DNA of 61,427 bases from Verrucomicrobiota bacterium (GTDB lineage Bacteria > Verrucomicrobiota > Verrucomicrobiia > Limisphaerales > UBA9464): positions 1 through 61,427 of the forward strand of contig VHCX01000014.1 of the NCBI GenBank assembly GCA_016871615.1, written 5' to 3'. The translations under genes and the position numbers were made by a program. The notes beneath the pieces were generated by a model. That model had not been told where the DNA came from. It did no database searches and saw nothing but the letters and a program-made list of their open reading frames with translations. Of the stretch, positions 1 through 61,427 are shown piece by piece; the first letter of the stretch is position 1, and the number at the start of each line of letters is the position of its first letter.

Positions 1-66
1 CCGGTCACCGCGATTCATAACGTGATAAATCGCGCCGGCGTACTCGACTCTCAACTTGCGGGCCAT
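1..66 (-). pseudogene. RAYT (Y1 transposase) 5' fragment, copy 1, cut by window edge
   Basis: The minus strand from 66 encodes the first 22 residues of a REP-associated tyrosine transposase: it begins MARKLRVEYAGAIYHV and continues MNRGDR. It matches the start of the gene at 145-570 almost base for base, at a constant offset of 504 bp (position 1 corresponds to 505, 66 to 570). The similarity extends upstream of the start codon to about position 120. The rest lies outside the window, so I cannot tell whether this copy is complete. The two copies lie head-to-tail. Confidence 0.7.
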
Positions 67-110
67 CCCCGGAGAGTGGCTTTGGCCACCTGATGTATCA
101 ATATCAAGAA

Positions 111-162
111 CTGACCCTTTTACCTGTACCTGACCCCTTTACGCTCACATCCTGACCCCTTT
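111..162. repeat. TGACCCCTTT repeat cluster A (three copies)
   Basis: Three copies of a 10-bp unit, (C)TGACCC(C)TTT, occur at 111-120, 131-140 and 153-162. The minus-strand reading is AAAGGGGTCAG. The 3' copy supplies the last codons and stop of the truncated transposase ending at 145. Such GGGGTCAG strings beside Y1 transposases look like the short recognition or guide repeats of RAYT systems; that role is inferred here. Confidence 0.6.
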
Positions 163-570
163 AGCATCGGCCGCCACCAGTTTGGCCCGCGCCGGATTCA
201 AGTGGACGTACTCGCCCACGCTCTTGAGATAACCGCTGTCCGATCCGTCCAAGATCAGCGACTTGTAGCGCCCGGAGAACAAGTGGCCGACGAGCTTGTG
301 ACGCCGGTTGAAGCGGCTCGTGTAGGTGCCCAGCAACCACTTCATCCCGGCAATCAGGTTGGGCTGCGGCGTCTCGACCACCACGTGAAAATGATTCGGC
401 ATGAGGACATAGGCGTGAACCTGCCAGTCCGTCTTGGCGCAAGCCTCGCCCAGCGTGGCGACGGAGCGCCGGCGATCCGCATCATCCGCGAAGATCCGTT
501 CGCGCCGGTCACCGCGATTCATGACATGGTAAATCGCGCCAGCGTACTCGACTCTCAACTTGCGGGCCAT
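145..570 (-). pseudogene. REP-associated tyrosine transposase (RAYT), C-terminally truncated
   Basis: This 141-codon reading frame starts MARKLRVEY and carries the Y1_Tnp hallmarks: an MNRGDRRE segment near the N-terminus, the HUH metal motif in MPNHFHVVVE (about residues 60-70) and a late conserved Tyr context, EYVHLNPARA. RAYTs cut and rejoin single-stranded DNA at palindromic repeats using one tyrosine. Related proteins usually continue well past the HLNPARAK segment, but here the frame stops after VAADAKGVRM, and its last codons are the GGGGTCAGG repeat itself. It therefore looks truncated by the repeat, and activity is doubtful. The ATG at 570 is chosen because homology starts there; the frame is open further upstream only through repeat DNA. 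Confidence 0.7.
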
Positions 571-602
571 CCGGGGAGAGTGGCTTTGGCCGCTTGATGT
601 AT

Positions 603-656
603 CAATATCAAGAACTGACCCCTTTCCGTGACTGACCCCTTTCCGTGACCCCTTTT
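603..656. repeat. TGACCCCTTT repeat cluster B with a perfect 17-bp tandem duplication
   Basis: A 17-bp unit, CTGACCCCTTTCCGTGA, is perfectly duplicated at 615-631 and 632-648, followed by a third partial TGACCCCTTTT. Positions 603-625 are repeated, one base different, at 99-120, and occur as a perfect 23-bp inverted copy at 3081-3103. The cluster lies upstream of the transposase fragment. Confidence 0.75.
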
Positions 657-691
657 CGCCATCACTTTTCTCCCAACTAAATTGTTCCTGT

Positions 692-2524
692 TTAGAACAA
701 CCGGCGCTCATCGGTGGGTTGGTTTGGCGGCCAGACCCAGTCGGGGTGTTCGGCGTCCTTGCTCTTCGACATGACACCGCCGTCGTCGGTGTGGTTCGGG
801 CCGACGCTGTACAGGGTGAACGTTCCGTCGGTGTTGAGTCGGTAGCGCTGCGGTTGGCCGTCCATGGGGTCGAGCGGCACGGTTGTCAGGAATCGCGGCA
901 CGAGATCGCCAAGGGTCTTGGGATAGCCGCCGGTCCCGAGGCGATGCCGTTCCAGTGCGGCCACCGTGATGGCGAGGCGGCTGATCGAGAGGCACTGGTC
1001 GGTCTTTGTGGGCATTCGGGCCAAGGCCGGCAACATCGGGTCGATGAGGATCCGATAGGGATGCAGGCGCCTACCCTCCGTGTCGAAGACCGTCCGGTCG
1101 ATTTGCTCGATTTCCCAGATCGAACCCTTGGCGGCGATGCATCGGTTTGGATCGGAGCGCTGCAGCACATCCACCACCCGGTCCAGGATGCGTGCGTGGT
1201 AGGCCTGATTCTGTAGCAGCCAGGCGTCGGGCATCCGTCCTCCGCTGGAGCCCTTTCCAACCTCGGTTGTACCCAAGGTCGCCGGATCCAGCCGCCCCTG
1301 TCGCTCCCGCTCAATGCAGGATTGGCCGAAAAGACGCTCTCCCTGGAACGCCCCCACCAGACCCGCCCGCAGCGTCGATGTCGCGAAACGTTGCTGGAAG
1401 GCGGCCAGTTGGGCATCGGACCAGAGATGCTGCGAGGTTCCCTCCCAGAAGGCGTTGTAGGCGAAGCCCTGCAGGACGATACGCACCAGGTGACTCATCA
1501 GTGCCGAATCTTCATCCAGGTGCTCCCCAAGTCGCAGGATCGTCTCGATGTCCTCGGCCGCGCCCTTCGGGTCGCCCACGGCCAAACGGGCCACAGCCCG
1601 AAGGCGGAATCGGTCGGCCATGGGTTTGTACAGAGCGACGCGAGCCAGCGAAGCGTCGCGGAAGTCGGCGGAGTTGAGTTCGTGCCGACAGTGGGGACGG
1701 CGGGCCGCCTCGGCGATCTGCTCAAGGGCATCCCTCAACCCCTCCAACGCGAAGAGCACCGCCTGCGGGGCGGGCATGTCGGCCGGAGGCACTGGTAGGT
1801 GCGATAGGTCATGGTGGGAGCCCGCCGCGTCTGCACGCGCGTTGCGGATGGTGCCCGGGGTCAGAGAGGGCATCGACCGCAGCAGGCGGGCCAGGGCTTC
1901 AAGATCCCGTCCGGTTCGACGCAACGGTCTGCCCTCGGCTTCCGCGGTTTCGTACGGAAAGGCCAGCGAGACCTCTATCTCTGTGACCCGCGGTTGTCCC
2001 GTCCAACGCGACACGGGGTGTCCTTGGGTATCCCGGCTTTGGGTGTAGGCGTGGATTCCGGACAGGAAGGGGTGCGCGGCGAAGTTCTGTTCGGCCGGGA
2101 CCGGCGGCCCCATCAGTTCCTGGTAGGAGAGTGGCTCCCCGCGCTGCCGGAGCTGATCCTCGACCTCCCGCCAGGCCTGTTCCGCCCGTCGGCCCTCGAG
2201 GGCCAGACCCAGCGAGATCAGTGCCGCCACGACCACGGCGCCCAAGGCCAGAGGACGCCACCGAGGTTCCCATATCGACCAGAAGCCGGGGGCTCCCAGA
2301 GACACGGCCCGGCGATTCCAGAGCAGCGGCACCAGCCATGCGGGCAGAAAGAGCGCGAATTCCAGCCCGACATGCACTCCTTCGGGGAGGGAATTCCCTC
2401 GGCCCGAGAAGCCCCAGGCCACGTTGAGCAGCAACCCGGTTGCGAGGCTGAGGCAGAGACTCCTCCAGAAGCCAAACCGTCGGTGTTCCAAGGGGAGGAG
2501 GCGAAAGCGTTGCAGGAGGTTCAT
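692..2524 (-). CDS. Hypothetical membrane protein with pseudopilin-like C-terminal tail (610 aa)
   Basis: I do not recognise a named family. The start is placed at ATG 2524 (MNLLQRFRLLPLEH), because the open frame upstream runs only through repeat DNA. Three hydrophobic segments lie near residues 20-38, 52-68 and 91-108; the rest looks soluble. The last 70 residues (YPKTLGDLVPRFLTTVPLDP, then DGQPQRYRLN and YSVGPNHTDDGG) resemble the C-terminal half of type II secretion GspG-like pseudopilins. That tail is common on otherwise unrelated Verrucomicrobia and Planctomycetes proteins. No N-terminal prepilin cleavage site is seen, so this is not a pseudopilin itself. The gene is bracketed by inverted 23-bp repeats (603-625 and 3081-3103). 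Function unknown. Confidence 0.75.
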   Translation of the reverse strand: MNLLQRFRLLPLEHRRFGFWRSLCLSLATGLLLNVAWGFSGRGNSLPEGVHVGLEFALFLPAWLVPLLWNRRAVSLGAPGFWSIWEPRWRPLALGAVVVAALISLGLALEGRRAEQAWREVEDQLRQRGEPLSYQELMGPPVPAEQNFAAHPFLSGIHAYTQSRDTQGHPVSRWTGQPRVTEIEVSLAFPYETAEAEGRPLRRTGRDLEALARLLRSMPSLTPGTIRNARADAAGSHHDLSHLPVPPADMPAPQAVLFALEGLRDALEQIAEAARRPHCRHELNSADFRDASLARVALYKPMADRFRLRAVARLAVGDPKGAAEDIETILRLGEHLDEDSALMSHLVRIVLQGFAYNAFWEGTSQHLWSDAQLAAFQQRFATSTLRAGLVGAFQGERLFGQSCIERERQGRLDPATLGTTEVGKGSSGGRMPDAWLLQNQAYHARILDRVVDVLQRSDPNRCIAAKGSIWEIEQIDRTVFDTEGRRLHPYRILIDPMLPALARMPTKTDQCLSISRLAITVAALERHRLGTGGYPKTLGDLVPRFLTTVPLDPMDGQPQRYRLNTDGTFTLYSVGPNHTDDGGVMSKSKDAEHPDWVWPPNQPTDERRLF

Positions 2525-2724
2525 CGGGGGTGGGTGGGGTGTGGGATCCGGTTCCTGGGGCAGGATCGCTGTTTGAGGATCATGGCCGGAGATCGGCCCC
2601 CGGTGTCGTTGGGAAAGCGGTGCGGTGATTCCACCAGCAGGCGGTTCTGGTTTCCGCACACCGCGAGGCCGGTTCAGTTCGCAGCCGGTGTACGAATCTT
2701 TCTGTAATTTGCTCTCCGGATGCT

Positions 2725-2806
2725 CCATCCCAACCCCTGCGGGGGAGGTGGAGCGATGGCGAGCGTAGCGAGCCGAGCGCAACCGACCCCGCAAGGGTTG
2801 GGATGG
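2725..2806. repeat. Long inverted repeat, 20-bp arms, REP-like
   Basis: The arms at 2725-2744 and 2787-2806 are reverse complements at 19 of 20 positions, each built on CCATCCCAACCC and TGCGGGG. The 42-bp spacer contains a second imperfect palindrome around GCGAGCGTAGCGAGC. This is the form expected of a repetitive extragenic palindrome, and a RAYT lies 2 kb away; the link is inferred. Confidence 0.6.
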
Positions 2807-2884
2807 CAAAAATTGTTGCCAATGGTGGACCACGGAGGGGCCGGATTGGGGTGTTCGACAAAAAACATCCACACCCACCCAACC

Positions 2885-3067
2885 GTGATCCACCCAGAAA
2901 ACCCCGACCTCCTGTCCACCGTCTTGCAACTCCTCACCGAACAGGGCTCCAGCGGCTTCGCCGAGGGCACTCGCATCCTCGTCAATGAGGCCATGCTCCG
3001 CGAACGCTCCAGCGCCCTCCACGCAGAACCCTACCAGCGCTGCGAAGAGCGCCTCGGCCACGCCAAT
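2885..3067 (+). pseudogene. IS256-family transposase N-terminal remnant
   Basis: Reading from GTG 2885, the plus strand encodes about 60 residues that fit the N-terminus of IS256/Mutator-type transposases: a helical segment with LTEQGSSGFAEGTRILVNEA followed by PYQR and RLGHAN. In intact members the HAN motif leads into GYKPKT and the DDE core. Here homology ends exactly at HAN (3067) and the frame runs into A/G-rich sequence and the GGGGTCAG repeat. The catalytic core is absent, so this is a dead fragment. Confidence 0.65.
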
Positions 3068-3080
3068 GAGGAAAAGGGGA

Positions 3081-3103
3081 AAAGGGGTCAGTTCTTGATA
3101 TTG
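3081..3103. repeat. Inverted copy of the 603-625 repeat
   Basis: These 23 bases are the exact reverse complement of 603-625. They begin 14 bp after the point where the IS256 remnant loses homology, the gap being A/G-rich. Confidence 0.8.
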
Positions 3104-3270
3104 TCTACTCCCCGCTCAAATTTCTCCGCCGACACACGCGATGGTTCAGATGACCGCGCGTGCCCATCGCCGGACGCTCGGCGATTCCTCCCATCGTCAT
3201 CGTCGTCTCAGCCCGCGACGCCGTCGACGGCTGCGCTTTCTGCGAACGCTGTGGCGCGGACCCCGGAGTA

Positions 3271-4758
3271 TCAGGCCAGAATGCCCCGGATGACCTCCGG
3301 CTCGATCACGCCGGTGAGCTTCTGGTCGAGGCCGCCGTAGAAGTAGGTGAGCTTGAGCGGGTCGAGACCCATGAGGTGCAAGAGGGTGGCGTGCAGGTCG
3401 CGGACGTGGTGGCGGTCGACCGCGGCCTCATGGCCCAACTCGTCGGTCTCGCCATAGCTGGTGCCGCCACGAACGCCACCGCCGGCCAGCCAGTAGGTGA
3501 AGCCCTTGGGGTTGTGGTCGCGCCCCCCGTTGCCTCCCTGCGACACGGCCTGCCGGCCGAACTCGCCCCCCCACACGATGAGGGTCGAGTCGAGCAGGCC
3601 GCGCTGCTCGAGGTCGGCCAGGAGCGCGGCGATGGGCTGGTCGATCTCAGGCCCATGAATGCGGAGGTTCTCCTCGACACCATTGTGGGCGTCCCAGTTC
3701 TGCTGCTGGTGGCCACCTCCGTGGTAGATCTGGATGAACCGCACCCCGCGCTCGACCAGGCGTCGGGCGATGAGGCACTGGCGACCGAAGGGCGCCGGCC
3801 CCAGCGCCAGCGGATGGTCGTCGGGACGGGACTGGTTCACGCCGTAGCTCTCGAGGGTGGCGGCCGATTCCTGCGACAGGTCGAGGGCGTCGGGCGCGCT
3901 GCGCTGGAGCTGGAAGGCCAACTCGTAACTGGCGATGCGCGCCTGCAGCTCGCTGAAGCCCGGCCGCGAGGCCATATGCCCGGCGTTGAGATGGTTGAGC
4001 GTGGTGATGGTGTCGCGCTGGATCCCGGGCGGAGCCCCGTCGGCCGGGTCGAGGTTGAGGATGGGGTTGCCCGAGGCCCGGAACACCGTGCCCTGGTAGG
4101 CCGCCGGCATGAAGCCGCTGGACCAGTTGGCCGCGCCGCTGATGGGCCCGCCGCGCGGATCGAGCATGACCACGTAGCCCGGCAGGTTCACATTGGCCGA
4201 GCCCAGCCCGTAGGACATCCAGGAACCCATCGACGGCCAACCCTGCAGCACGCGCCCGCTGTTCATCTGGATCATGGCCGAGCCATGCGCGAAGGAGTCG
4301 GCATACAGCGACTTGATGACGGCCAGCTTGTCCATGTGGCCGGAGAGGTGAGGCAGCACATCGCTGCACCACAGGCCCGACTTCCCACACTGCCGGAAAG
4401 TGCGCTTGGAACCCAGCAGGGTGCCCGGCTTCACGTCGCGGCGTCGCTGCTCCAGCGAGGCCGTCTGGCCGTGGCGGCGGTTGAGCTCGGGCTTGTAGTC
4501 GAAGAGGTCCATCTGGGACGGCCCCCCGTACATGAAGAGGAAGATGCAGGCCTTGGCCTTGGCCGGCCGGTGCGGCGGCTTCACGCGCATGGGGTCCGAC
4601 CCGAGGCTTGCGGCGACCTCGGGCCGCGCGAAGAAGCCGTCGGCCTCGAGCATCCCGGACAAGGCCAGGCTGGTGAAGCCGGCACCGAACTGGGCCAGGA
4701 AGTCGCGGCGGGAACCCGCGCACAGCGATGCGGGTCGGGGACGGGGTTCAGTCGACAT
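3271..4758 (-). CDS. DUF1501 family protein, Tat-exported (module 1)
   Basis: This 495-aa member of the DUF1501 family belongs to the alkaline-phosphatase/sulfatase-like fold. A twin-arginine signal, SRRDFLAQFG, sits at residues 16-25, so export folded to the periplasm is expected. Family marks are FLFMYGGPSQMDLFDYKP near residue 75, WGGEFGRQ near 390 and GRDHNPKGFTYWLAGGG near 410. It overlaps the DUF1549/DUF1553 gene upstream by 11 bp, the usual translationally coupled pair in these phyla. The biochemical function of the family is not established; genomic association suggests extracellular polymer use. Confidence 0.9.
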   Translation of the reverse strand: MSTEPRPRPASLCAGSRRDFLAQFGAGFTSLALSGMLEADGFFARPEVAASLGSDPMRVKPPHRPAKAKACIFLFMYGGPSQMDLFDYKPELNRRHGQTASLEQRRRDVKPGTLLGSKRTFRQCGKSGLWCSDVLPHLSGHMDKLAVIKSLYADSFAHGSAMIQMNSGRVLQGWPSMGSWMSYGLGSANVNLPGYVVMLDPRGGPISGAANWSSGFMPAAYQGTVFRASGNPILNLDPADGAPPGIQRDTITTLNHLNAGHMASRPGFSELQARIASYELAFQLQRSAPDALDLSQESAATLESYGVNQSRPDDHPLALGPAPFGRQCLIARRLVERGVRFIQIYHGGGHQQQNWDAHNGVEENLRIHGPEIDQPIAALLADLEQRGLLDSTLIVWGGEFGRQAVSQGGNGGRDHNPKGFTYWLAGGGVRGGTSYGETDELGHEAAVDRHHVRDLHATLLHLMGLDPLKLTYFYGGLDQKLTGVIEPEVIRGILA

Positions 4759-7648
4759 AGGCCACTTCGTTGAGGTTGAGCATCAGCAGGCAGGCGCTTT
4801 CCAGGGCCCGGTGACGGGCCCAGTCGCGGGGTCGCTCCGGCCAGAGGGCCCGAGGGGTGCCGCCCGCCGGGGTCCAATGCAGGCGATCCAGGCCCACACC
4901 CGATCCCCAGGCCCGGACCCCCAAGGCCCCGGTCGGCGGAATTCCCGGAGGCAGCGCGGTCTCCAGCACCGGGTCGGCGCCCTCGCCCAACCGGACAACC
5001 AACCGACCGCCGTCGAGCCGGAGGCGGACGCGGAGTCCCTCGCCATCCAGCGCGACGCCCTCGCGCGCGGCGAGGCGCGTGGCCGAGCGCGGCGTGGTGT
5101 GGCGGACGGACACCCGACCTTCCCGGGGCTCGAAGACCACCTCAAGGGCGCTCTCGGCGGGCTCCCTGGGACGCACCGAGGCCCTCAGCAGCAGGCCCAC
5201 CTGCGAACAACCCACCTGAGGCACCAACCCGAACGACAGCTCGCCGTCACCGAGGTCCAAACCCCGGCGGAGGGCGAAGGGACCCCGACCGGCCTCGAGG
5301 GCGCGGTTGCCCTCGTACTCGCGGGGCCAGAGTCCCTTGTGAGCCTCCCACTCCGGCCCGGGAGGCACGAGAAAGCGCTCGGCGGGAAGGGCGTTGAAAT
5401 AGGGCACCGACAGGGTGTCGGGAACATCCGGACGAAAGGACATCCGATGTCCGAGACCGGACCAGACGTCCACCTGACGGGCGAAGAAGGCCGCGACGGA
5501 GGCCGACTCGCCGGCTTCCGGAAACCTGCCGGTGGCCAGGGTCCAGGCCCGGCGCAGCCAGCGGGCCTCGTCGGGGAAGGCCTGCGGGGACCCCGGGGCG
5601 GCACCGGAGGACTCTGCGGGGGCGACCGGTTCCTCCCGCACGCGTCGGGCGAGGGCGGCGGCCTGATCCTGCACGAAGGCGTCGTTGAGCAGCATCAGGG
5701 CCTGCGGGGCCACCGTGGTCACCGGCCGCTCGGCCAGCGGCGAGGTGGCGTTGCTGTAGTCGAAGGCCTCGAACATCGGGACCATGGAGGTGCGACGGAT
5801 GTAGGCGTAGACGCTGCGCCGCGCACGCTCACCGGGTCCGGAGACCTGCCAGTCGGTGCCGGGCCTCGATCCCCCGGCCAGCACCTCCCCGCTCAGCGCC
5901 GGGAAGAAGCCTCGCCCGCCCGCCTCGAGGTTCAGGGACCCGGAGATCGACAGGAGCGTGTCGCGCAACGCCTCGGCATCGAGCCGCCGGAGGTTCTGGC
6001 GCCAGAGCAGGTCGTTGCCGGGATCGGCCCCGGCCGCCGCGGCATCCGGGACGCGCGAGGACTGCTTCCATGTCGCCGACGTGAGGATGAGCCGGTGCAG
6101 CGCCTTCATCGACCAGCCCTGGCGGAGAAACTCGCCGGCCAGCCAATCGAGCAGCCCGGGATGGCTCGGCAGTCCGCCGACCCGGCCGAAGTCGGTGGTG
6201 GTGCGGACCAACCCACGGCCGAAGTGGTGATGCCACACCCGGTTGACCAGCACCCGGGCCGTCAGCGGATTCGACGGGCTGGCGATCCAGTCGGCCAGCG
6301 CCAGGCGTCGGCCCGCGGCGGGAGATCCCTGGGCCCCGGCGGCAGCGAACTCCCCTCCCCCGGCCGCCTTGAGGAACCCCGGCTTCACCTCCGCGCCCGG
6401 CGACCTGGGGTTGCCACGCGACAGGATCCGAACCTCCGGCGCCGGACCACCGCGCTCCCGGGCCGCGAGCGCCCACTCGAAGGGCGGAACCGCCTTCTGG
6501 AGCCCCTCGATGCGCCGGGAAAGCTCCTTGCGTGCGGCCTCGTCGGCGGTCGCCTCGCGGCGGGCCTCCAACTCGCGCCGTTCGCGCTCCCGGCCGGCCT
6601 TCCACGCGTCGACCTCCGCCGCCGAGGCCAGGGGCGCGAAGAGCGGCGAGTCGAGCCCGGGACCGCCGCCGACCCCGACATGGAGCGGCCGGAACAGCGC
6701 CAGCAGGGCGTAGTAGTCGTGCTGGGGGATGGGGTCGAACTTGTGGTCGTGGCAACGGGCGCAGGCCACGGTCATGCCCAGGAACGCCGCCCCGGTGGTC
6801 CCGACGATGTCGTCCAGCTCGTCGTACTCGGCGAGCACCTTGTCGTCGGGCTCATCGTCGTGGACACCCAGGCGAAGGAATCCGGTGGCGACGACCGCAT
6901 CCCGCCAGGCCGCGCCCGAGCGGCCGTCCCGGTCCACGAGGCCGGCCGCCAGCTGATCCCCGGCGATCTGCTCACGAAGGAAACGGTCGTAGGGCTTGTC
7001 CTCGTTGAAGGCCCGGATCACGTAGTCGCGGTAGCGCCACGCCTCGAGCTTCTCGCCGTCGCGCTCGTAGCCGTTGCTCTGGGCGAAGCGCACGACATCC
7101 AGCCAGTGGCGGCCCCATCGCTCGCCGTAGCGGGGGCTGGCCAGGAGCGCGTCGACCCGGCGGGACCAGGCCTCGGGCGAGGGATCCCGCTCGAACGCGG
7201 CGATCTCGTCGGGCGTGGGCGGCAGACCGACGAGGTCGGCATGGAGCCGCCGCAACAGCTCGCGGGGGGAGGCCTCGGGAGCGGGAGAAAGCGCCTTTTC
7301 GGACAATGCCTCGAGGATGAACGCGTCGATCGGATGCCGGCCACGGGGATCGGCCACGCGCGGAACCTCGGGCCGGGACAGGGGCCGGAAGGCCCACCAG
7401 TCTCCGGAGGCCGGTGCCTGCGCGGCGGACCCGGGAACCTCGGCGGCCACGCCGATCGACGAGGGGCCCTGCCAGAGGGCCAGCAGTCCCAACACGCACC
7501 GAAGGATCCCATGCGACCGATCCAACCGACCCGGCCAGGCGCGCTGGAGAATCCCAAGGACGCCACCCCTCCGCCCGCCCCCCGGGACGCCCGGCCGGGA
7601 TTCCCGGGCCGGGGGCCGGGATCGGATCAAGGTCGAGGGGAAATCCAT
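4748..7648 (-). CDS. DUF1549/DUF1553 protein (PSCyt2 type) with a C-terminal insert (module 1)
   Basis: This 966-aa protein starts at ATG 7648; an ATG at 7684 is also open, but the segment before the hydrophobic stretch is already long. A hydrophobic stretch near residues 55-75 suggests export or anchoring. DUF1549 covers about residues 105-310 and includes PTPDEIAAFERDP, RYGERWGRHWLDVVRFA and the haem-like CARCHDHKFDP near 295. DUF1553 follows (RVLVNRVWHHHFGRGLVRT). About 190 residues with alternating beta-like pattern are inserted before the family's final helix (LESACLLMLNLNEVAYVD). No N-terminal cytochrome domain is present, unlike module 2. It is partnered with the DUF1501 gene downstream. 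Confidence 0.88.
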   Translation of the reverse strand: MDFPSTLIRSRPPARESRPGVPGGGRRGGVLGILQRAWPGRLDRSHGILRCVLGLLALWQGPSSIGVAAEVPGSAAQAPASGDWWAFRPLSRPEVPRVADPRGRHPIDAFILEALSEKALSPAPEASPRELLRRLHADLVGLPPTPDEIAAFERDPSPEAWSRRVDALLASPRYGERWGRHWLDVVRFAQSNGYERDGEKLEAWRYRDYVIRAFNEDKPYDRFLREQIAGDQLAAGLVDRDGRSGAAWRDAVVATGFLRLGVHDDEPDDKVLAEYDELDDIVGTTGAAFLGMTVACARCHDHKFDPIPQHDYYALLALFRPLHVGVGGGPGLDSPLFAPLASAAEVDAWKAGRERERRELEARREATADEAARKELSRRIEGLQKAVPPFEWALAARERGGPAPEVRILSRGNPRSPGAEVKPGFLKAAGGGEFAAAGAQGSPAAGRRLALADWIASPSNPLTARVLVNRVWHHHFGRGLVRTTTDFGRVGGLPSHPGLLDWLAGEFLRQGWSMKALHRLILTSATWKQSSRVPDAAAAGADPGNDLLWRQNLRRLDAEALRDTLLSISGSLNLEAGGRGFFPALSGEVLAGGSRPGTDWQVSGPGERARRSVYAYIRRTSMVPMFEAFDYSNATSPLAERPVTTVAPQALMLLNDAFVQDQAAALARRVREEPVAPAESSGAAPGSPQAFPDEARWLRRAWTLATGRFPEAGESASVAAFFARQVDVWSGLGHRMSFRPDVPDTLSVPYFNALPAERFLVPPGPEWEAHKGLWPREYEGNRALEAGRGPFALRRGLDLGDGELSFGLVPQVGCSQVGLLLRASVRPREPAESALEVVFEPREGRVSVRHTTPRSATRLAAREGVALDGEGLRVRLRLDGGRLVVRLGEGADPVLETALPPGIPPTGALGVRAWGSGVGLDRLHWTPAGGTPRALWPERPRDWARHRALESACLLMLNLNEVAYVD

Positions 7649-7737
7649 GACACGAATCGTTCCGCCGGTGGATGCGCGCGTCAAGGGGCGGCGCCCGGGC
7701 CCTTCCGGCGGGCAGGCCCGGAGACGGCCGTCGCCAA

Positions 7738-7766
7738 AAGGGCCCCGGTGGCGTGCCGGGGCCCTT
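7738..7766 (-). terminator. Intrinsic terminator after the 7802-9980 locus
   Basis: Perfect 11-bp arms (AAGGGCCCCGG at 7738-7748, its complement at 7756-7766) with a 7-nt loop. On the minus strand the stem ends in CCCTTTT, a short U tract. It lies 35 bp past the stop at 7802. Confidence 0.65.
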
Positions 7767-7801
7767 GGCGGTGCAAACTCACCCGTGGAGGAGTTTCGCG
7801 C

Positions 7802-9980
7802 TCACTTTTTGAGGCGGTAGAACTGCTGCGCCGCCTGGGCCGGCAGGCTCGCCGAGTTGCCCGTCACCCCGCCGACCGCCGTCCAGGCGCCGCCCAGGGA
7901 GGGTGAACTCTCGAGCGTGAAGCCGACCGCATCGGCAGGCCACGAGATGACCAGGTTGTCCCCGTTGCGCGTGACGGTGATCGCCACGGGCTTGGCGGGG
8001 AGACCGGCCGAGATCTCTTCGGCGAAAATCTCCAGGAAGGCGATCTTGCAGTTCACGGCCCCGTCGGAATCCGACGCGCTCACCGAGAGGCGTCCGTCCT
8101 CGACCTTCACCTTGGCCTTGCCGTCGCGGAAGCGCTCGGTCGTGGTGCAGGGCACCCCGTTCACCACCAGCACGTCCTCGGCCTTGATGCGGATGGTCTG
8201 GTCGAAGTTGTTCGACTCGCCGCCCACGATGGAGACCTCGTAGGTGCCGTTGGGCACCGCGATCTCCCAGATCCACGGGCCGCCCGGCTTCTGCATGTGG
8301 TTGAAGGTGTCGTAGCGCTCGTCCGGCGCCAGCGCCTTGTCGGTCTGGTTCCGGTTGCGCGCATTGGCCGAGTTGTCCTTGTTCCAGCCGTAGCTGAACC
8401 CGTTGCCCCGGTCGGCGAAGGCCAGCCCGTTGTCCGGCAGATAGCCGGGGAAGCCCTCCAAGGTGGAGTTCTGGAAGTTGATCTTCACCGCGGTCATCCC
8501 GGTCGCCGTCGCGGTGGCCTCGGCGGTGGTGAAACGCCACTCCTGGGTGACCGTCTGGGCGTTGGCCCCGGTGTCGCGGTAGCTCACCTTCACCGTCGCC
8601 GGTGTCTTTCCAGGCAAGGAAGCCGACGGCCGGAAGGAAACCAGGGTGTCGCCGCCGGTCTTGGTGACGGTGGCGGTGACCGGCGTGCCGTTGAGGCTCA
8701 CCTGCACCGAGGCCGGGTCGAGGGCCAGGGTCGTGTCGCGGATGAGCAGGTCGACCGTGGGCTTGATGCTGACATTGACCCCACCCGGGGCCGGCGAGGC
8801 GCTCAGGAGGAAGGGAGGCAGGGCCGGGGCGGTTCCAGCCCGGACGCGGTAGGCCTTGATCGCGCCGCCGGTGTTCGGGTCGTTCACCAGCACCTTGCTC
8901 CCGTCGGGCATCACCGAGAAGAACTCGACCGAACCCGTGCTGGTGCCGTCGTAGTAGAAGAGGCGGATCGGGTAGATGCCCGCCGGCTCCACCACGAACG
9001 AGCAGAGCGTGTCGCTGGCCCCGCGGCCGCCCTCGAAATCGCCCAGCAGCAGCGAGAGGGCCGAGCGGGGGTCGGGTGTGCCGGACAGCAGCCGGAATCC
9101 GTCGTCGCTGTTGACGCCGAGGGTGACCAACCCGGCGGGCAGCTCGAGATAGGTCAGGATCTCGAGGGCGTAGCGGTCGGAAATCCCGTCCGTGCCCGGC
9201 ATGCCCGGGGTGCGGCGGTCGTCCAGGAAGTTGCCGGCCGTCCCGCCCATGTCCTCATAGTTGATGGTCTCCTCCTCGACGAACAGGCCATCGGGCCCGA
9301 AGGCCGAAGGATCGGCCATGTTCTCGTAGGGTTTGCCGGTAGCGCCGTCGATGGCGGTGCCCGCCAGAAGGGCCTCGTAGGGGGCCGAGGACGCGACGAA
9401 GACCGAGTCCATGCGCGCCTTGACGGTGCGCACGGTGAAGCCGCGCCGGGTCTTGTCGATCTGGGCGGCTGGGATGGCCCGGGCCGCGTCGAGGCTGCGA
9501 TAGGCCTCGGCGACAAACGTCCAGGCGAACACCTGCTCGACCGGCGGATTGGCGGTGTCCTTGAAGCGCAGATCCACCTGGTTGGTGGAACCGGAGGGCA
9601 GCAGGCCCGGCGGATCGTAGGTCACCGTCGTGGCGGAGCCCGAGGTGGCCATCTGGGCCGAGACCACCGTGCCGTTGAGCTTCAAGTGCACCGAACCGGC
9701 GGCGACCTTGGTCGCGGAATCCTCGATGGTCGCCGATGATGAAGGCGCCCTGCAGGCTTCCCACCGCCTTGGTCAACTTGAAGAACCCTTCCTCGATGAC
9801 ACCGGCGTTGCCCTCGCCATTGTCCCCGAAGAGCGCGGAGCCCGCAGGCAGGCCCGAGGCGAAGTCGGTGGAGAAGGAACCGGCGCTCAGGCGGGTGATC
9901 GCGCCGAGCAGGGCGGCGGCCTGGACGGCCCGGCGGATCAGCGGGGACGGCGATTGCGGGATGGGCATGATGGATCTCAT
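7802..9980 (-). pseudogene. Secreted lectin-like/Ig-like protein gene, frameshifted and internally deleted
   Basis: The N-terminal part (start ATG 9980, MRSIMPIPQSP, a signal-peptide-like stretch, then FSTDFASGLPAGSALFGD and GSLQGAFIIGD) reads in one frame to about 9735. The rest (IEDSATKVAAG, KLNGTVVSAQ and on to 7802, about 635 codons) reads in another. The N-terminus looks like the opening of an L-type-lectin-like domain, but the downstream frame resumes inside an Ig-like (Big) domain. Most of the lectin domain therefore seems missing, not merely shifted. The 3' part has a PA14/LamG-like region, a malectin-like region and the C-terminal FTLESSPSLGGAWTAV and QQFYRLKK tail common in Verrucomicrobia exoproteins. 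It could be a true pseudogene or a collapsed assembly. Translation could in principle restart at the TTG/GTG codons near 9691. Confidence 0.7.
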
Positions 9981-10123
9981 GAGTGGTTTGGACCGTTCTG
10001 GGGAATGAACTTGGCTAAGATTGAGAACCACCGGAGTCACTGCCAAAGGTTGCCAGACCCAGACCAAGACCCAGACCCGCACGCCCTTGCCTAGCGGTCC
10101 GGGGCGACGACCCGCCACGGGGG

Positions 10124-10139
10124 CGGGCGCTTCAGCCCG
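10124..10139. repeat. Short GGGC-TTCA-GCCC type hairpin
   Basis: CGGGCGCTTCAGCCCG forms a 5-bp stem in the cutA upstream region. Its reverse complement shares the GGGCTGAA core with the hairpin at 54600-54614, so it may belong to a dispersed palindrome family. The 9981-10263 gap otherwise shows only a C/A-rich run with CAGACC repeats near 10050. Confidence 0.35.
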
Positions 10140-10263
10140 ACCGCGCCCTGATGGGTCTGCACCGCCTTCACCCCGGGGGCTGAGGTCCAGGGCGACCTTG
10201 GTCCATGGGCCTGATGGGTTGAACCCGGGTCGCCGGAAGGGCATCCTCGTGGTCCAGGAACGC

Positions 10264-10668
10264 GTGAAGACTTCGACCTCCTTTGCCACGGTGTGGGTGA
10301 CGGTCCCCAACCGTGCCCTCGGGCGGAGCCTCGGCCGGCAGGCGGTCGAGGCGGGTCTGGCCGCCTGCGCCCAGGTGTCCGGTCCGCTGGAATCGATCTA
10401 CCGTTGGCAGGGCGCCGTGGAGTCGTCGCGCGAGTGGTTGCTGGTGCTCAAGACCCGCAACCGATGCCTGAAGGCCCTCGAGGCGCTCGTGGTGGCGCAC
10501 CATCCCTACGACACCCCCCAATTCATCGCCCTGCCCCTGCTGGGAGGCTCGTCGAAGTACCTGGCCTGGCTCGAGGCCTCGACGCGGCCAACCCCAACCC
10601 AACCCACCCGGGCACGGCCGAACCCGCGGCCCGGGGAACCGGCCCGGTCGGCCCGACGAACCCGCTGA
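10264..10668 (+). CDS. cutA: CutA1-type divalent-cation tolerance protein
   Basis: CutA family proteins are small trimeric ferredoxin-like proteins linked to copper tolerance; their molecular role is still unclear. Visible marks are FATVWVTVPN, the GLAACAQVSGPLESIYRWQG segment, WLLVLKTR and HPYDTPQFIALPL. The start is placed at GTG 10264 with AGGA a few bases upstream; GTG 10249 is an alternative. The 134-residue product is longer than the usual ~105-115 because of a Pro/Arg-rich C-terminal tail of about 30 residues after YLAWLEAST. ruvC starts 4 bp downstream, so the two are probably co-transcribed. Confidence 0.88.
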   Translation: MKTSTSFATVWVTVPNRALGRSLGRQAVEAGLAACAQVSGPLESIYRWQGAVESSREWLLVLKTRNRCLKALEALVVAHHPYDTPQFIALPLLGGSSKYLAWLEASTRPTPTQPTRARPNPRPGEPARSARRTR

Positions 10669-10672
10669 TCGC

Positions 10673-11290
10673 ATGGGTGTCAGCCCCAAGCAATTCGCCG
10701 CGATGGAGGCGCGCCTCGCCGGCAGGAACCTCCCGGGGACCTCCGGACCCGCCGCAAGGGCCGCGGAGACCTCCCTCCATCTGCCCGAGGGCTCCCGGGT
10801 CCTGGGCATCGACCCCTCGCTGCGCGGCACCGGATGGGGCGTGATCCGCACCGACGCCCGGGGTCCAGCCTTCGTGGAGGCGGGGACGATCCGCTGCCCG
10901 AAGACCTGGGACCGGTCGCGCTGCCTCGGACGCATCCAGGCGGTCCTCGAGGAGGTGCTCCGTCGACATCCCCCCGCGCTCTGCGTCTGCGAGGGGCTCT
11001 TCTTCGCCCAGAACCTCCAGACCGCCCTGATCATGGGCGAGGCCCGTGGCGCGGCCCTGGCCACGGTCGCGCGAACGGGGACGGAGATCCACGAGATTGC
11101 CCCCCGCAAGGTCAAGCTGGCGATGGTGGGCTACGGAGCAGCGCAGAAGATCGCCGTGGCCAAGATGGTCCAGCGCCAACTGGGCCTGACCGAAACGCCC
11201 GATGCGGACGCAGCCGATGCCCTCGCCCTGGCCCTGGTGATGGTGCAGGAATTGCAGAACCCGCTGGGGCCGGCCTCCAAGCGCGTCTGA
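10673..11290 (+). CDS. ruvC: Holliday junction resolvase RuvC
   Basis: RuvC is a dimeric endonuclease that nicks four-way junctions during recombination, with RuvAB. The RNase H-like fold shows its acidic residues in VLGIDPSLRGTGWG (Asp), VCEGLFF (Glu) and DADAADALALA (late Asp), plus APRKVKLAMVGYGAAQKIAV near residue 150. A 42-residue Ala/Pro/Arg extension precedes the core; the ATG ten codons further in (MEARLAG) is an alternative start. It lies 4 bp after cutA. ruvA and ruvB are not in this window. Confidence 0.93.
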   Translation: MGVSPKQFAAMEARLAGRNLPGTSGPAARAAETSLHLPEGSRVLGIDPSLRGTGWGVIRTDARGPAFVEAGTIRCPKTWDRSRCLGRIQAVLEEVLRRHPPALCVCEGLFFAQNLQTALIMGEARGAALATVARTGTEIHEIAPRKVKLAMVGYGAAQKIAVAKMVQRQLGLTETPDADAADALALALVMVQELQNPLGPASKRV

Positions 11291-11440
11291 GAGCGGCCCA
11301 ACACGGCGCTGCGGCGGGTTTCACCTCCCGGGAGCCGCCCATCCGGTGCCCGTCGTCCTCCGGCCCCGGTGGACCCGCCCCCTCTTACGACCTTCGATTC
11401 CAATGCTGCGGCCCAGGCCGGTCTGCGCTTCCATGGGCCC

Positions 11441-11923
11441 ATGCAACTCGACGTGGGAATCCTCACCATCTCCGACCGGGCCTCGAAGGGCCTGTACGAT
11501 GACCTCGGCGGCCCCGCCCTGGTCGAGGCGGCCGCCGGCCACGGCTGGAACGTGGTCGACAGCCTGCTGGTGCCCGACGAGATCGCCGACATCCAGCGCG
11601 CCATCCGCTCGCTCATCGGGAAGGGTTGTGTCCTGGTGCTGACCACCGGCGGCACCGGCGTGGCGCTCCGCGACGTCACACCCGAGGCCGTGCGGCAGAT
11701 CGCCATCCGCGAACTGCCCGGCTTCGGCGAGCAGATGCGCATGGAAAGCCTCAAGATCACGCCCAACGCCATCCTGTCGCGCAACCTCGCCGCCGTGGTG
11801 GATCGCACCCTGGTGATCTGCCTGCCCGGCAAACCCAAGGGTGCGGTCGAGTGCCTCGGCTTCGTGGTGCAGGCCATCCCCCACTGCGTGGAGGTGCTGC
11901 AGGAGGTACCGACGAGCTGCTGA
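11441..11923 (+). CDS. MogA/MoaB-type molybdopterin adenylyltransferase
   Basis: This family adenylates molybdopterin ahead of molybdenum insertion. The 160-aa product starts at ATG 11441 (MQLDVGILTISDRASKG), where homology begins. It carries the MPT-binding GSGGT-like loop as LTTGGTGVALRDVTPEA and the LPGKPKGAVECL loop near the C-terminus. I leave the symbol open because MogA and MoaB cannot be separated by eye. No other molybdenum cofactor gene is seen nearby. It converges on proS, 40 bp away. Confidence 0.88.
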   Translation: MQLDVGILTISDRASKGLYDDLGGPALVEAAAGHGWNVVDSLLVPDEIADIQRAIRSLIGKGCVLVLTTGGTGVALRDVTPEAVRQIAIRELPGFGEQMRMESLKITPNAILSRNLAAVVDRTLVICLPGKPKGAVECLGFVVQAIPHCVEVLQEVPTSC

Positions 11924-11963
11924 ACCGCAGGGCCGTCTGGAAGGCCCCGGCCCGGCGCGCGGC

Positions 11964-13709
11964 TCAGGCCGCTCCCAACCGTTCGGACTCGGCGCGGACC
12001 CAGGCGATCACCTCGGCCGCGGCCTCGGCGATGGGCACCATGCGCATCGTGCCGCCGCGCGGCTTCAATTCGATCTCGCCCTTGGCGAGCGACTTCTCGC
12101 CCAGGTTGACCCGGAGCGGGAAGCCCACCAGTTCGCTGTCCTTGAACTTCACGCCGGGACGCTCGTCCCGGTCGTCGAGGATCGTCTCGATGCCTGCGGC
12201 CTCGAGGCGGGCCTGGAGGTCGAGGGCCAGCGTCATCGGCTGGCTTCCCGGGGTGACCACCAGCGGCGTGAGGCACACCGCGAACGGGGCCACGCTCACC
12301 GGCCAGCGGATGCCGTCCTTGTCGTGGCACTGCTCGATGACCGCCTGCAGGGTGCGGGTGACGCCGATGCCATAGCAGCCCATCACGGCGGGATGCCGGG
12401 AGCCGTCCTCGGCCAGGAAGGTCGCGTTGAGCTTCTCGGAGTACTTCGTGCCGAGCTTGAACACATGGCCGACCTCGATGGCGCGGCGGATCTTCAGGGG
12501 TTGGCCGGTCTCCACGCACGCCTCCCCGACCTTCACCGTGCGGAGGTCGTGCCAGGCGCCGACCTTCAGGTCGCGGTCGATGTCCACGTGGCGGAGATGG
12601 AACCCGTCCTCGTTGGCGCCGGTGGTCATGCCCCGGCCGCCCCGGAGGGCCTCGTCGGCGAGGACCGGCACGGCGGTCTTCAGGGTGGCGGCCACCGCCC
12701 CCAGCGAACCGGGCCGGGCGCCGAGCAACGCGACGATCTCGTCGGGCGTGGCCGGGCGCACCTGCACGGCCCCGGTCTTGGCCAGGAGCTTGGCCTCGTT
12801 GAGCGAGTCGTCGCCGCGCATGAGCACGAGCATCGGCTTGGAGTCCGCGATGAGCACCAGGGTCTTGATCTGGTGACGCGCCGACACCCCGTACGGGGCG
12901 GCGGCCAGGGCCTCGATGGTGACCACGCCCGGCGTGGCGAACCGCTCGGGCGCCGCACCGGTGGACTCGGCCGGAGTCGCCTCGACCGAACCGCGGCTGA
13001 CCGCCTTCTCGATGTTGGCGGCGTACTTGCCGGACTCGCAGTAGACCACGTCGTTCTCGCCGGTCTCGGCCGGCACCATGAACTCGTGGGAATGGTTGCC
13101 GCCGATGACCCCGGTGTCGGCCTCGACCGGGAAGGCCTGCAGGCCGCAGCGGGCGAAGATGCGGTTGTAGGCGTCGTACATGCGCTGGTAGCTGGCCATC
13201 GCGCCGGCATCGGTGGCGTCGAACGAATAGGCGTCCTTCATCAGGAACTCCTTGGCCCGCATCAGGCCGAAGCGCGGGCGGATCTCGTCCCGGAACTTGG
13301 TCTGGATCTGGTAGAAGTTCTTGGGCAACTGGCGGTACGAATTCAGCTCGTTGGCCGCCAGCGAGGTGATCACCTCCTCATGGGTCGGCCCGAGCACCCA
13401 GTCCTTGCGGGCCGAGTCGCGCACCTTGAAGAGGACGCCCGAGGCCGTCTCATAGCGGCCCGACGCCTGCCAGATGTCGATGGGCTGCAGGGCCGGCATG
13501 AGCAGCTCGACGCCCCCGGCGCGATCCATCTCCTGGCGGATGATCCGCTCGATCTTCCTCAAGACCCGCAGACCCATGGGCAGGAAGGTGTAGAGCCCGC
13601 CGGTGAGCTTCCGCACGAGTCCGGCGCGCAGCAGCAACTGGTGCGACACGATCTCGGCGTCGGCCGGGGTTTCCTTGAGGGTCGGGAGGAACGTCTGGGA
13701 CCAAAGCAT
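11964..13709 (-). CDS. proS: Prolyl-tRNA synthetase, bacterial type
   Basis: A class II aminoacyl-tRNA synthetase charging tRNA-Pro. The 581-aa product starts at ATG 13709 (MLWSQTFLPTLKETPADAE), the usual N-terminus. Motif regions include DWVLGPTHEEVIT, FRDEIRPRFGLMRAKEFLMK and the motif 3 region around HPAVMGCYGIGVTR. The stretch between about residues 220 and 400 is the INS editing domain of the long bacterial form, which removes Ala mischarged on tRNA-Pro. The anticodon-binding domain closes the protein. A tRNA-Pro gene lies elsewhere in the window (38316). Confidence 0.95.
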   Translation of the reverse strand: MLWSQTFLPTLKETPADAEIVSHQLLLRAGLVRKLTGGLYTFLPMGLRVLRKIERIIRQEMDRAGGVELLMPALQPIDIWQASGRYETASGVLFKVRDSARKDWVLGPTHEEVITSLAANELNSYRQLPKNFYQIQTKFRDEIRPRFGLMRAKEFLMKDAYSFDATDAGAMASYQRMYDAYNRIFARCGLQAFPVEADTGVIGGNHSHEFMVPAETGENDVVYCESGKYAANIEKAVSRGSVEATPAESTGAAPERFATPGVVTIEALAAAPYGVSARHQIKTLVLIADSKPMLVLMRGDDSLNEAKLLAKTGAVQVRPATPDEIVALLGARPGSLGAVAATLKTAVPVLADEALRGGRGMTTGANEDGFHLRHVDIDRDLKVGAWHDLRTVKVGEACVETGQPLKIRRAIEVGHVFKLGTKYSEKLNATFLAEDGSRHPAVMGCYGIGVTRTLQAVIEQCHDKDGIRWPVSVAPFAVCLTPLVVTPGSQPMTLALDLQARLEAAGIETILDDRDERPGVKFKDSELVGFPLRVNLGEKSLAKGEIELKPRGGTMRMVPIAEAAAEVIAWVRAESERLGAA

Positions 13710-13908
13710 GGGAAAGTCTGGGCCGGGGTCGGGGCGGGTGGCCAGAGGGAAACGATGGCCCGCGGTCAGGACGGCGAAACCGGGGACGGGACCGGAGGGG
13801 AGAAGGCCCGTGGGCGTGGAAAAGGCCACGGGAGAAAAGATCCCTCCGACGGGGCCTGCGACGAATCGTCCAGAGGAGCCACCCCGGAGGAGCCCCCCTG
13901 GGGAAGGC

Positions 13909-14664
13909 TCACTTCACCATGTTGACCAGCGGGGCCATGCCCTGGATGCGGACCTCGAGGCGGTCGCCCGACTCGATGGGGCCGACGCCGGCAGGTGTGC
14001 CCGTGAGGATGACGTCACCGGGCAACAGGGTCATGTTCGTCGAGATGAAGCTCACCAGATGGAAGCAGTTGAAGATCATCTGGCTGGTGTTGCCGTTCTG
14101 CCGCAACTGGCCGTTCTGGAAGAGCTGGATGCTCAGGTCATGCGGGTCGATCTTGGTCTCGATGTACGGCCCGAGCGGCGTGAAGGTGTCGAAGGACTTC
14201 GACCGGGCAAACTGGCTCTCGCTGCCCTGGATGGTGCGGTCGGTGATGTCCTGCGAGGCCGTGTAGCCGAAGATGTACCGGGCGGCCGCCGCCGGGGTGA
14301 CGTTGCGCATCTTGCGCCCGATGACCACGGCCAGTTCGGCCTCGAAATCGTTCCGGTGGTTGGGGAACGGGATCTCGATCTTGGTGCCGTCGGAGATGAG
14401 GGACGTGGGCGCCTTGAGCCAGAAGAGCGGCTCCTTGGGCGGGGTCATGCCGGCCTCCCGGGCGTGGTCGGCGTAGTTGAGGCCCACGGCGATGATCTTC
14501 GACGGATGGACCGGGGTGAGCGTCTTGACGCCCTTGAGCGGGGTGGGCTTCTTCTCGAAGGAAGGGGAGCCGAAGACATCGCCCTGAAGCTTGAAGATCT
14601 CCCCGTCGACGACCTTGGCGTGGAAGATCTCCTCGCCCTTTTGGAACCGCCCGATGGCTGCCAT
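13909..14664 (-). CDS. Fumarylacetoacetate hydrolase family protein
   Basis: FAH-superfamily enzymes hydrolyse or decarboxylate beta-diketo and related acids using a divalent metal. The core is plain: KIIAVGLNYADHAREAG, metal-ligand acids in FEAELAVVIGRK, GYTASQDITDRTIQG and the C-terminal GDVILTGTPAGVGP. The 251-aa product is a short monodomain member, so substrate cannot be assigned; acylpyruvate, oxaloacetate and 2-hydroxyhepta-2,4-diene-type acids are all possible. ATG 14664 is chosen; ATG 14682 is also open, and neither has a strong ribosome binding site. The hairpin at 13807-13832 downstream has no clear U tract. Confidence 0.85.
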   Translation of the reverse strand: MAAIGRFQKGEEIFHAKVVDGEIFKLQGDVFGSPSFEKKPTPLKGVKTLTPVHPSKIIAVGLNYADHAREAGMTPPKEPLFWLKAPTSLISDGTKIEIPFPNHRNDFEAELAVVIGRKMRNVTPAAAARYIFGYTASQDITDRTIQGSESQFARSKSFDTFTPLGPYIETKIDPHDLSIQLFQNGQLRQNGNTSQMIFNCFHLVSFISTNMTLLPGDVILTGTPAGVGPIESGDRLEVRIQGMAPLVNMVK

Positions 14665-14810
14665 ATAGATAGGTTGTACCATCGGTGGGGCGGGATTCGC
14701 AAGCCAAAGACTCAAACGCCGTCAAGGAAGTTTTGGGCCCCATCCCGGAAACGGGGGGGACCGGAATCCGGAGCCCAGGCGGTCTCTGGCTGGCCCCACG
14801 ACCTGCGGCG

Positions 14811-16577
14811 TCACTTCTTCGCGGTGGCCGCAGGAGCCGGGGCGGGCGGGACGGCGACCGTGATCCACAGACGCCGGACCGACTCGAGCACCAGCCGGCG
14901 GAAGCCCTGCGGCACGCCATTGTTCTCGCCGGCGCTCACCAGCGGGAACCTCGCCTGCTCGACCCGGTCGGGGGCGGCGACCTCCACGTGGAACGGCCCG
15001 GAGAATGCCGGGGCGTTGGTGGCGGCGACCCATCGGAGGATCGCCTCGGTCGCCTTTTCGGGAACCTCGACCGGATCGACCCGGACTCCCGCCGGGATCC
15101 CGGCCACCGAGACCCGCAGGCGTTCGGCCGATCCGTGCCGCCGTTCGATCGCCACCTTCCAGTCGTTGGTCAGGCCCGGGGTCAGGACCACAGACGCCTC
15201 GGGCACCGTGGCGCTCCATGCCGGCCGGGGACGCGCCACGGAAAGCCGGTAGCGCTGGTCGCGGCCGCCCCGCTGGAGCAGGTTGCCCACCACGAGAATC
15301 ACCTCGGCGGTCTCGGGCGGGGTCCAGTCCAGGACCGGATCGGCCCCGCCGGCGTCGTCGTTCCGGGCCAGTTCCTTGCCGGCGGCGTCCTCGATGCGCA
15401 GCCACGCGTCCAACGGAAAGCCCAGGGCGGAGGCCCGGATCTCCAGGCGCAGGGCCTCGCCCTTGCGGGCGGCGACGCGGTACCGATCCTCGTCGCCGGC
15501 CCGGTCCAGGTCGCCGGAGACCGCAGAGGGGATCTCCAGCCGGGCGGCCGACGCGGCCGTGTCGTTCGGCTCGGACTCCACCCCCTCCGGGCCCTCCCCC
15601 ACCGGCACCTCGATCCGGTCCCGGCGTCCCGGGGGGAGCACCGCATGGATCTCGTCGCCGGCCCGGATCGACACGGCGGGGATCGCAACCGTCTCGGCGG
15701 AAATCGGCCCCGGGCCCCAGTCGGCCCATCCCACCTTGGTGTCCACCGATCGACGGATCCCCAGGGGCCAGGCGTGGCGCGGCACCGGGTCGGTGGTCGC
15801 ATGCAACCGGTACACCCCCTTGGGGCTGCCGCTGAACCGGAGGTCCGAGTCGGCCGGGTAGGCGAAGCCGAAGAGTTGGAGCACGTGGGGCCCGGTGGAT
15901 TCGACCCGGTGGACCAACAGCGGGTCGAGCGACCGCACCTCGTCGTGGTTCCACGCCACCTGGACGCCCCGGGCATCGAGCAACCGCAGCACCGGATCCA
16001 GCGGCGACTGGAGGGTGTAGGCCTCGAGGCGGGCCACGAGGGTCTGGCCGGCACGGAGGTCGATGGCATAGCTGTCCACGTCGCCATTCTTCTCCAGGCG
16101 CCCGTTCACCTCGGCCGGGAGGCCGGTCAGGGGTTGGGCCATGGCGGCCGAGTCGTTGGGCTCGACCTCGGCGCGCTGCGGATTGGGCGACAGGATCAGG
16201 AAACGCGGCGCGCTGGCCCCCTCGGGGGAAACCGCGCGGATCGCGTACGCGCCGACGGGCGCGGAGGCGGCCACCCGGATGGTGATGACCCCACTGTTGG
16301 TGGTGGCCTCCCAGCCCACCCCGGGGATGTCGAGGTCGACCTTCACGGGCCACGGATCGAACTTGCCCACGAGGGTGACCGACTGCGTGGTGCCGACCTG
16401 CACCGCCGCCGGAAAGACGTGGTCGAGCACCGGCACCGCCGCACGCAGCCCCGGGCTCAGGAACCCGAGGCAGACCCAGGCCAGGGCGGGCGCCAGGGCG
16501 GAGACCCGCGTGCGGACCATGCCCCGCATCACGGCGGACGGGACCGGTCCCCCGGGCGAACCCTGCCGGCGACTCAT
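14811..16577 (-). CDS. Secreted protein with two bacterial pre-peptidase C-terminal (PPC) domains (module 2)
   Basis: The 588-aa product has a signal-peptide-like stretch (ALAPALAWVCLGFLSPGLRA, ending near residue 46). Two PPC-like beta domains open with VEPNDSAAMAQPL near residue 140 and VESEPNDTAASAARL near 340, each with the DVDSYAIDLRAGQ-type pattern. PPC domains are non-catalytic and extracellular, often binding-like. It is the third gene of an operon, 11 bp after the DUF1501 gene, an arrangement common in Verrucomicrobia and Planctomycetes. ATG 16577 is used; inner ATGs at 16529 and 16520 give a more conventional signal peptide. The protein ends in an Ala/Pro tail. Confidence 0.82.
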   Translation of the reverse strand: MSRRQGSPGGPVPSAVMRGMVRTRVSALAPALAWVCLGFLSPGLRAAVPVLDHVFPAAVQVGTTQSVTLVGKFDPWPVKVDLDIPGVGWEATTNSGVITIRVAASAPVGAYAIRAVSPEGASAPRFLILSPNPQRAEVEPNDSAAMAQPLTGLPAEVNGRLEKNGDVDSYAIDLRAGQTLVARLEAYTLQSPLDPVLRLLDARGVQVAWNHDEVRSLDPLLVHRVESTGPHVLQLFGFAYPADSDLRFSGSPKGVYRLHATTDPVPRHAWPLGIRRSVDTKVGWADWGPGPISAETVAIPAVSIRAGDEIHAVLPPGRRDRIEVPVGEGPEGVESEPNDTAASAARLEIPSAVSGDLDRAGDEDRYRVAARKGEALRLEIRASALGFPLDAWLRIEDAAGKELARNDDAGGADPVLDWTPPETAEVILVVGNLLQRGGRDQRYRLSVARPRPAWSATVPEASVVLTPGLTNDWKVAIERRHGSAERLRVSVAGIPAGVRVDPVEVPEKATEAILRWVAATNAPAFSGPFHVEVAAPDRVEQARFPLVSAGENNGVPQGFRRLVLESVRRLWITVAVPPAPAPAATAKK

Positions 16578-16588
16578 GCCAGGCGGCC

Positions 16589-17965
16589 TCACGCGGCGAA
16601 GATCTCGCGGATGCGCCGCCCGTTGTTGACCAGCTGGACCGGCCGGCCGGTGTTGGTGTGGAGGATCTGGTTCGGATCGATCCCCAGCTTCCAGTAGATC
16701 GACGCCGCGAAGTCCTCCGGCCGGTACACCGCCTCCGACGCCGCGTAACCCTTGGCGTCGGTGGCCCCGACCACCGCACCTCGGGGACACCCGCCGCCGG
16801 CCATGAGGATGGACATCGCATGGGGCCAGTGGTCCCGGCCCACGTCCTTGTTGACCTTGGGGGTGCGACCGAACTCCCCGAGCAGCACCACCAGCGTGGA
16901 GTCGAGCAGGCCGCGCCGGTCCAGGTCGCGGATCAGGGCCGCGACGCCGCGGTCCATGTTGCGCACCGAGTCGCCCTTGTAGGCCTCGAAGAGCTTGGTG
17001 TGGTGGTCCCATCCACCGGAGTTGACGGTCACCCACGACACCCCCACCTCCACGAGCCGACGGGCCATGAGCAGGCGCTGGCCGAAGTCGTTGCGGCCGT
17101 ACTCCTCGCGCACCTTGGAATCCTCGCGCGACAGGTCGAAGGCGGCCTGGGCCTGGCTCGAGAGCACCAGGTCGACGCTTTGCTGGAGGTACTGGTCGAA
17201 CGCCACGGCAGGGTCCTCGGCCAGCCGGTCCGCATGGCGGGCCATGGTGTCGAGGGCCTTACGGAGCTGGCGGCGATGGGCCGCCCGTCCCTCGCTGATG
17301 TCGGCGGGCAGCACCACGTCGCGCACCTTGAAGTCGGCCGAGTTGGGCTGGCCGTCGATCACGAAGGGCGAGTGCTTGCCGCCCAGGAAGTTCGGGCCAC
17401 CGCTGCGGGTCACCGAGGGCATGGACACGTAGGGCGGGAGGCCCTGCCGCTGCCCGCGATGCCACGAGACCACCGACCCGAAGGACGGATGGAAGGTCAC
17501 GAACGCCCCGCAGGCGACGGGCACCGGCGTGGGTGATCCGGTCATCAGGTAGTGGTTGCCGCCCCCGTGGTTCGGATCCTTGTGGCAGACCGAGCGGATC
17601 ACCGTGGCGCGGTCGGCCACCTTGGCCAACTCGGGCACGGCCTCGCTGAAGCGGATGCCCGGGACCGACGTGGCGATGTCGGAGAAGCTGCCCCGGATGT
17701 CCGAGGGCGCCCCGGGCTTGGGATCGAAGGTCTCGTAGTGGGAGGGTCCGCCATCGAGCCAGATGAGGATGCAGTTGACCGGCTTGCCGCCGGGGGAACC
17801 GGCCGCCCCCGGGGTCGCCCGCCCGGGGCCGGGCCGGACGGCGGTCGCCGACGCGGCCTCGAGCCGGAGCAGGTCGCCGAAGCCGGCCCCCAGGAGCCCT
17901 CCGAGGCCCAGTTGGATGAAATCCCGGCGGGGCATGCCGGCGCAGTTTCCGAGGTTCGGGTTCAT
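16589..17965 (-). CDS. DUF1501 family protein, Tat-exported (module 2)
   Basis: A 458-aa DUF1501 protein with the Tat motif PRRDFIQLGLGG at about residues 12-23. Family segments are CILIWLDGGPSHYETFDPKP, HGGGNHYLMTG, VVLLGEFGRTPKVN and GRDHWPHAMSILMAGGG, the last a possible active or metal site. The start codon lies 1 bp after the stop of the upstream cytochrome/WD40 gene (TGA-C-ATG), so translation is probably coupled. It resembles module 1's DUF1501 in fold but is diverged, so this is not a recent duplication. Confidence 0.92.
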   Translation of the reverse strand: MNPNLGNCAGMPRRDFIQLGLGGLLGAGFGDLLRLEAASATAVRPGPGRATPGAAGSPGGKPVNCILIWLDGGPSHYETFDPKPGAPSDIRGSFSDIATSVPGIRFSEAVPELAKVADRATVIRSVCHKDPNHGGGNHYLMTGSPTPVPVACGAFVTFHPSFGSVVSWHRGQRQGLPPYVSMPSVTRSGGPNFLGGKHSPFVIDGQPNSADFKVRDVVLPADISEGRAAHRRQLRKALDTMARHADRLAEDPAVAFDQYLQQSVDLVLSSQAQAAFDLSREDSKVREEYGRNDFGQRLLMARRLVEVGVSWVTVNSGGWDHHTKLFEAYKGDSVRNMDRGVAALIRDLDRRGLLDSTLVVLLGEFGRTPKVNKDVGRDHWPHAMSILMAGGGCPRGAVVGATDAKGYAASEAVYRPEDFAASIYWKLGIDPNQILHTNTGRPVQLVNNGRRIREIFAA

Positions 17966-17966
17966 G

Positions 17967-20900
17967 TCAGTGGTTCAGCACGAATTCCGGCGTGTTCAAG
18001 AGCGCCCAGAAGAGGTCCTCCAGGGCGGTCTCCCGCGTGGCCTCGGGCTTCGAGAAGGCGCCCAAGGCCGCCTTCCGTTCCGCATCGGCCGGCGGTCGGC
18101 CCAGCAGCAGCAGGTAGAGTTCGTCGACCAGCGAAGGCTCTTCAAGGTCGCCGGCGGCAAGGCGGCGGAGCCGACCCTTCGGATCGGCCAGCTTGGCCTG
18201 GAGGGCCTTGGAGTTCATCAGGTGCAGGCTCTGCACCACGCTGAGCTGGGCGTCGCGCTCGCAGGGGCAGTCGCTGCTCGAGTTGGGGCGACCGAACGCG
18301 TCGAGGAAGTGCGACGGGATCTTGTAGCTCCAGGTCTGCATCGCCCGCCCGCCGGCCGGGACGGCCGAGAAGGTCTCGGGCACCCCGGTGGCATCACCCA
18401 CCGCATCGACCAGCACCTCGGCCGGCAGTCGGCGCCGGTAGGACCGGGAGAACTGCCGGGTGTCGCCCAGGTTGGTCTCGTTGGGCCGGGAGCTGAGCTG
18501 GTAGAGCCGCGAACCCATCACGGTGCGGAGCAGGTGCTTGAAGTCGTGGCCGTGGCTTGCGAAATCGGCGGCCAGGGCGTCGAGCAGGGCCGGGTTCGCG
18601 CACGGGTTCGAGCTGCGGAAATCGTCGACCGGATGGACCAGGCCGCGCCCGAAGAGCCGCCCCCACACGCGGTTCACGGCGGCCCGGGCGAAGAACGGAT
18701 TGTCCGGAAGGGTGAGCCAGTCGGCCAGGTGACGCCGGGGATCGGTCGCGTTGCCGGCCGGCAACTCCGGGCCCTCGGGCGGCCGGGGCGTCATCACGGC
18801 CCCGCTGACGGGATGCTTCACCGTGCCGCCCGGCGCGAAGAAGAACGTCTCGGTGCCCGCGGAAATGGGCGGTGAAAGGCCCGCCCCCTTCTGCCGCACC
18901 GGGCCGAAGTAGGCGGCCAGCTGGTAGAAGTCGTCCTGGCCCCATTTCTCGTTGGGATGGTGGTGGCACTTGGCGCATTCCAGCCGGGTGCCCAGGAACA
19001 ACTGGCTGAACTGGGTCGTCAGTTCCGGCGGGTCCCTTCGGTCGCGGTACACGACCGCCGGACCCGACCGGTGGTTGGAACCCTCGGCCAGGAGCAGGTC
19101 GCGTACGAACTGGTCGTAGGGACGGTTGGCGCGGAACTGCTCGCGCAGCCACTGGTCCAGCAGGAACACGCTCTTGACCCCCACCCGGTCGGGGTTGGGC
19201 CGCAGCAGGTCGGCCCACTGGTTGGCCCAGTAGTCGGCATAGGCAGGGTGCTCCAGGACCTGGTCGATGAACCGCCGGCGCTTGTCCGGGGACGGATCGG
19301 CCAGGAAGGCACGCACCTCCTCTGGGGTGGGCAGGAGGCCCACGGCGTCGAGCTTGGCCCGGCGCAGGAACTCGGCGTCGGTGCACAGCTCCGAGGGCAG
19401 CAGGCCCAGGCGGCGGAACTGGGCCAGCGCCAGGGCGTCGATGAAGTTGTTGGTGGGGATGGCGGCATACACGCGGGCCGGGTGCACCCGGTCGGCCGGC
19501 ACCGTCAGCGCCGAGGCCGCGACCAACCCCAGGTAACGGGCGACCACCACGCCCTGCCCCGTCAGCCGGCCGATGGCGACGCGTCCCGACTCGTCCACCC
19601 GGGCCAGTTCCTTGTCGCTCGATTCGTAGGCGGCCAGCGCCGTGACCTCCCGCGCGCTGCCGTCGGAATACCTGGCCTCCACCGTCAGCCGCTGGCGAGC
19701 CCCCTTGCGGTAGGTGCCCTCGGCCGGGGAGACCGCGATGGATTTCAATGCCGGCTCATTGGTCAACACATACGGCATGCCGGCGCGGATCCAGCGGGCC
19801 AGCAGGCGGTGGGCGGGAGATCCCGGGGCGAAGCGCTGCCCGCCTTCATGGGGGACGAGCCCGAGCGGCTTGAGCAGCAGGAGGCTCTCCTCCGGCGCTG
19901 CCGGGAAGACCCGGCGACCCCGGGCATCCCGCACGATCTCGGCGTGATCGGCGGCCGGATCGTAGGCGAAGACCGAGAGTTTGAAGCCGCCCTGGCCCTC
20001 GGGCTTGGAGTGGCAGCCGCCCGAGGCGCAGCCGGCCTGGTGCAGGACGGGCAGGACATCACGCACGAAGCTCGGCGGGCCGGACTCTCCCCGTCCCTGG
20101 CCCTTCGGCCTCGCAGGCGCCGGCGGGGCCGGCGGGGCCGGGGCTTGCGCCCGGGGATCGACCGCCGGCAGGGCCCCGAGCTCGCCCAACGCCTTGCCCT
20201 GCCCGTCCCAGACCCGGACCCGACCGTCGAAGTCGGCGGCGGCCACGCGACCGTCCTCCGGGCCGCCCCCGGGCGCGACGGCCAAGGCCACGACCGTCGG
20301 CGCCAGGTCTGCGATCCGCCGATGCTCGCCCGTCGCGGAACTCTGCTCGCCGGTGTGTGCCTTGAGCTGCGAGTACCGGTCGATGGCGCCGCGCTCGGTG
20401 GCCGCCCACACCGACGAACTGTCCCCGGGCCAGGCCACCGCGGTGATGGCCGAGAGCGAGTCGCCCAGGGTCACGATCTTCTCGCGCGTGGCGATGTCCC
20501 AGACCTTGAGCTGACGGTCGATGCCGCCGCTCACCACCTGGGTGGCGTTGGTGTTGAAGGCGGCGGCGACCACCGCGGCGGCGTGGCCCTCGAGCACCGC
20601 CAGCGGCTCATCCCGCGACGGGTCCCACACCTTCACCAGCGCATCACCGCCGGCCGAGAGCAGCCGGGTCCCGTCGCGGCTGAACTCCAGGTCGAAGACG
20701 CTGTCCGCATGGGCTTTCCACGATCGGAGGATCCGGCCGGCGGCGACATCCATCAGGCGGATGCGCCCGGGAAGCCCAGGCCCTCCGTCGCCGAGGGCCA
20801 ACCGGGAACCGTCGGCGGAGAATTCGACGCTGAGGATCCGGCCCGTGAGCCCTTCGGTCACCTCCCGGTCGACCGCGAGCGTGGAGGGATCGCGAAGGCT

Positions 20901-21557
20901 GACCCGGCGGAACGACCCGGAGGCGAGCCATCGGCCATCCCGGCTCCAGGCCAGCGACTCGACCGGGGCCAGCGAGACGTCGGGCGAGGCGGCCAGCCTG
21001 GGAAAGCCCGGTTCCCGGAGGTCGAACACCTCGACCCGGCCGGCACGCGCGACGGCGAGGCGGCGTCCGGCGGGATCTACGGCCAGCGCCCCCACCGGGC
21101 CAAACGACGGGGCCGGCGCCTCCATGGAGACGGGGCGGGGTTCGGGCTCGTCGGTCACGGCCCGGGCATCCCAGGGCAATCCCCGCTGGATCCACTGCCG
21201 GAGCGTCCGGATCTGGCCCGGGCTCAACTGCTTGCGCGGCGGCATGTGGGGTTCGGCCCCGGGCAGCACCGACGCCAGCAACCGGCTCTCCTTCGGGCGC
21301 CCCTCCTGGACCACCGGGCCCTCGTCCCCGCCCCGGAGCACATGATCCCGGGTCAGGAGCGAGAGTCCGCCCTTCTGCCGGGCCTCGCCATGGCAGGAGA
21401 AGCACTCGTCCCGCAGCAGGGTCACCGCCTCACGCCCCAACCGCGCGTCCGCCGCCGGGGCCGCACGGAGGCACACCACCCAAAGCGCCAGCACCGGGGC
21501 CAACCGGGGCCCGAGGTGGCACAGGAAACGCGGGGCGTTGAGGTTGCGGAAGCGCAC
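17967..21557 (-). CDS. Multidomain PSCyt1-WD40-Big2-DUF1549-DUF1553 protein (module 2)
   Basis: About 1,196 residues. A signal-like stretch leads to a c-type cytochrome motif, CFSCH, near residue 50 in a Planctomycete-cytochrome-C-like domain. A WD40-type propeller (about 150-460) follows, with repeats such as LMDVAAGRI, VKVWDPSRDE, LKVWDIATRE and VRVWDGQGK. A second cytochrome-like site, CASGGCH, lies near 512, then an Ig-like Big2 domain (about 600-685). DUF1549 (about 700-870) contains CAKCHHHPNEKWGQDDFY, and DUF1553 runs to the end. GTG 21557 gives a compact signal peptide; TTG 21605 is also open. The family is thought to work with its DUF1501 partner in exported polymer metabolism, but no reaction is proven. 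Confidence 0.88.
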   Translation of the reverse strand: MRFRNLNAPRFLCHLGPRLAPVLALWVVCLRAAPAADARLGREAVTLLRDECFSCHGEARQKGGLSLLTRDHVLRGGDEGPVVQEGRPKESRLLASVLPGAEPHMPPRKQLSPGQIRTLRQWIQRGLPWDARAVTDEPEPRPVSMEAPAPSFGPVGALAVDPAGRRLAVARAGRVEVFDLREPGFPRLAASPDVSLAPVESLAWSRDGRWLASGSFRRVSLRDPSTLAVDREVTEGLTGRILSVEFSADGSRLALGDGGPGLPGRIRLMDVAAGRILRSWKAHADSVFDLEFSRDGTRLLSAGGDALVKVWDPSRDEPLAVLEGHAAAVVAAAFNTNATQVVSGGIDRQLKVWDIATREKIVTLGDSLSAITAVAWPGDSSSVWAATERGAIDRYSQLKAHTGEQSSATGEHRRIADLAPTVVALAVAPGGGPEDGRVAAADFDGRVRVWDGQGKALGELGALPAVDPRAQAPAPPAPPAPARPKGQGRGESGPPSFVRDVLPVLHQAGCASGGCHSKPEGQGGFKLSVFAYDPAADHAEIVRDARGRRVFPAAPEESLLLLKPLGLVPHEGGQRFAPGSPAHRLLARWIRAGMPYVLTNEPALKSIAVSPAEGTYRKGARQRLTVEARYSDGSAREVTALAAYESSDKELARVDESGRVAIGRLTGQGVVVARYLGLVAASALTVPADRVHPARVYAAIPTNNFIDALALAQFRRLGLLPSELCTDAEFLRRAKLDAVGLLPTPEEVRAFLADPSPDKRRRFIDQVLEHPAYADYWANQWADLLRPNPDRVGVKSVFLLDQWLREQFRANRPYDQFVRDLLLAEGSNHRSGPAVVYRDRRDPPELTTQFSQLFLGTRLECAKCHHHPNEKWGQDDFYQLAAYFGPVRQKGAGLSPPISAGTETFFFAPGGTVKHPVSGAVMTPRPPEGPELPAGNATDPRRHLADWLTLPDNPFFARAAVNRVWGRLFGRGLVHPVDDFRSSNPCANPALLDALAADFASHGHDFKHLLRTVMGSRLYQLSSRPNETNLGDTRQFSRSYRRRLPAEVLVDAVGDATGVPETFSAVPAGGRAMQTWSYKIPSHFLDAFGRPNSSSDCPCERDAQLSVVQSLHLMNSKALQAKLADPKGRLRRLAAGDLEEPSLVDELYLLLLGRPPADAERKAALGAFSKPEATRETALEDLFWALLNTPEFVLNH

Positions 21558-21658
21558 GGGATCGAGGTGTCGCTGGAATTGAACCCGCTTCCCCGCCAAA
21601 GGCAACCCGGGATGCCCCTGGATTCACGCGGGAAGGACGCCCCTTGCGACACGGACCA

Positions 21659-21683
21659 CCCCGGGACCCCTTTGGTCCTGGGG
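21659..21683 (-). terminator. Hairpin after the FG-GAP pair, weak terminator candidate
   Basis: A stem of CCCC and GGACC pairing with GGTCC and GGGG around a CCTTT loop (one G-T in the middle) lies 35 bp beyond the stop at 21718. No U tract follows on the minus strand, so termination is uncertain. Confidence 0.35.
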
Positions 21684-21717
21684 CCGATGGGTCATGCCGC
21701 CGCAGCCCGGGCTCCGG

Positions 21718-24700
21718 TCAGCGGGGCGGCAGCGCGGCCTGGACCTCCCGCTGGCCACCGGCCACCGGCACCGTCGACGTGGTCCCTCCGGGCCAGCGGA
21801 TCTCCACCGCATCGATCGTGCGGAGCCCGGCGGCCAGCACCGGGACCGGGTCGTCGCAGGAACCGTCGCCCGACCCGAGTCGGATCTCGCGCCAGGGACC
21901 GCGGACCTCGGCCGACCGCCAGCGGACGCGGGCCCCGACGGCCTGTGGATTGCCCGGGGCGCCCGTCAGGCGCACCCGGATGCCCGGGGTCGCCCGGAGG
22001 TTGCGCCAGAGGGTGGTCTCGGCCCCGTTCTGGGCGATCGCCAGATCCACCCGGCCATCGCGGTCGTAATCGGCAGCGGCCACGCCCCGGCCGTCGCCGG
22101 GGACATCCACCCCACAGGTCTCCTCCGCCACGAAGCCCCCCCGGCCGTCGCCCCGCAGCCAGAGTCCCCGGCCCGAGTCGAGACGCTCGGCGAACGGGTG
22201 GGACGTGGACAGGTTCTGCGAGAGGAAGAGGTCCTCATGCCCGTCGCCGTCGAGGTCGGCCACGCACATGGACGACACCGGGGCGCGCTGGGCCACCGCC
22301 GGCAAAGGCTTGGCCACGAGGCGATCGCCCCGGTTGAGCAGCAGCACCGAGTCGAGGGTGTCGACCGAGACCGAGCGGGCCCCGGCAAGCGCCTCCCCCA
22401 GGAGCGACGGCAGCGTGGCCTTGGAGAAGGCTGCCAGGGAGTCGACCCGTTCCCGGATCGCCGGGAAGAGCGCCGCCCAGAGGCCCATCTCGCGCTCCGG
22501 CCGGTCGGCACGTGCCACGGGATCGAACCAGCTCTCGGCCAGGTCGAATCCCTGGCCGGAGCCGAAGTCCCCGTACCACAGCCGACGGGGAGCCTCGGCC
22601 GAGGCCTTCCAGCGGGTGTTGCGCCCCCAGTTGCCCAGGACCAGGTCCATGCGGCCATCCTCGTCGAAATCGCCGGCCGCCACGGCATTCCAGAGCCCGG
22701 ACAAGGCGCCCGGCACGCCCTCGATGGGCAGGTTCCACTCGACCAACCGGCCCGCCTCGTTGCGGAAGAACCGGGGCGGTGCCCACTCGCGCGCCACGAC
22801 CAGGTCCGGGCGCCCGTCGCCGTCGAGGTCGGTGAACACGGCCCCGGTCACCAGCCCGAGGGCCTCCCACCGGGCCGCCGGGGCGAGCCGACCTCCCTGG
22901 TTGTGCAGGAGCAGTGAGGCGGCCGGCTCGGGATACCGTCCCGGGACCGACCGACCGCCGACGAAGACCTCCAGCGATCCGTCGCCATCGACATCTGCCG
23001 CGGCAAGGGGTCCGACCGCGAAGGCCGCCCCGACGAGGATCTCTCCGCTGCGACCGCCGGCCGGGTCGTACATCCGCAGCGCACCGCCGTTGGTCAGGCC
23101 ATCCTCGTAGTTCGAGACCCCCGCCAGCAGGATGCCTTGGATCGGCAGGAGGGAGGTCAGGTCCCGGCTGGTGGGGCGATGGAAGGGCGGGGTTTCGCGG
23201 GCCTCGAAGCCCCCGTGGGTGTTCTGAACCCGGATGCCAGGCCTCCCCCCACGCCCCGCGCCGACGACCAGGTCGGGCTGCCCGTCGCCATTGAGGTCGG
23301 TCCAGCCCAGGCTGGGCCCCGTCTGCGACAAGCGGTGCGGCAGGGCCGGCTGGCGGCCGAAGTCGTCGAAGGGCTCGTCCTCGTGGCGATGGGCCAGGTT
23401 GGCGGTCCGGTCCTCGAACCACCGGACGGGCTGGGGCGTCGGCGGCGGTGATCCCGGGACGGCCCCGGCGGCGTCCTCCCACAGCTCGACGACCGAACCG
23501 GCCGGAAGATCGGCCCACCGCGCGACCCGACCCGAGGGCCAGCGTACCCGGACCGCCACCGTGGCCGCACGCCCAGTGGCGAAGGTCCGCACCGCATCGT
23601 CGCCCCCGAGGTAGCGGCCGCCGGCGAAGATCTCCTGGGTCTGGTCGGGCAGGCCGGCCGCCGTCACGGTCACCGACGCGCCAATGCCGCCCGGGTTGGG
23701 GGCGAGGCCACGCAAGCGGACCAGGACCCGGCCCGCCGGGGTGTTGTTCCGGAGGAAGGCCGGGGCGTCCATGAGGTCGTTCATCACGACGTCGAGGTCG
23801 CCGTCGCCGTCGAGGTCGGCGAGGGCCGCGCCCTGCGAGATGGAGTCGAGGGTGAACCCCCAGGCGGCCGAGACGTCCTCGAAGGTGGCGTCGCCCCGGT
23901 TGCGGAAGGCCGCGTTGGAGGTGGCCAGCCTAGGGAAGGAACCCACCACCGCGGCGATCTCGGCGGGGGTCTTCAGCGCGCCGCGTCGCTGAGCCTCGGC
24001 GATGCGGCGGGCGCCGTCGCCGTCCTGGAAGTCGCGCCACTGTCCGTTGGGCACCAGCAGGTCCTCGAACCCGTCGAGGTCGACATCCAGCACCAGCGGT
24101 CCCCAGGACCACTCGCTGGCCTCGACACCGGCCTGCCAGGCAACCTCGGCCCAGGTGCCATCCCCGCGGCCGAGCTGGAGCACGTTGCGCTGGACCTGCG
24201 CCCGATCGGTCGCCCGGCCCGGCATCCGGAGGGTTGGAGCCATCCCGGCCGTCTGGGTATGCCGCCAGGCGCGGTTGCGGCTGAACATGTCCACGGCGAA
24301 GAGGTCCACGTGGCCGTTCCGGTCAAAATCCCCGAAATCGACCCCCATCGAGAAGGTGGGATTGCTGCGGAGCGCCGCCGGGGACAATTCCCGAAAGCGG
24401 ACGACGCGGTCGGGCCCCGTGTCGTTGATCCAAATGCGGTCCGGCGTGTGCAGGTCGTTGCAGACGTAGAGGTCGGGCCGCCCGTCGCCCGTGAGGTCCT
24501 GGAAGCGGACCGCCAGGCCCCAGTCGCGGGGTGGCGCCGTCAAGCCCTTGCCCGAGGCGTCTCGGAAGGCCCCCGCGGTCCACGACACGGCCGCGAACCG
24601 GCCCCGGCCATCATTGAGCCAGAGCACGTCGGCCTCACCCATCTCGACGACCTCCCCGGTCGGCCGGATCTCGAAGCGGTTGGTGAGGTCGGGAGCGGTC

Positions 24701-25506
24701 ACCGCTCGGCCGTTGACCGCCACCACGACGGTGGCGTCGTCGGTCTGGCGCAACTGGTAGCGGGTGTTCGGCTGGTCGAGGATGGTGGTCGGGCGGAAGT
24801 TCGCCACGTAGAGGTCGAGGTCGCCGTCGCCATCCACGTCGGCCAGGGCCAGGGACATCGCGCCGGAACGGGACCGAAGGCCCGCCTCGTCGGTGGCCTC
24901 GAGGAATCGGCCGGACCCGTCGTTCCGCCACAGCCGGGTGCCGCCCCCGAGCTGGTTGACCAGCAGGTCGGGATCGCCGTCGCCGTCGACGTCGGCGAAG
25001 GCCGCGCCGGTCGAGTCGTTGGAGGCCGAGGACGGGTTGAGCCACGACACCCCGGGCAGGACCCGGTCGGTCACGTTGGTGAAACGCCAGTCGCCCAAGT
25101 TGCGGTAGAGCGCATTCGGCGAGTCGAGCCCGCAGAGGAACACGTCGACCCGGCCGTCGCCATCGACGTCGGCCAGGGCGACCCCGGACCCCGAGGCCAG
25201 GTTGCGGTTGGTCACCGCCCGGGCCTCGGAGAGCCGGTTGGTGAAGTCGATGCTCAGGCCGGCGGACGGCAACCGGGTGAAACCCGGGGCCTGGGGGGCG
25301 GCAGGCCGGGGCACCGGCGTGAGACGCCGAAGGCCCGGCGGGGCAGCGGGGGTCCACGGCCCGACGGCTGGCGACCCTTGGGCGGCGACCGGGAGGGACC
25401 CGGGGACCAGCCCGCCGCCCACTCCCGGAAGGAGGATCAGGAGCAGCATCCGCAGGAGCGTCGAGGCGGCTTGCGGGGCCGACGCATGGATGGATCGGAG
25501 CCTCAT
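21718..25506 (-). CDS. FG-GAP/VCBS and ASPIC-UnbV (CRTAC1-like) protein, paralog A
   Basis: The 1,262-aa product begins with a hydrophobic export signal (TLLRMLLLILLPGVGGG near residue 20). It then carries many VCBS/FG-GAP repeats, each centred on calcium-loop motifs such as DVDGDGRVDVFLCG, DVDGDGDLDLYVAN and DLDGDGDLDVVMND. A UnbV domain lies at about residues 595-645 (GGIGASVTVTAAGLPDQTQE). The pattern then repeats in a second half, ending with another UnbV domain (about 1170-1262, IRWPGGTTSTVPVAGGQ). It should be an extracellular calcium-bound beta-propeller protein; the ligand is unknown. Its ATG overlaps the stop of paralog B by 4 bp (ATGA). Confidence 0.85.
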   Translation of the reverse strand: MRLRSIHASAPQAASTLLRMLLLILLPGVGGGLVPGSLPVAAQGSPAVGPWTPAAPPGLRRLTPVPRPAAPQAPGFTRLPSAGLSIDFTNRLSEARAVTNRNLASGSGVALADVDGDGRVDVFLCGLDSPNALYRNLGDWRFTNVTDRVLPGVSWLNPSSASNDSTGAAFADVDGDGDPDLLVNQLGGGTRLWRNDGSGRFLEATDEAGLRSRSGAMSLALADVDGDGDLDLYVANFRPTTILDQPNTRYQLRQTDDATVVVAVNGRAVTAPDLTNRFEIRPTGEVVEMGEADVLWLNDGRGRFAAVSWTAGAFRDASGKGLTAPPRDWGLAVRFQDLTGDGRPDLYVCNDLHTPDRIWINDTGPDRVVRFRELSPAALRSNPTFSMGVDFGDFDRNGHVDLFAVDMFSRNRAWRHTQTAGMAPTLRMPGRATDRAQVQRNVLQLGRGDGTWAEVAWQAGVEASEWSWGPLVLDVDLDGFEDLLVPNGQWRDFQDGDGARRIAEAQRRGALKTPAEIAAVVGSFPRLATSNAAFRNRGDATFEDVSAAWGFTLDSISQGAALADLDGDGDLDVVMNDLMDAPAFLRNNTPAGRVLVRLRGLAPNPGGIGASVTVTAAGLPDQTQEIFAGGRYLGGDDAVRTFATGRAATVAVRVRWPSGRVARWADLPAGSVVELWEDAAGAVPGSPPPTPQPVRWFEDRTANLAHRHEDEPFDDFGRQPALPHRLSQTGPSLGWTDLNGDGQPDLVVGAGRGGRPGIRVQNTHGGFEARETPPFHRPTSRDLTSLLPIQGILLAGVSNYEDGLTNGGALRMYDPAGGRSGEILVGAAFAVGPLAAADVDGDGSLEVFVGGRSVPGRYPEPAASLLLHNQGGRLAPAARWEALGLVTGAVFTDLDGDGRPDLVVAREWAPPRFFRNEAGRLVEWNLPIEGVPGALSGLWNAVAAGDFDEDGRMDLVLGNWGRNTRWKASAEAPRRLWYGDFGSGQGFDLAESWFDPVARADRPEREMGLWAALFPAIRERVDSLAAFSKATLPSLLGEALAGARSVSVDTLDSVLLLNRGDRLVAKPLPAVAQRAPVSSMCVADLDGDGHEDLFLSQNLSTSHPFAERLDSGRGLWLRGDGRGGFVAEETCGVDVPGDGRGVAAADYDRDGRVDLAIAQNGAETTLWRNLRATPGIRVRLTGAPGNPQAVGARVRWRSAEVRGPWREIRLGSGDGSCDDPVPVLAAGLRTIDAVEIRWPGGTTSTVPVAGGQREVQAALPPR

Positions 25507-28500
25507 GGCGTCGGTCGTCCCGGGACCGGGACGGTGATCTCGGCCAACCCGGCCGCCACGGGCACGCGGCGCACCGGGCTGCCCGGCCACCGCACCTCGA
25601 CCTCGCCGGCGGCACGGCCCGAGGCCAGGACGGTCACCGGGCTGTCGACGCTGCAGTACCCGCCCCCCAGGCGTACCTCGCGGCGTGGCCCCGTCGTGCC
25701 CGAGGCGATCCACCGCAGCGAGGCCCCAATGCCCGAGGGGTTGCCGGCGGGTCCGACCAGCCGGACCCGCAGCCCGGGGCGGGCCGAGCGGTTGGCGAAG
25801 AGCAGGGTCGGCCCGCTGTTCTGCCCGAGGGCCAGGTCGGTGCGCCCGTCGGCATCGAAGTCGGCGACCGCCACGCCGCGTTGCTCGCCCCAGGCCACGA
25901 CGCCCGAGTGCTCGTCCGCCCGGAAGTCGCCGCGGCCCGAGCCAAGCAGCAGCAGTCCACGGCCCGCGTCGTAACGGGCATCGTCGGGGTGGACGCCGAA
26001 GTGGTTCTGGGTGAGGAAGACATCCTCGCTGCCATCCCCGTCGAAGTCGGCGACCGCCAACCCGTAGGACGGGGCCACCTGGGCCCTGACCGGAAAGGGC
26101 CGCCATTCGAAATGATCCCCACGGTGGAGCAGCACCCCGGCATCGAGGTTGAGGGCCGACACGATTGGCAGGGCGTCCAGCGCCGGACCGAAGAGGTCGG
26201 CCATCGCGGCCTTGCCAAAGGAACCGGCATCGGGAAAGCGCCGGGCCGCCTCCGGGACCAACCCCGCCAAGGCCGGACGCCGGCGCACCGGCCAGTCGCG
26301 CCCGTCGGGGCCGACATAGCTCTCGAGAACGTCCCACATCCCTTCGCCCAAGAGATCGCCGTGGCGGATGCGCAGCGGCCGCCAGCGGGCGTCGGCACCG
26401 AGGAAGTGGTTGCGCCCCCAGTTCCCGGCGGCCAGGTCCATGCGCCCGTCGCCGTCGAAGTCGCCGGCCGTCAGTCCCAGCCAGAGACCGGTCCATTGCG
26501 ACAACCGCTCGACACCCGCCGGCAGGCCCCGGCCCCTCAGCGGCGGATCCCAGGGTTCGAGCCGGCCCGAACGGTTGCGGAAGAGCCGGATCGGGCCCCA
26601 CGAGGTGGACACCGCCAGGTCGGGCCGGGAATCGTCGTCGAGGTCGGTGAACACCGCACCCTGCACGAGGCCCAGCGCCTCGAAGCGTCCATCGATGCCC
26701 AGGCGGCCACCGCGGTTGCGCACCAGGAGCGAACCCGCAGGCTCGGGGTAGCGACCGGGGACCTCGCGGACGCCGACGAAGATCTCGAGTTCCCCGTCGC
26801 CATCGACATCGGCCGCCGCCATGGAGCCCACGGGGCAGGCCCGGCCGCTCAGGACCTCACCGCTGGCGCCGCCGGCCGGATCGACCACCCGCAGCGCACC
26901 TCCGTTGGTGGCGCCGTCCTCGGCGTTGCTGATGCCGGCGAGGATCATCCCCCGCAGGACCAGCACGGTGGACAGGTCCCGCGCCGCCGGCTTGAGGAGC
27001 GCCGGCAACGCCAGGGCCGCGAAGCCCCCGCGGGCATCGTTGGTGAAGACCCCCAGGGTCCCCCCCTGGCCCGCCGACACCAGCAGGTCGTCGCGGCCGT
27101 CCCCGTTGACATCGGCCCAGCTCACGCCCGGACCGGCCTGGGCGAGGTCGAAGGGCTTGAGGGGCTGGCGGGCGAACTCGTCGAAGGGCGTGTCGATGTG
27201 GACGTGGGCCAGGCGGTCGGTCAGGGCTTCGAACCGGGGGGGTGTCGCCGGGACCACGGCGGCGGCCGGGGCGGTCGGCGCCGATTCGACCGGACCCTCC
27301 GCATGAATCTCCACCACGCCGGGCCCCACGCCGGTCCGGCGGGTCACCCGGCCATCGCGCCAGGTCACCGTCACCTCGGCCGCGCCGGCGGACCCCAGGG
27401 CGAAGCAGCGGAGGGCCTCGTCGCCCGAGAGATACCGGCCTCCGGACATCATCTCCTGAGTCTGGACGGGCAATCCCGGCACGACCACCCGGATCCGCGC
27501 CCCGATGCCCCGGGTGTTGCCCGCCGGGCCGCGCAGGCGGACCGCCAGGCGGGCGGCCGTCCCCCGGTTCCGGTACACCTTGGCAGGGCCGTTCAGCGTG
27601 TTGAGCACCAGGTCCAGGTCGCCGTCGCCATCGAGGTCGCCGGCGGCCATGCCATGCTCCACGCCGGGCGCGTCGAAGCCCCAGGCCACGGTCACGTCTT
27701 CGAAGGTCAGGTCGCCCCGGTTGCGGAAGGCGGCGTTGGGCGTGTCGAGGCGGGCGAACATCCGGCGCATCTCGAGCATCTCGCGCTGGCCCATCGCCCG
27801 GCCCGCCTTCAGGGCCTCGGCCCGGGCCGCCACATCGACGTCCATCATGTCCATCTCGTGGCCGTTGGAGACCAGCAGGTCCTCGTAGCCGTCGAGGTCC
27901 ACGTCGAGGAAGACGGGGGTCCACGACCATTCGCTGGCGCTGAGGCCCGCCAGTCGGCCGATCTCGGCGAAAGTGCCATCGCCCCGCCCCAGGAAGAGCG
28001 TGTTGTGGGAGAACTGCGGACGGTCGTCCCAGGTGCCCGGATGGTAGAACCCCGGCGGCAGGCCATCCATCTGGAAGTTCCGGCGGCGGTGGTCGCGGCT
28101 GAGCATGTCCAGCACCAGGAAGTCGTCCACGCCGTCGCGGTCGATGTCTGCGGCGTCGACGCCCATCGAGAACGCGCTGGTGTGGCGCAGGGCGTAGGCC
28201 GGCGCGGCCCGGAACCGCAGCGGTCCGCCCGGGGGCGTGTCGTTGATCCAGAAACGGTCCTCGGAGTGGAAATCATTGCAGACGTACAGGTCGGGACGGC
28301 CGTCCCCGGTGAGGTCGCGGAAGAGCACGCTCAGGCCCCAGTCCTGCGGGGCCGAATCGATCGGACGCCCGGACGCGGCCAGGAAGGCGCCGCCGGTCCA
28401 CGACACCTCCGTGAATCCGCCCTTGCCATCGTTGAGATAGAGGACGTCGACCTCCCCGTTCTCGCGCGGTCCGGCCGGGGTCATGGTGAAGCGGCCGACC

Positions 28501-29273
28501 AGGTCGGGCTCGTCGATGGATCGACCGTTGTAGGCCACGACGCGCTGCCGGCCGTTCTCCTCGAGGATCGAGTACTTGGCCTTGGGATCGTCGCGCACGG
28601 TGGCCGTCCGGTAGTTGGCCACGTAGAGGTCGAGGTCGCCGTCGCCGTCGGCATCGGCCAGCGACAGGCTCGAGCCCGCCCGGCGCGGGTTGAGCACCGC
28701 CCCGGCCGTGAACCGGCCGGCCCCGTCGCCCAGGAAGAGGCGGGTCCCTTGCCCCAGGGTGTTGAGCAGCAGGTCCAGGTCGCCGTCGCCGTCAACATCG
28801 GCCAGCACCGAGCCCGTGCCCTCCAGGGCGGAAAGCACGCCCGCGCCGAAGGCCTTTTCCGTCACCCGTTCGAAGGTACAGTTGCCGAGGTTGCGATAGA
28901 GAGCACCACCCCCGGCATACCCGGCCAGGAACACCTCGGGACGTCCGTCACCGTCCACATCCCCGAGGGCGACCCCGGAACCGTTGAGCGGGATCTGGTT
29001 GGTCAGGTAGCGGGAATCGGGAACCCGGTTGGTGAAGGCGATGCCGGTCGTGCGCGCCCCCAGCAGGTCGAAGCCGGCCGGTGCGGCGGCCCCCGACGCC
29101 GCCCCGGCGAGCCCGGGCAGGAGCCCCGGCAGCGGGAATCCCGCCAACAGGAATCCGGACAGGGCCGACAGGAACGTCGATGGGGAACCGCAGGAGGCCA
29201 CGTCCCGACACTCGTCGGATCGTCGGCCGGATTCCAGCCGAGAACTCCGGCAGGCCTGCGGCGGCGGCCGCAC
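25503..29273 (-). CDS. FG-GAP/VCBS and ASPIC-UnbV (CRTAC1-like) protein, paralog B
   Basis: A 1,256-aa protein with the same two-half architecture as its neighbour: propeller repeats (DVDGDGRPEVFLAG, DADGDGDLDLYVANYR, DLTGDGRPDLYVCNDFH), a UnbV domain near residues 578-625 (GIGARIRVVVPGLPVQTQE), then a second propeller and a C-terminal UnbV. The hydrophobic segment FLSALSGFLLAGFPLPGLL near residue 38 suggests export. GTG 29273 gives a long N-terminal region; GTG 29201 would shorten it. It starts 6 bp after the dnaA stop, with no visible terminator between. The two paralogs are clearly homologous but diverged throughout, so the duplication is old. Confidence 0.83.
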   Translation of the reverse strand: MRPPPQACRSSRLESGRRSDECRDVASCGSPSTFLSALSGFLLAGFPLPGLLPGLAGAASGAAAPAGFDLLGARTTGIAFTNRVPDSRYLTNQIPLNGSGVALGDVDGDGRPEVFLAGYAGGGALYRNLGNCTFERVTEKAFGAGVLSALEGTGSVLADVDGDGDLDLLLNTLGQGTRLFLGDGAGRFTAGAVLNPRRAGSSLSLADADGDGDLDLYVANYRTATVRDDPKAKYSILEENGRQRVVAYNGRSIDEPDLVGRFTMTPAGPRENGEVDVLYLNDGKGGFTEVSWTGGAFLAASGRPIDSAPQDWGLSVLFRDLTGDGRPDLYVCNDFHSEDRFWINDTPPGGPLRFRAAPAYALRHTSAFSMGVDAADIDRDGVDDFLVLDMLSRDHRRRNFQMDGLPPGFYHPGTWDDRPQFSHNTLFLGRGDGTFAEIGRLAGLSASEWSWTPVFLDVDLDGYEDLLVSNGHEMDMMDVDVAARAEALKAGRAMGQREMLEMRRMFARLDTPNAAFRNRGDLTFEDVTVAWGFDAPGVEHGMAAGDLDGDGDLDLVLNTLNGPAKVYRNRGTAARLAVRLRGPAGNTRGIGARIRVVVPGLPVQTQEMMSGGRYLSGDEALRCFALGSAGAAEVTVTWRDGRVTRRTGVGPGVVEIHAEGPVESAPTAPAAAVVPATPPRFEALTDRLAHVHIDTPFDEFARQPLKPFDLAQAGPGVSWADVNGDGRDDLLVSAGQGGTLGVFTNDARGGFAALALPALLKPAARDLSTVLVLRGMILAGISNAEDGATNGGALRVVDPAGGASGEVLSGRACPVGSMAAADVDGDGELEIFVGVREVPGRYPEPAGSLLVRNRGGRLGIDGRFEALGLVQGAVFTDLDDDSRPDLAVSTSWGPIRLFRNRSGRLEPWDPPLRGRGLPAGVERLSQWTGLWLGLTAGDFDGDGRMDLAAGNWGRNHFLGADARWRPLRIRHGDLLGEGMWDVLESYVGPDGRDWPVRRRPALAGLVPEAARRFPDAGSFGKAAMADLFGPALDALPIVSALNLDAGVLLHRGDHFEWRPFPVRAQVAPSYGLAVADFDGDGSEDVFLTQNHFGVHPDDARYDAGRGLLLLGSGRGDFRADEHSGVVAWGEQRGVAVADFDADGRTDLALGQNSGPTLLFANRSARPGLRVRLVGPAGNPSGIGASLRWIASGTTGPRREVRLGGGYCSVDSPVTVLASGRAAGEVEVRWPGSPVRRVPVAAGLAEITVPVPGRPTP

Positions 29274-29279
29274 GAGGCC

Positions 29280-30695
29280 TCAGCGGGTCAACTGCTTCTC
29301 GAGGTAGCCGACGTCCTGGCGGACCTTGGCCTCGACCTCCATGCGGTCGCGCACCTGGCGGCAGGCGTGGAGCACGGTGCCGTGGTCGCGGCCGCCGAAG
29401 GATTCGCCGATCGCACTGAGCGAGTGTTCGGTGAGTTGGCGGGCCAAGTACATGGCGATCTGGCGCGGGAAGGCGATGTTCTCCGGACGCCGCTTGCTGG
29501 TCATGTCGGCCAGGCGGATGTCGAAGTAGTCGGCGACCCGCTTCTGGATCTCGCCGACCGAGATCGCCACCTTGCCCTCCTCCTGGAGGATCTCGCGCAG
29601 CAGCGTCTCGACCGTCTCGAGGTCGAGCGCCTTGCCGGAGATCTGCGCATAGGCCGCCACGCGGACGAGGGCGCCCTCGAGCCGACGGATGTTCGTCCGG
29701 ATGCGGTTGGCCAGGAAGAGGATGACCTGCTCGGGAAGGCTCACGCTCAGGGCCGCCGCCTTCTTGTTGAGGATGGCCAGACGCGTCTCGACATCCGGCG
29801 CCTTGAGGTCGGCGGTCATGCCCCACTCGAAGCGTGAGATGAGGCGCTGCTCGAGGCCCTGGATCTCGTTGGCGGGCCGGTCGCAGGTCAGGACGATCTG
29901 CTTGTGAGCGTCATGGAGGGCGTTGAAGGTGTGGAAGAACTCCTCCTGAATGCGCTCCTTGCCCTGGAGGAACTGGATGTCGTCGATCAGCAGCACGTCC
30001 AACTCGCGGTGCTTCTTGCGGAACTTGGTGATCTGGCTGTTCTGCAGGGCCTCGATGAACTCGTTGGTGAACCGCTCGCAGGACAGGTAGCCGATCCGGG
30101 CGTTCTTCTTGTGGGCCATCACATGGTGCCCGATGGCCTGGAGAAGGTGGGTCTTGCCGAGCCCCACCCCGCCGAAGAGGAACAGCGGGTTGTAGGTGTG
30201 GCCCGGCTTCTGGGCCACGCCCATGCACGCCGCATGCGCGTGGTGGTTGTTGGCACCGACCACGAAGGTCTCGAAGGAGTTGTTGGGATTGAAGATCCCC
30301 TCCGCCTTGCGCTGCGTCTCGCCGGAGCGGCCATCGCCCGCGCGGTCCGCCGGACGGGTCCTCGCGACCGGAACGGGCTCGGGCGCCACCGCCATCCGGT
30401 CGGCCGGCGCGTCGGCTGAGGCAGCGGATGCGGCGGCCGGATCGGCCACCCGGATGGCGAACTGCACCTCGATGGGACGTATCGCCGCGCGGCTGATCAC
30501 CGAGCGGAGCACGTCGAGGTAGTTGTCCTTCAACCAGAACTCGCAGAACTCGTCGGCCACCTCGAGGATGAGGATGTCACCGTCCAGACACCGGGCGGTC
30601 ACGGGCGCGAACCAAAGGTTGTACAACTCGGTCTTGAGCATGCCCCGGAGGGTCTGCTGCGCCGCCTGCCACAGGGCTTGAGGTTGATCGGACAT
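29280..30695 (-). CDS. dnaA: Chromosomal replication initiator DnaA
   Basis: The 471-aa initiator ATPase binds DnaA boxes and opens the origin. Domain I covers the first ~85 residues (LWFAPVTARC and following), then comes a variable Ala/Arg linker. The AAA+ core follows, with Walker A GGVGLGKTH near residue 175, Walker B VLLIDDIQF near 235 and the arginine-finger region RLISRFEWGM. Domain IV carries the DnaA-box signature GRDHGTVLHACRQV near residues 432-446. ATG 30695 (MSDQPQALWQAAQQ) is the homology-supported start; the frame is open 20 codons further. No dnaN, recF or gyrB is next to it. Confidence 0.97.
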   Translation of the reverse strand: MSDQPQALWQAAQQTLRGMLKTELYNLWFAPVTARCLDGDILILEVADEFCEFWLKDNYLDVLRSVISRAAIRPIEVQFAIRVADPAAASAASADAPADRMAVAPEPVPVARTRPADRAGDGRSGETQRKAEGIFNPNNSFETFVVGANNHHAHAACMGVAQKPGHTYNPLFLFGGVGLGKTHLLQAIGHHVMAHKKNARIGYLSCERFTNEFIEALQNSQITKFRKKHRELDVLLIDDIQFLQGKERIQEEFFHTFNALHDAHKQIVLTCDRPANEIQGLEQRLISRFEWGMTADLKAPDVETRLAILNKKAAALSVSLPEQVILFLANRIRTNIRRLEGALVRVAAYAQISGKALDLETVETLLREILQEEGKVAISVGEIQKRVADYFDIRLADMTSKRRPENIAFPRQIAMYLARQLTEHSLSAIGESFGGRDHGTVLHACRQVRDRMEVEAKVRQDVGYLEKQLTR

Positions 30696-30747
30696 GAAAT
30701 CTTGGAAAGGGGCCTCGAAGGGTCTGGAAGGGTCTCGGATTTGGGTC

Positions 30748-30756
30748 TTATTCACC
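30748..30756 (+). promoter_or_regulatory. DnaA-box-like 9-mer
   Basis: TTATTCACC differs from the consensus TTATNCACA only at the last base. It lies 53 bp upstream of the dnaA start, a position suited to autoregulation. Confidence 0.35.
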
Positions 30757-31021
30757 GCATCCGGTCAACGCACCGAACAGGCACCGAGTGATTGGGCCTC
30801 TTTGGCGGGGGAATGAAACCCCGACCCGAGCCCACGGTCGACGCCAACAACGGCCAAGGATCCGATGAAAAGCCCGAAAGACGAGGTTTTCCGGGGTTCC
30901 GCAAGGAAGGCATGCATCGTGTGTTGGCTTGGTTTGTTCTTCGGTCCGCCGCGTTTTGTTCGCCGGCGGGCGAGGCTTCTAGGACAAAGCACCCGGTACC
31001 GCTAGAACAAGTTTTTGGGCA

Positions 31022-31041
31022 TTGTCCCCACGTTGTTCACA
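31022..31041 (+). promoter_or_regulatory. Two DnaA-box-like 9-mers, 11 bp apart
   Basis: TTGTCCCCA (31022-31030, two mismatches) and TTGTTCACA (31033-31041, one mismatch to TTATNCACA) lie in the same orientation, one helical turn apart. Confidence 0.35.
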
Positions 31042-31107
31042 GGGTGCCCGGAAGCACGAGATCCGGCGGATTTGGCAAGCAAAACCGCCGGATCGACGAC
31101 CGAAACG

Positions 31108-31308
31108 TTACTTCTTGGCAGGAGCGGCCTTCTTGGCCGGGGCGGCCTTCTTGGCGGGGGCCGCCTTCTTGGCCGGGGCGGCCTTCTTGGCGGGGGCCGC
31201 CTTCTTGGCCGGGGCGGCCTTCTTGGCCGGGGCGGCCTTCTTGGCGGGGGCTTTGACCGCAGCGAGGGCGCAGGCGCGGGACGGGGAGGTGGATTGGGTT
31301 GGTTTCAC
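31108..31308 (-). CDS. Histone H1-like AAPAKK-repeat protein
   Basis: This 66-aa basic protein starts at GTG 31308 (KPTQSTSPSRACALAAVK) and then consists almost wholly of APAKKA hexapeptides, eight in a row, ending in PAKK. It looks like a free-standing histone H1 C-terminal tail, as in chlamydial Hc1/Hc2-like and other bacterial nucleoid proteins, and would bind DNA by charge with no folded domain. The start is weakly supported: no clear ribosome binding site is seen. It is close to dnaA and its possible origin. A role in nucleoid compaction is inferred. Confidence 0.65.
   Translation of the reverse strand: MKPTQSTSPSRACALAAVKAPAKKAAPAKKAAPAKKAAPAKKAAPAKKAAPAKKAAPAKKAAPAKK
31111..31254. repeat. 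Eight 18-bp tandem units coding APAKKA
   Basis: Eight 18-bp units follow one another without spacer. Two main variants, with CCGGGGCGGC or CGGGGGCCGC after CTTCTTGG, partly alternate; the two end units are diverged. Because the unit is a multiple of three, copy-number change would lengthen or shorten the protein without a frameshift. Confidence 0.9.
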
Positions 31309-31621
31309 GCTGAGTTTATTGTTGTTGTGTTGTTAGGTCCAACGCGACGGCGCGCCCACGGGGCCGAGGACGGCTCCGAGGGACACCGGCACGTTGAAAG
31401 TCGAAGGGGGGGGTCGGCGGAAACCCCGGGGCGCCGGACACCGGTCGGCACCCCGGCCAGGCATCTGGTGTCCGGGAAGTCTGTTCGAGCGGTTCATGGT
31501 CGGTTCTTGCCAGGAAATTTCGTTTCAAATAATCCCGATCGCCCGCTCTTGACAACCCGATTCCATCGCCCCGCACGGAAATCTTCCCGAAGGACCAGCC
31601 CGGTGGCATCGTCGACGCCCG
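31309..31621. other. Divergent gap between histone-like gene and lpxK
   Basis: A 313-bp gap without a gene. It must hold both promoters. A TTGACA hexamer at 31549-31554 faces lpxK, but I see no good -10 at 16-18 bp. The stretch near 31515-31540 is AT-rich. Confidence 0.3.
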
Positions 31622-32794
31622 GTGCGCGAGCGTTGGCAGAAATTCACGGAGGAGGCGGAAACCTACCTGTTGGCGGTGATTCTTGAGGATCTGCCGGGGC
31701 GCAAGGCGTCGATGATCCGAGGCCTGCTGGCCCTCTTGTCGCATGTCTTCGCCGGCATCGTGAAGCTCAGGCGCCTGCTCTACAGCCTCCGCATCCTGCG
31801 CGACGCGACCCTCGGGGTGCAGGTGATCGCCGTCGGCAACCTCACCGTGGGAGGCACCGGCAAGACACCGGTGGTCGAGAAGTTCGCCCGGGCGCTACAG
31901 GATGCGGGGCGCAAGGTGGCGATCCTGTCCCGCGGCTACCGCTCGAAGCCGAGGCCGGTGTCCGAGCGACTCCTCGACAAGCTGCTGCTGCGCGAGGACA
32001 CCACGCCGCCCCGGGTGGTGTCCGACGGCCAGTCGCTGCTGCTCGACTCCGAGACGGCCGGCGACGAGCCCTACATGCTGGCCTCGAACCTCCGGGACGT
32101 GGTCGTGCTCGTCGACAAGGACCGGGTCAAGGCCGGGCGCTACGCCGTCGAGCACTTCGGCTGCGACACGCTGCTGCTCGACGACGGCTTCCAGTACTGG
32201 AGACTCGCGGGCCGGCGCACCGACGTGGTCCTGATCGACTGCCAGCAACCCTTCGGCAACGAGCACCTGCTGCCGCGCGGCACCCTGCGCGAGCCGCCCT
32301 CCCATCTGGCCAGGGCGAGCGTGATCTTCCTGACCAAGAGCAACGGCAGGACGGAGGCCCTGCGCGAGGGCATCGCGCGGCTGAACCCGAGGGCCGGGAT
32401 CATCGAGTGCGTCCACCACCCGCTCTACTTCGAGGACGTCTTCACGGGCGAGCGTCGCGGGCTCGACCTGCTGCAGGGCCGGCGCGTGGCCAGCCTGAGC
32501 GGGATCGCGCAGCCCGAGAGCTTCGAGTCGAAGCTCGCCGAGCTCGGCGCCGAGATCGTCCTGGCGCGCCGCTACGCCGACCACCACCGCTTCACCCAGC
32601 AGGAGGTGCTCGACGCCGTGAACCGAGGCAAGAAACGGCGGGCCGACATGCTGGTGACCACCCAGAAGGATGCGGTTCGCTTCCCCAAGCTCGACCGCCG
32701 CGACCTGCCCGTCTACTTCATGCGCGTCGAGATCAAGATCATCGCCGGCGCGCAGGGCTTCGACGACGCCGTGGGCCGCATCTGCTTCCGTTGA
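31622..32794 (+). CDS. lpxK: Tetraacyldisaccharide 4'-kinase (lipid A)
   Basis: LpxK phosphorylates the 4' position of the lipid A disaccharide at the inner membrane, so the organism should make lipopolysaccharide. The 390-aa product has a hydrophobic N-terminal segment ([21 protein letters not shown], about residues 34-54), the P-loop in [16 protein letters not shown] near residue 75, SRGYRSK, and DDGFQYWRL with its acidic pair near 188. It starts at GTG 31622, since conserved sequence begins soon after; ATG at codon 31 is an alternative. It stands alone, with no other lipid A gene in the window. Confidence 0.92.
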
Positions 32795-32813
32795 TCCGGC
32801 AACCGATGCCGGA
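32795..32813. terminator. Hairpin between convergent lpxK and DUF1080 genes
   Basis: TCCGGCA and TGCCGGA form a perfect 7-bp stem with a 5-nt loop directly after the lpxK stop. There is no U tract, so it is only a candidate. Confidence 0.4.
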
Positions 32814-32847
32814 GCAAGGCCTTCGCCCGCTTGGCACCGGCTGGCGC

Positions 32848-33999
32848 CTACTTCCGGAAGATGCTGGAGATCTGCACCGGCACCGGGGCGGGCAGGAAAC
32901 CGAATTCCAACGCGCCGCGCGGGACCGGCACCAACACCCCGTCGACCGAGTCATTCACCGAGACCTTCAGCCCGGTTCCCGAACGGCGCACCCGCAGGCG
33001 GTTCCAGCCGTCGGCACGGACCGCCGGGAGTTCCGGCAACCGGAGCATCGTCCCACGACCCCGGGCCCGGAAGACCACCGGGGGGACCCGGTCGGCCGAC
33101 TTGCCGTCCCAACGCCAGTCGAGGATCAGTTCCCCGCCCCGGAAGGACGACTCCGACCAGAGCACGGAGTCCCCTCCGGCGTCACCGGCCTGGCCGCGGA
33201 GCGTCCAGTCGGCGGCTTTCCAGACGTCTGCCCGCGCCGGGACCTTCCATCCGCGCAGGGTCCGTCCATCGTAGAGGCTCCTCCAGGGCTGGGCCTCCGG
33301 CGCGGACTCCGAGGCCGGGACCCCGGCGGTCGGCAATTCCTGAAGGCGCAGGTTGCGCCAGTCGACGACACCGCCCTCGGATTCCAGGGCGATGTACCCG
33401 CGCCGCCAGTTGCAGGCCGTGCCGCCGGAGACCTCGGCACCATTGACCGAAAGCCGGATCACCCCGTTGGTGGCAACAATGCGGTAGTGGTTCCAGTCCG
33501 GGGAACCGAGGCTCCGGGACTCCTTCGGGAAGCTGCGGTCCCCACGGTTGGGCGCGAAGGGTTTCATGGTCGAGCCGTGGATCGGGAAGATGTCGCCGTG
33601 GGTCGTGAACCAGTCCGACTTGCCGTACCCGTGGTCGAGCACCTGCACCTCGATGGCACGCAGGAAGGGCTGTCCCAGGGCCGGCATCGGTCCCGACCAG
33701 ATGAAGACCCCGGCATTGCCTCCGGGCTTCAGGTGCCGCCATTCCAGTTCGAGGACGAAGTTCTCGTACTGGCGCTCCGTGCGCAGCGCCCCGGTCGGGA
33801 TCCCGTCGCAATGGATCAATCCCTCACGGACCGTGAAGGTCGCCGGGGCGCAGTTGACATTCACCCAGCCATCCAGGTTGCGGCCGTTGAAGAGGGGCTT
33901 GAACGGGGCCTCGGCCGAGGTCGCCGGGCTCATCCAGCCGAGGAGCGCGGCAGCGAGGACGGCCGACCTGATCCGGCGGACGATGCGGACGGGAATCAT
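32848..33999 (-). CDS. DUF1080 (3-keto-disaccharide hydrolase-like) protein, two domains
   Basis: The 383-aa product carries a signal peptide (SAVLAAALLGWMSPATSAEA, ending near residue 30). A full DUF1080 beta-sandwich follows, with FKPLFNGRNLDGW, LELEWRHLKPGGNAGVFIWS and the VQVLDHG segment. A second, shorter and more diverged domain opens with WRSLYDGRTLRGWKVP near residue 240. Related proteins act on keto-glycosides or bind carbohydrate, and the family is abundant in Verrucomicrobia and Planctomycetes. Substrate unknown. It is exported, probably periplasmic. Confidence 0.85.
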   Translation of the reverse strand: MIPVRIVRRIRSAVLAAALLGWMSPATSAEAPFKPLFNGRNLDGWVNVNCAPATFTVREGLIHCDGIPTGALRTERQYENFVLELEWRHLKPGGNAGVFIWSGPMPALGQPFLRAIEVQVLDHGYGKSDWFTTHGDIFPIHGSTMKPFAPNRGDRSFPKESRSLGSPDWNHYRIVATNGVIRLSVNGAEVSGGTACNWRRGYIALESEGGVVDWRNLRLQELPTAGVPASESAPEAQPWRSLYDGRTLRGWKVPARADVWKAADWTLRGQAGDAGGDSVLWSESSFRGGELILDWRWDGKSADRVPPVVFRARGRGTMLRLPELPAVRADGWNRLRVRRSGTGLKVSVNDSVDGVLVPVPRGALEFGFLPAPVPVQISSIFRK

Positions 34000-34083
34000 G
34001 GGTCCGACGCTGCCGCCAAAGGACCCGGCAGGGAAGCATGGAAAGCCCGGACCCCGGCCACCGGACGCGGGCGGTGGGGGGAG

Positions 34084-34599
34084 TCAACGCCCCTTCCAGC
34101 GCTGATCGCGGGCCTTTAGGCGCTCCGGCGAGGGTTTGTCCGCCGCCATCAGCACGAGGTTGGTCCCCGGGGTCCAGGGAACCTCCCGGAAATCCACGAA
34201 CAGCGTGCGCGGGATCATCTCGACGACATGACCGAAGGCTCCTAGGGACACCGTCCCGGGCAGTTGGGTGGTGTCGATGAAGTACATCGGGCCGAAGGGC
34301 GTGGAATTGGTGTCCGGGCGGCTGTAGACGTAGGTGATCGGCGCGTTGGTGACGCGGGGCGCCTGCTCGCCGGGGAAGGCGATCGACACCGGGCCTCCGG
34401 CCAGCAGGCGCGGGTGGTCGATCCGGAGGACCGGCGTGCCGTCGGCCTGCTTGTCGAAGGTGAGATGCCAGGCGCCGTTGCGCACCCGGTAGGCCTCGCA
34501 ACCGCCATACACGCTCACGTAGAGGAACAGGGTGGTGATGAAGATGCCGAAGAACTTCTTCAGCGCCCTCTCGGCCTCCGGCGAGGGTTCGTTGTTCAC
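34084..34599 (-). CDS. Hypothetical single-pass membrane protein (171 aa)
   Basis: Starts at GTG 34599. A short acidic N-terminus precedes one membrane segment (FFGIFITTLFLYVSVYGG, about residues 16-33), and the remaining ~135 residues should be periplasmic. No family was recognised. It lies 34 bp downstream of gnd on the same strand and may share its transcript. Function unknown. Confidence 0.7.
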   Translation of the reverse strand: MNNEPSPEAERALKKFFGIFITTLFLYVSVYGGCEAYRVRNGAWHLTFDKQADGTPVLRIDHPRLLAGGPVSIAFPGEQAPRVTNAPITYVYSRPDTNSTPFGPMYFIDTTQLPGTVSLGAFGHVVEMIPRTLFVDFREVPWTPGTNLVLMAADKPSPERLKARDQRWKGR

Positions 34600-34633
34600 G
34601 TCGATCGGTGCGGTCGTCCCCCGGCCATTCGGC

Positions 34634-36106
34634 TCAGGCGTTGTAGATGCTGGAGCTTACGCTGCCGCCACGGCCCGTCCAGTTGGTGTGGAAGAACTGG
34701 CCCCGCGGCTTGTCCACCCGCTCGTAGGTATGGGCCCCGAAGTAGTCGCGCTGCGCCTGGAGCAGGTTGGCCGGCAACGTCGCCGAACGGTACTGGTCGT
34801 AGAAGGCCAGCGCCGTGCTGAAGGCGGGTACCGGAATGCCCTTCTTGGCGGCCGAGGCGACCACGTTTCGCCAGCCCTTCTGGCACTTCTTGATCTCGGC
34901 GCGGAAGTAGTCGTCGAGCAGCAGGTTGGCCAGCTTGGGGTTCTTGTCGTAGGCCTCCTTGATCCGGCCGAGGAACCGGGAGCGGATGATGCAACCACCG
35001 CGCCACATCAGGGCGATGCCGCCGTAGTTGAGCTTCCAGCCGTACTCGGCCGCCGCGGCGCGCATGAGCATGTAGCCCTGCGCGTAGCTCACGATCTTCG
35101 AGGCGTAGAGGGCGCTCCGGATGTCGGCGATGAAGGCGTCCCGGGCTGCCGGCTTCTTGGCGGCGCCGAGCAGCGGCTTCGGGCCCTTCAGCTTGCGGGC
35201 AGCCTTCACACGCTCCTCCTTCATGGCGCTGACGCACCGGCTGAAGACCGCCTCGGCGATGAGCGTGACCGGCTGGGCCAGGTTGGCTGAATCGATGACC
35301 GTCCACTTGCCGGTGCCCTTCTGGCCGGCCGTGTCGAGGATCTTGTCCACCAGCGGGGACCCGTCGGTGTCCTTGAAGGCGAGGATGTCGCGGGTGATCT
35401 CGACGAGGAAACTGTCCAGCTCGCCCTGGTTCCAGTCGGCGAAGACCCGGTGCATCTCGTCGGCCGTGAGGCCCAGTCCGTTCCTGAGGATGTTGTAGGC
35501 CTCGCAGATGAGCTGCATGTCGCCGTACTCGATGCCGTTGTGGACCATCTTCACGTAGTGGCCGGATCCGCCGTCGCCGACCCAGTCGCAACACGGGGCC
35601 CCGCCGTCCACCTTGGCGGAGACGCCCTGGAAGATGTCCTTCACCGCCGGCCAGGCCTTGGACGACCCGCCGGGCATGATGCTCGGACCACGCCGGGCCC
35701 CCTCCTCGCCTCCGGACACGCCGGTGCCGATGAAGAGCAGCCCCTTGTTTTCGCAGTACTTCACCCGCCGTTCGGTGTCGCCGTACAGGGAGTTGCCGCC
35801 GTCGATGAGGATGTCGCCGGGGGACAGGTGGGGGATCAGTTGGTCGATGAAGTCGTCGACCGCCTGCCCGGCCTTGACCAGCATCATGATGCGACGCGGC
35901 GTCTTGAGCTTCGACACCAGATCGAGGATCGAATGCGCCCCCAGGATCCTGGTGCCCTTGGCCTCGCCAGCCAGGAACTCGTCCACCTTGGAGGTCGTGC
36001 GGTTGTAGGTCACGACGGTGAAGCCGTGGTCGTTCATGTTGAGGATCAGGTTCTGGCCCATGACCGCCAGGCCGATCAGGCCGATGTCTCCAGTGGGATT
36101 GCTCAT
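34634..36106 (-). CDS. gnd: 6-phosphogluconate dehydrogenase, decarboxylating
   Basis: This enzyme makes ribulose 5-phosphate, CO2 and NADPH from 6-phosphogluconate in the oxidative pentose phosphate pathway. The 490-aa product has the Rossmann motif GLAVMGQNLILNMNDHG, the NRTTSK cofactor segment, the catalytic region GTGVSGGEEGARRGPSIMPG and KMVHNGIEYGDMQLI with the active Lys. The all-helical C-terminal domain ends in FFHTNWTGRGG. Length and order match the long (non-GndA) family. ATG 36106 is clear. It is divergent from the superoxide dismutase gene. Confidence 0.96.
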   Translation of the reverse strand: MSNPTGDIGLIGLAVMGQNLILNMNDHGFTVVTYNRTTSKVDEFLAGEAKGTRILGAHSILDLVSKLKTPRRIMMLVKAGQAVDDFIDQLIPHLSPGDILIDGGNSLYGDTERRVKYCENKGLLFIGTGVSGGEEGARRGPSIMPGGSSKAWPAVKDIFQGVSAKVDGGAPCCDWVGDGGSGHYVKMVHNGIEYGDMQLICEAYNILRNGLGLTADEMHRVFADWNQGELDSFLVEITRDILAFKDTDGSPLVDKILDTAGQKGTGKWTVIDSANLAQPVTLIAEAVFSRCVSAMKEERVKAARKLKGPKPLLGAAKKPAARDAFIADIRSALYASKIVSYAQGYMLMRAAAAEYGWKLNYGGIALMWRGGCIIRSRFLGRIKEAYDKNPKLANLLLDDYFRAEIKKCQKGWRNVVASAAKKGIPVPAFSTALAFYDQYRSATLPANLLQAQRDYFGAHTYERVDKPRGQFFHTNWTGRGGSVSSSIYNA

Positions 36107-36110
36107 TCGT

Positions 36111-36122
36111 GCAACGCGTTGC
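36111..36122. promoter_or_regulatory. Perfect 12-bp palindrome in the gnd-sod divergent gap
   Basis: GCAACGCGTTGC lies 4 bp upstream of the gnd start codon. Its position between divergent genes would suit an operator, but no regulator is identified. Confidence 0.3.
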
Positions 36123-36292
36123 GCCCGTCAACGTATCGGTCGCACGGAAGGGCAGGCCAGCGGGATTTTTTCCTGGCGTCCGTGGCGGGTGCCCGGACCG
36201 GCTTGCGCGCCCGTCGAACCTTGCTACCGTCAATGGTCCTCCGGACCCCGGCCTGACCGGTGACCGGACGGCACTCATCGCCCAACACCGTT

Positions 36293-36931
<639 letters not shown>

Positions 36932-36967
36932 CCCCACCCCAATGCGGCAAGAGGCCGCATCCCAAGG

Positions 36968-36996
36968 AACGCCGCCCCCACCCGGGCGGCGTTTTC
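36968..36996 (+). terminator. Intrinsic terminator after the superoxide dismutase gene
   Basis: A 9-bp stem of AACGCCGCC and GGCGGCGTT with an 8-nt loop, followed by TTTTC, 36 bp past the stop. Confidence 0.75.
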
Positions 36997-37101
36997 AATT
37001 CCGGGACAGCCGGTCTCCCGGGCCTCACCGGCCGGTCGGTCCATCCGGATCCCCTCGAGACCCGCCAGACCCTGCGGCCGAACCTCCGCTCCGGAGTTCC
37101 T

Positions 37102-38223
37102 TCATGGGGCGGCGATGACCGCGGCAAGCGACTTCAGGTGGGCCGCGACGGTGAACCTCTGCTCGAAGGCCCGCCTCAGGTCGTTGCCGTCGATCTTCCC
37201 CGCCACGGCATGCAGGGCCGCCGCCAACGCCGGGACATCGCGCGGCACGCACAATCCGGGATAGTCCGGCGGAAAATATTCAGGGATCGAGCGCCAACGG
37301 GTCGTCACGCAGGGTAGTCCGTAGGCCATCGCCTCGATGAGGTTCAGCGGTTGCCCCTCGTTGGCGAAGTAGGTCGGGAAGAGGAAGATGTCGGATTCCC
37401 GGAGCAGGCGGTCCTTCTCGGCTCCCGAGACGAAACCGGCGATCTCGAGGTCCCCGGCGATGTCGGGCCGGGCCGCGTGCGCGCGGAACTCATCCTCCTC
37501 GGCCGCCGACAGGAAACTCCCGGCGACGGTCAGCCGGAAGCGGGGACCCGGACCGAGGATTCGGTTGGCTGCGACCACGGCGTCGATCGCGCCGAACACG
37601 CCCTTGTCGCGGGTGCAATGCGCCATGAAAAGCACCCGGAGGACCGGACCCTGCGGCGCCCCTGAACGCCGGGGCCCAAGGTGGCTCCAGTAGTCCGGAC
37701 AGGGATCGGGGATGCCGTTGCCCACCACGACGACGGACCGTGGCCGGAGCACCTCCGCGTCGGCGCGGTTGCTCCGGGCCAGCACGATGGCCCGCGAGGC
37801 CCGTCCCAGGCAGGCCCGCGTCATCCAGCGCTCCCACGGCCAGGCCTCCGACTGCAACCAGGCCCCGAGGCCGACCGCATGCCAGTGGAGGATGACCCGC
37901 TCGAAACGCCAACGGATCAGGGCCATCACGAGAAAATCCCGGTAGAGCGAGGAGCGTTTGGGCGGCGACGGGACGTAGTAGAGGCTGCGGCACCCATGCT
38001 CCCGCGACAGGCGGAGCGCCTGGCGGCAGAATCCCGCCAGGGCCCGGATCTTGCCCCCCCGCACCGCACCGATGTCCGAAAGGCCCGCCGAGAATCGCGC
38101 ATCGACGTGGAGCACCTCGATGCCCAGCGACGGATCCGCCGCGAAGCCTTCCACCATCAGTTTCACCATCTGGCTCTGCCCATGGTGGGGTGGCGGCACA
38201 TGCGCGAAGACGAGGAGTTTCAT
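37102..38223 (-). CDS. Glycosyltransferase, GT4-like (GT-B fold)
   Basis: The 373-aa product starts at ATG 38223 (MKLLVFAHVPPPHHGQSQMV), a typical N-terminus of group 1 glycosyltransferases. The C-terminal nucleotide-sugar domain shows VLRVLFMAHCTRDKGVFGAI, IAGFVSGAEKDRLLRESDIF and the E-x7-E-like NEGQPLNLIEAMAYGLPCV. Donor and acceptor cannot be told; surface polysaccharide is the usual setting. It stands alone beside a tRNA gene, with no other polysaccharide gene here. Confidence 0.88.
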   Translation of the reverse strand: MKLLVFAHVPPPHHGQSQMVKLMVEGFAADPSLGIEVLHVDARFSAGLSDIGAVRGGKIRALAGFCRQALRLSREHGCRSLYYVPSPPKRSSLYRDFLVMALIRWRFERVILHWHAVGLGAWLQSEAWPWERWMTRACLGRASRAIVLARSNRADAEVLRPRSVVVVGNGIPDPCPDYWSHLGPRRSGAPQGPVLRVLFMAHCTRDKGVFGAIDAVVAANRILGPGPRFRLTVAGSFLSAAEEDEFRAHAARPDIAGDLEIAGFVSGAEKDRLLRESDIFLFPTYFANEGQPLNLIEAMAYGLPCVTTRWRSIPEYFPPDYPGLCVPRDVPALAAALHAVAGKIDGNDLRRAFEQRFTVAAHLKSLAAVIAAP

Positions 38224-38315
38224 CCGGGAAGCAGGGCCTGGGGCAGGAGCGAGATCGCCACGACTTCGAAAAGCTTGCCTGAGGCCGGACCAAAAGCGAA
38301 GGATGGAGACCGGTT

Positions 38316-38392
38316 CGGGACGTAGCTCAGCCCGGTAGAGCACTTGGTTTGGGACCAAGACGTCGCAGGTTCAAATCCTGTCGTCCCGACCA
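38316..38392 (+). tRNA. tRNA-Pro (anticodon UGG)
   Basis: A complete cloverleaf of 77 nt including an encoded CCA. Acceptor arms CGGGACG (38316-38322) and CGTCCCG (38382-38388) pair perfectly. The anticodon arm is CTTGG-TTTGGGA-CCAAG, giving TGG. The T arm is GCAGG-TTCAAAT-CCTGT. The D arm carries GCTCAG. I see no attachment site or integrase next to it. Confidence 0.95.
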
Positions 38393-38731
38393 TCCCTCCC
38401 GGATCGTCCACTCCCCTCCGCCCGTTTTACGGCCCTTCGTCCACCCTCCTTCATCCGCTCCCGGTTGATTTCCTCGGCATTCCCCCCGGCCGATCCCGTG
38501 CGGACCGGTGGGCCACGCCGCCGCACCTGCGGTTTTGCCCCCAAGGGCCCGAGCGAAGCCGCAGGACCATGCCGCGGGGCAGGAACGGGACGGGACAGCG
38601 AAACCTCCGAAGAAAAAAGCCGCCCTTTCGGGCGGCTGGATGGATCATGGGTCCCAAGACGGACCTGATGACGAAACGATGGACGGACCGGGGGATTCCG
38701 CAGGCGTGGCCTGGAAGGGTCGACCCGTCGA
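38393..38731. other. Gap between tRNA-Pro and rplQ
   Basis: 339 bases without a gene. They contain the terminator of the ribosomal cluster (38612-38637). The rest shows nothing I can assign. Confidence 0.6.
38612..38637 (-). terminator. Strong intrinsic terminator of the ribosomal protein cluster
   Basis: A perfect GCCGCCC/GGGCGGC stem with a GAAA loop (minus-strand reading), followed by six U residues. It lies 95 bp past the rplQ stop. Confidence 0.9.
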
Positions 38732-39280
38732 TCAGGAGTTGGACGAGGCGGCCGGATCAGCCGGGGCCGGGGTCTCGGACACCGGCGCGAAGTCGACCCA
38801 CTCAAGGATGGCCAACTGGCCGGCATCTCCCTGGCGCTGGCCCAGGCGGAGGATGCGGGTGTAGCCCCCGGTGCGCCCCTTGAACGCCGGGGCGATGGTG
38901 TCGCACAGGATGTGGACCACGTCGTGCTCCTGCTTCCAGGCCTCGCGCAACTCCTTGCCCTTGACCGTCGGGGTGCCACGGAAATGGCTGCGGGGCTGCT
39001 GGCGCAGGCGGGCTGCCACCAGGCGGCGATGGTGCACGTTGGCCGCGGCGGCCTTGGCCTTGCCGGCGGCGTCGGAGGTCGAGTTGGCCTCGGCGAGCGC
39101 CTGATTGGCCAGCTTGCCCAAGGTCAGGAGCTTCTCGGCCACGGGACGCGCCGCCTTGGCCTTGGCCAGGGTGGTGGTGACCCGCTTGTGCTTGATGAGG
39201 GAGCTCACCAGGTTGGCCAGCATGGCGTTGCGGTGGTCGCCTTTGCGGCCCAATTTCTTGTTGCGCTTGAGGTGGCGCAT
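38732..39280 (-). CDS. rplQ: 50S ribosomal protein L17
   Basis: Starts MRHLKRNKKLGRKGDHRNAM, the L17 signature. At 182 aa it is longer than the usual 115-130, owing to about 30 residues in the middle (an Ala/Lys-rich SDAAGKAKAAAANVHH stretch and the following basic segment) and a Pro/Ala/Ser C-terminal tail. It is the last gene of the cluster, 12 bp after rpoA, matching the classical alpha operon order. Confidence 0.95.
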   Translation of the reverse strand: MRHLKRNKKLGRKGDHRNAMLANLVSSLIKHKRVTTTLAKAKAARPVAEKLLTLGKLANQALAEANSTSDAAGKAKAAAANVHHRRLVAARLRQQPRSHFRGTPTVKGKELREAWKQEHDVVHILCDTIAPAFKGRTGGYTRILRLGQRQGDAGQLAILEWVDFAPVSETPAPADPAASSNS

Positions 39281-39292
39281 AATTCAGTCGGA

Positions 39293-40303
39293 TTAGGGAT
39301 TCTTGGTTTCCACCGGCGCTTCCAGGAGGGCCGGGTCGATGTTCATGCCGAGCGTCAGGTTGAGGCCGGTGAGCTTCTCCTTGATCTCGTTGAGGGACTT
39401 CTTTCCGAAGTTGCGGTACTTGAGCATCTCCTGCTCGCTCTTCATGGCCAGCTGTCCCACGGTCGTGATGTTGGCGTTGTTGAGGCAGTTGGCCGCCCGG
39501 ACGCTGAGCTCGATCTCGTTGACGCTCATGTTGAGCAGCTTCTTGAGCTTGGCCTTCTCGTCGTCCTGGGGCTTGACCTCCACCTCAAACTCCACCGCGT
39601 TCTTGTCGTACCCGACGAAGACGTCCAAGTGGTGCTGCAGGATCGCCGAGGCCTGGGTGAGGGCGTCGTCCGGGGAGATGCGACCGTCGGTCCAGATCTC
39701 GATGATGAGCTTGTCGTAGTCGGTGCGCTGGCCGACACGGGCCGCCTCCACGCCATACCGGACGCGGGTGACGGGCGAGAACAGCGAGTCGATCGCGATC
39801 ACGCCGATCGGCTGGTCGGCCTTCTTGTTCTCGTCACCGGGGCAGAACCCGCGGCCCACGCGGACCTCGAGCTCCATCTCCAGCTTCTTCTTGCGGTCCA
39901 GCGTGCAGATCACCTGCCCCGGATTCACCACCTCGATGTTCTGGTTGAGGGTGATGTCGCCGGCGGTGACCGGCCCCTCGCGGTTGACCGAGAGCAGCAG
40001 CGTCTGCGGCTCACGCGAATGGGCCTTGAACTTGATCTGCTTGAGGTTGAGCACGATGTCGGTCACGTCCTCGACCGCCCCGTCGACGGTCGTGAACTCG
40101 TGCATCGCCCCGTCGATCTTGACGGAGGTGATGGCGGCACCCTCCAGCGAGGAGAGGAGCACGCGGCGGATGGAATTGCCGATCGTATGACCGTAACCGG
40201 TCTCGAAGGGCTCGGCGATGAACTTGGCGTAAGTGTCCGATGCGGTCGACTCGTCCTTGGTCAACCGCTTGGGCATCTCGAAACGTCCTAGGCGTACAGG
40301 CAT
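39293..40303 (-). CDS. rpoA: DNA-directed RNA polymerase subunit alpha
   Basis: The 336-aa alpha subunit starts the assembly of RNA polymerase. The N-terminal dimerisation domain shows EPFETGYGHTIGNSIRRVLL and SLEGAAITSVKIDG; the C-terminal DNA- and activator-binding domain carries LSVRAANCLNNANITTVGQL and NFGKKSLNEIKEKL. Order rpsD-rpoA-rplQ is standard. A hairpin lies in its leader (40328-40365). ATG 40303 gives MPVRLGRFEMPKR. Confidence 0.98.
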   Translation of the reverse strand: MPVRLGRFEMPKRLTKDESTASDTYAKFIAEPFETGYGHTIGNSIRRVLLSSLEGAAITSVKIDGAMHEFTTVDGAVEDVTDIVLNLKQIKFKAHSREPQTLLLSVNREGPVTAGDITLNQNIEVVNPGQVICTLDRKKKLEMELEVRVGRGFCPGDENKKADQPIGVIAIDSLFSPVTRVRYGVEAARVGQRTDYDKLIIEIWTDGRISPDDALTQASAILQHHLDVFVGYDKNAVEFEVEVKPQDDEKAKLKKLLNMSVNEIELSVRAANCLNNANITTVGQLAMKSEQEMLKYRNFGKKSLNEIKEKLTGLNLTLGMNIDPALLEAPVETKNP

Positions 40304-40327
40304 GGTTTAGGGGTGCAATTTTAATCT

Positions 40328-40365
40328 GAAGCCCGCCCGGCACGACTCCCGCAAGGGTGGGCTTC
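40328..40365 (-). promoter_or_regulatory. RNA hairpin in the rpsD-rpoA gap
   Basis: On the minus strand GAAGCCC and GGGCTTC pair perfectly, and after one mismatch CCC and GGG extend the stem. An A/U-rich run (AGATTAAAATT) follows. It ends 25 bp before the rpoA start. It may act as an attenuator, an RNA processing site or a translational operator of the S4 type; none is shown. Confidence 0.5.
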
Positions 40366-40405
40366 CGTATAATTGCGTTGTCTGGCCGGTTCGGCGGCCA
40401 ACCGT

Positions 40406-41014
40406 TCAGCGGGAGTAAAATTCGACGACCGCCTGCTCGTTGGCGACAGGCTGGATCTCATCCCTCGAGGGCACCCTCAGGAGGGACGCCGACAGGGCCT
40501 CGCGATCGAGACGGATCCAGTCGGGCACGACCCGGCTGGTGGACCCCTCGATGTTCTTCTGGGCGATGGTCTTGGAGGTGGCGTGGTCCTTGATCTGGAT
40601 CACATCGTTCACCTTCACCGCGAAGCTCGGGATGCTGACCTTCCGGCCGTTGACCTTCACGTGGCCGTGGCTCACCAGCTGACGGGCCGCCGGGCGGGTC
40701 AGGGCGAAGCCGGCGTGGTAGACGAGGTTGTCAAGGCGCGTCTCCAGGATCTGGAGCATCTTCTCGCCGGTGACGCCGCGCATGCGCAGGGCACGCTCGT
40801 ACACGTTGCGGAACTGACGCTCCTGCAAGCCGTAGAGGAAACGGAGCTTCTGCTTCTCCATCAGGCCGATGGCGTAGTCGCTGTGCTTGCGACGGGACTT
40901 CGGGCCATGGGTGCCCGGGGGATAGGGTCGGCGCTCCAGGTACTTGGAGGAACCGAAGATCGGAGTGCCCAGCCGGCGGCTGATGCGGACGCGGGGACCA
41001 GTGTAACGAGCCAT
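40406..41014 (-). CDS. rpsD: 30S ribosomal protein S4
   Basis: A 202-aa primary 16S rRNA binder of normal length. It starts MARYTGPRVRISRRLG and contains the S4 RNA-binding domain (RLDNLVYHAGFALTRPAARQ, VSHGHVKVNGRKVSIPS). No zinc cysteines. S4 can repress its own operon in other bacteria. It is 27 bp after rpsK. Confidence 0.97.
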   Translation of the reverse strand: MARYTGPRVRISRRLGTPIFGSSKYLERRPYPPGTHGPKSRRKHSDYAIGLMEKQKLRFLYGLQERQFRNVYERALRMRGVTGEKMLQILETRLDNLVYHAGFALTRPAARQLVSHGHVKVNGRKVSIPSFAVKVNDVIQIKDHATSKTIAQKNIEGSTSRVVPDWIRLDREALSASLLRVPSRDEIQPVANEQAVVEFYSR

Positions 41015-41041
41015 GTGTCGGAGAGTGTTGGTTGAGTGGGA

Positions 41042-41677
41042 CTACACGCGCCGCTTCTTCCTGGGGCGGCAGCCATTGTGGGGGACCGGGGTCACGTCCT
41101 TGATGACGCTGATCTCGAGCCCGATCGCCTGCAGGGCACGGATGGCCGACTCGCGGCCGGAACCGGGACCGTTCACGCGGACCTCGACCTCGCGCATGCC
41201 GTGCGACATCGCCTGACGGGCGGCGTCCTGGGCGGCCTGTTGGGCGGCGAAGGCGGTGCTCTTGCGCGAACCTTTGAAACCGACGCGACCGGCGGTGCTC
41301 CAGCCGATCAGGTTGCCCTGCATGTCGGTGATGGTGACCTGGGTGTTGTTGAAGGTCGCCATCACGTGGGCGACGCCCACGGCGATGTTCTTGGCGCCCT
41401 TGGCACGGATGATCTTCTTGGCGTTGGGATCATCGCCAAGCAGGTCGGCCGCGGTGGGTGCCGCCGCGGCGGCAAGCGGTGCCGTGGAGGACGATGCGGG
41501 GGCGGGAGCCGCCGCTGTCGCCGCCGCCGCGCCTTGGCCGTCGGCCGGAGCCTTCTTGGGCTTGGGGGACGTCTTGGATTCGGACTTCGCTTCGGCCTTG
41601 GGGGCGGCCTGCTCGGTGGCCGGCGCGTCGCCAGCCTCGGACTTGGGGGCCTTCTTGGCCTTGGTCTCTTCTGCCAT
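41042..41677 (-). CDS. rpsK: 30S ribosomal protein S11 with Lys/Ala/Pro-rich N-terminal extension
   Basis: The C-terminal ~120 residues are a normal S11 core ([56 protein letters not shown]). It is preceded by about 85 residues of low-complexity Ala, Lys, Pro, Glu and Ser ([20 protein letters not shown] onward), making 211 aa against the usual ~129. ATG 41677 is the only start that fits the spacing after rpsM. The extension resembles a histone tail in composition and should be disordered on the platform side of the 30S subunit. Confidence 0.95.
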
Positions 41678-41713
41678 AATGATTGAGCGGTGGAGTGGTG
41701 CCTTGGCGGTGGT

Positions 41714-42100
41714 TTAGGCCTTGGCGGCCGGGCTGCGTTGGACACCCACCGTCTTGCGGGGTCCCTTGCGGGTGCGGGAATTGGTCTGGGTGCGCTGACC
41801 GCGCACCGGGAGGCTGCGGCTGTGGCGCTGGCCACGGTAGGACTTGATCGCCTGAAGGCGCTTGAGGTTCATGCCGACTTCGCGGCGCAGGTCGCCCTCG
41901 GTCACGTACTTGCCCTCCTGGATCGCGTTCACGATCAGCGAGAGCTGGCTCTCGTTGAGGGACTTCGCGCGGATCGACGGATCGATGTTGGCGCGCTCGA
42001 GGATCTCCAGCGCATTGACCGGACCGATTCCGTAGATGTAGCGGAGCGCGATGTCGATGCGCTTGTCCGCAGGAATGTCGACTCCCAAGATTCGTGGCAT
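41714..42100 (-). CDS. rpsM: 30S ribosomal protein S13
   Basis: A 128-aa head protein that contacts tRNA and S19. The start is ATG 42100 (MPRILGVDIPADKRIDIALR). The helix-two-turn-helix GIGPVNALEILERANIDPS and the basic RHSRSLPVRGQRTQTNSRTR tail are typical. It lies 16 bp after rpmJ, as in most bacteria. Confidence 0.97.
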   Translation of the reverse strand: MPRILGVDIPADKRIDIALRYIYGIGPVNALEILERANIDPSIRAKSLNESQLSLIVNAIQEGKYVTEGDLRREVGMNLKRLQAIKSYRGQRHSRSLPVRGQRTQTNSRTRKGPRKTVGVQRSPAAKA

Positions 42101-42116
42101 AATTCGTTTCCTATGA

Positions 42117-42230
42117 TCAGCCTTGCCGCTGTTTATGGCGCGCATTCGAGCAGATCACGCGGATCACGCCCTTGCGTTTGACCATCTTGCAGTTCTCGCA
42201 AAGTTTCTTTACTGAAGCTCTGACTTTCAT
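42117..42230 (-). CDS. rpmJ: 50S ribosomal protein L36
   Basis: A 37-residue protein reading [20 protein letters not shown], then [17 protein letters not shown]. It is the zinc-binding form, with ligands Cys11, Cys14, Cys27 and His32. It is easily missed because of its size. It sits between map and rpsM, the place where infA is often found upstream; infA itself is not here. Confidence 0.95.
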
Positions 42231-42249
42231 TTTCGAAATCCTAAACCCG

Positions 42250-43020
42250 TCAATACAACCGACTCTCCTCGTCCCTTGTCAAAATCTCCGGTCCAGAATC
42301 GGTGATCAACACCGTGTGCTCAAAGTGCGCCGACACCCGACGATCCCGCGTGACCACCGTCCAACCGTCGCCGAGGATCTCCACCGCCGGGCTCCCGAGG
42401 GTGACCATCGGCTCGATGGCGATCGTCATCCCGCTCTTGAGCCGGGTGACCGCCTTCGGATCGACGTAGTTGGGCACCTGTGGTTCCTCGTGGACATTCC
42501 TGCCCACGCCGTGACCGCAGAACTCCCGCACCACCCCGTAACCGCCGCCCGACACGCACCTCTCCACGGCCCGACCAATGTCCATGACCCGCGAACCGGG
42601 ACGTGCCACTGAAATTCCTTCATACAACGCCTGGACGGTCGTATCCAGCAACTTCTGGAACTCCGTGGAGCCGCCTCCGACCATGACCGTCATCGCCACG
42701 TCGCCGATGAACCCTTGGTGACGCACGCCGACATCGATCTTAAGCAGGTCGCCAAACTGGAGCCTCCGGGAATCCCCGATGCCGTGGATGACCGCCTCGT
42801 TGACCGAGAGGCAACACTGGCCCGGAAATCCACGATACCCGAGGAAGGCACTGACGGCCCCGTGGGACGCGATGAACCCGCCAACCTTCGCATCCAGCTC
42901 GCGCGTGGTCATCCCCGGCATGGCGGCCTCGGCGGCTCGGCGCAGCACTTGGCTGGCGATCCGTCCGGCGGCCCGCATGCAGCGGATCTCCTCGGCGGTC
43001 TTGATGGTGGGTCTACCCAT
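42250..43020 (-). CDS. map: Methionine aminopeptidase, type I
   Basis: Removes the initiator Met from new proteins. The 256-aa product shows all five metal ligands in order: Asp in [12 protein letters not shown], Asp in FIGDVAMTV, His in [18 protein letters not shown], Glu in [10 protein letters not shown] and Glu in [10 protein letters not shown]. Its place after secY is common in ribosomal clusters. The usual adk between secY and map is missing. The 199-bp gap before it holds tandem repeats. Confidence 0.96.
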
Positions 43021-43038
43021 GGTCGGTGGTGTCGTTGG

Positions 43039-43063
43039 CGTTTTGGCGCTGACGTTTTGGCGC
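43039..43063. repeat. Two CGTTTTGGCGC copies in the secY-map gap
   Basis: An 11-bp unit at 43039-43049 recurs perfectly at 43053-43063, a 14-bp period. Confidence 0.75.
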
Positions 43064-43157
43064 AGGTGTCTTGACCCTCCCGTGGATTCCCCGGGGACCG
43101 GATCGTTCGGATTGCTCCAACCGCCTCCCCAGCGAACCCCGGAAGATGCCGGGATCA

Positions 43158-43193
43158 GCCTATTCCGTGGCCTATTCCGTGGCCTATTCTGTG
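43158..43193. repeat. Three GCCTATTCCGTG copies in the secY-map gap
   Basis: A 12-bp unit is repeated head-to-tail three times, the third with one change (C to T). It starts 27 bp beyond the secY stop. Confidence 0.85.
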
Positions 43194-43219
43194 ACCGAAA
43201 CTGACAAAGAACAAAAATC

Positions 43220-44599
43220 TCAAGCCCTGCCGCGGACCTTCCCCTTCTTCAGGAAGCCGTCGTAGTGCCTCATCAGGAGGTAGGACTCCATCTGCCGCAT
43301 GGTGTCCAGAAGGACACCCACGGTGATCAAGAGCGAGGTGCCTCCGAAAAACTGTGCGACCAAGGGGTCGATCTTCAACTGGGTGCTCATCACCGTCGGG
43401 ATGATGGCGATCACCACGAGGAACACGGCGCCTGCCAGGGTGATGCGGCTCATCGTGTTGTGCAGGAAATCGCTCGTGGCGGTTCCGGGCCGCACGCCCG
43501 GGATGTAGCCTCCGTGCTTCTTGAGATCGTCGGCCACCTGGAGTTCGTTGAACTGGGTGGCGACCCAGAAGTACGAGAAGAACAGGATCATCAGGCCATA
43601 CAGGAACAGGTAGGTGAAGCCCTGTCGACCCAGGTGGCTGGCGATGTAGATGGACACCTGCTTGCCGAAGCCGGCAGGCAGGATCGCCGCCAGTTTCTCG
43701 AAGATCATCCCCGGGAACATCAGGATCGCCTGGGCGAAGATCACCGGCATCACGCCGGCGTAATTGACCCGGAGGGGCATGAACGAGGTGCCGCCGGACA
43801 TGATCTTGCGGCCGACCGCCCGTTGGGCGTATTGCACGGTGATCTTGCGCTGTCCCTGGGTGATGAGCACGACGCCGGCGACCACGACAGCCAGCACCAG
43901 CAGCAACAGCACCAGGTGGATGAACTTGGAGTTCTCCTGCTGGAACATCGAGACGAGGGACTTCCCGGCAGTGGGGAGACGGGCGAGGATGCCGACCGTG
44001 ATGAGGAGGGAGACGCCGTTGCCGATGCCCCGCTCGGTGATCTGCTCCCCGAGCCACATCAGGAACAGAGTGCCCGTGGTGAGGATCAGCACGGTCTGGA
44101 TCCGGTACAGCCAGAGGTTCTCGGCCGTCACCAGCGAGCCGGAGAATCCTTGGAAGGCCTTCTCAGGATTTTCCCAGCCGAGGGCGACGATGAGACCATG
44201 CCCAAGGCAGAGCATCACGGTGAGGTACCGACCATAGGCGACCAACTTGGCGCGCCCCCCCTCTTCGCGGGCCAACTTGCCCAAGGGAGCCACCACGGCC
44301 GTGAGCAATTGGATGAAGATCGTGGCGCTGATGTAGGGCATGATGCCCAGGGCGCCCACGGCGCACTGCTCCAAGGCGCCGCCCGTGAACATCGAGTAGA
44401 GGCCGAAGATTCCGCCGCCCCCATTGGTCTTGGCGGCCTCGGCGAAGTAGGCGGCCAGCTTGGAACCATCCAGACCCGGGACCGGGGTCAACGCGATGAC
44501 GCGCGCGACGGCCAGGACGAGCGCCGTGAAGAGGATCCGCGAGCGAAGCTCGGGGATCTTCAGGCAGTTCGCGAAGGTGGTGAACAGTTGGCCGATCAT
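43220..44599 (-). CDS. secY: Protein translocase subunit SecY
   Basis: The channel subunit of the Sec translocon, 459 aa with about ten membrane segments. It starts MIGQLFTTFANCLKIPELRS. Family segments are ISATIFIQLLTAVVAPLG, LWLGEQITERGIGNGVSLLI-like MWLGEQITERGIGNG, the MPLRVNYAGVMPVIFAQAIL segment and GIRPG-type GYIPGVRPGTATSDF. Usual location after rplO. It supplies export for the many secreted proteins in this window, except the Tat-dependent DUF1501 pair. Confidence 0.97.
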   Translation of the reverse strand: MIGQLFTTFANCLKIPELRSRILFTALVLAVARVIALTPVPGLDGSKLAAYFAEAAKTNGGGGIFGLYSMFTGGALEQCAVGALGIMPYISATIFIQLLTAVVAPLGKLAREEGGRAKLVAYGRYLTVMLCLGHGLIVALGWENPEKAFQGFSGSLVTAENLWLYRIQTVLILTTGTLFLMWLGEQITERGIGNGVSLLITVGILARLPTAGKSLVSMFQQENSKFIHLVLLLLVLAVVVAGVVLITQGQRKITVQYAQRAVGRKIMSGGTSFMPLRVNYAGVMPVIFAQAILMFPGMIFEKLAAILPAGFGKQVSIYIASHLGRQGFTYLFLYGLMILFFSYFWVATQFNELQVADDLKKHGGYIPGVRPGTATSDFLHNTMSRITLAGAVFLVVIAIIPTVMSTQLKIDPLVAQFFGGTSLLITVGVLLDTMRQMESYLLMRHYDGFLKKGKVRGRA

Positions 44600-44664
44600 G
44601 GACTGCTGGTTTCGGGGGTTGCCGGATGCGGGTCGGGAGGGCTGGCGACGCGGACTCGCCCGGA

Positions 44665-45132
44665 TCAGGCGGAGGCCGCCTTGTCCTTCGCGACCACCTC
44701 GGCCGTACCCCCCTGTGCCTCGATCGCCGTGCGGGCCGCGGCGCTGAACGCCTCGGCTCGGACGACCAGTTTCCGGGAAAGCTCCCCTCGGGCTAGGATC
44801 TTGATGCCGTCGGACGCCCCGTTGGCCAAGCCGGCCTTGCGAAGGGCCGCCTCATCGACCACCGAACCCGCCTCGAAAGCGTTCAGGTCCGACAGGTTGA
44901 CCGGGTGATACGACACCTTGAAGCGGGTGTTGTTGAAGCCACGCTTGGGGATGCGGCGGATGAGCGGCATCTGTCCACCCTCGAATCCGATGCGGATCGA
45001 GCTGCCGGACCGGGCGCTCTGGCCCTTGCCACCGCGTCCGGAGGTCTTGCCCCGGCCGCTGGATTCACCTTGTCCAAGCCGCTTCGTGCGGTGCTTGGCT
45101 CCCGGACGGGGTTTCAGATCGTGCAGTCTCAT
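44665..45132 (-). CDS. rplO: 50S ribosomal protein L15
   Basis: A 155-aa 23S rRNA binder. ATG 45132 gives MRLHDLKPRPGAKHRTKRLG. The Gly/Arg-rich loop GRGKTSGRGGKGQSARSG and FEGGQMPLIRRIPKRGFNN are diagnostic. It starts 4 bp after rpsE, so the usual rpmD (L30) between them is absent. Confidence 0.96.
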   Translation of the reverse strand: MRLHDLKPRPGAKHRTKRLGQGESSGRGKTSGRGGKGQSARSGSSIRIGFEGGQMPLIRRIPKRGFNNTRFKVSYHPVNLSDLNAFEAGSVVDEAALRKAGLANGASDGIKILARGELSRKLVVRAEAFSAAARTAIEAQGGTAEVVAKDKAASA

Positions 45133-45136
45133 AGGT

Positions 45137-45796
45137 TCAGGCGGTCTTGGTCGTCGCGGCGAGGCGGGACTCGAGGCCACGGGCCTTGAGGATCTGCTCG
45201 CGGGTGCGGAGGCTCATGAGTGCGTTCAGGGTCGCCTTGGCGACGTTCGAGGCGTTCTTGGAGCCCAGCGACTTGGAAAGGACATCCTTCACGCCGGCCG
45301 ACTCGACGACGGCGCGGACGGTCTTGCCGCAGATGAGCCCGGTGCCGGGGCTGGCCGGACGCAGGAGCACCTTGGCGCCGCCGAACTCGGAGTACACCTC
45401 ATGGGGAATGGTGTTCGTGGCCAGAGAGACCACCGAGATGCGGGACTTGGCGTTCTCGCCGCCCTTCTTGATGGCTTCGCTGACCTCGGCGCCTTTGCCC
45501 ATGCCCATGCCGACCTTGCCCTGCTTGTCGCCGACGACAATCAGTGCGCTGAAGGAGAACCGACGGCCGCCCTTGACGACCTTGGACGAGCGGTTGATGT
45601 GGACGACCTTCTCGATCAGTCCGTCCTTCGGCTCGTCGGAGTCGCGCTGGTCACGGGGGCCGCGACGGGGCCCACGGCCGCGCCCGCCTTCGCCACCGCC
45701 CCGGTGAGGGCGGTCACCGCCGAACGATTGGGTGCCGCTGGACGTCGCGGGGGCAGGCGCTGCCGGCGCCGCGGAGATGTCTTTTTGTTCTGACAC
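45137..45796 (-). CDS. rpsE: 30S ribosomal protein S5 with Gly/Arg-rich N-terminal extension
   Basis: The S5 core is clear ([56 protein letters not shown]). I place the start at GTG 45796 because AAGGA lies just upstream of it. A TTG at 45814 is also open. The product of 219 aa exceeds the usual ~165 through about 55 N-terminal residues rich in Ala/Pro and then in Gly/Arg ([19 protein letters not shown]), like an RGG RNA-binding tail. Confidence 0.95.
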
Positions 45797-45810
45797 AGGA
45801 TTCCTTCGGT

Positions 45811-46173
45811 TCAAAATTTGAGGCCGCCTTCGCGCGCCGCGTCGGCCAGCGCCTTGACCTTGCCGTGGTAGCGGGCACCACCACGGTCGAAGACCACGGC
45901 CTCGATGCCCTTCTCGCGGGCGGCGGCGGCGGCCCGCTTGCCGGTGACGATCGCATTGGCGGCATTGGCGCCCTTCGTCTCGGTCGGAGCGGCCTTGTCG
46001 CGGGTGCCCACGGCGGCCAGGGTCTGCCCGACGACATCGTCGATGAACTGGACGTAGATGTGCTGACCGGTGAACTTGACGCTCATGCGGGGACGCGCGG
46101 CCGTACCGGTTACGGTCTTCCGCACCCGCCAGTGGCGCAACTGGGCCAAGCGGTGTTTGTGCTCTGTTCTCAT
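45811..46173 (-). CDS. rplR: 50S ribosomal protein L18
   Basis: A 120-aa 5S rRNA binder starting [40 protein letters not shown] and [20 protein letters not shown] match the family. It lies 76 bp after rplF and 14 bp before rpsE. Confidence 0.96.
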
Positions 46174-46249
46174 TCTAGCAAGATGGACGAAAAACCAATG
46201 GACTGGACAATGGACGGATCGGCGGTCGGGAAAGCGATCAACGAGACCA

Positions 46250-46786
46250 CTATTGCACCGTCTTGCCTTCCTTGCGGACAACTTTTTCGCCGGCGTAGCG
46301 GACCCCTTTGCCCTTGTAGGGTTCCGGCGGATAGAAGCTCCGGATCTCCGAGGCGACCCGGCCGACCAACTCCTTGTCGGCGCCGTCGATGGTGAGCTTG
46401 GTGCCCTCCTCGACCACGACCTTGATGCCGGCGGGCACCGGGTAGTTGATCGGGTGGCTGTAGCCGAGGGCGAGGTTGACCACCTGGCCCTGTAGGGCAG
46501 CCTTGAAGCCGACGCCCTGGATCTCGAGCTTCTTCTGGAAGCCCTCGGAGACGCCCTTGACCATGTTGTTGACCAGCGCCCGGGCCAGGCCGTGCATGGC
46601 CCTGGCCTCAGCCGTCTCGGCGGTGCGGGCGACGCAGACCGTGGTGCCGGCGACCTTGGCCTGGGTGAACCGGGGCAGGGACAGGCCAAGGCTCCCCTTG
46701 GGACCCTCAACCATCACCCGGTCACCGCTGACCGAAACCTTGACCTTGGCCGGGATGGCCACCGGATTTTTTCCAATGCGTGACAT
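46250..46786 (-). CDS. rplF: 50S ribosomal protein L6
   Basis: A 178-aa protein of two similar domains near the factor-binding stalk base. It starts MSRIGKNPVAIPAKVKVSVS. The signature near the end is PEPYKGKGVRYAGEKVVRKE. Normal length. It starts 12 bp after rpsH. Confidence 0.97.
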   Translation of the reverse strand: MSRIGKNPVAIPAKVKVSVSGDRVMVEGPKGSLGLSLPRFTQAKVAGTTVCVARTAETAEARAMHGLARALVNNMVKGVSEGFQKKLEIQGVGFKAALQGQVVNLALGYSHPINYPVPAGIKVVVEEGTKLTIDGADKELVGRVASEIRSFYPPEPYKGKGVRYAGEKVVRKEGKTVQ

Positions 46787-46798
46787 AACGGGGAATCC

Positions 46799-47188
46799 TT
46801 ACCAGACGTAGCAGACCACCTCGCCGCCGACATTCTGGCGACGGGCTTGGGAACCGGTCATGACCCCCTTGGGGGTCGACAGGATGGAGAGGCCAAGGCC
46901 ACCCAGGACGCGCGGAGCCTCGGAACCGGCGACATAGCGGCGCAGACCCGGCGTGCTGACCTGCTTCAGGCCCTGGATGACCGCCTTCCGGCCCTGGTAC
47001 TTGAGGCCGACCTTCAGGGTCTTGAGCTTGTCGCCCTCGACGGCGACATCCGCGACATAACCCTCGTCCTTCAGGACTCGGGCGATCGCCTCCTTGAAGC
47101 GCGAATGCGGGATGGACACCGACGGGTGCAAGGCCATGCCGGCGTTGCGGATGCGCGTCAGCAGATCGGAAACTGGATCGGAATTCAT
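46799..47188 (-). CDS. rpsH: 30S ribosomal protein S8
   Basis: A 129-aa primary 16S rRNA binder starting [20 protein letters not shown]. The C-terminal signature is [20 protein letters not shown], followed by [10 protein letters not shown]. In other bacteria S8 represses the spc operon; no such site was identified here. Confidence 0.97.
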
Positions 47189-47261
47189 GGAATGGTGTGG
47201 GATCGGTGGGTCTGGATCGCCGTTGGGTGGGTCGTCAGCGGGAGGACGTCTTGGGGCGCCA

Positions 47262-47531
47262 TTACCAGCTGGACTTCGTGACGCCCGGGATCAGACCCTG
47301 GAGGGCCGCCTCGCGGAACGAAAGGCGCGACACCCCGTACTTGCGGATGAAGCCGTGCCGGCGGCCGCTGACCCAGCAGCGGTTGACGACGCGGACAGGG
47401 CTGGCGTTCTTCGGAAGCTTGGAAAGGGCCGCGTAATCGCCCTTGGCCTTCAGTTCGGCACGCAACGAGGCGTACTTCTTGACGGTCTCAAGCTTCTTCT
47501 TGTTCCGGGCGAGCCAGGATTTCTTGGCCAT
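47262..47531 (-). CDS. rpsN: 30S ribosomal protein S14, zinc-free long form
   Basis: An 89-aa protein with [20 protein letters not shown] and the S14 signature [20 protein letters not shown], followed by LSFREAA. It lacks the CxxC pairs of the short zinc form. A 73-bp gap separates it from rpsH. Confidence 0.96.
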
Positions 47532-47543
47532 AGGAGGGGTGGG

Positions 47544-48083
47544 TTATTTGGAGAACGGCATGCCCATCATCTTGAGGAGGTCGTAGGCCTCCTCGTTGGT
47601 CGGGGCGGAGGTCACGATGGTGATGTCCATGCCCTGCTGCCGCTTGATCTTGTCCAACTCGATCTCGGGGAAGATCGTCTGGTCGGGGATGCCGAGCGAA
47701 TAGGTGCCGCGGCCGTCGAACTGCCGGGAACCGACGCCACGGAAGTCACGGATGCGCGGGAGGGCGGCGGTCACGAGGCGATCGAAGAACTCGTACATCA
47801 CCTCGCGGCGCAGGGTCACCTTGCAGCCGACGGACTGGCCCTTGCGGAGCTTGAAGTTGGCGATGCTCTTGCGGGAGATGGTCACGATCGCCTTGCGGCC
47901 CGTGATCATCTGCATCTCCTTGACGGCGTCCTCGAGGGCACCCTTTTCCAGGGAGGCGCTCACGCCCATGTTGATCACGATCTTCTCGATCTTCGGGACC
48001 TGGTGGACGTTCGTGTAGCCACGCTTCTGGGTCAGGGCGGGTCGGACCTCCTCGATGTACTTCGTGTAAAGACGGGGTTTCAT
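47544..48083 (-). CDS. rplE: 50S ribosomal protein L5
   Basis: A 179-aa 5S rRNA binder contacting the P-site tRNA. It starts [20 protein letters not shown]. Marks are [40 protein letters not shown] and [20 protein letters not shown]. It lies 5 bp after rplX. Confidence 0.97.
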
Positions 48084-48088
48084 GGGAC

Positions 48089-48391
48089 TCAGCGCTGGTT
48101 GGCCTTGCGGGCGTCGTACTTCTCGGCCTTCATCACGTTGGAGACGTGGATCGGAGACTCGAGCCAGAGCAGCGACCCGTTGGGGTTCTGCTGGTTCTTG
48201 CGGACGTAGTGGAGCATCGGCTTGACGAGGCGTCGGCGATCGTCCTGTTCCTTGGAGCGCTCGTCGGTGCCCTCGAGGATGACGGCCTGACGCGAGGTCA
48301 CGACCTCGGCGACCTTGCCCCGGCGGCCCTTGGCGGAGCCGGTGATGACGACGACGTCGTCACCCTTCTTGACGTGAAATTTGGTGGCCAT
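48089..48391 (-). CDS. rplX: 50S ribosomal protein L24
   Basis: A 100-aa assembly initiator with an N-terminal KOW motif ([20 protein letters not shown]). The C-terminal half ([20 protein letters not shown]) is normal. It follows rplN across an 89-bp gap that contains a perfect tandem repeat. Confidence 0.96.
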
Positions 48392-48419
48392 GGCGGTTCT
48401 TCTCGTGGGGAGGAAAATT

Positions 48420-48451
48420 GGCGGTTCGGCGTTTGGGCGGTTCGGCGTTTG
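48420..48451. repeat. Perfect 16-bp tandem duplication in the rplN-rplX gap
   Basis: GGCGGTTCGGCGTTTG occurs at 48420-48435 and again at 48436-48451, with no mismatch or spacer. Confidence 0.9.
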
Positions 48452-48480
48452 AGCTCTGGAGCATCTTGGGCTTTTCGGGC

Positions 48481-48846
48481 TCAGATCACCTCGGGGGCGA
48501 GCGAGATGATCTTCATGAAGCGCTTCTCGCGCAGCTCGCGGGCCACCGGTCCGAAGATGCGGGTGCCCCGGGGGTTGTTCTCCTTGTCGATGATGACCAC
48601 CGCGTTGCGGTCGAAGCGGACGTAGGAGCCGTCGCTGCGGCGCACGGGATGGCGGGTGCGGACGATGACGGCGTTCTGGACCTCGCCCTTCTTCACCGTG
48701 CCGTCCGGGGCGGCCTCCTTGATGTGGACCTTGATCACGTCCCCGACGTGGGCATAGGGCTGGTTGCTGCCCAGCACGCCGATCGCCCAGGCGACCTTCG
48801 CACCGGTGTTGTCAGCGACATCCAGGCTCGAACGAATTTGGATCAT
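48481..48846 (-). CDS. rplN: 50S ribosomal protein L14
   Basis: A 121-aa protein at the subunit interface. [20 protein letters not shown] and [20 protein letters not shown], then [12 protein letters not shown], are diagnostic. Normal length, 15 bp after rpsQ. Confidence 0.97.
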
Positions 48847-48861
48847 GGAAAAATGGCTCGG

Positions 48862-49143
48862 CTAGTTTTTGACGGACCCGTCCGGGTTGAGCACATCGAC
48901 CAGTCGCCAGGCCTTGAGCTTGGAGAGCGGGCGTGTCTCCTGGATGCGGACCAGATCGCCCACTTGGGCCCGCTTGGTCTCGTCGTGGGCGTAGAGCTTC
49001 TTGAAGCTCGTGACGACCTTGCGGTACTGCGGATGGCGAAAGCGGCGCTCCACCTTCACGACGATGGTCTTCTCCATCTTGTTGGAGACGACCTCGCCGA
49101 TGCGCTCCTTCCGGTGTCCGCGTTCTGTGGATGTCTGTGACAT
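48862..49143 (-). CDS. rpsQ: 30S ribosomal protein S17
   Basis: A 93-aa primary 16S rRNA binder. [39 protein letters not shown] and [20 protein letters not shown] define it. It lies 17 bp after rpmC. Confidence 0.97.
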
Positions 49144-49160
49144 ACGGATAAGGAAATGAA

Positions 49161-49364
49161 TCAGGATTTCTTCGGGACTCGGTTCAGTTCGCTGATCTGG
49201 GTCTCGCCGCGCGCGACCTCGCGACGGATGTCCCGGATCCGGTGGGGCTTCTCAAGCCGAGCGGTGGCCTGCTGGAGGCGGAGGTTGAACAACTCCTGCC
49301 GCAGGTCGCGGCACTTGGCGCCGATCTCGGCGGCCGTCATGTCTTTGAAATTGGTTTTTGCCAT
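49161..49364 (-). CDS. rpmC: 50S ribosomal protein L29
   Basis: A 67-residue two-helix protein near the exit tunnel. ATG 49364 gives [20 protein letters not shown], followed by [20 protein letters not shown] and [15 protein letters not shown]. It lies 8 bp after rplP. Confidence 0.95.
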
Positions 49365-49372
49365 GGTCGTCC

Positions 49373-49792
49373 TCAACCCCTCTTGTGGCGTGAAATGAAC
49401 TTGGTGGAAATCGGCAGCTTGGTCGACGCCAGGCGCATGGCCTCGCGGGCGATGGCCTCGGGCACGCCATCCACCTCGAAGAGCACGCTGGCCGGGCGGA
49501 TGACCGCCACCCAGGACTCGACACCGCCCTTGCCCGTGCCCATCCGGACCTCCAGGGGCTTCTTGGTGAAGGACTTGTCGGGGAAAATGCGGATCCACAC
49601 CTTGCCGCGCCGCTTCATGTAACGGGTGATCGCCACGCGGGCCGCCTCGATCTGCTTGGTGTCCATCCAGCAGCGCTCGAGCGACTGGAGCCCGTACTCG
49701 CCGAAGGCGACGGTGTTGCCGCGGGACGCCAGCCCGGTGCGGCTGCCACGCTGCATTTTGCGATACTTTACCCTTGCCGGCATCATTGCCAT
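49373..49792 (-). CDS. rplP: 50S ribosomal protein L16
   Basis: A 139-aa protein next to the peptidyl transferase centre. The start is ATG 49792, with AGGAG about 8 bases upstream. [40 protein letters not shown] and [20 protein letters not shown] are typical. Confidence 0.97.
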
Positions 49793-49850
49793 AAGCTGTC
49801 TCCTAGAAAATTGGTGGTTGGTTGACGGTCTCTGCCGCGGCGGACCCGCC

Positions 49851-50558
49851 TCACTTGACCGGCAGGGCCTCGGGCCTTGCCTCGTCGGGACGACGGCCCT
49901 CACCCCGGCGCTGGTCCGGACGGTCGGCCTTCTTCATCTCACCCTTGCAGATCCAGCACTTGACCCCCAGCTTGCCGTACATGGTGCTCGCCTCGGCGAA
50001 CCCGTAGTCGATGTTGGCCCGGAGGGTGTGCAGCGGCACACGCCCCTCATGGTACTTCTCGACACGGGCGATCTCGGCGCCACCCAGACGGCCGGCGCAG
50101 CGGATCTTGATGCCCTCGACACCCTCCATCATGCGGGCTTCCTGGACGGCCTTCTTCATGGCGCGGCGGAACCCGATGCGGCGCTCGAGCTGGACGACGA
50201 TGTTCTCGGCCACGAGCTGGGCGTCGGCCTTCTCGTTCTTGACCTCCTGGATGTCGACGTAGACGTCCTTGCCGGTGAGCTTGGAGAGTTCCTCCTTGAG
50301 CTTGTCGATCTCGGAACCCTTGCGGCCGATGACGACGCCGGGGCGGGCGGTGAAGATGGTGACACGGCAACGGTTGGCGGCGCGCTCGATGTGGATCTTG
50401 GGGATCGCGGCCGAGCCCAGCTTCTTCTTGAGGACCGTCCGGATGGCGATGTCCTCGACGAGCAGACCACCGAAGTCTTTCTTGTTGGCGTACCACTTGG
50501 AACGCCACTCGCGGTTCACGGGAACACGCAGACCGATAGGATTGGTTTTCTGGCCCAT
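49851..50558 (-). CDS. rpsC: 30S ribosomal protein S3
   Basis: A 235-aa mRNA-entry protein. It starts [20 protein letters not shown]. The type II KH domain shows [20 protein letters not shown], and the C-terminal domain [20 protein letters not shown] and [20 protein letters not shown]. The last ~27 residues are charged and variable. It follows rplV after 1 bp. Confidence 0.97.
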
Positions 50559-50559
50559 G

Positions 50560-50895
50560 TTATTCGTTGTCGGTGAGGATAATCTTGATGTGGCTGCTCC
50601 GCTTGAGGATCGGCCCTGCCGAACCGCGGGCCTTGGGGATGAAGCGCTTGATGCTTCCCGCGGTCTGGGCGTAGGCCCGGTGCACGACGAGGGACTCCGG
50701 CTTGAGGCCGTGGTTGTTCTCGGCGTTGGCGATGGCCGACGCGAGGGTCTTGGCGACCGCCCGGGCCGACTTGCGCGGCACCACCTTGAGCACGGCGAGC
50801 GCATCGACGGCGCGCAGGCCCTGGACCTGGCGGACGACCTCGCGGACCTTCTGCGGTGACATCCTGAAATTTTTTAGAATGGCCTGGACTTCCAT
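50560..50895 (-). CDS. rplV: 50S ribosomal protein L22
   Basis: A 111-aa protein lining the exit tunnel. It starts [20 protein letters not shown]. The hairpin region [20 protein letters not shown] and [18 protein letters not shown] are normal. A 64-bp gap with a heptanucleotide repeat precedes it. Confidence 0.96.
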
Positions 50896-50923
50896 GGCTT
50901 CGTTTCCTTGGTGAGGGACCTGA

Positions 50924-50948
50924 GGCTTGTGGCTTGTGGCTTGTGGCT
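50924..50948. repeat. GGCTTGT tandem repeat in the rpsS-rplV gap
   Basis: Three perfect 7-bp copies (50924-50944) followed by a partial fourth. Confidence 0.85.
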
Positions 50949-50959
50949 CGAACTAGCGG

Positions 50960-51241
50960 CTACTTGGCTTCGGCCTTGGCGGTGTGGGCGCCATGCTTCT
51001 TGAAGGTCCGGGTGAAGGCGAACTCGCCCAGCTTGTGTCCCACCATGTTCTCGGTCACGAAGACGGGGCTGAAGGCGCGGCCGTTGTGGACGCTCACCGT
51101 GAGGCCCACGAACTCGGGCGTGATGGTCGAGCGGCGCGACCAGGTCTTGATGGGGGCCTTGGACTTGACGGCCTGGGCCTTCTCGACCTTGGCGAGCAGA
51201 TGGCCGTCGATGAACGGACCTTTTTTGAGGGAACGGGCCAT
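50960..51241 (-). CDS. rpsS: 30S ribosomal protein S19
   Basis: A 93-aa head protein. [40 protein letters not shown] and [20 protein letters not shown] are diagnostic. It lies 6 bp after rplB. Confidence 0.97.
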
Positions 51242-51247
51242 AGCAGC

Positions 51248-52096
51248 TTACTTTTGCTTCATTGGGCGGCCGTCGCGACGAACCACGATGAACCGGTTGG
51301 AGAGTTTGAACTTCTTGCGGGTGCGGAAGCCCTTGGCGAGCACGCCCCACGGCGAGGCCAGGTGCTGGCGACCGCCACCGCCCTTGGATTTGCCCTGGCC
51401 GCCACCGTTGGGGTGGTCGACCGGGTTGCGGGCCATGCCGCGGGTGAGCGGGCGGACGCCCCGGTGGATCGCGCGGCCGGCCTTGCCGAGGACGATGTTC
51501 TCGAACTGGGCGTTGCCGACCGAGCCGACGGTGACCATGCAGTCCTCGTGGAACTTGCGGATCTCGCCGGAGGGCAGGCGAAGCTGCGCGTAGCCGGCGT
51601 CGCGGGACATCAGGGTGGCCGACGAACCGGCCGAGCGGACGAGTTGGGCGCCCTTGCCCGGGATGATCTCGATGTTGTGGATGGCGATGCCCACCGGGAT
51701 CTTGGAGAGCGGCAGCGCGTTGCCGACGCTGGGCGGCGCGCTCGGGCCGCTCATCACCGTGGCGCCGACGGTCAGGCCGTCGGGGCATACAATGTAGCGG
51801 CGCTCCTTGTCGGCGTACTCCAGCAGGGCCAGGCGGGCGCTGCGGATCGGATCGTACTCGACGGCGATGACCTGGGCCTCGATGCCGATCTTGTTGCGCC
51901 GGAAGTCCACGGTGCGGACCTTCTGCTTGTGGCCGCCGCCGCGGGCACGGACGGTCACCCGGCCGTAGTTGTTGCGGCCCCCTGTCTTCTTCCTGGTGTA
52001 AACCAAGGACTTCTCCGGACCCACTTTCGTGATGTCCGAATAGTCCTGCACGGTCAGATACCGTGTGGACGGCGTAAGCGGTCTAAACGTTTTCAC
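51248..52096 (-). CDS. rplB: 50S ribosomal protein L2
   Basis: A 282-aa protein needed for peptidyl transferase assembly. The start is GTG 52096 (VKTFRPLTPSTRYLTVQDYS), with GGAG 8-12 bases upstream; sequence further up has no L2 homology. KTGGRNNYGRVTVRARGGGH, HNIEIIPGKGAQLVRSAGSS and MARNPVDHPNGGGQGKSKGG are typical. It is the first gene of the cluster; rpsJ, rplC, rplD and rplW, normally ahead of it, are absent from this window. Confidence 0.97.
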   Translation of the reverse strand: MKTFRPLTPSTRYLTVQDYSDITKVGPEKSLVYTRKKTGGRNNYGRVTVRARGGGHKQKVRTVDFRRNKIGIEAQVIAVEYDPIRSARLALLEYADKERRYIVCPDGLTVGATVMSGPSAPPSVGNALPLSKIPVGIAIHNIEIIPGKGAQLVRSAGSSATLMSRDAGYAQLRLPSGEIRKFHEDCMVTVGSVGNAQFENIVLGKAGRAIHRGVRPLTRGMARNPVDHPNGGGQGKSKGGGGRQHLASPWGVLAKGFRTRKKFKLSNRFIVVRRDGRPMKQK

Positions 52097-52307
52097 TGCA
52101 AAAACTCCATTGCACGGGACGCATGTCCTCGTGTGCCTCGCCATCACTCCCTGTCGCGTCGGGCGACTCGGTTTTCGGCGGAGCGGTTCGTCTTTCACCG
52201 GGAGGTGAGAAACGGGGGGCAGAGCTTATGCTTTCGAGCCGGACCTTCAATACTTTTCTGAAAGTTTTTTCCGGACGCCCCTTGGAGACCCGGCGGCTGC
52301 CCCGGTC
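52097..52307 (-). other. rplB leader and probable promoter region
   Basis: A 211-bp gap between rnhC and rplB. An AT-rich patch at 52245-52270 includes TTGAAG and CATAAG on the minus strand, but the spacing (14 bp) is poor, so no promoter is claimed. A 6-bp GAGACC/GGTCTC hairpin overlaps the rnhC end (52285-52309). Confidence 0.3.
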
Positions 52308-53276
52308 TCACGGGCCTTTCCGGCCGCCGGGGTGCCACGGAGTCGACGGGGGTTCCGGCTCGCCCAGCACACGGTGGCGCGTGCGGAAATGCATCTTGGC
52401 GACCCGCGGCAGGACCCCTGCGCCGTGGCTGGCGACGAGGGCGCGGGCAGCCTGCTCGACGGCGGCCGAGGCACCGCGTGGCAACGTCATGCCGAACTCC
52501 TTCCCGAGGCGCCCGAGGCGCTCGAGGCACTCGTGCCGGGCGACGATCGACGCGGCCGCGACGGCGATGTCCTCCTCGGCCCGATGCCGCTGGACGAGGG
52601 GCAGGCTCCGTCCCAGGGGCAGGAGCGCGCGCTCCACGGTGGTCTTGCTCGAGGCGAACTGGTCGCTGACGGCGCGGACCGGCGGCGGGTCCAACAGGGG
52701 GCCGCGCTCGAGCAGGTTCTCGATGGCGCGGGCATGGCCCCAGGCCAGCACCGTGTTGACCGAGCCGTGACGTTCGTGGAGCCGGTTGTAGGCCTCGTTG
52801 CCGATGGCGATCACGCTCACCTGGCATCCCGGAGTGCCACGGATCACGGCATCGAGCCGGGCGATCGCCGCATCGCTGCCGACGGTCTTCGAATCGCGGA
52901 TACCGGCCGACTTCCAGGCTTCGAGCACCGTGGCGTTGACGTAGACGGCGGCGGCGCAGAGGGGTCCGAAAAAGTCGCCCTTGCCCGACTCGTCCACGCC
53001 GATTCGGGGCTCCATCAGGCTCGGGTCGAGGACCGCCTCATAGCCGATCCGGGCCGCGCCAAGGATCTCCGGTTCCAGGACGAACTCCACGAACTCCCGG
53101 GTGCCCTTGCCCTGCGCGACCATCTTGCCGCTCCGGTAGAGCGTCACGTTGAGGTCGGGCTTCACGCCGCTGACACAGGCGTGCGGGACCTCGCGCAGCC
53201 GGTATCCGCCGGAACGCAGGTGCTCCTCGAGGCGCCCGGACTGCTCCGGGGTCAGGGTCGCGGTGTGACAGGTCAT
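52308..53276 (-). CDS. rnhC: Ribonuclease HIII
   Basis: Cleaves RNA in RNA-DNA hybrids. The 322-aa product begins at ATG 53276. An N-terminal TBP-like substrate-binding domain (about residues 1-85, YRLREVPHACVSGVKPDLNV and KGTREFVEFVLEPEIL) separates it from RNase HII. The catalytic core opens with PRIGVDESGKGDFFGPLCAA (Asp and Glu), continues with SAGIRDSKTVG and AVSDQFASSKTTVERAL, and ends near EEDIAVAAASIVARHECLER. It is divergent from mutY across 160 bp. Confidence 0.94.
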   Translation of the reverse strand: MTCHTATLTPEQSGRLEEHLRSGGYRLREVPHACVSGVKPDLNVTLYRSGKMVAQGKGTREFVEFVLEPEILGAARIGYEAVLDPSLMEPRIGVDESGKGDFFGPLCAAAVYVNATVLEAWKSAGIRDSKTVGSDAAIARLDAVIRGTPGCQVSVIAIGNEAYNRLHERHGSVNTVLAWGHARAIENLLERGPLLDPPPVRAVSDQFASSKTTVERALLPLGRSLPLVQRHRAEEDIAVAAASIVARHECLERLGRLGKEFGMTLPRGASAAVEQAARALVASHGAGVLPRVAKMHFRTRHRVLGEPEPPSTPWHPGGRKGP

Positions 53277-53436
53277 GTTCCACCGTGATCCGGTGGACCG
53301 GTGCGCTGTCGAGCCTGAATTGAGCCGCCTGCCCCGCTGGGCCCGCCGCCTGCCAACGGTCCGGCAGCGCCGGAGGGCCAGCGCGCCGACAACCCGTGCT
53401 GGAACCCGGGCCTGCAGCCTGCGAGCCTCGCCCGGA

Positions 53437-54660
53437 ATGGCCTTGGGACCGGCGGATTCGGACGGCACGATTGACGCAGGAGACCTGGTCGGCACGGTCC
53501 GGAGCCTTGTCGACTGGTTCGACCGGAACGCCCGCGACCTGCCCTGGCGGCGGACACGCGATCCCTACGCCATCTGGGTGTCCGAGGTGATGCTCCAGCA
53601 GACCCAGGTGCAGACGGTGATCGCCTACTGGACCCGCTGGATGGAGCGGCTCCCGGGAGTGCATGCGCTGGCCGCCGCCCCGACCGACGAGGTGCTGAAA
53701 TTGTGGGAGGGGCTCGGATACTATTCGAGGGCCCGAAACCTCCAGGACGCCGCCCGTCGCATGGTCACCGAGCTGGGCGGGGTCTTCCCGAGCGAGGTGT
53801 CCGCACTGCGGGCCCTGCCCGGCATCGGGCCCTACACCGCCGGAGCCATCGCCTCGATCGCATTCGACCTGCCCGAGCCCCTGCTCGACGGCAACGTCAT
53901 GCGGGTGCTCACCCGGCTTTTCGCCATCGAGGGCGACCCGAAGTCGAGGATCGTGAACCGCCACCTGTGGGACCTGGGCGGCCGCCTGGTCAGGACCGCC
54001 CACCGGAGCGATGGACTGGGCCAGGCCCGGTGTTCGCGCCTGAACCAGGCCCTCATGGAACTCGGGGCGACGGTGTGCACCCCGGGGAAGAACCCGGACT
54101 GCGCGGCCTGCCCGGTCTCGTCGGGATGCCGGGCCCGCCGCCTCGGGGAACCCGGGCGCTTTCCCCAGCTGCCGCCGAGGGTGCCCCCCACGCCGAGATA
54201 TTTCGCGACGGGCGTCCTGGAGCACGGGGGGCGCTTCCTGCTGAGGCTCCGCGAGGAGCCCGGCGTGAACCGCGGGTTCTGGGAGTTCCCCAGCTGGGAA
54301 ACCGGCGCCGACGAGGCGCCCGGGCCGGTGCTCAGCCGCCATCTGGGCGTCCAACCGGGAGCCTGGGAGGCGCTACCCGACCTGCGCCACGCCATCACGC
54401 GCTACCGGATCACCCAGCGGGTGCTGCTGGCCCGACTGGACCACCCCCCCGGAGGAGTGACCGACGGGTCGACCGGCACCTGGCTATGGGCCGGGCCGGC
54501 CGAACTCGAGGCGCTACCCCTGACCTCGGCGCACCGGAAGCTTGCCGGCCGGTTGCCCCGGGGCGCGACAGCCCGGGAGGCCGGGCCTCCCGATCGGGCC
54601 GGGCTGAAAGCCCGCAATTGTCAGGCGGGGCGGGCGGGGCCACTCTCCGCACACACGTGA
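53437..54660 (+). CDS. mutY: A/G-specific adenine glycosylase MutY
   Basis: Removes adenine mispaired with 8-oxoguanine. ATG 53437 ([10 protein letters not shown]) is chosen; conserved sequence begins about 25 residues later ([39 protein letters not shown]). The helix-hairpin-helix is [18 protein letters not shown], and the catalytic Asp is in [12 protein letters not shown]. The Fe-S cysteines are present ([18 protein letters not shown]), but the first spacing is X7, not X6. The NUDIX-like C-terminal domain ends near [10 protein letters not shown]. About 30 further residues are read through palindromic DNA. Its stop overlaps the RF3 fragment start. Confidence 0.94.
54574..54614. repeat. Two adjacent hairpins inside the mutY 3' end
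   Basis: CGGGAGGC and GCCTCCCG (54574-54592) form an 8-bp stem; CGGGCT-GAA-AGCCCG (54600-54614) forms a 6-bp stem. They look like extragenic palindrome units that the MutY frame happens to traverse. Confidence 0.55.
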
Positions 54661-55424
54661 ACGACGGTCGTCTCATCACCCCGGAACATCTGCAGTTCTC
54701 GGGCTTCATCTTCAAGATCCAGGCCAACATGGATCCGAAGCACCGCGACCGGATCGCCTTCGTACGCATCGTGAGCGGCAGGTTCGAGCGCGACATGACC
54801 GTGTTCCACGTCCAGTCGGGCCGGAAGGTCCGCCTGAGTTCCTCGCACAAGCTCTTCGGCAACGAGCGGGAGACCGTGGACGAGGCCTATCCCGGGGACA
54901 TCATCGGGCTGGTGGGCCACGACGGCTTCGGCATCGGCGACACCCTCAGCACCGACCCGGCGATCCGGTTCGACGAGATCCCGCGCTTCACGCCCGAGGT
55001 CTTCGAATACTTCCACAACCCGAACACGGCGAAGTTCAAGCAGTTCCGCCAGGGACTCGACCAGTTGCTGCTCGAGGGCGTGGCGCAGGCCTTCCACCTC
55101 AAGGACACGGCCAGCCGGGTGCCCCTTCTGGCGGCGGTCGGCCCGCTGCAGTTCGAGGTGCTGCAATACCGCCTGGAGACCGAGTACAACGCCGAGACCC
55201 GCCGCGAGAGCGCGCCCTTCACCGCCGTGCGATGGCTGCCGGCCGGGACCGCGCCGGAGTCGCTGGACGCCATCGCGCTGCCCACCGGCGCCCGATTCGC
55301 CTTCGACCTGGACTCGAACCCGGTGATCCTCTTCCCCAGCGAGTGGTCGCTCGGCTACTTCGCCCAGAACCACCCCTCCCTGCCGCTGACCTCGCTGGCG
55401 CCGCCGCGCCGCCACGACCGATGA
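54657..55424 (+). CDS. Release factor 3 C-terminal half (domains II-III), GTPase domain absent
   Basis: The 255-aa product matches peptide chain release factor 3 from its domain II onward: [50 protein letters not shown] and [20 protein letters not shown]. Intact RF3 is about 530 aa and starts with a ~280-residue GTPase domain carrying the G1-G5 motifs. None of that is present upstream, where mutY ends. The GTG at 54657 overlaps the mutY stop (GTGA), and homology starts within ten codons, right at the domain boundary. Without the G domain it cannot work as RF3. It may be a decayed prfC, a new stand-alone protein or an assembly join. Confidence 0.8.
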
Positions 55425-55468
55425 CGGCCGGCCCCACGAGGGCCCACCCTTTCCGGAAACGACCGACC

Positions 55469-56692
55469 ATGACCTCCGACATCGACTTCGCCTCGCCGTC
55501 CATGCCCGACACCACCGGCCACTTCGGGCCGTTCGGCGGGCGCTATGTGCCCGAGACCCTCGTCCACCCGCTTCAGCAGCTCGAGGACGAGTACTGGCGG
55601 GCGCAGCAGGACCCGGAGTTCCAGCGCGAGCTGGACTACTACCTGCGCGAGTTCGTCGGCCGGCCCACCCCGCTGTACTTCGCCGAGCGCCTGACCCGCT
55701 CGCTCGGCGGGGCGCGCATCTACCTCAAGCGCGAGGACCTGCTGCACACCGGCGCCCACAAGATCAACAACGCCATGGGCCAGGTGCTGCTGGCACGGCG
55801 GATGGGCAAGACCCGCATCATCGCCGAGACCGGTGCCGGCCAGCACGGCGTCGCCACGGCCACGGTGTCGGCCATGTTCGGCATGAAGTGCGTGATCTAC
55901 ATGGGCGCGGTCGACTGCAAGCGGCAGGAACTCAACGTCTACCGCATGAAGATGCTCGGGGCCGAGGTGGTGCCCGTGAAGGCCGGCCAGCAGACCCTCA
56001 AGGAGGCGGTGAACGAGGCCATGCGCGACTGGGTCACCAACGTGCGCTCGACCCACTACATCCTCGGCACGGCCTACGGGGCCCACCCCTACCCCGTCAT
56101 GGTGCGCAACTTCCACCGCGTGATCGGCGACGAGGCGCGGGCCCAGATCCTCGAGCGCGAGAAGCGCCTCCCGGACCTGCTCATCGCCTGCGTGGGCGGC
56201 GGCTCGAACGCCATCGGGCTGTTCTATCCGTTCCTCAACGACCCGTCGGTCAAGATGCTGGGCGTGGAGGCCGGCGGCGAGGGCATCGCGCCGGAGAAGC
56301 ACGCCGCCCGCTTCCAAGGAGGCTCGCTGGGCGTGCTCCAAGGCACCCGCAGCTACATCCTCCAGGACGAGTTCGGGCAGATCCAGCTCACCCACAGCGT
56401 CAGCGCCGGCCTCGACTATGCGGCGGTCGGCCCGGAACACGCCTGGCTCAAGGACCGCAACCGCGTGGAGTACGGCTACGCGACCGACACCGAGGCCCTG
56501 GACGCCTTCCTGCGGCTGGCCAAGCTCGAGGGCATCATCCCGGCCTTGGAAAGCGCGCATGCGGTCGCCGGGGCCATCCAGCGGGCGCCGACCCTGGGCA
56601 AGGACCAGGTGATCGTGGTCAACCTGTCGGGCCGGGGCGACAAGGACGTGATGCAGGCCGCCCAGAAGCTGGGCATCCGATTGCCGGAGTGA
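55469..56692 (+). CDS. trpB: Tryptophan synthase beta chain
   Basis: Condenses indole and serine to tryptophan with PLP. The 407-aa product starts at ATG 55469; the family N-terminus [20 protein letters not shown] begins at about residue 17. The PLP lysine is in [13 protein letters not shown], the phosphate loop is [12 protein letters not shown], and the [20 protein letters not shown] segment is standard TrpB1. trpA is not adjacent within the window. A 44-bp gap follows the RF3 fragment. Confidence 0.97.
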
Positions 56693-56789
56693 TCGGCCCA
56701 GGATCGGTTTCCTGATCGATGGAGCCACGGCGCATTGGACCCCGGGGTGCCCCCACCGAATCTCGGTGAAGGCCCCGGCTCGGGCCCTT

Positions 56790-56813
56790 GGCTGTTGACC
56801 AGGCTGTTGACCA
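56790..56813. repeat. Perfect 12-bp tandem duplication in the trpB-mcsB gap
   Basis: GGCTGTTGACCA at 56790-56801 and 56802-56813. The convergent gap 56693-56928 shows no clear terminator. Confidence 0.85.
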
Positions 56814-56928
56814 GCCCGCCATCCTCAACGGGTCAGCAGTGACGGCGATGCGCCCGGTCGAGCCGATGCGACCGGGGCGAACGATTCGACGACGAGGCCA
56901 ATGGTCTCGTCCCACGGCTCAGACTGGG

Positions 56929-58044
56929 CTATTCGGGCGACTCTTTGTCGCGCCGGCCCAACAGGGCCTGGGGATCGGGCTTGGGAATGATCGCCGTGCG
57001 CTCGCGGAGCATCTGGGCCCGGAACAGGTCGCGTTCGTCGGAGCCGAGCTTCTCGCGCAGCGGGTGGGCCAGTTGCAGATGGGCCGGCTGGCTTCGGAGG
57101 AACAGTTCGTCGGTCAGCGACTTCGGCGTGGGGCCGAAGACACCCAGGTCGACGCCAAGCCTCAGGAAACTGACGAGGTTCATCGCCTCCTTGGAGGAGA
57201 TGCTCCAGCTGTTGGAGAGCACTCCGTAGGCGCGGCCGATGTGGTTGAGGAGCACAGCCGGCTTCTTCTCCATCTGGGAGAGGCGGGCATTCTCCTCGTG
57301 CTCGATGATCTGCAGGAGCACCTTGTTGATCCGCTCGACGATCTCGCCCTCGGGCTCGCCAAGGGTCATCTGGTTGGACACCTGGAAGACGTTGCCCAGG
57401 GCCTCGGTGCCCTCGCCGTAGAGGCCGCGCACGGCCAGGCCCAGCTTGTTGACGGCCTGGATGATCTGGTTGATCTGCTCGGCCAGCACCAGGCCCGGCA
57501 GATGGAGCATGGCGCTGACGCGGATGCCCGTGCCGAGGTTGGTCGGGCAGGCCGTCAGGAAGCCGTAGCGCTCGGCGAAGGCGAACTCCACCCGCTCCTG
57601 CAGGGCGGAGTCGACGGCGTCGATCGCCGTCCAGGCCTGCCGGAGCTGGAGGCCCGGCCGGAGGGCCTGCATGCGCAGGTGATCCTCCTCGTTGACCATC
57701 ACGCAGAGATCCTCCTGGCGGTTGAGCACGATGCCGCTGCCAGCGTTCTTGGCGGCGTGCTCCCGGCTGATGAGGTGCCGCTCCACCAGGAGCTGCTTGT
57801 CGAGTGCCGGCAGGCGGTCCATCGACTCGTAAAAGATGTCGCCGCCGAGCTGCGGGAGCGACTTGACGGCCGGCATGAGGGTCTCGAAGGCCCGGAGGCG
57901 GTCGGCCTTCTTGGAATGGCTCGGGAACGGTACGTTGGTGAGGTTGCGCGCCAGCCGCACCCGGCTCGAGAGCACGATGCGGTCGTTGGGCCCGCCGCGG
58001 AGGCAGGCCTCGGAGGCGGGGATGAGGAATTCAAGGATGCTCAC
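56929..58044 (-). CDS. mcsB: Protein arginine kinase McsB-like (phosphagen kinase family)
   Basis: McsB phosphorylates arginines on proteins, marking them for ClpCP in Gram-positive bacteria. The 371-aa product starts at GTG 58044. It has RIVLSSRVRLARNLTNVPFP near the N-terminus, the nucleotide-binding VMVNEEDHLRMQ, the active-site CPTNLGTGIRVSAMLHLPGL and RGLYGEGTEALGNVFQVSNQ. It pairs with the McsA-like gene 58 bp upstream, so the same two-component arrangement is kept in this outer-membrane-bearing lineage. clpC and ctsR are not in the window. Confidence 0.93.
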   Translation of the reverse strand: MSILEFLIPASEACLRGGPNDRIVLSSRVRLARNLTNVPFPSHSKKADRLRAFETLMPAVKSLPQLGGDIFYESMDRLPALDKQLLVERHLISREHAAKNAGSGIVLNRQEDLCVMVNEEDHLRMQALRPGLQLRQAWTAIDAVDSALQERVEFAFAERYGFLTACPTNLGTGIRVSAMLHLPGLVLAEQINQIIQAVNKLGLAVRGLYGEGTEALGNVFQVSNQMTLGEPEGEIVERINKVLLQIIEHEENARLSQMEKKPAVLLNHIGRAYGVLSNSWSISSKEAMNLVSFLRLGVDLGVFGPTPKSLTDELFLRSQPAHLQLAHPLREKLGSDERDLFRAQMLRERTAIIPKPDPQALLGRRDKESPE

Positions 58045-58067
58045 GGGGGCGAATGGCGGCCTGTTGA

Positions 58068-58094
58068 GGGGCCTCGGTTTGGGGGCCTCGGTTG
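58068..58094. repeat. GGGGCCTCGGTT repeat in the mcsA-mcsB gap
   Basis: Two perfect 12-bp copies at 58068-58079 and 58082-58093, a 14-bp period. Confidence 0.8.
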
Positions 58095-58102
58095 GGGTGC
58101 CT

Positions 58103-58597
58103 CTATTCGGAGGCCTTGAAGGCCTTAATCTCGTCGCGAAGGCGCGCCGCGGTCTCGAAATCCTCCTGGGCGACAGCCTTCTGCAGGTCGCGGTTGAGGC
58201 GCTGGAGGCGCTGGACCCCGGAGGCGGCGCGCTTGACGGACACGGGCACCTTGCCCCGGTGTCGGGTGTCCTTGTGCATCGTCTTGAGCACCGAATCGAG
58301 ACCCTCGGAGAAGATGTCGTAGCAGCGGGCGCACCCGAGCCGGCCGCTTTTCTTGAAGTCGGCCTGCGTGTACCCGCACTGGTCGCAGGAGAGGGCCCCC
58401 ACGGCCTCGGAGGCCTCCTCCATCTTCTGGGCCGCGCCCAGGCCGAGCAGATGGTCGGCGATGGCGAAGGCGGCGGGGTCGTTGTAGTTCTTCTCCTTCG
58501 CGCAGACGGCGCAGGCGTCGACCTTCTTGACCTTGTTGTCGGCGATCTCGGTCACGTGGACCGTCGCCTCCTTCGACTTGCAGAACTGGCACACCAT
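58103..58597 (-). CDS. McsA-like zinc-finger protein with UVR motif
   Basis: The 164-aa product starts at ATG 58597 (MVCQFCKSKEATVHVTEIAD). Four CxxC pairs are visible (CQFC, CAVC, CDQC, CARC), arranged as two zinc sites. The C-terminal ~40 residues form a UvrB/UvrC coiled motif (LQKAVAQEDFETAARLRDEI). This matches McsA, the activator of McsB. The order here is mcsA-like then mcsB. Confidence 0.9.
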   Translation of the reverse strand: MVCQFCKSKEATVHVTEIADNKVKKVDACAVCAKEKNYNDPAAFAIADHLLGLGAAQKMEEASEAVGALSCDQCGYTQADFKKSGRLGCARCYDIFSEGLDSVLKTMHKDTRHRGKVPVSVKRAASGVQRLQRLNRDLQKAVAQEDFETAARLRDEIKAFKASE

Positions 58598-58711
58598 GGT
58601 TGTCGGGCAGATATCGACGCAGGACGGCCCGGAGTCAAGGTGAGGGACAGGACGGGACACCGTCGACCGATCGTCCGCCCCCGCCCCGGCGGACCCTTGG
58701 CTGGCCGGCCG

Positions 58712-59179
58712 TCAGGTGGCCGTGGACGGAGCGGCGTTGCGGCGGGGCCGCAGCAGGATCACCTTTTTCTCGCTGCCATCAACCTCCACGCTGTGGGTCT
58801 CGATGTCGGGATCCGACTTGAGGGCCTGGTGGACGATGCGCCGGTCGTAGGCGTTCATCGGCTCCATCTCCATGATGTCGCCATAGCGGCGCACCTTGTC
58901 GGCCAGTTCAAGGGCCCGTTTGGCCAACTGCTCGCGAGCCTCGCGCCGGTAGCCTCCGACGTCGAGCATCACCCTCGGCACCGAGTCGTCGCCCTTGTGG
59001 AGGATCCGATTGAGCAGGTACTGGATCTCCCCCAGCGTCTGGCCCTGCCGGCCGATGAGCCGGTTGGGTTCGTTGGTCTGGATGTCCAGGAGGAGCATGT
59101 CCTCGTAGTCCTGCTCGGTGACCGTGGCCTCGAACCCGAGGGTCTTGAGCATCTGGCAGAGGGTGTCTTTGGCACTCAT
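58712..59179 (-). CDS. khpB: KhpB/Jag-type RNA-binding protein (KH plus R3H)
   Basis: The 155-aa product has a KH domain (PNRLIGRQGQTLGEIQYLLN) and an R3H domain (MEPMNAYDRRIVHQALKSDP). Jag/KhpB partners with KhpA in RNA binding and cell-envelope control. The N-terminal Jag-N domain of longer homologs is absent. It lies 6 bp after yidC, the conserved order. Confidence 0.92.
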   Translation of the reverse strand: MSAKDTLCQMLKTLGFEATVTEQDYEDMLLLDIQTNEPNRLIGRQGQTLGEIQYLLNRILHKGDDSVPRVMLDVGGYRREAREQLAKRALELADKVRRYGDIMEMEPMNAYDRRIVHQALKSDPDIETHSVEVDGSEKKVILLRPRRNAAPSTAT

Positions 59180-59185
59180 GGGAAA

Positions 59186-61012
59186 TCAGGCGGATCCCTT
59201 GCGGCGTCCGGGCTGGACGGGCGCGACGACAGTGCCTGCGGCACCGGTCCCGGGACCCTCGCTCGCCTTGGTGATCTTGGTCTGAAGGATGGTCATCAGA
59301 TTCTGGGTCGTCCAGTACAGCGTCAGGCCGGCCGAGTAGTTGTAGAAGAGCACCCCGAAGAACACGGGCATGTACTTGAGCATCTTCTGCTGCACCGGGT
59401 CCATCTGGGGCGACATCGGCGTCAGGGTCGACTGCCACCAGGCCGTCGCCAGGTACAGCAGCGGCATGATGTTGAGGGGCAGGCCGATGCCCTGGATGCC
59501 CAGGAGCGGGAAGAAGCCCAGGCCGGGCACGACGTAGACGCTGTCGGGGCGCGAGAGGTCGCAGCACCACAGGAAGCTCTCGCCCCGCAGCTCGATGGCC
59601 GTCCGCAGCATGAAGAAGAACCCGATGAACACGGGGAAGGTCAGAAGGAGGGGCAAACACCCCGCCATGGGGTTGAGCCGGTGCTCCTTCATGAACTCCA
59701 TGGTCTTCTGGTTCATCTTGGCCGGGTCGTTCTTGTACTTCTCCCGGATGGCGTTCATCTGCGGCTGCAGGGCTGCCATGCGCTTCATGGAGCGCGTGCT
59801 GGCGTTGGTCAGCGGCCAGAACGCCAGCTTGATGAGGATGGTGAGCACCACGATGGACGCACCGTAGGAGGGGATCAGCGAATGGACGGCATTGAGCAGC
59901 AGCAGCAGGGCCTTGGCGCAGAACCCGGTGATCCCGGTGAAGTCCATGACCAGATCCAGCTGCTTGTCGCTGGTCTTGAGCTGGCGGTACTCCTTGGGGC
60001 CGGCGTAGACCGTGTACCGGCGGGTCGTCGACTGGCCCGGGCCCAGGATCTCGGCCGGGTAGGTCAGGGCCGTGTGGTAGGCATGCGGGTCGGGATTGAG
60101 CCGGCCGTCGGCATCCAACTCCGGCCGCGTGGGCTTCGGAAGCGGCATGTCGACGACCCGTAAACCGGCCGGGGAACGTGCGGGCTGGACGATGAGCGAG
60201 AAGAACTGGTTGTGGACGGCGGCCCAGACGAGGTTGCTCGAGCCGCCGGTGAACTCCGAGCGCGGGGTGCTGATGCTCGAACATCCCAGCGTGGCATTGG
60301 CGAACCAGGCCCGGTTGATCTGCTCGGCCTTCTCGCCGTCGAACCAGTACGCCCCCTGCACCTCGGCCATGTCATGGCGGTCCATCGGCGTGGCGGCTCC
60401 GACCACGTAGTCGTGGGCGGGGACGCTCACCGGGGCGGTCCCGCGGTTCTCGACCGTTACCACCGTCTCGAAGAAGTACCCGTTGGAGAGACTCCATTCC
60501 TGGGAGACCCGGAGGCCGTTGGTCAGCGCCTTCTCGGCGCGGATGCCCGGGCCGGAGCGGCTCAATTGGAAGAGGCCGTCACCGGTCAGGGGGCCGGCCC
60601 CAAGGGTGAGGGCGGGCAGGGCGGCGAACCGGTTCAACGCCGAGGGCACCCCTCGGGCGGAACTGTCGCTGCAGTCGACCGAGGCCGGATGCCGCTTGAG
60701 CTCCATCAGGCGGGCGCCTCCTCCTCGGGAGGTGAAGGTGATGCGGAGCAGGTCGTTCTCGAGGAACAGGGTCTCCTCGGCCGCGCTGAGGGCGGGCATG
60801 GCGACCGGGCCGGCAGGCAGGGCCGGCGCCGGCTGGGCGGAACTGGCGGGAGGGGCGTTGACCCGCGAGGCCGCGGCGTTGGTGGAGGCGGCCGGCGCCG
60901 TCGGCAGGGGCCGGGCACCGGTCGGCGTGGGCCAGATGACGTCGGCCACGTACTTGAGGCCGATCATGCCGGCGATGCAGGCGACGATCAGTGCGATACC
61001 TTTGCGGTCCAT
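59186..61012 (-). CDS. yidC: Membrane protein insertase YidC
   Basis: Inserts and folds inner-membrane proteins with or without SecYEG. The 608-aa long Gram-negative form starts MDRKGIALIVACIAGMIGLK (membrane segment 1), followed by a Pro/Ala linker and a periplasmic beta-supersandwich domain (about residues 70-345). The conserved 60KD_IMP domain follows with five more segments (YGASIVVLTILIKLAFWPLT, MAGCLPLLLTFPVFIGFFFM, TLYWTTQNLMTILQ). The tail is short and basic. Confidence 0.96.
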   Translation of the reverse strand: MDRKGIALIVACIAGMIGLKYVADVIWPTPTGARPLPTAPAASTNAAASRVNAPPASSAQPAPALPAGPVAMPALSAAEETLFLENDLLRITFTSRGGGARLMELKRHPASVDCSDSSARGVPSALNRFAALPALTLGAGPLTGDGLFQLSRSGPGIRAEKALTNGLRVSQEWSLSNGYFFETVVTVENRGTAPVSVPAHDYVVGAATPMDRHDMAEVQGAYWFDGEKAEQINRAWFANATLGCSSISTPRSEFTGGSSNLVWAAVHNQFFSLIVQPARSPAGLRVVDMPLPKPTRPELDADGRLNPDPHAYHTALTYPAEILGPGQSTTRRYTVYAGPKEYRQLKTSDKQLDLVMDFTGITGFCAKALLLLLNAVHSLIPSYGASIVVLTILIKLAFWPLTNASTRSMKRMAALQPQMNAIREKYKNDPAKMNQKTMEFMKEHRLNPMAGCLPLLLTFPVFIGFFFMLRTAIELRGESFLWCCDLSRPDSVYVVPGLGFFPLLGIQGIGLPLNIMPLLYLATAWWQSTLTPMSPQMDPVQQKMLKYMPVFFGVLFYNYSAGLTLYWTTQNLMTILQTKITKASEGPGTGAAGTVVAPVQPGRRKGSA

Positions 61013-61052
61013 GGTCTGGGGGAAGAGGGAGGGAAGGCGTGGATGGAGGGTT

Positions 61053-61379
61053 TCACGGACAGGCCACCGGCCGGATGCGCGCCGAGGCGACGCCCGGCAA
61101 CGGAGCCTGCGCGGACGGACCCGGGCCCGGGGACGACGGGGACGGGGGAACGGGGTCCTCGCCGCATCCGCCCCAGGGGTGGCAACGGCACAACCGACCG
61201 AGGGAGAGGATCGAGCCGCGACCCGCGCCGTGCCTGCCGATGGCCTCCTGGGCGTAGACCGAGCAGGTCGGCACGAACCGGCAACCCGACCCGGGACCGA
61301 GGAGGAACCGCTTCATCGGGGAACCCACCCAACGGTAGACCCGGAGCAGGGCGAGAAGGAGATGTTGCAGGGGGTTCAC
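61053..61379 (-). CDS. yidD: Membrane protein insertion efficiency factor YidD
   Basis: The 108-aa product starts at GTG 61379. It has an amphipathic N-terminus ([18 protein letters not shown]) and the family core [20 protein letters not shown] and [16 protein letters not shown] Pro/Ser/Ala tail of about 35 residues follows. It sits 40 bp before yidC, the conserved rpmH-rnpA-yidD-yidC order. Confidence 0.92.
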
Positions 61380-61427
61380 GGGGCGTCCGATGGGGTCCGG
61401 AGGGATGGGTTGGCGAGGGACCCGGTG
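61376..61427 (-). CDS. Possible C-terminal end of rnpA (ribonuclease P protein), partial
   Basis: An open frame enters from the right edge and stops with TGA overlapping the yidD GTG (GTGA). Only about 16 residues are visible ([16 protein letters not shown]). The call rests on gene order alone. Confidence 0.3.

What the first reader, a model, noticed from the sequence alone, without database searches (positions are those of the whole stretch)
54657..55424. Free-standing release factor 3 domains II-III without the GTPase domain
The frame begins at the RF3 domain boundary with its own GTG, overlapping the mutY stop, and stays open for 255 codons with conserved motifs intact. Precise loss of the ~280-residue G domain with preserved downstream coding is unexpected for random decay. 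It could be a ribosome-binding domain put to new use, a recent deletion scar, or an assembly join.
Basis: partly seen in the sequence, partly recalled or inferred. Interest (0 to 1): 0.65.

Follow-up and report, generated by a model that had tools for sequence, protein, structure and literature searches.

The report
Release factor 3 split in two genes
In this bacterium and many of its relatives, release factor 3, a protein that helps ribosomes finish making proteins, is encoded by two separate genes (the GTP-using half and the ribosome-binding half), and both are so well preserved that they probably work together as a two-piece version of a normally one-piece molecular switch.

Summary
The window gene (54657-55424, 255 aa) is RF3 domains II-III with its own conserved GTG start. 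The same genome has a separate 284-aa RF3 G-domain gene on another contig (C9:9666-10520). The two matches to E. coli RF3 meet at residues 284/285. Of 50 genomes of the family, 31 carry both halves, 8 one fused gene, 8 a single half, 3 none; of the 28 at least 90% complete and at most 5% contaminated, 27 have both halves or the fused gene. In four genomes both halves lie 4-173 kb apart on one contig, which argues against a binning error or collapsed join. Both halves are under strong purifying selection, dN/dS 0.01-0.12, close to fused genes. All 75 other genomes over the RF3 cut-off in a 240-genome phylum sample have a single gene. Best explanation: a stable gene fission giving a two-polypeptide RF3 that assembles without a covalent bond; assembly is inferred, not shown. 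One fission with re-fusions versus several fissions is unresolved. My searches found no report of a split RF3.

The parts
54657..55424 (+). C half of the split RF3 (domains II and III, 255 aa), own GTG start. Its partner, the G half, lies outside the window at G000:C9:9666-10520 (+), 284 aa.
   Evidence: Pfam RF3_C and EF-G_D2; prfC model positions 283-522; conserved GTG start; dN/dS; AlphaFold2 pLDDT 84.5 with RF3 as best solved match; partner gene
53461..54660 (+). mutY, upstream neighbour; its stop codon overlaps the GTG of the C half (start of mutY not determined; the stretch given is the homologous one)
   Evidence: NCBIfam mutY, 298.6 bits against a cut-off of 286.5; upstream of the C half in 14 of 15 same-genus loci, not found within 3.5 kb in G004
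55469..56692 (+). trpB, downstream neighbour of the C half
   Evidence: NCBIfam trpB, 626.4 bits against 392.45; downstream of the C half in 14 of 15 same-genus loci, the contig ending in G005

Best explanation
prfC has been cut in two in the linker between the G domain and domain II, and this lineage makes RF3 as two polypeptides: RF3-G (284 aa, GTP binding and hydrolysis) and RF3-C (255 aa, domains II-III). Shown: two complete, complementary genes, each with its own start and stop, at unlinked places, kept together and under purifying selection. Inferred: the halves meet through the ordinary contacts between G domain and domains II-III, forming a non-covalent heterodimer that does the usual work of RF3, GTP-dependent removal of RF1/RF2 from the ribosome after peptide release.
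For: Lone RF3 G-domain gene in the same genome; the two matches to E. coli RF3 meet at 284/285; G-domain motifs intact; 31 of 50 family genomes carry both halves, and 27 of the 28 good-quality ones carry both or fused; 35 of 37 G-half loci end with a stop 16-21 residues after NNFGVQLLLD, the other 2 running off contigs; 33 of 33 C halves read have their own start and an in-frame stop upstream; dN/dS 0.010-0.122 (G) and 0.019-0.097 (C) in 11 unsaturated split pairs against 0.014-0.065 in 4 fused pairs; RF2 over its cut-off and a second class-I-like factor in the genome; close relatives, even within one genus (g6), carry the fused gene.
Against: No expression, binding or activity data. The genes are unlinked, so supply must be balanced without an operon. 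Five family genomes show only the G half and three only the C half, one of them (G016) rated 90% complete.
Confidence: 0.83

Rival explanations
1. The halves have parted ways: the C half works alone as a ribosome-binding protein and the G half as a separate small GTPase.
For: They are unlinked; eight family genomes show only one half.
Against: 27 of 28 good-quality genomes keep both or the fused gene. Both keep RF3 sequence with dN/dS like the fused genes. Only one column, in the G half, separates split from fused sequences nearly cleanly and fits the split.
Confidence: 0.1
2. The two products are joined after transcription, by a split intein or by trans-splicing of RNA.
For: Would explain why the cut does no harm.
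Against: G halves end within 16-21 residues of the last conserved block and C halves start a few residues before domain II, too short for intein halves (recalled sizes; no intein model was run by name, but neither Pfam nor NCBIfam reported one). Rfam at gathering threshold found only a tRNA in the window and the G-half locus.
Confidence: 0.03
3. Assembly or binning artefact: a collapsed join or a chimeric contig cut prfC.
For: The window's genome is a 183-contig assembly and most relatives are fragmented.
Against: Same split in dozens of separate assemblies with constant neighbours within the genus; both halves on one contig in G004, G023, G035 and G061; named public record CANHYD010000036.1 shows the C half alone.
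Confidence: 0.01
4. Decaying prfC: both pieces are remnants of a gene on its way out.
For: RF3 is lost in many bacterial lineages (PMC1780047 and PMC4342817, passages). A partial extra copy of the C half lies in G014.
Against: dN/dS far below 1 in both halves; no inside stops in the halves listed; kept in seven genera.
Confidence: 0.02

Closest known systems
Bacterial peptide chain release factor 3 (prfC, TIGR00503; E. coli structure 2H5E)
   Same: All domains present across the two products, intact G motifs, RF3-specific C-terminal domain PF16658
   Different: Two genes and two polypeptides instead of one; each half is below the prfC cut-off (398.1 and 227 bits against 466.95)
Insertional fission of mitochondrial cox2 in scoliid wasps (PMC5374615; abstract and outline read)
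   Same: One gene became two complementary genes whose products apparently form a heterodimer; separation by inserted sequence, which purL between the halves would resemble
   Different: Mitochondrial membrane enzyme subunit, not a translational GTPase; there the two genes stay 3 kb apart
Naturally split Doa10 (PMC3464245) and archaeal fusion/fission families (PMC11237513); search listing only
   Same: Gene fission with parts kept
   Different: By their titles and abstract starts, a eukaryotic membrane protein and archaeal protein families at large; whether either covers RF3 was not checked

Membership tests
RF3 (prfC, TIGR00503) | GTP-binding domain of the EF-Tu/EF-G kind with intact motifs | tested here: met
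   In the G half: PF00009 E 2.6e-52; G-domain motifs unchanged in the alignment
RF3 (prfC, TIGR00503) | Domain II and the RF3-only C-terminal domain | tested here: met
   In the C half: PF22042 and PF16658
RF3 (prfC, TIGR00503) | One polypeptide scoring over the curated cut-off | tested here: not met
   398.1 bits (positions 5-283) and 227 bits (279-522) against 466.95; so it is filed as a two-gene variant of RF3
RF3 (prfC, TIGR00503) | Ribosome-dependent GTPase that releases RF1/RF2 | not testable with these tools
   Needs biochemistry
Gene fission into complementary partners | Both parts complete, cut at one place, fused form in relatives | tested here: met
Gene fission into complementary partners | Products form a complex | not testable with these tools
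   No complex prediction on hand; single chains folded only
Split-intein gene pair | Intein halves at the cut | tested here: not met
   No room at the cut; no intein family among Pfam or NCBIfam hits of the C half, nor among Pfam hits of the G half

The most novel reading that the evidence does not exclude
A natural two-subunit translational GTPase in which the nucleotide-carrying G subunit can come and go from a ribosome-binding subunit, so that RF3 works as a two-component switch; in this lineage the gene was split when purL came to lie in its linker and was later re-fused more than once.
Probability: 0.25. Interest if true: 0.82.

Novelty: new variant of a known kind. Interest (0 to 1): 0.68.

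Why it matters
In RF3, as in its relative EF-G, the GTP state of the G domain is passed to the ribosome-binding domains within one chain. A stable, selected split suggests that the covalent link is not needed, and offers a natural system to ask how the nucleotide signal crosses the interface and whether the two parts can exchange. Split and fused forms within one genus (g6) give a natural comparison. It also warns that a whole-protein cut-off would report such genomes as lacking RF3.

Tried and rejected
Assembly join, deletion scar and decay: see rivals. G037 (another family) looked split but is a fused gene cut by a contig end.

Number of fissions. Fewest changes of state: RF3 G-domain tree 2, C-half tree 4, EF-G tree 5, ribosomal-operon tree of 14 proteins 4. 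A first EF-G tree was wrong, because the longest frame was antisense in several rows, and was redone. On the ribosomal set the AU test rejects the split genomes as one clade (p 9.8e-5) and split plus fused g6 as one clade (p 5.4e-82). The RF3 G-domain data go against the species grouping g2+g8+g9+g6 (p 0.014) but not g4+g5 (p 0.08); the C-half data reject neither of the two groupings tried (p 0.21, 0.37). One fission with re-fusions, several fissions, or gene transfer all stay open. The cross-genus neighbour screen gave few usable links: many were repeated families or antisense frames.

Rows dropped: the careful ribosomal tree left out one poorly covered row (G065) and five near-duplicates, 32 of 38 kept. 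One dN/dS pair of 16 (G004/G008) was saturated. Linker lengths were read in 23 of 24 fused loci. Structure alignments used 45 rows for the C half and 28 for the G half, chosen from the 55 C and 56 G stretches plus 20 C stretches of loci.

Full report
Observation. The frame 54657-55424 is real: 255 codons, GTG to TGA, overlapping the mutY stop as GTGA. It encodes RF3 domains II and III and no G domain. The frame is also open upstream under mutY, so the start needs evidence: GTG AAC GA(C/A) is at the same place in 15 of 15 same-genus C-half genes read.

The missing half. A search of the whole genome with the prfC model gives two RF3 pieces: this one and a lone G domain at G000:C9:9675-10511, model positions 5-283; the seven weaker rows are taken as other GTPases, five of them in open frames of 629-899 aa. 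The G gene is 284 codons, GTG at 9666, stop ending at 10520. Its match to E. coli RF3 (2H5E) runs to residue 284 and the window protein's match starts at 285. Nothing is lost but the bond.

Spread. In 50 genomes of the family: both halves in 31; fused gene in 8 (G019, G026; G022, G028, G034; G029, G059, G063, of which G059 is cut by a contig end within its G domain); G half only in 5 (G001, G006, G018, G067, G071); C half only in 3 (G016, G070, G072); none in 3 (G012, G032, G062). In G003 and G069 the G half is in two pieces at contig ends. Of the 28 genomes at least 90% complete and at most 5% contaminated, 27 have both or fused; G016 has the C half only. Split genomes fall in genera g1, g3, g4, g6, g7, g8 and g9; fused ones in g2, g5 and g6. 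Both halves share a contig in G004 (173 kb apart), G035 (9 kb), G023 (5 kb) and G061 (4 kb). Of 23 genomes of other families of the order, 15 are over the cut-off as one gene, G037 is one gene cut by a contig end and 7 have no match. In a phylum sample of 240 genomes, 75 are over the cut-off, each in one open frame; the window's genome is split; 10 more match only in frames of 698-798 aa, taken as EF-G; the rest have no match at E 1e-62. Of the 80 best loci in named genomes (a capped list), 75 are full length, L132 is split and 4 start at a contig end (L174 shows only the C part). L132, a record named Verrucomicrobia bacterium isolate RE-27jun17-205, is identical to the G002 stretch over the 5570 bases compared. 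The lineage is thus Verrucomicrobiota; an order near Limisphaerales is inferred from names of fused relatives.

Anatomy of the cut. G halves stop 16-21 residues after NNFGVQLLLD in 35 of 37 loci; 2 run off contigs. C halves start a few residues before FSGF with their own ATG, GTG or TTG. The cut lies in the same linker in all of these. The stretch from that block to domain II is 25 residues in 13 of 15 outgroup fused proteins read (28 in G043, 57 in G037) and 31-37 in 8 of 8 fused proteins of the family, as a re-fusion scar or an already loosened linker would give.

Selection. Nei-Gojobori dN/dS in 12 split pairs (one saturated) is 0.010-0.122 in G halves and 0.019-0.097 in C halves; in 4 fused pairs 0.020-0.050 and 0.014-0.065. 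The two highest split values, both from G030/G068, lie above the fused range. The G motifs are intact. Each half folds alone in AlphaFold2 (pLDDT 84.5 for C, 78.2 for G) with RF3 chains as the best solved matches; the C-half match has rmsd near 9 A, so the pose of II against III in the model is unsure.

Synteny. In genus g1 the C half has mutY upstream in 14 of 15 loci (not within 3.5 kb in G004; 2 kb away in G014) and trpB downstream in 14 of 15 (contig end in G005); the G half is followed by a convergent hydroxyisobutyrate-dehydrogenase-like gene in 15 of 17 loci, the other 2 running off contigs (names). In g6 the split G half (4 of 4) and the fused gene of G029 have the same divergent G6PD gene just upstream; in fused G063 a G6PD match lies some 4 kb away. 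In G033 (g9) the G half lies between gatB and purL, and the C half is followed by an ABC-F ATPase gene that also follows fused prfC in 7 of 16 outgroup genomes, flanks of unequal length; in G071 purL follows the G half; in G030 and G069 (g7) purL directly precedes the C half; in both fused g2 genomes gatB lies upstream. In the other purL-bearing genomes of the family, 38 of 42, purL is on another contig than either half. A simple reading is an ancestral order gatB, G, purL, C, ABC-F: one insertional fission, later dispersed. The trees do not settle this (see Tried and rejected). One alanine in the G domain is shared by 35 of 35 split and 3 of 3 fused g6 sequences against R/Q in g2 and g5 and R/S/K in the outgroup, which favours re-fusion in g6. 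I hold one fission plus re-fusion at about 0.5.

Mechanism. Shown: two complete complementary genes, kept together and selected. Inferred: non-covalent assembly into RF3. RF3 drives subunit rotation, its G domain touching the sarcin-ricin loop (PMC6076264, passages); nothing in those passages needs the linker itself, but the coupling of G domain to domains II-III must pass through the interface. The genome has one prfB match over its cut-off and a second, weaker class-I factor, taken as RF1.

Literature. Searches of the open PMC library (listings) gave no split RF3; one Vibrio paper holds the phrase truncated prfC (PMC7018647, not read). Two surveys of translational GTPases were seen as passages only (PMC1780047, PMC4342817); these describe loss of RF3 but no split. 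PMC5374615 was seen as abstract and outline. Subscription journals and preprints are outside that library.

Noticed in passing
G014:C352:3330-3503 (in L122): An extra partial copy of the first 58 residues of the C half (83% identical) lies about 1.5 kb upstream of the intact C half, between it and mutY.
   Followed up: no
L077, L230 (g9) and L124, L227 (g7): purL follows the G half in two genomes of g9 and directly precedes the C half in two of g7: a hint of the order before the halves dispersed.
   Followed up: partly
genus g6: G029, G059, G063 fused; G023, G035, G060, G061 split: Split and fused RF3 in one genus; in the ribosomal tree each state is its own clade and the two are sisters.
   Followed up: partly
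window 56932-58044 and 58106-58660, minus strand: A protein arginine kinase McsB-like gene beside an McsA-like gene; scores are high but below the curated cut-offs.
   Followed up: partly
window 38316-38389, plus strand: A tRNA gene, the only Rfam match at gathering threshold in the window.
   Followed up: no
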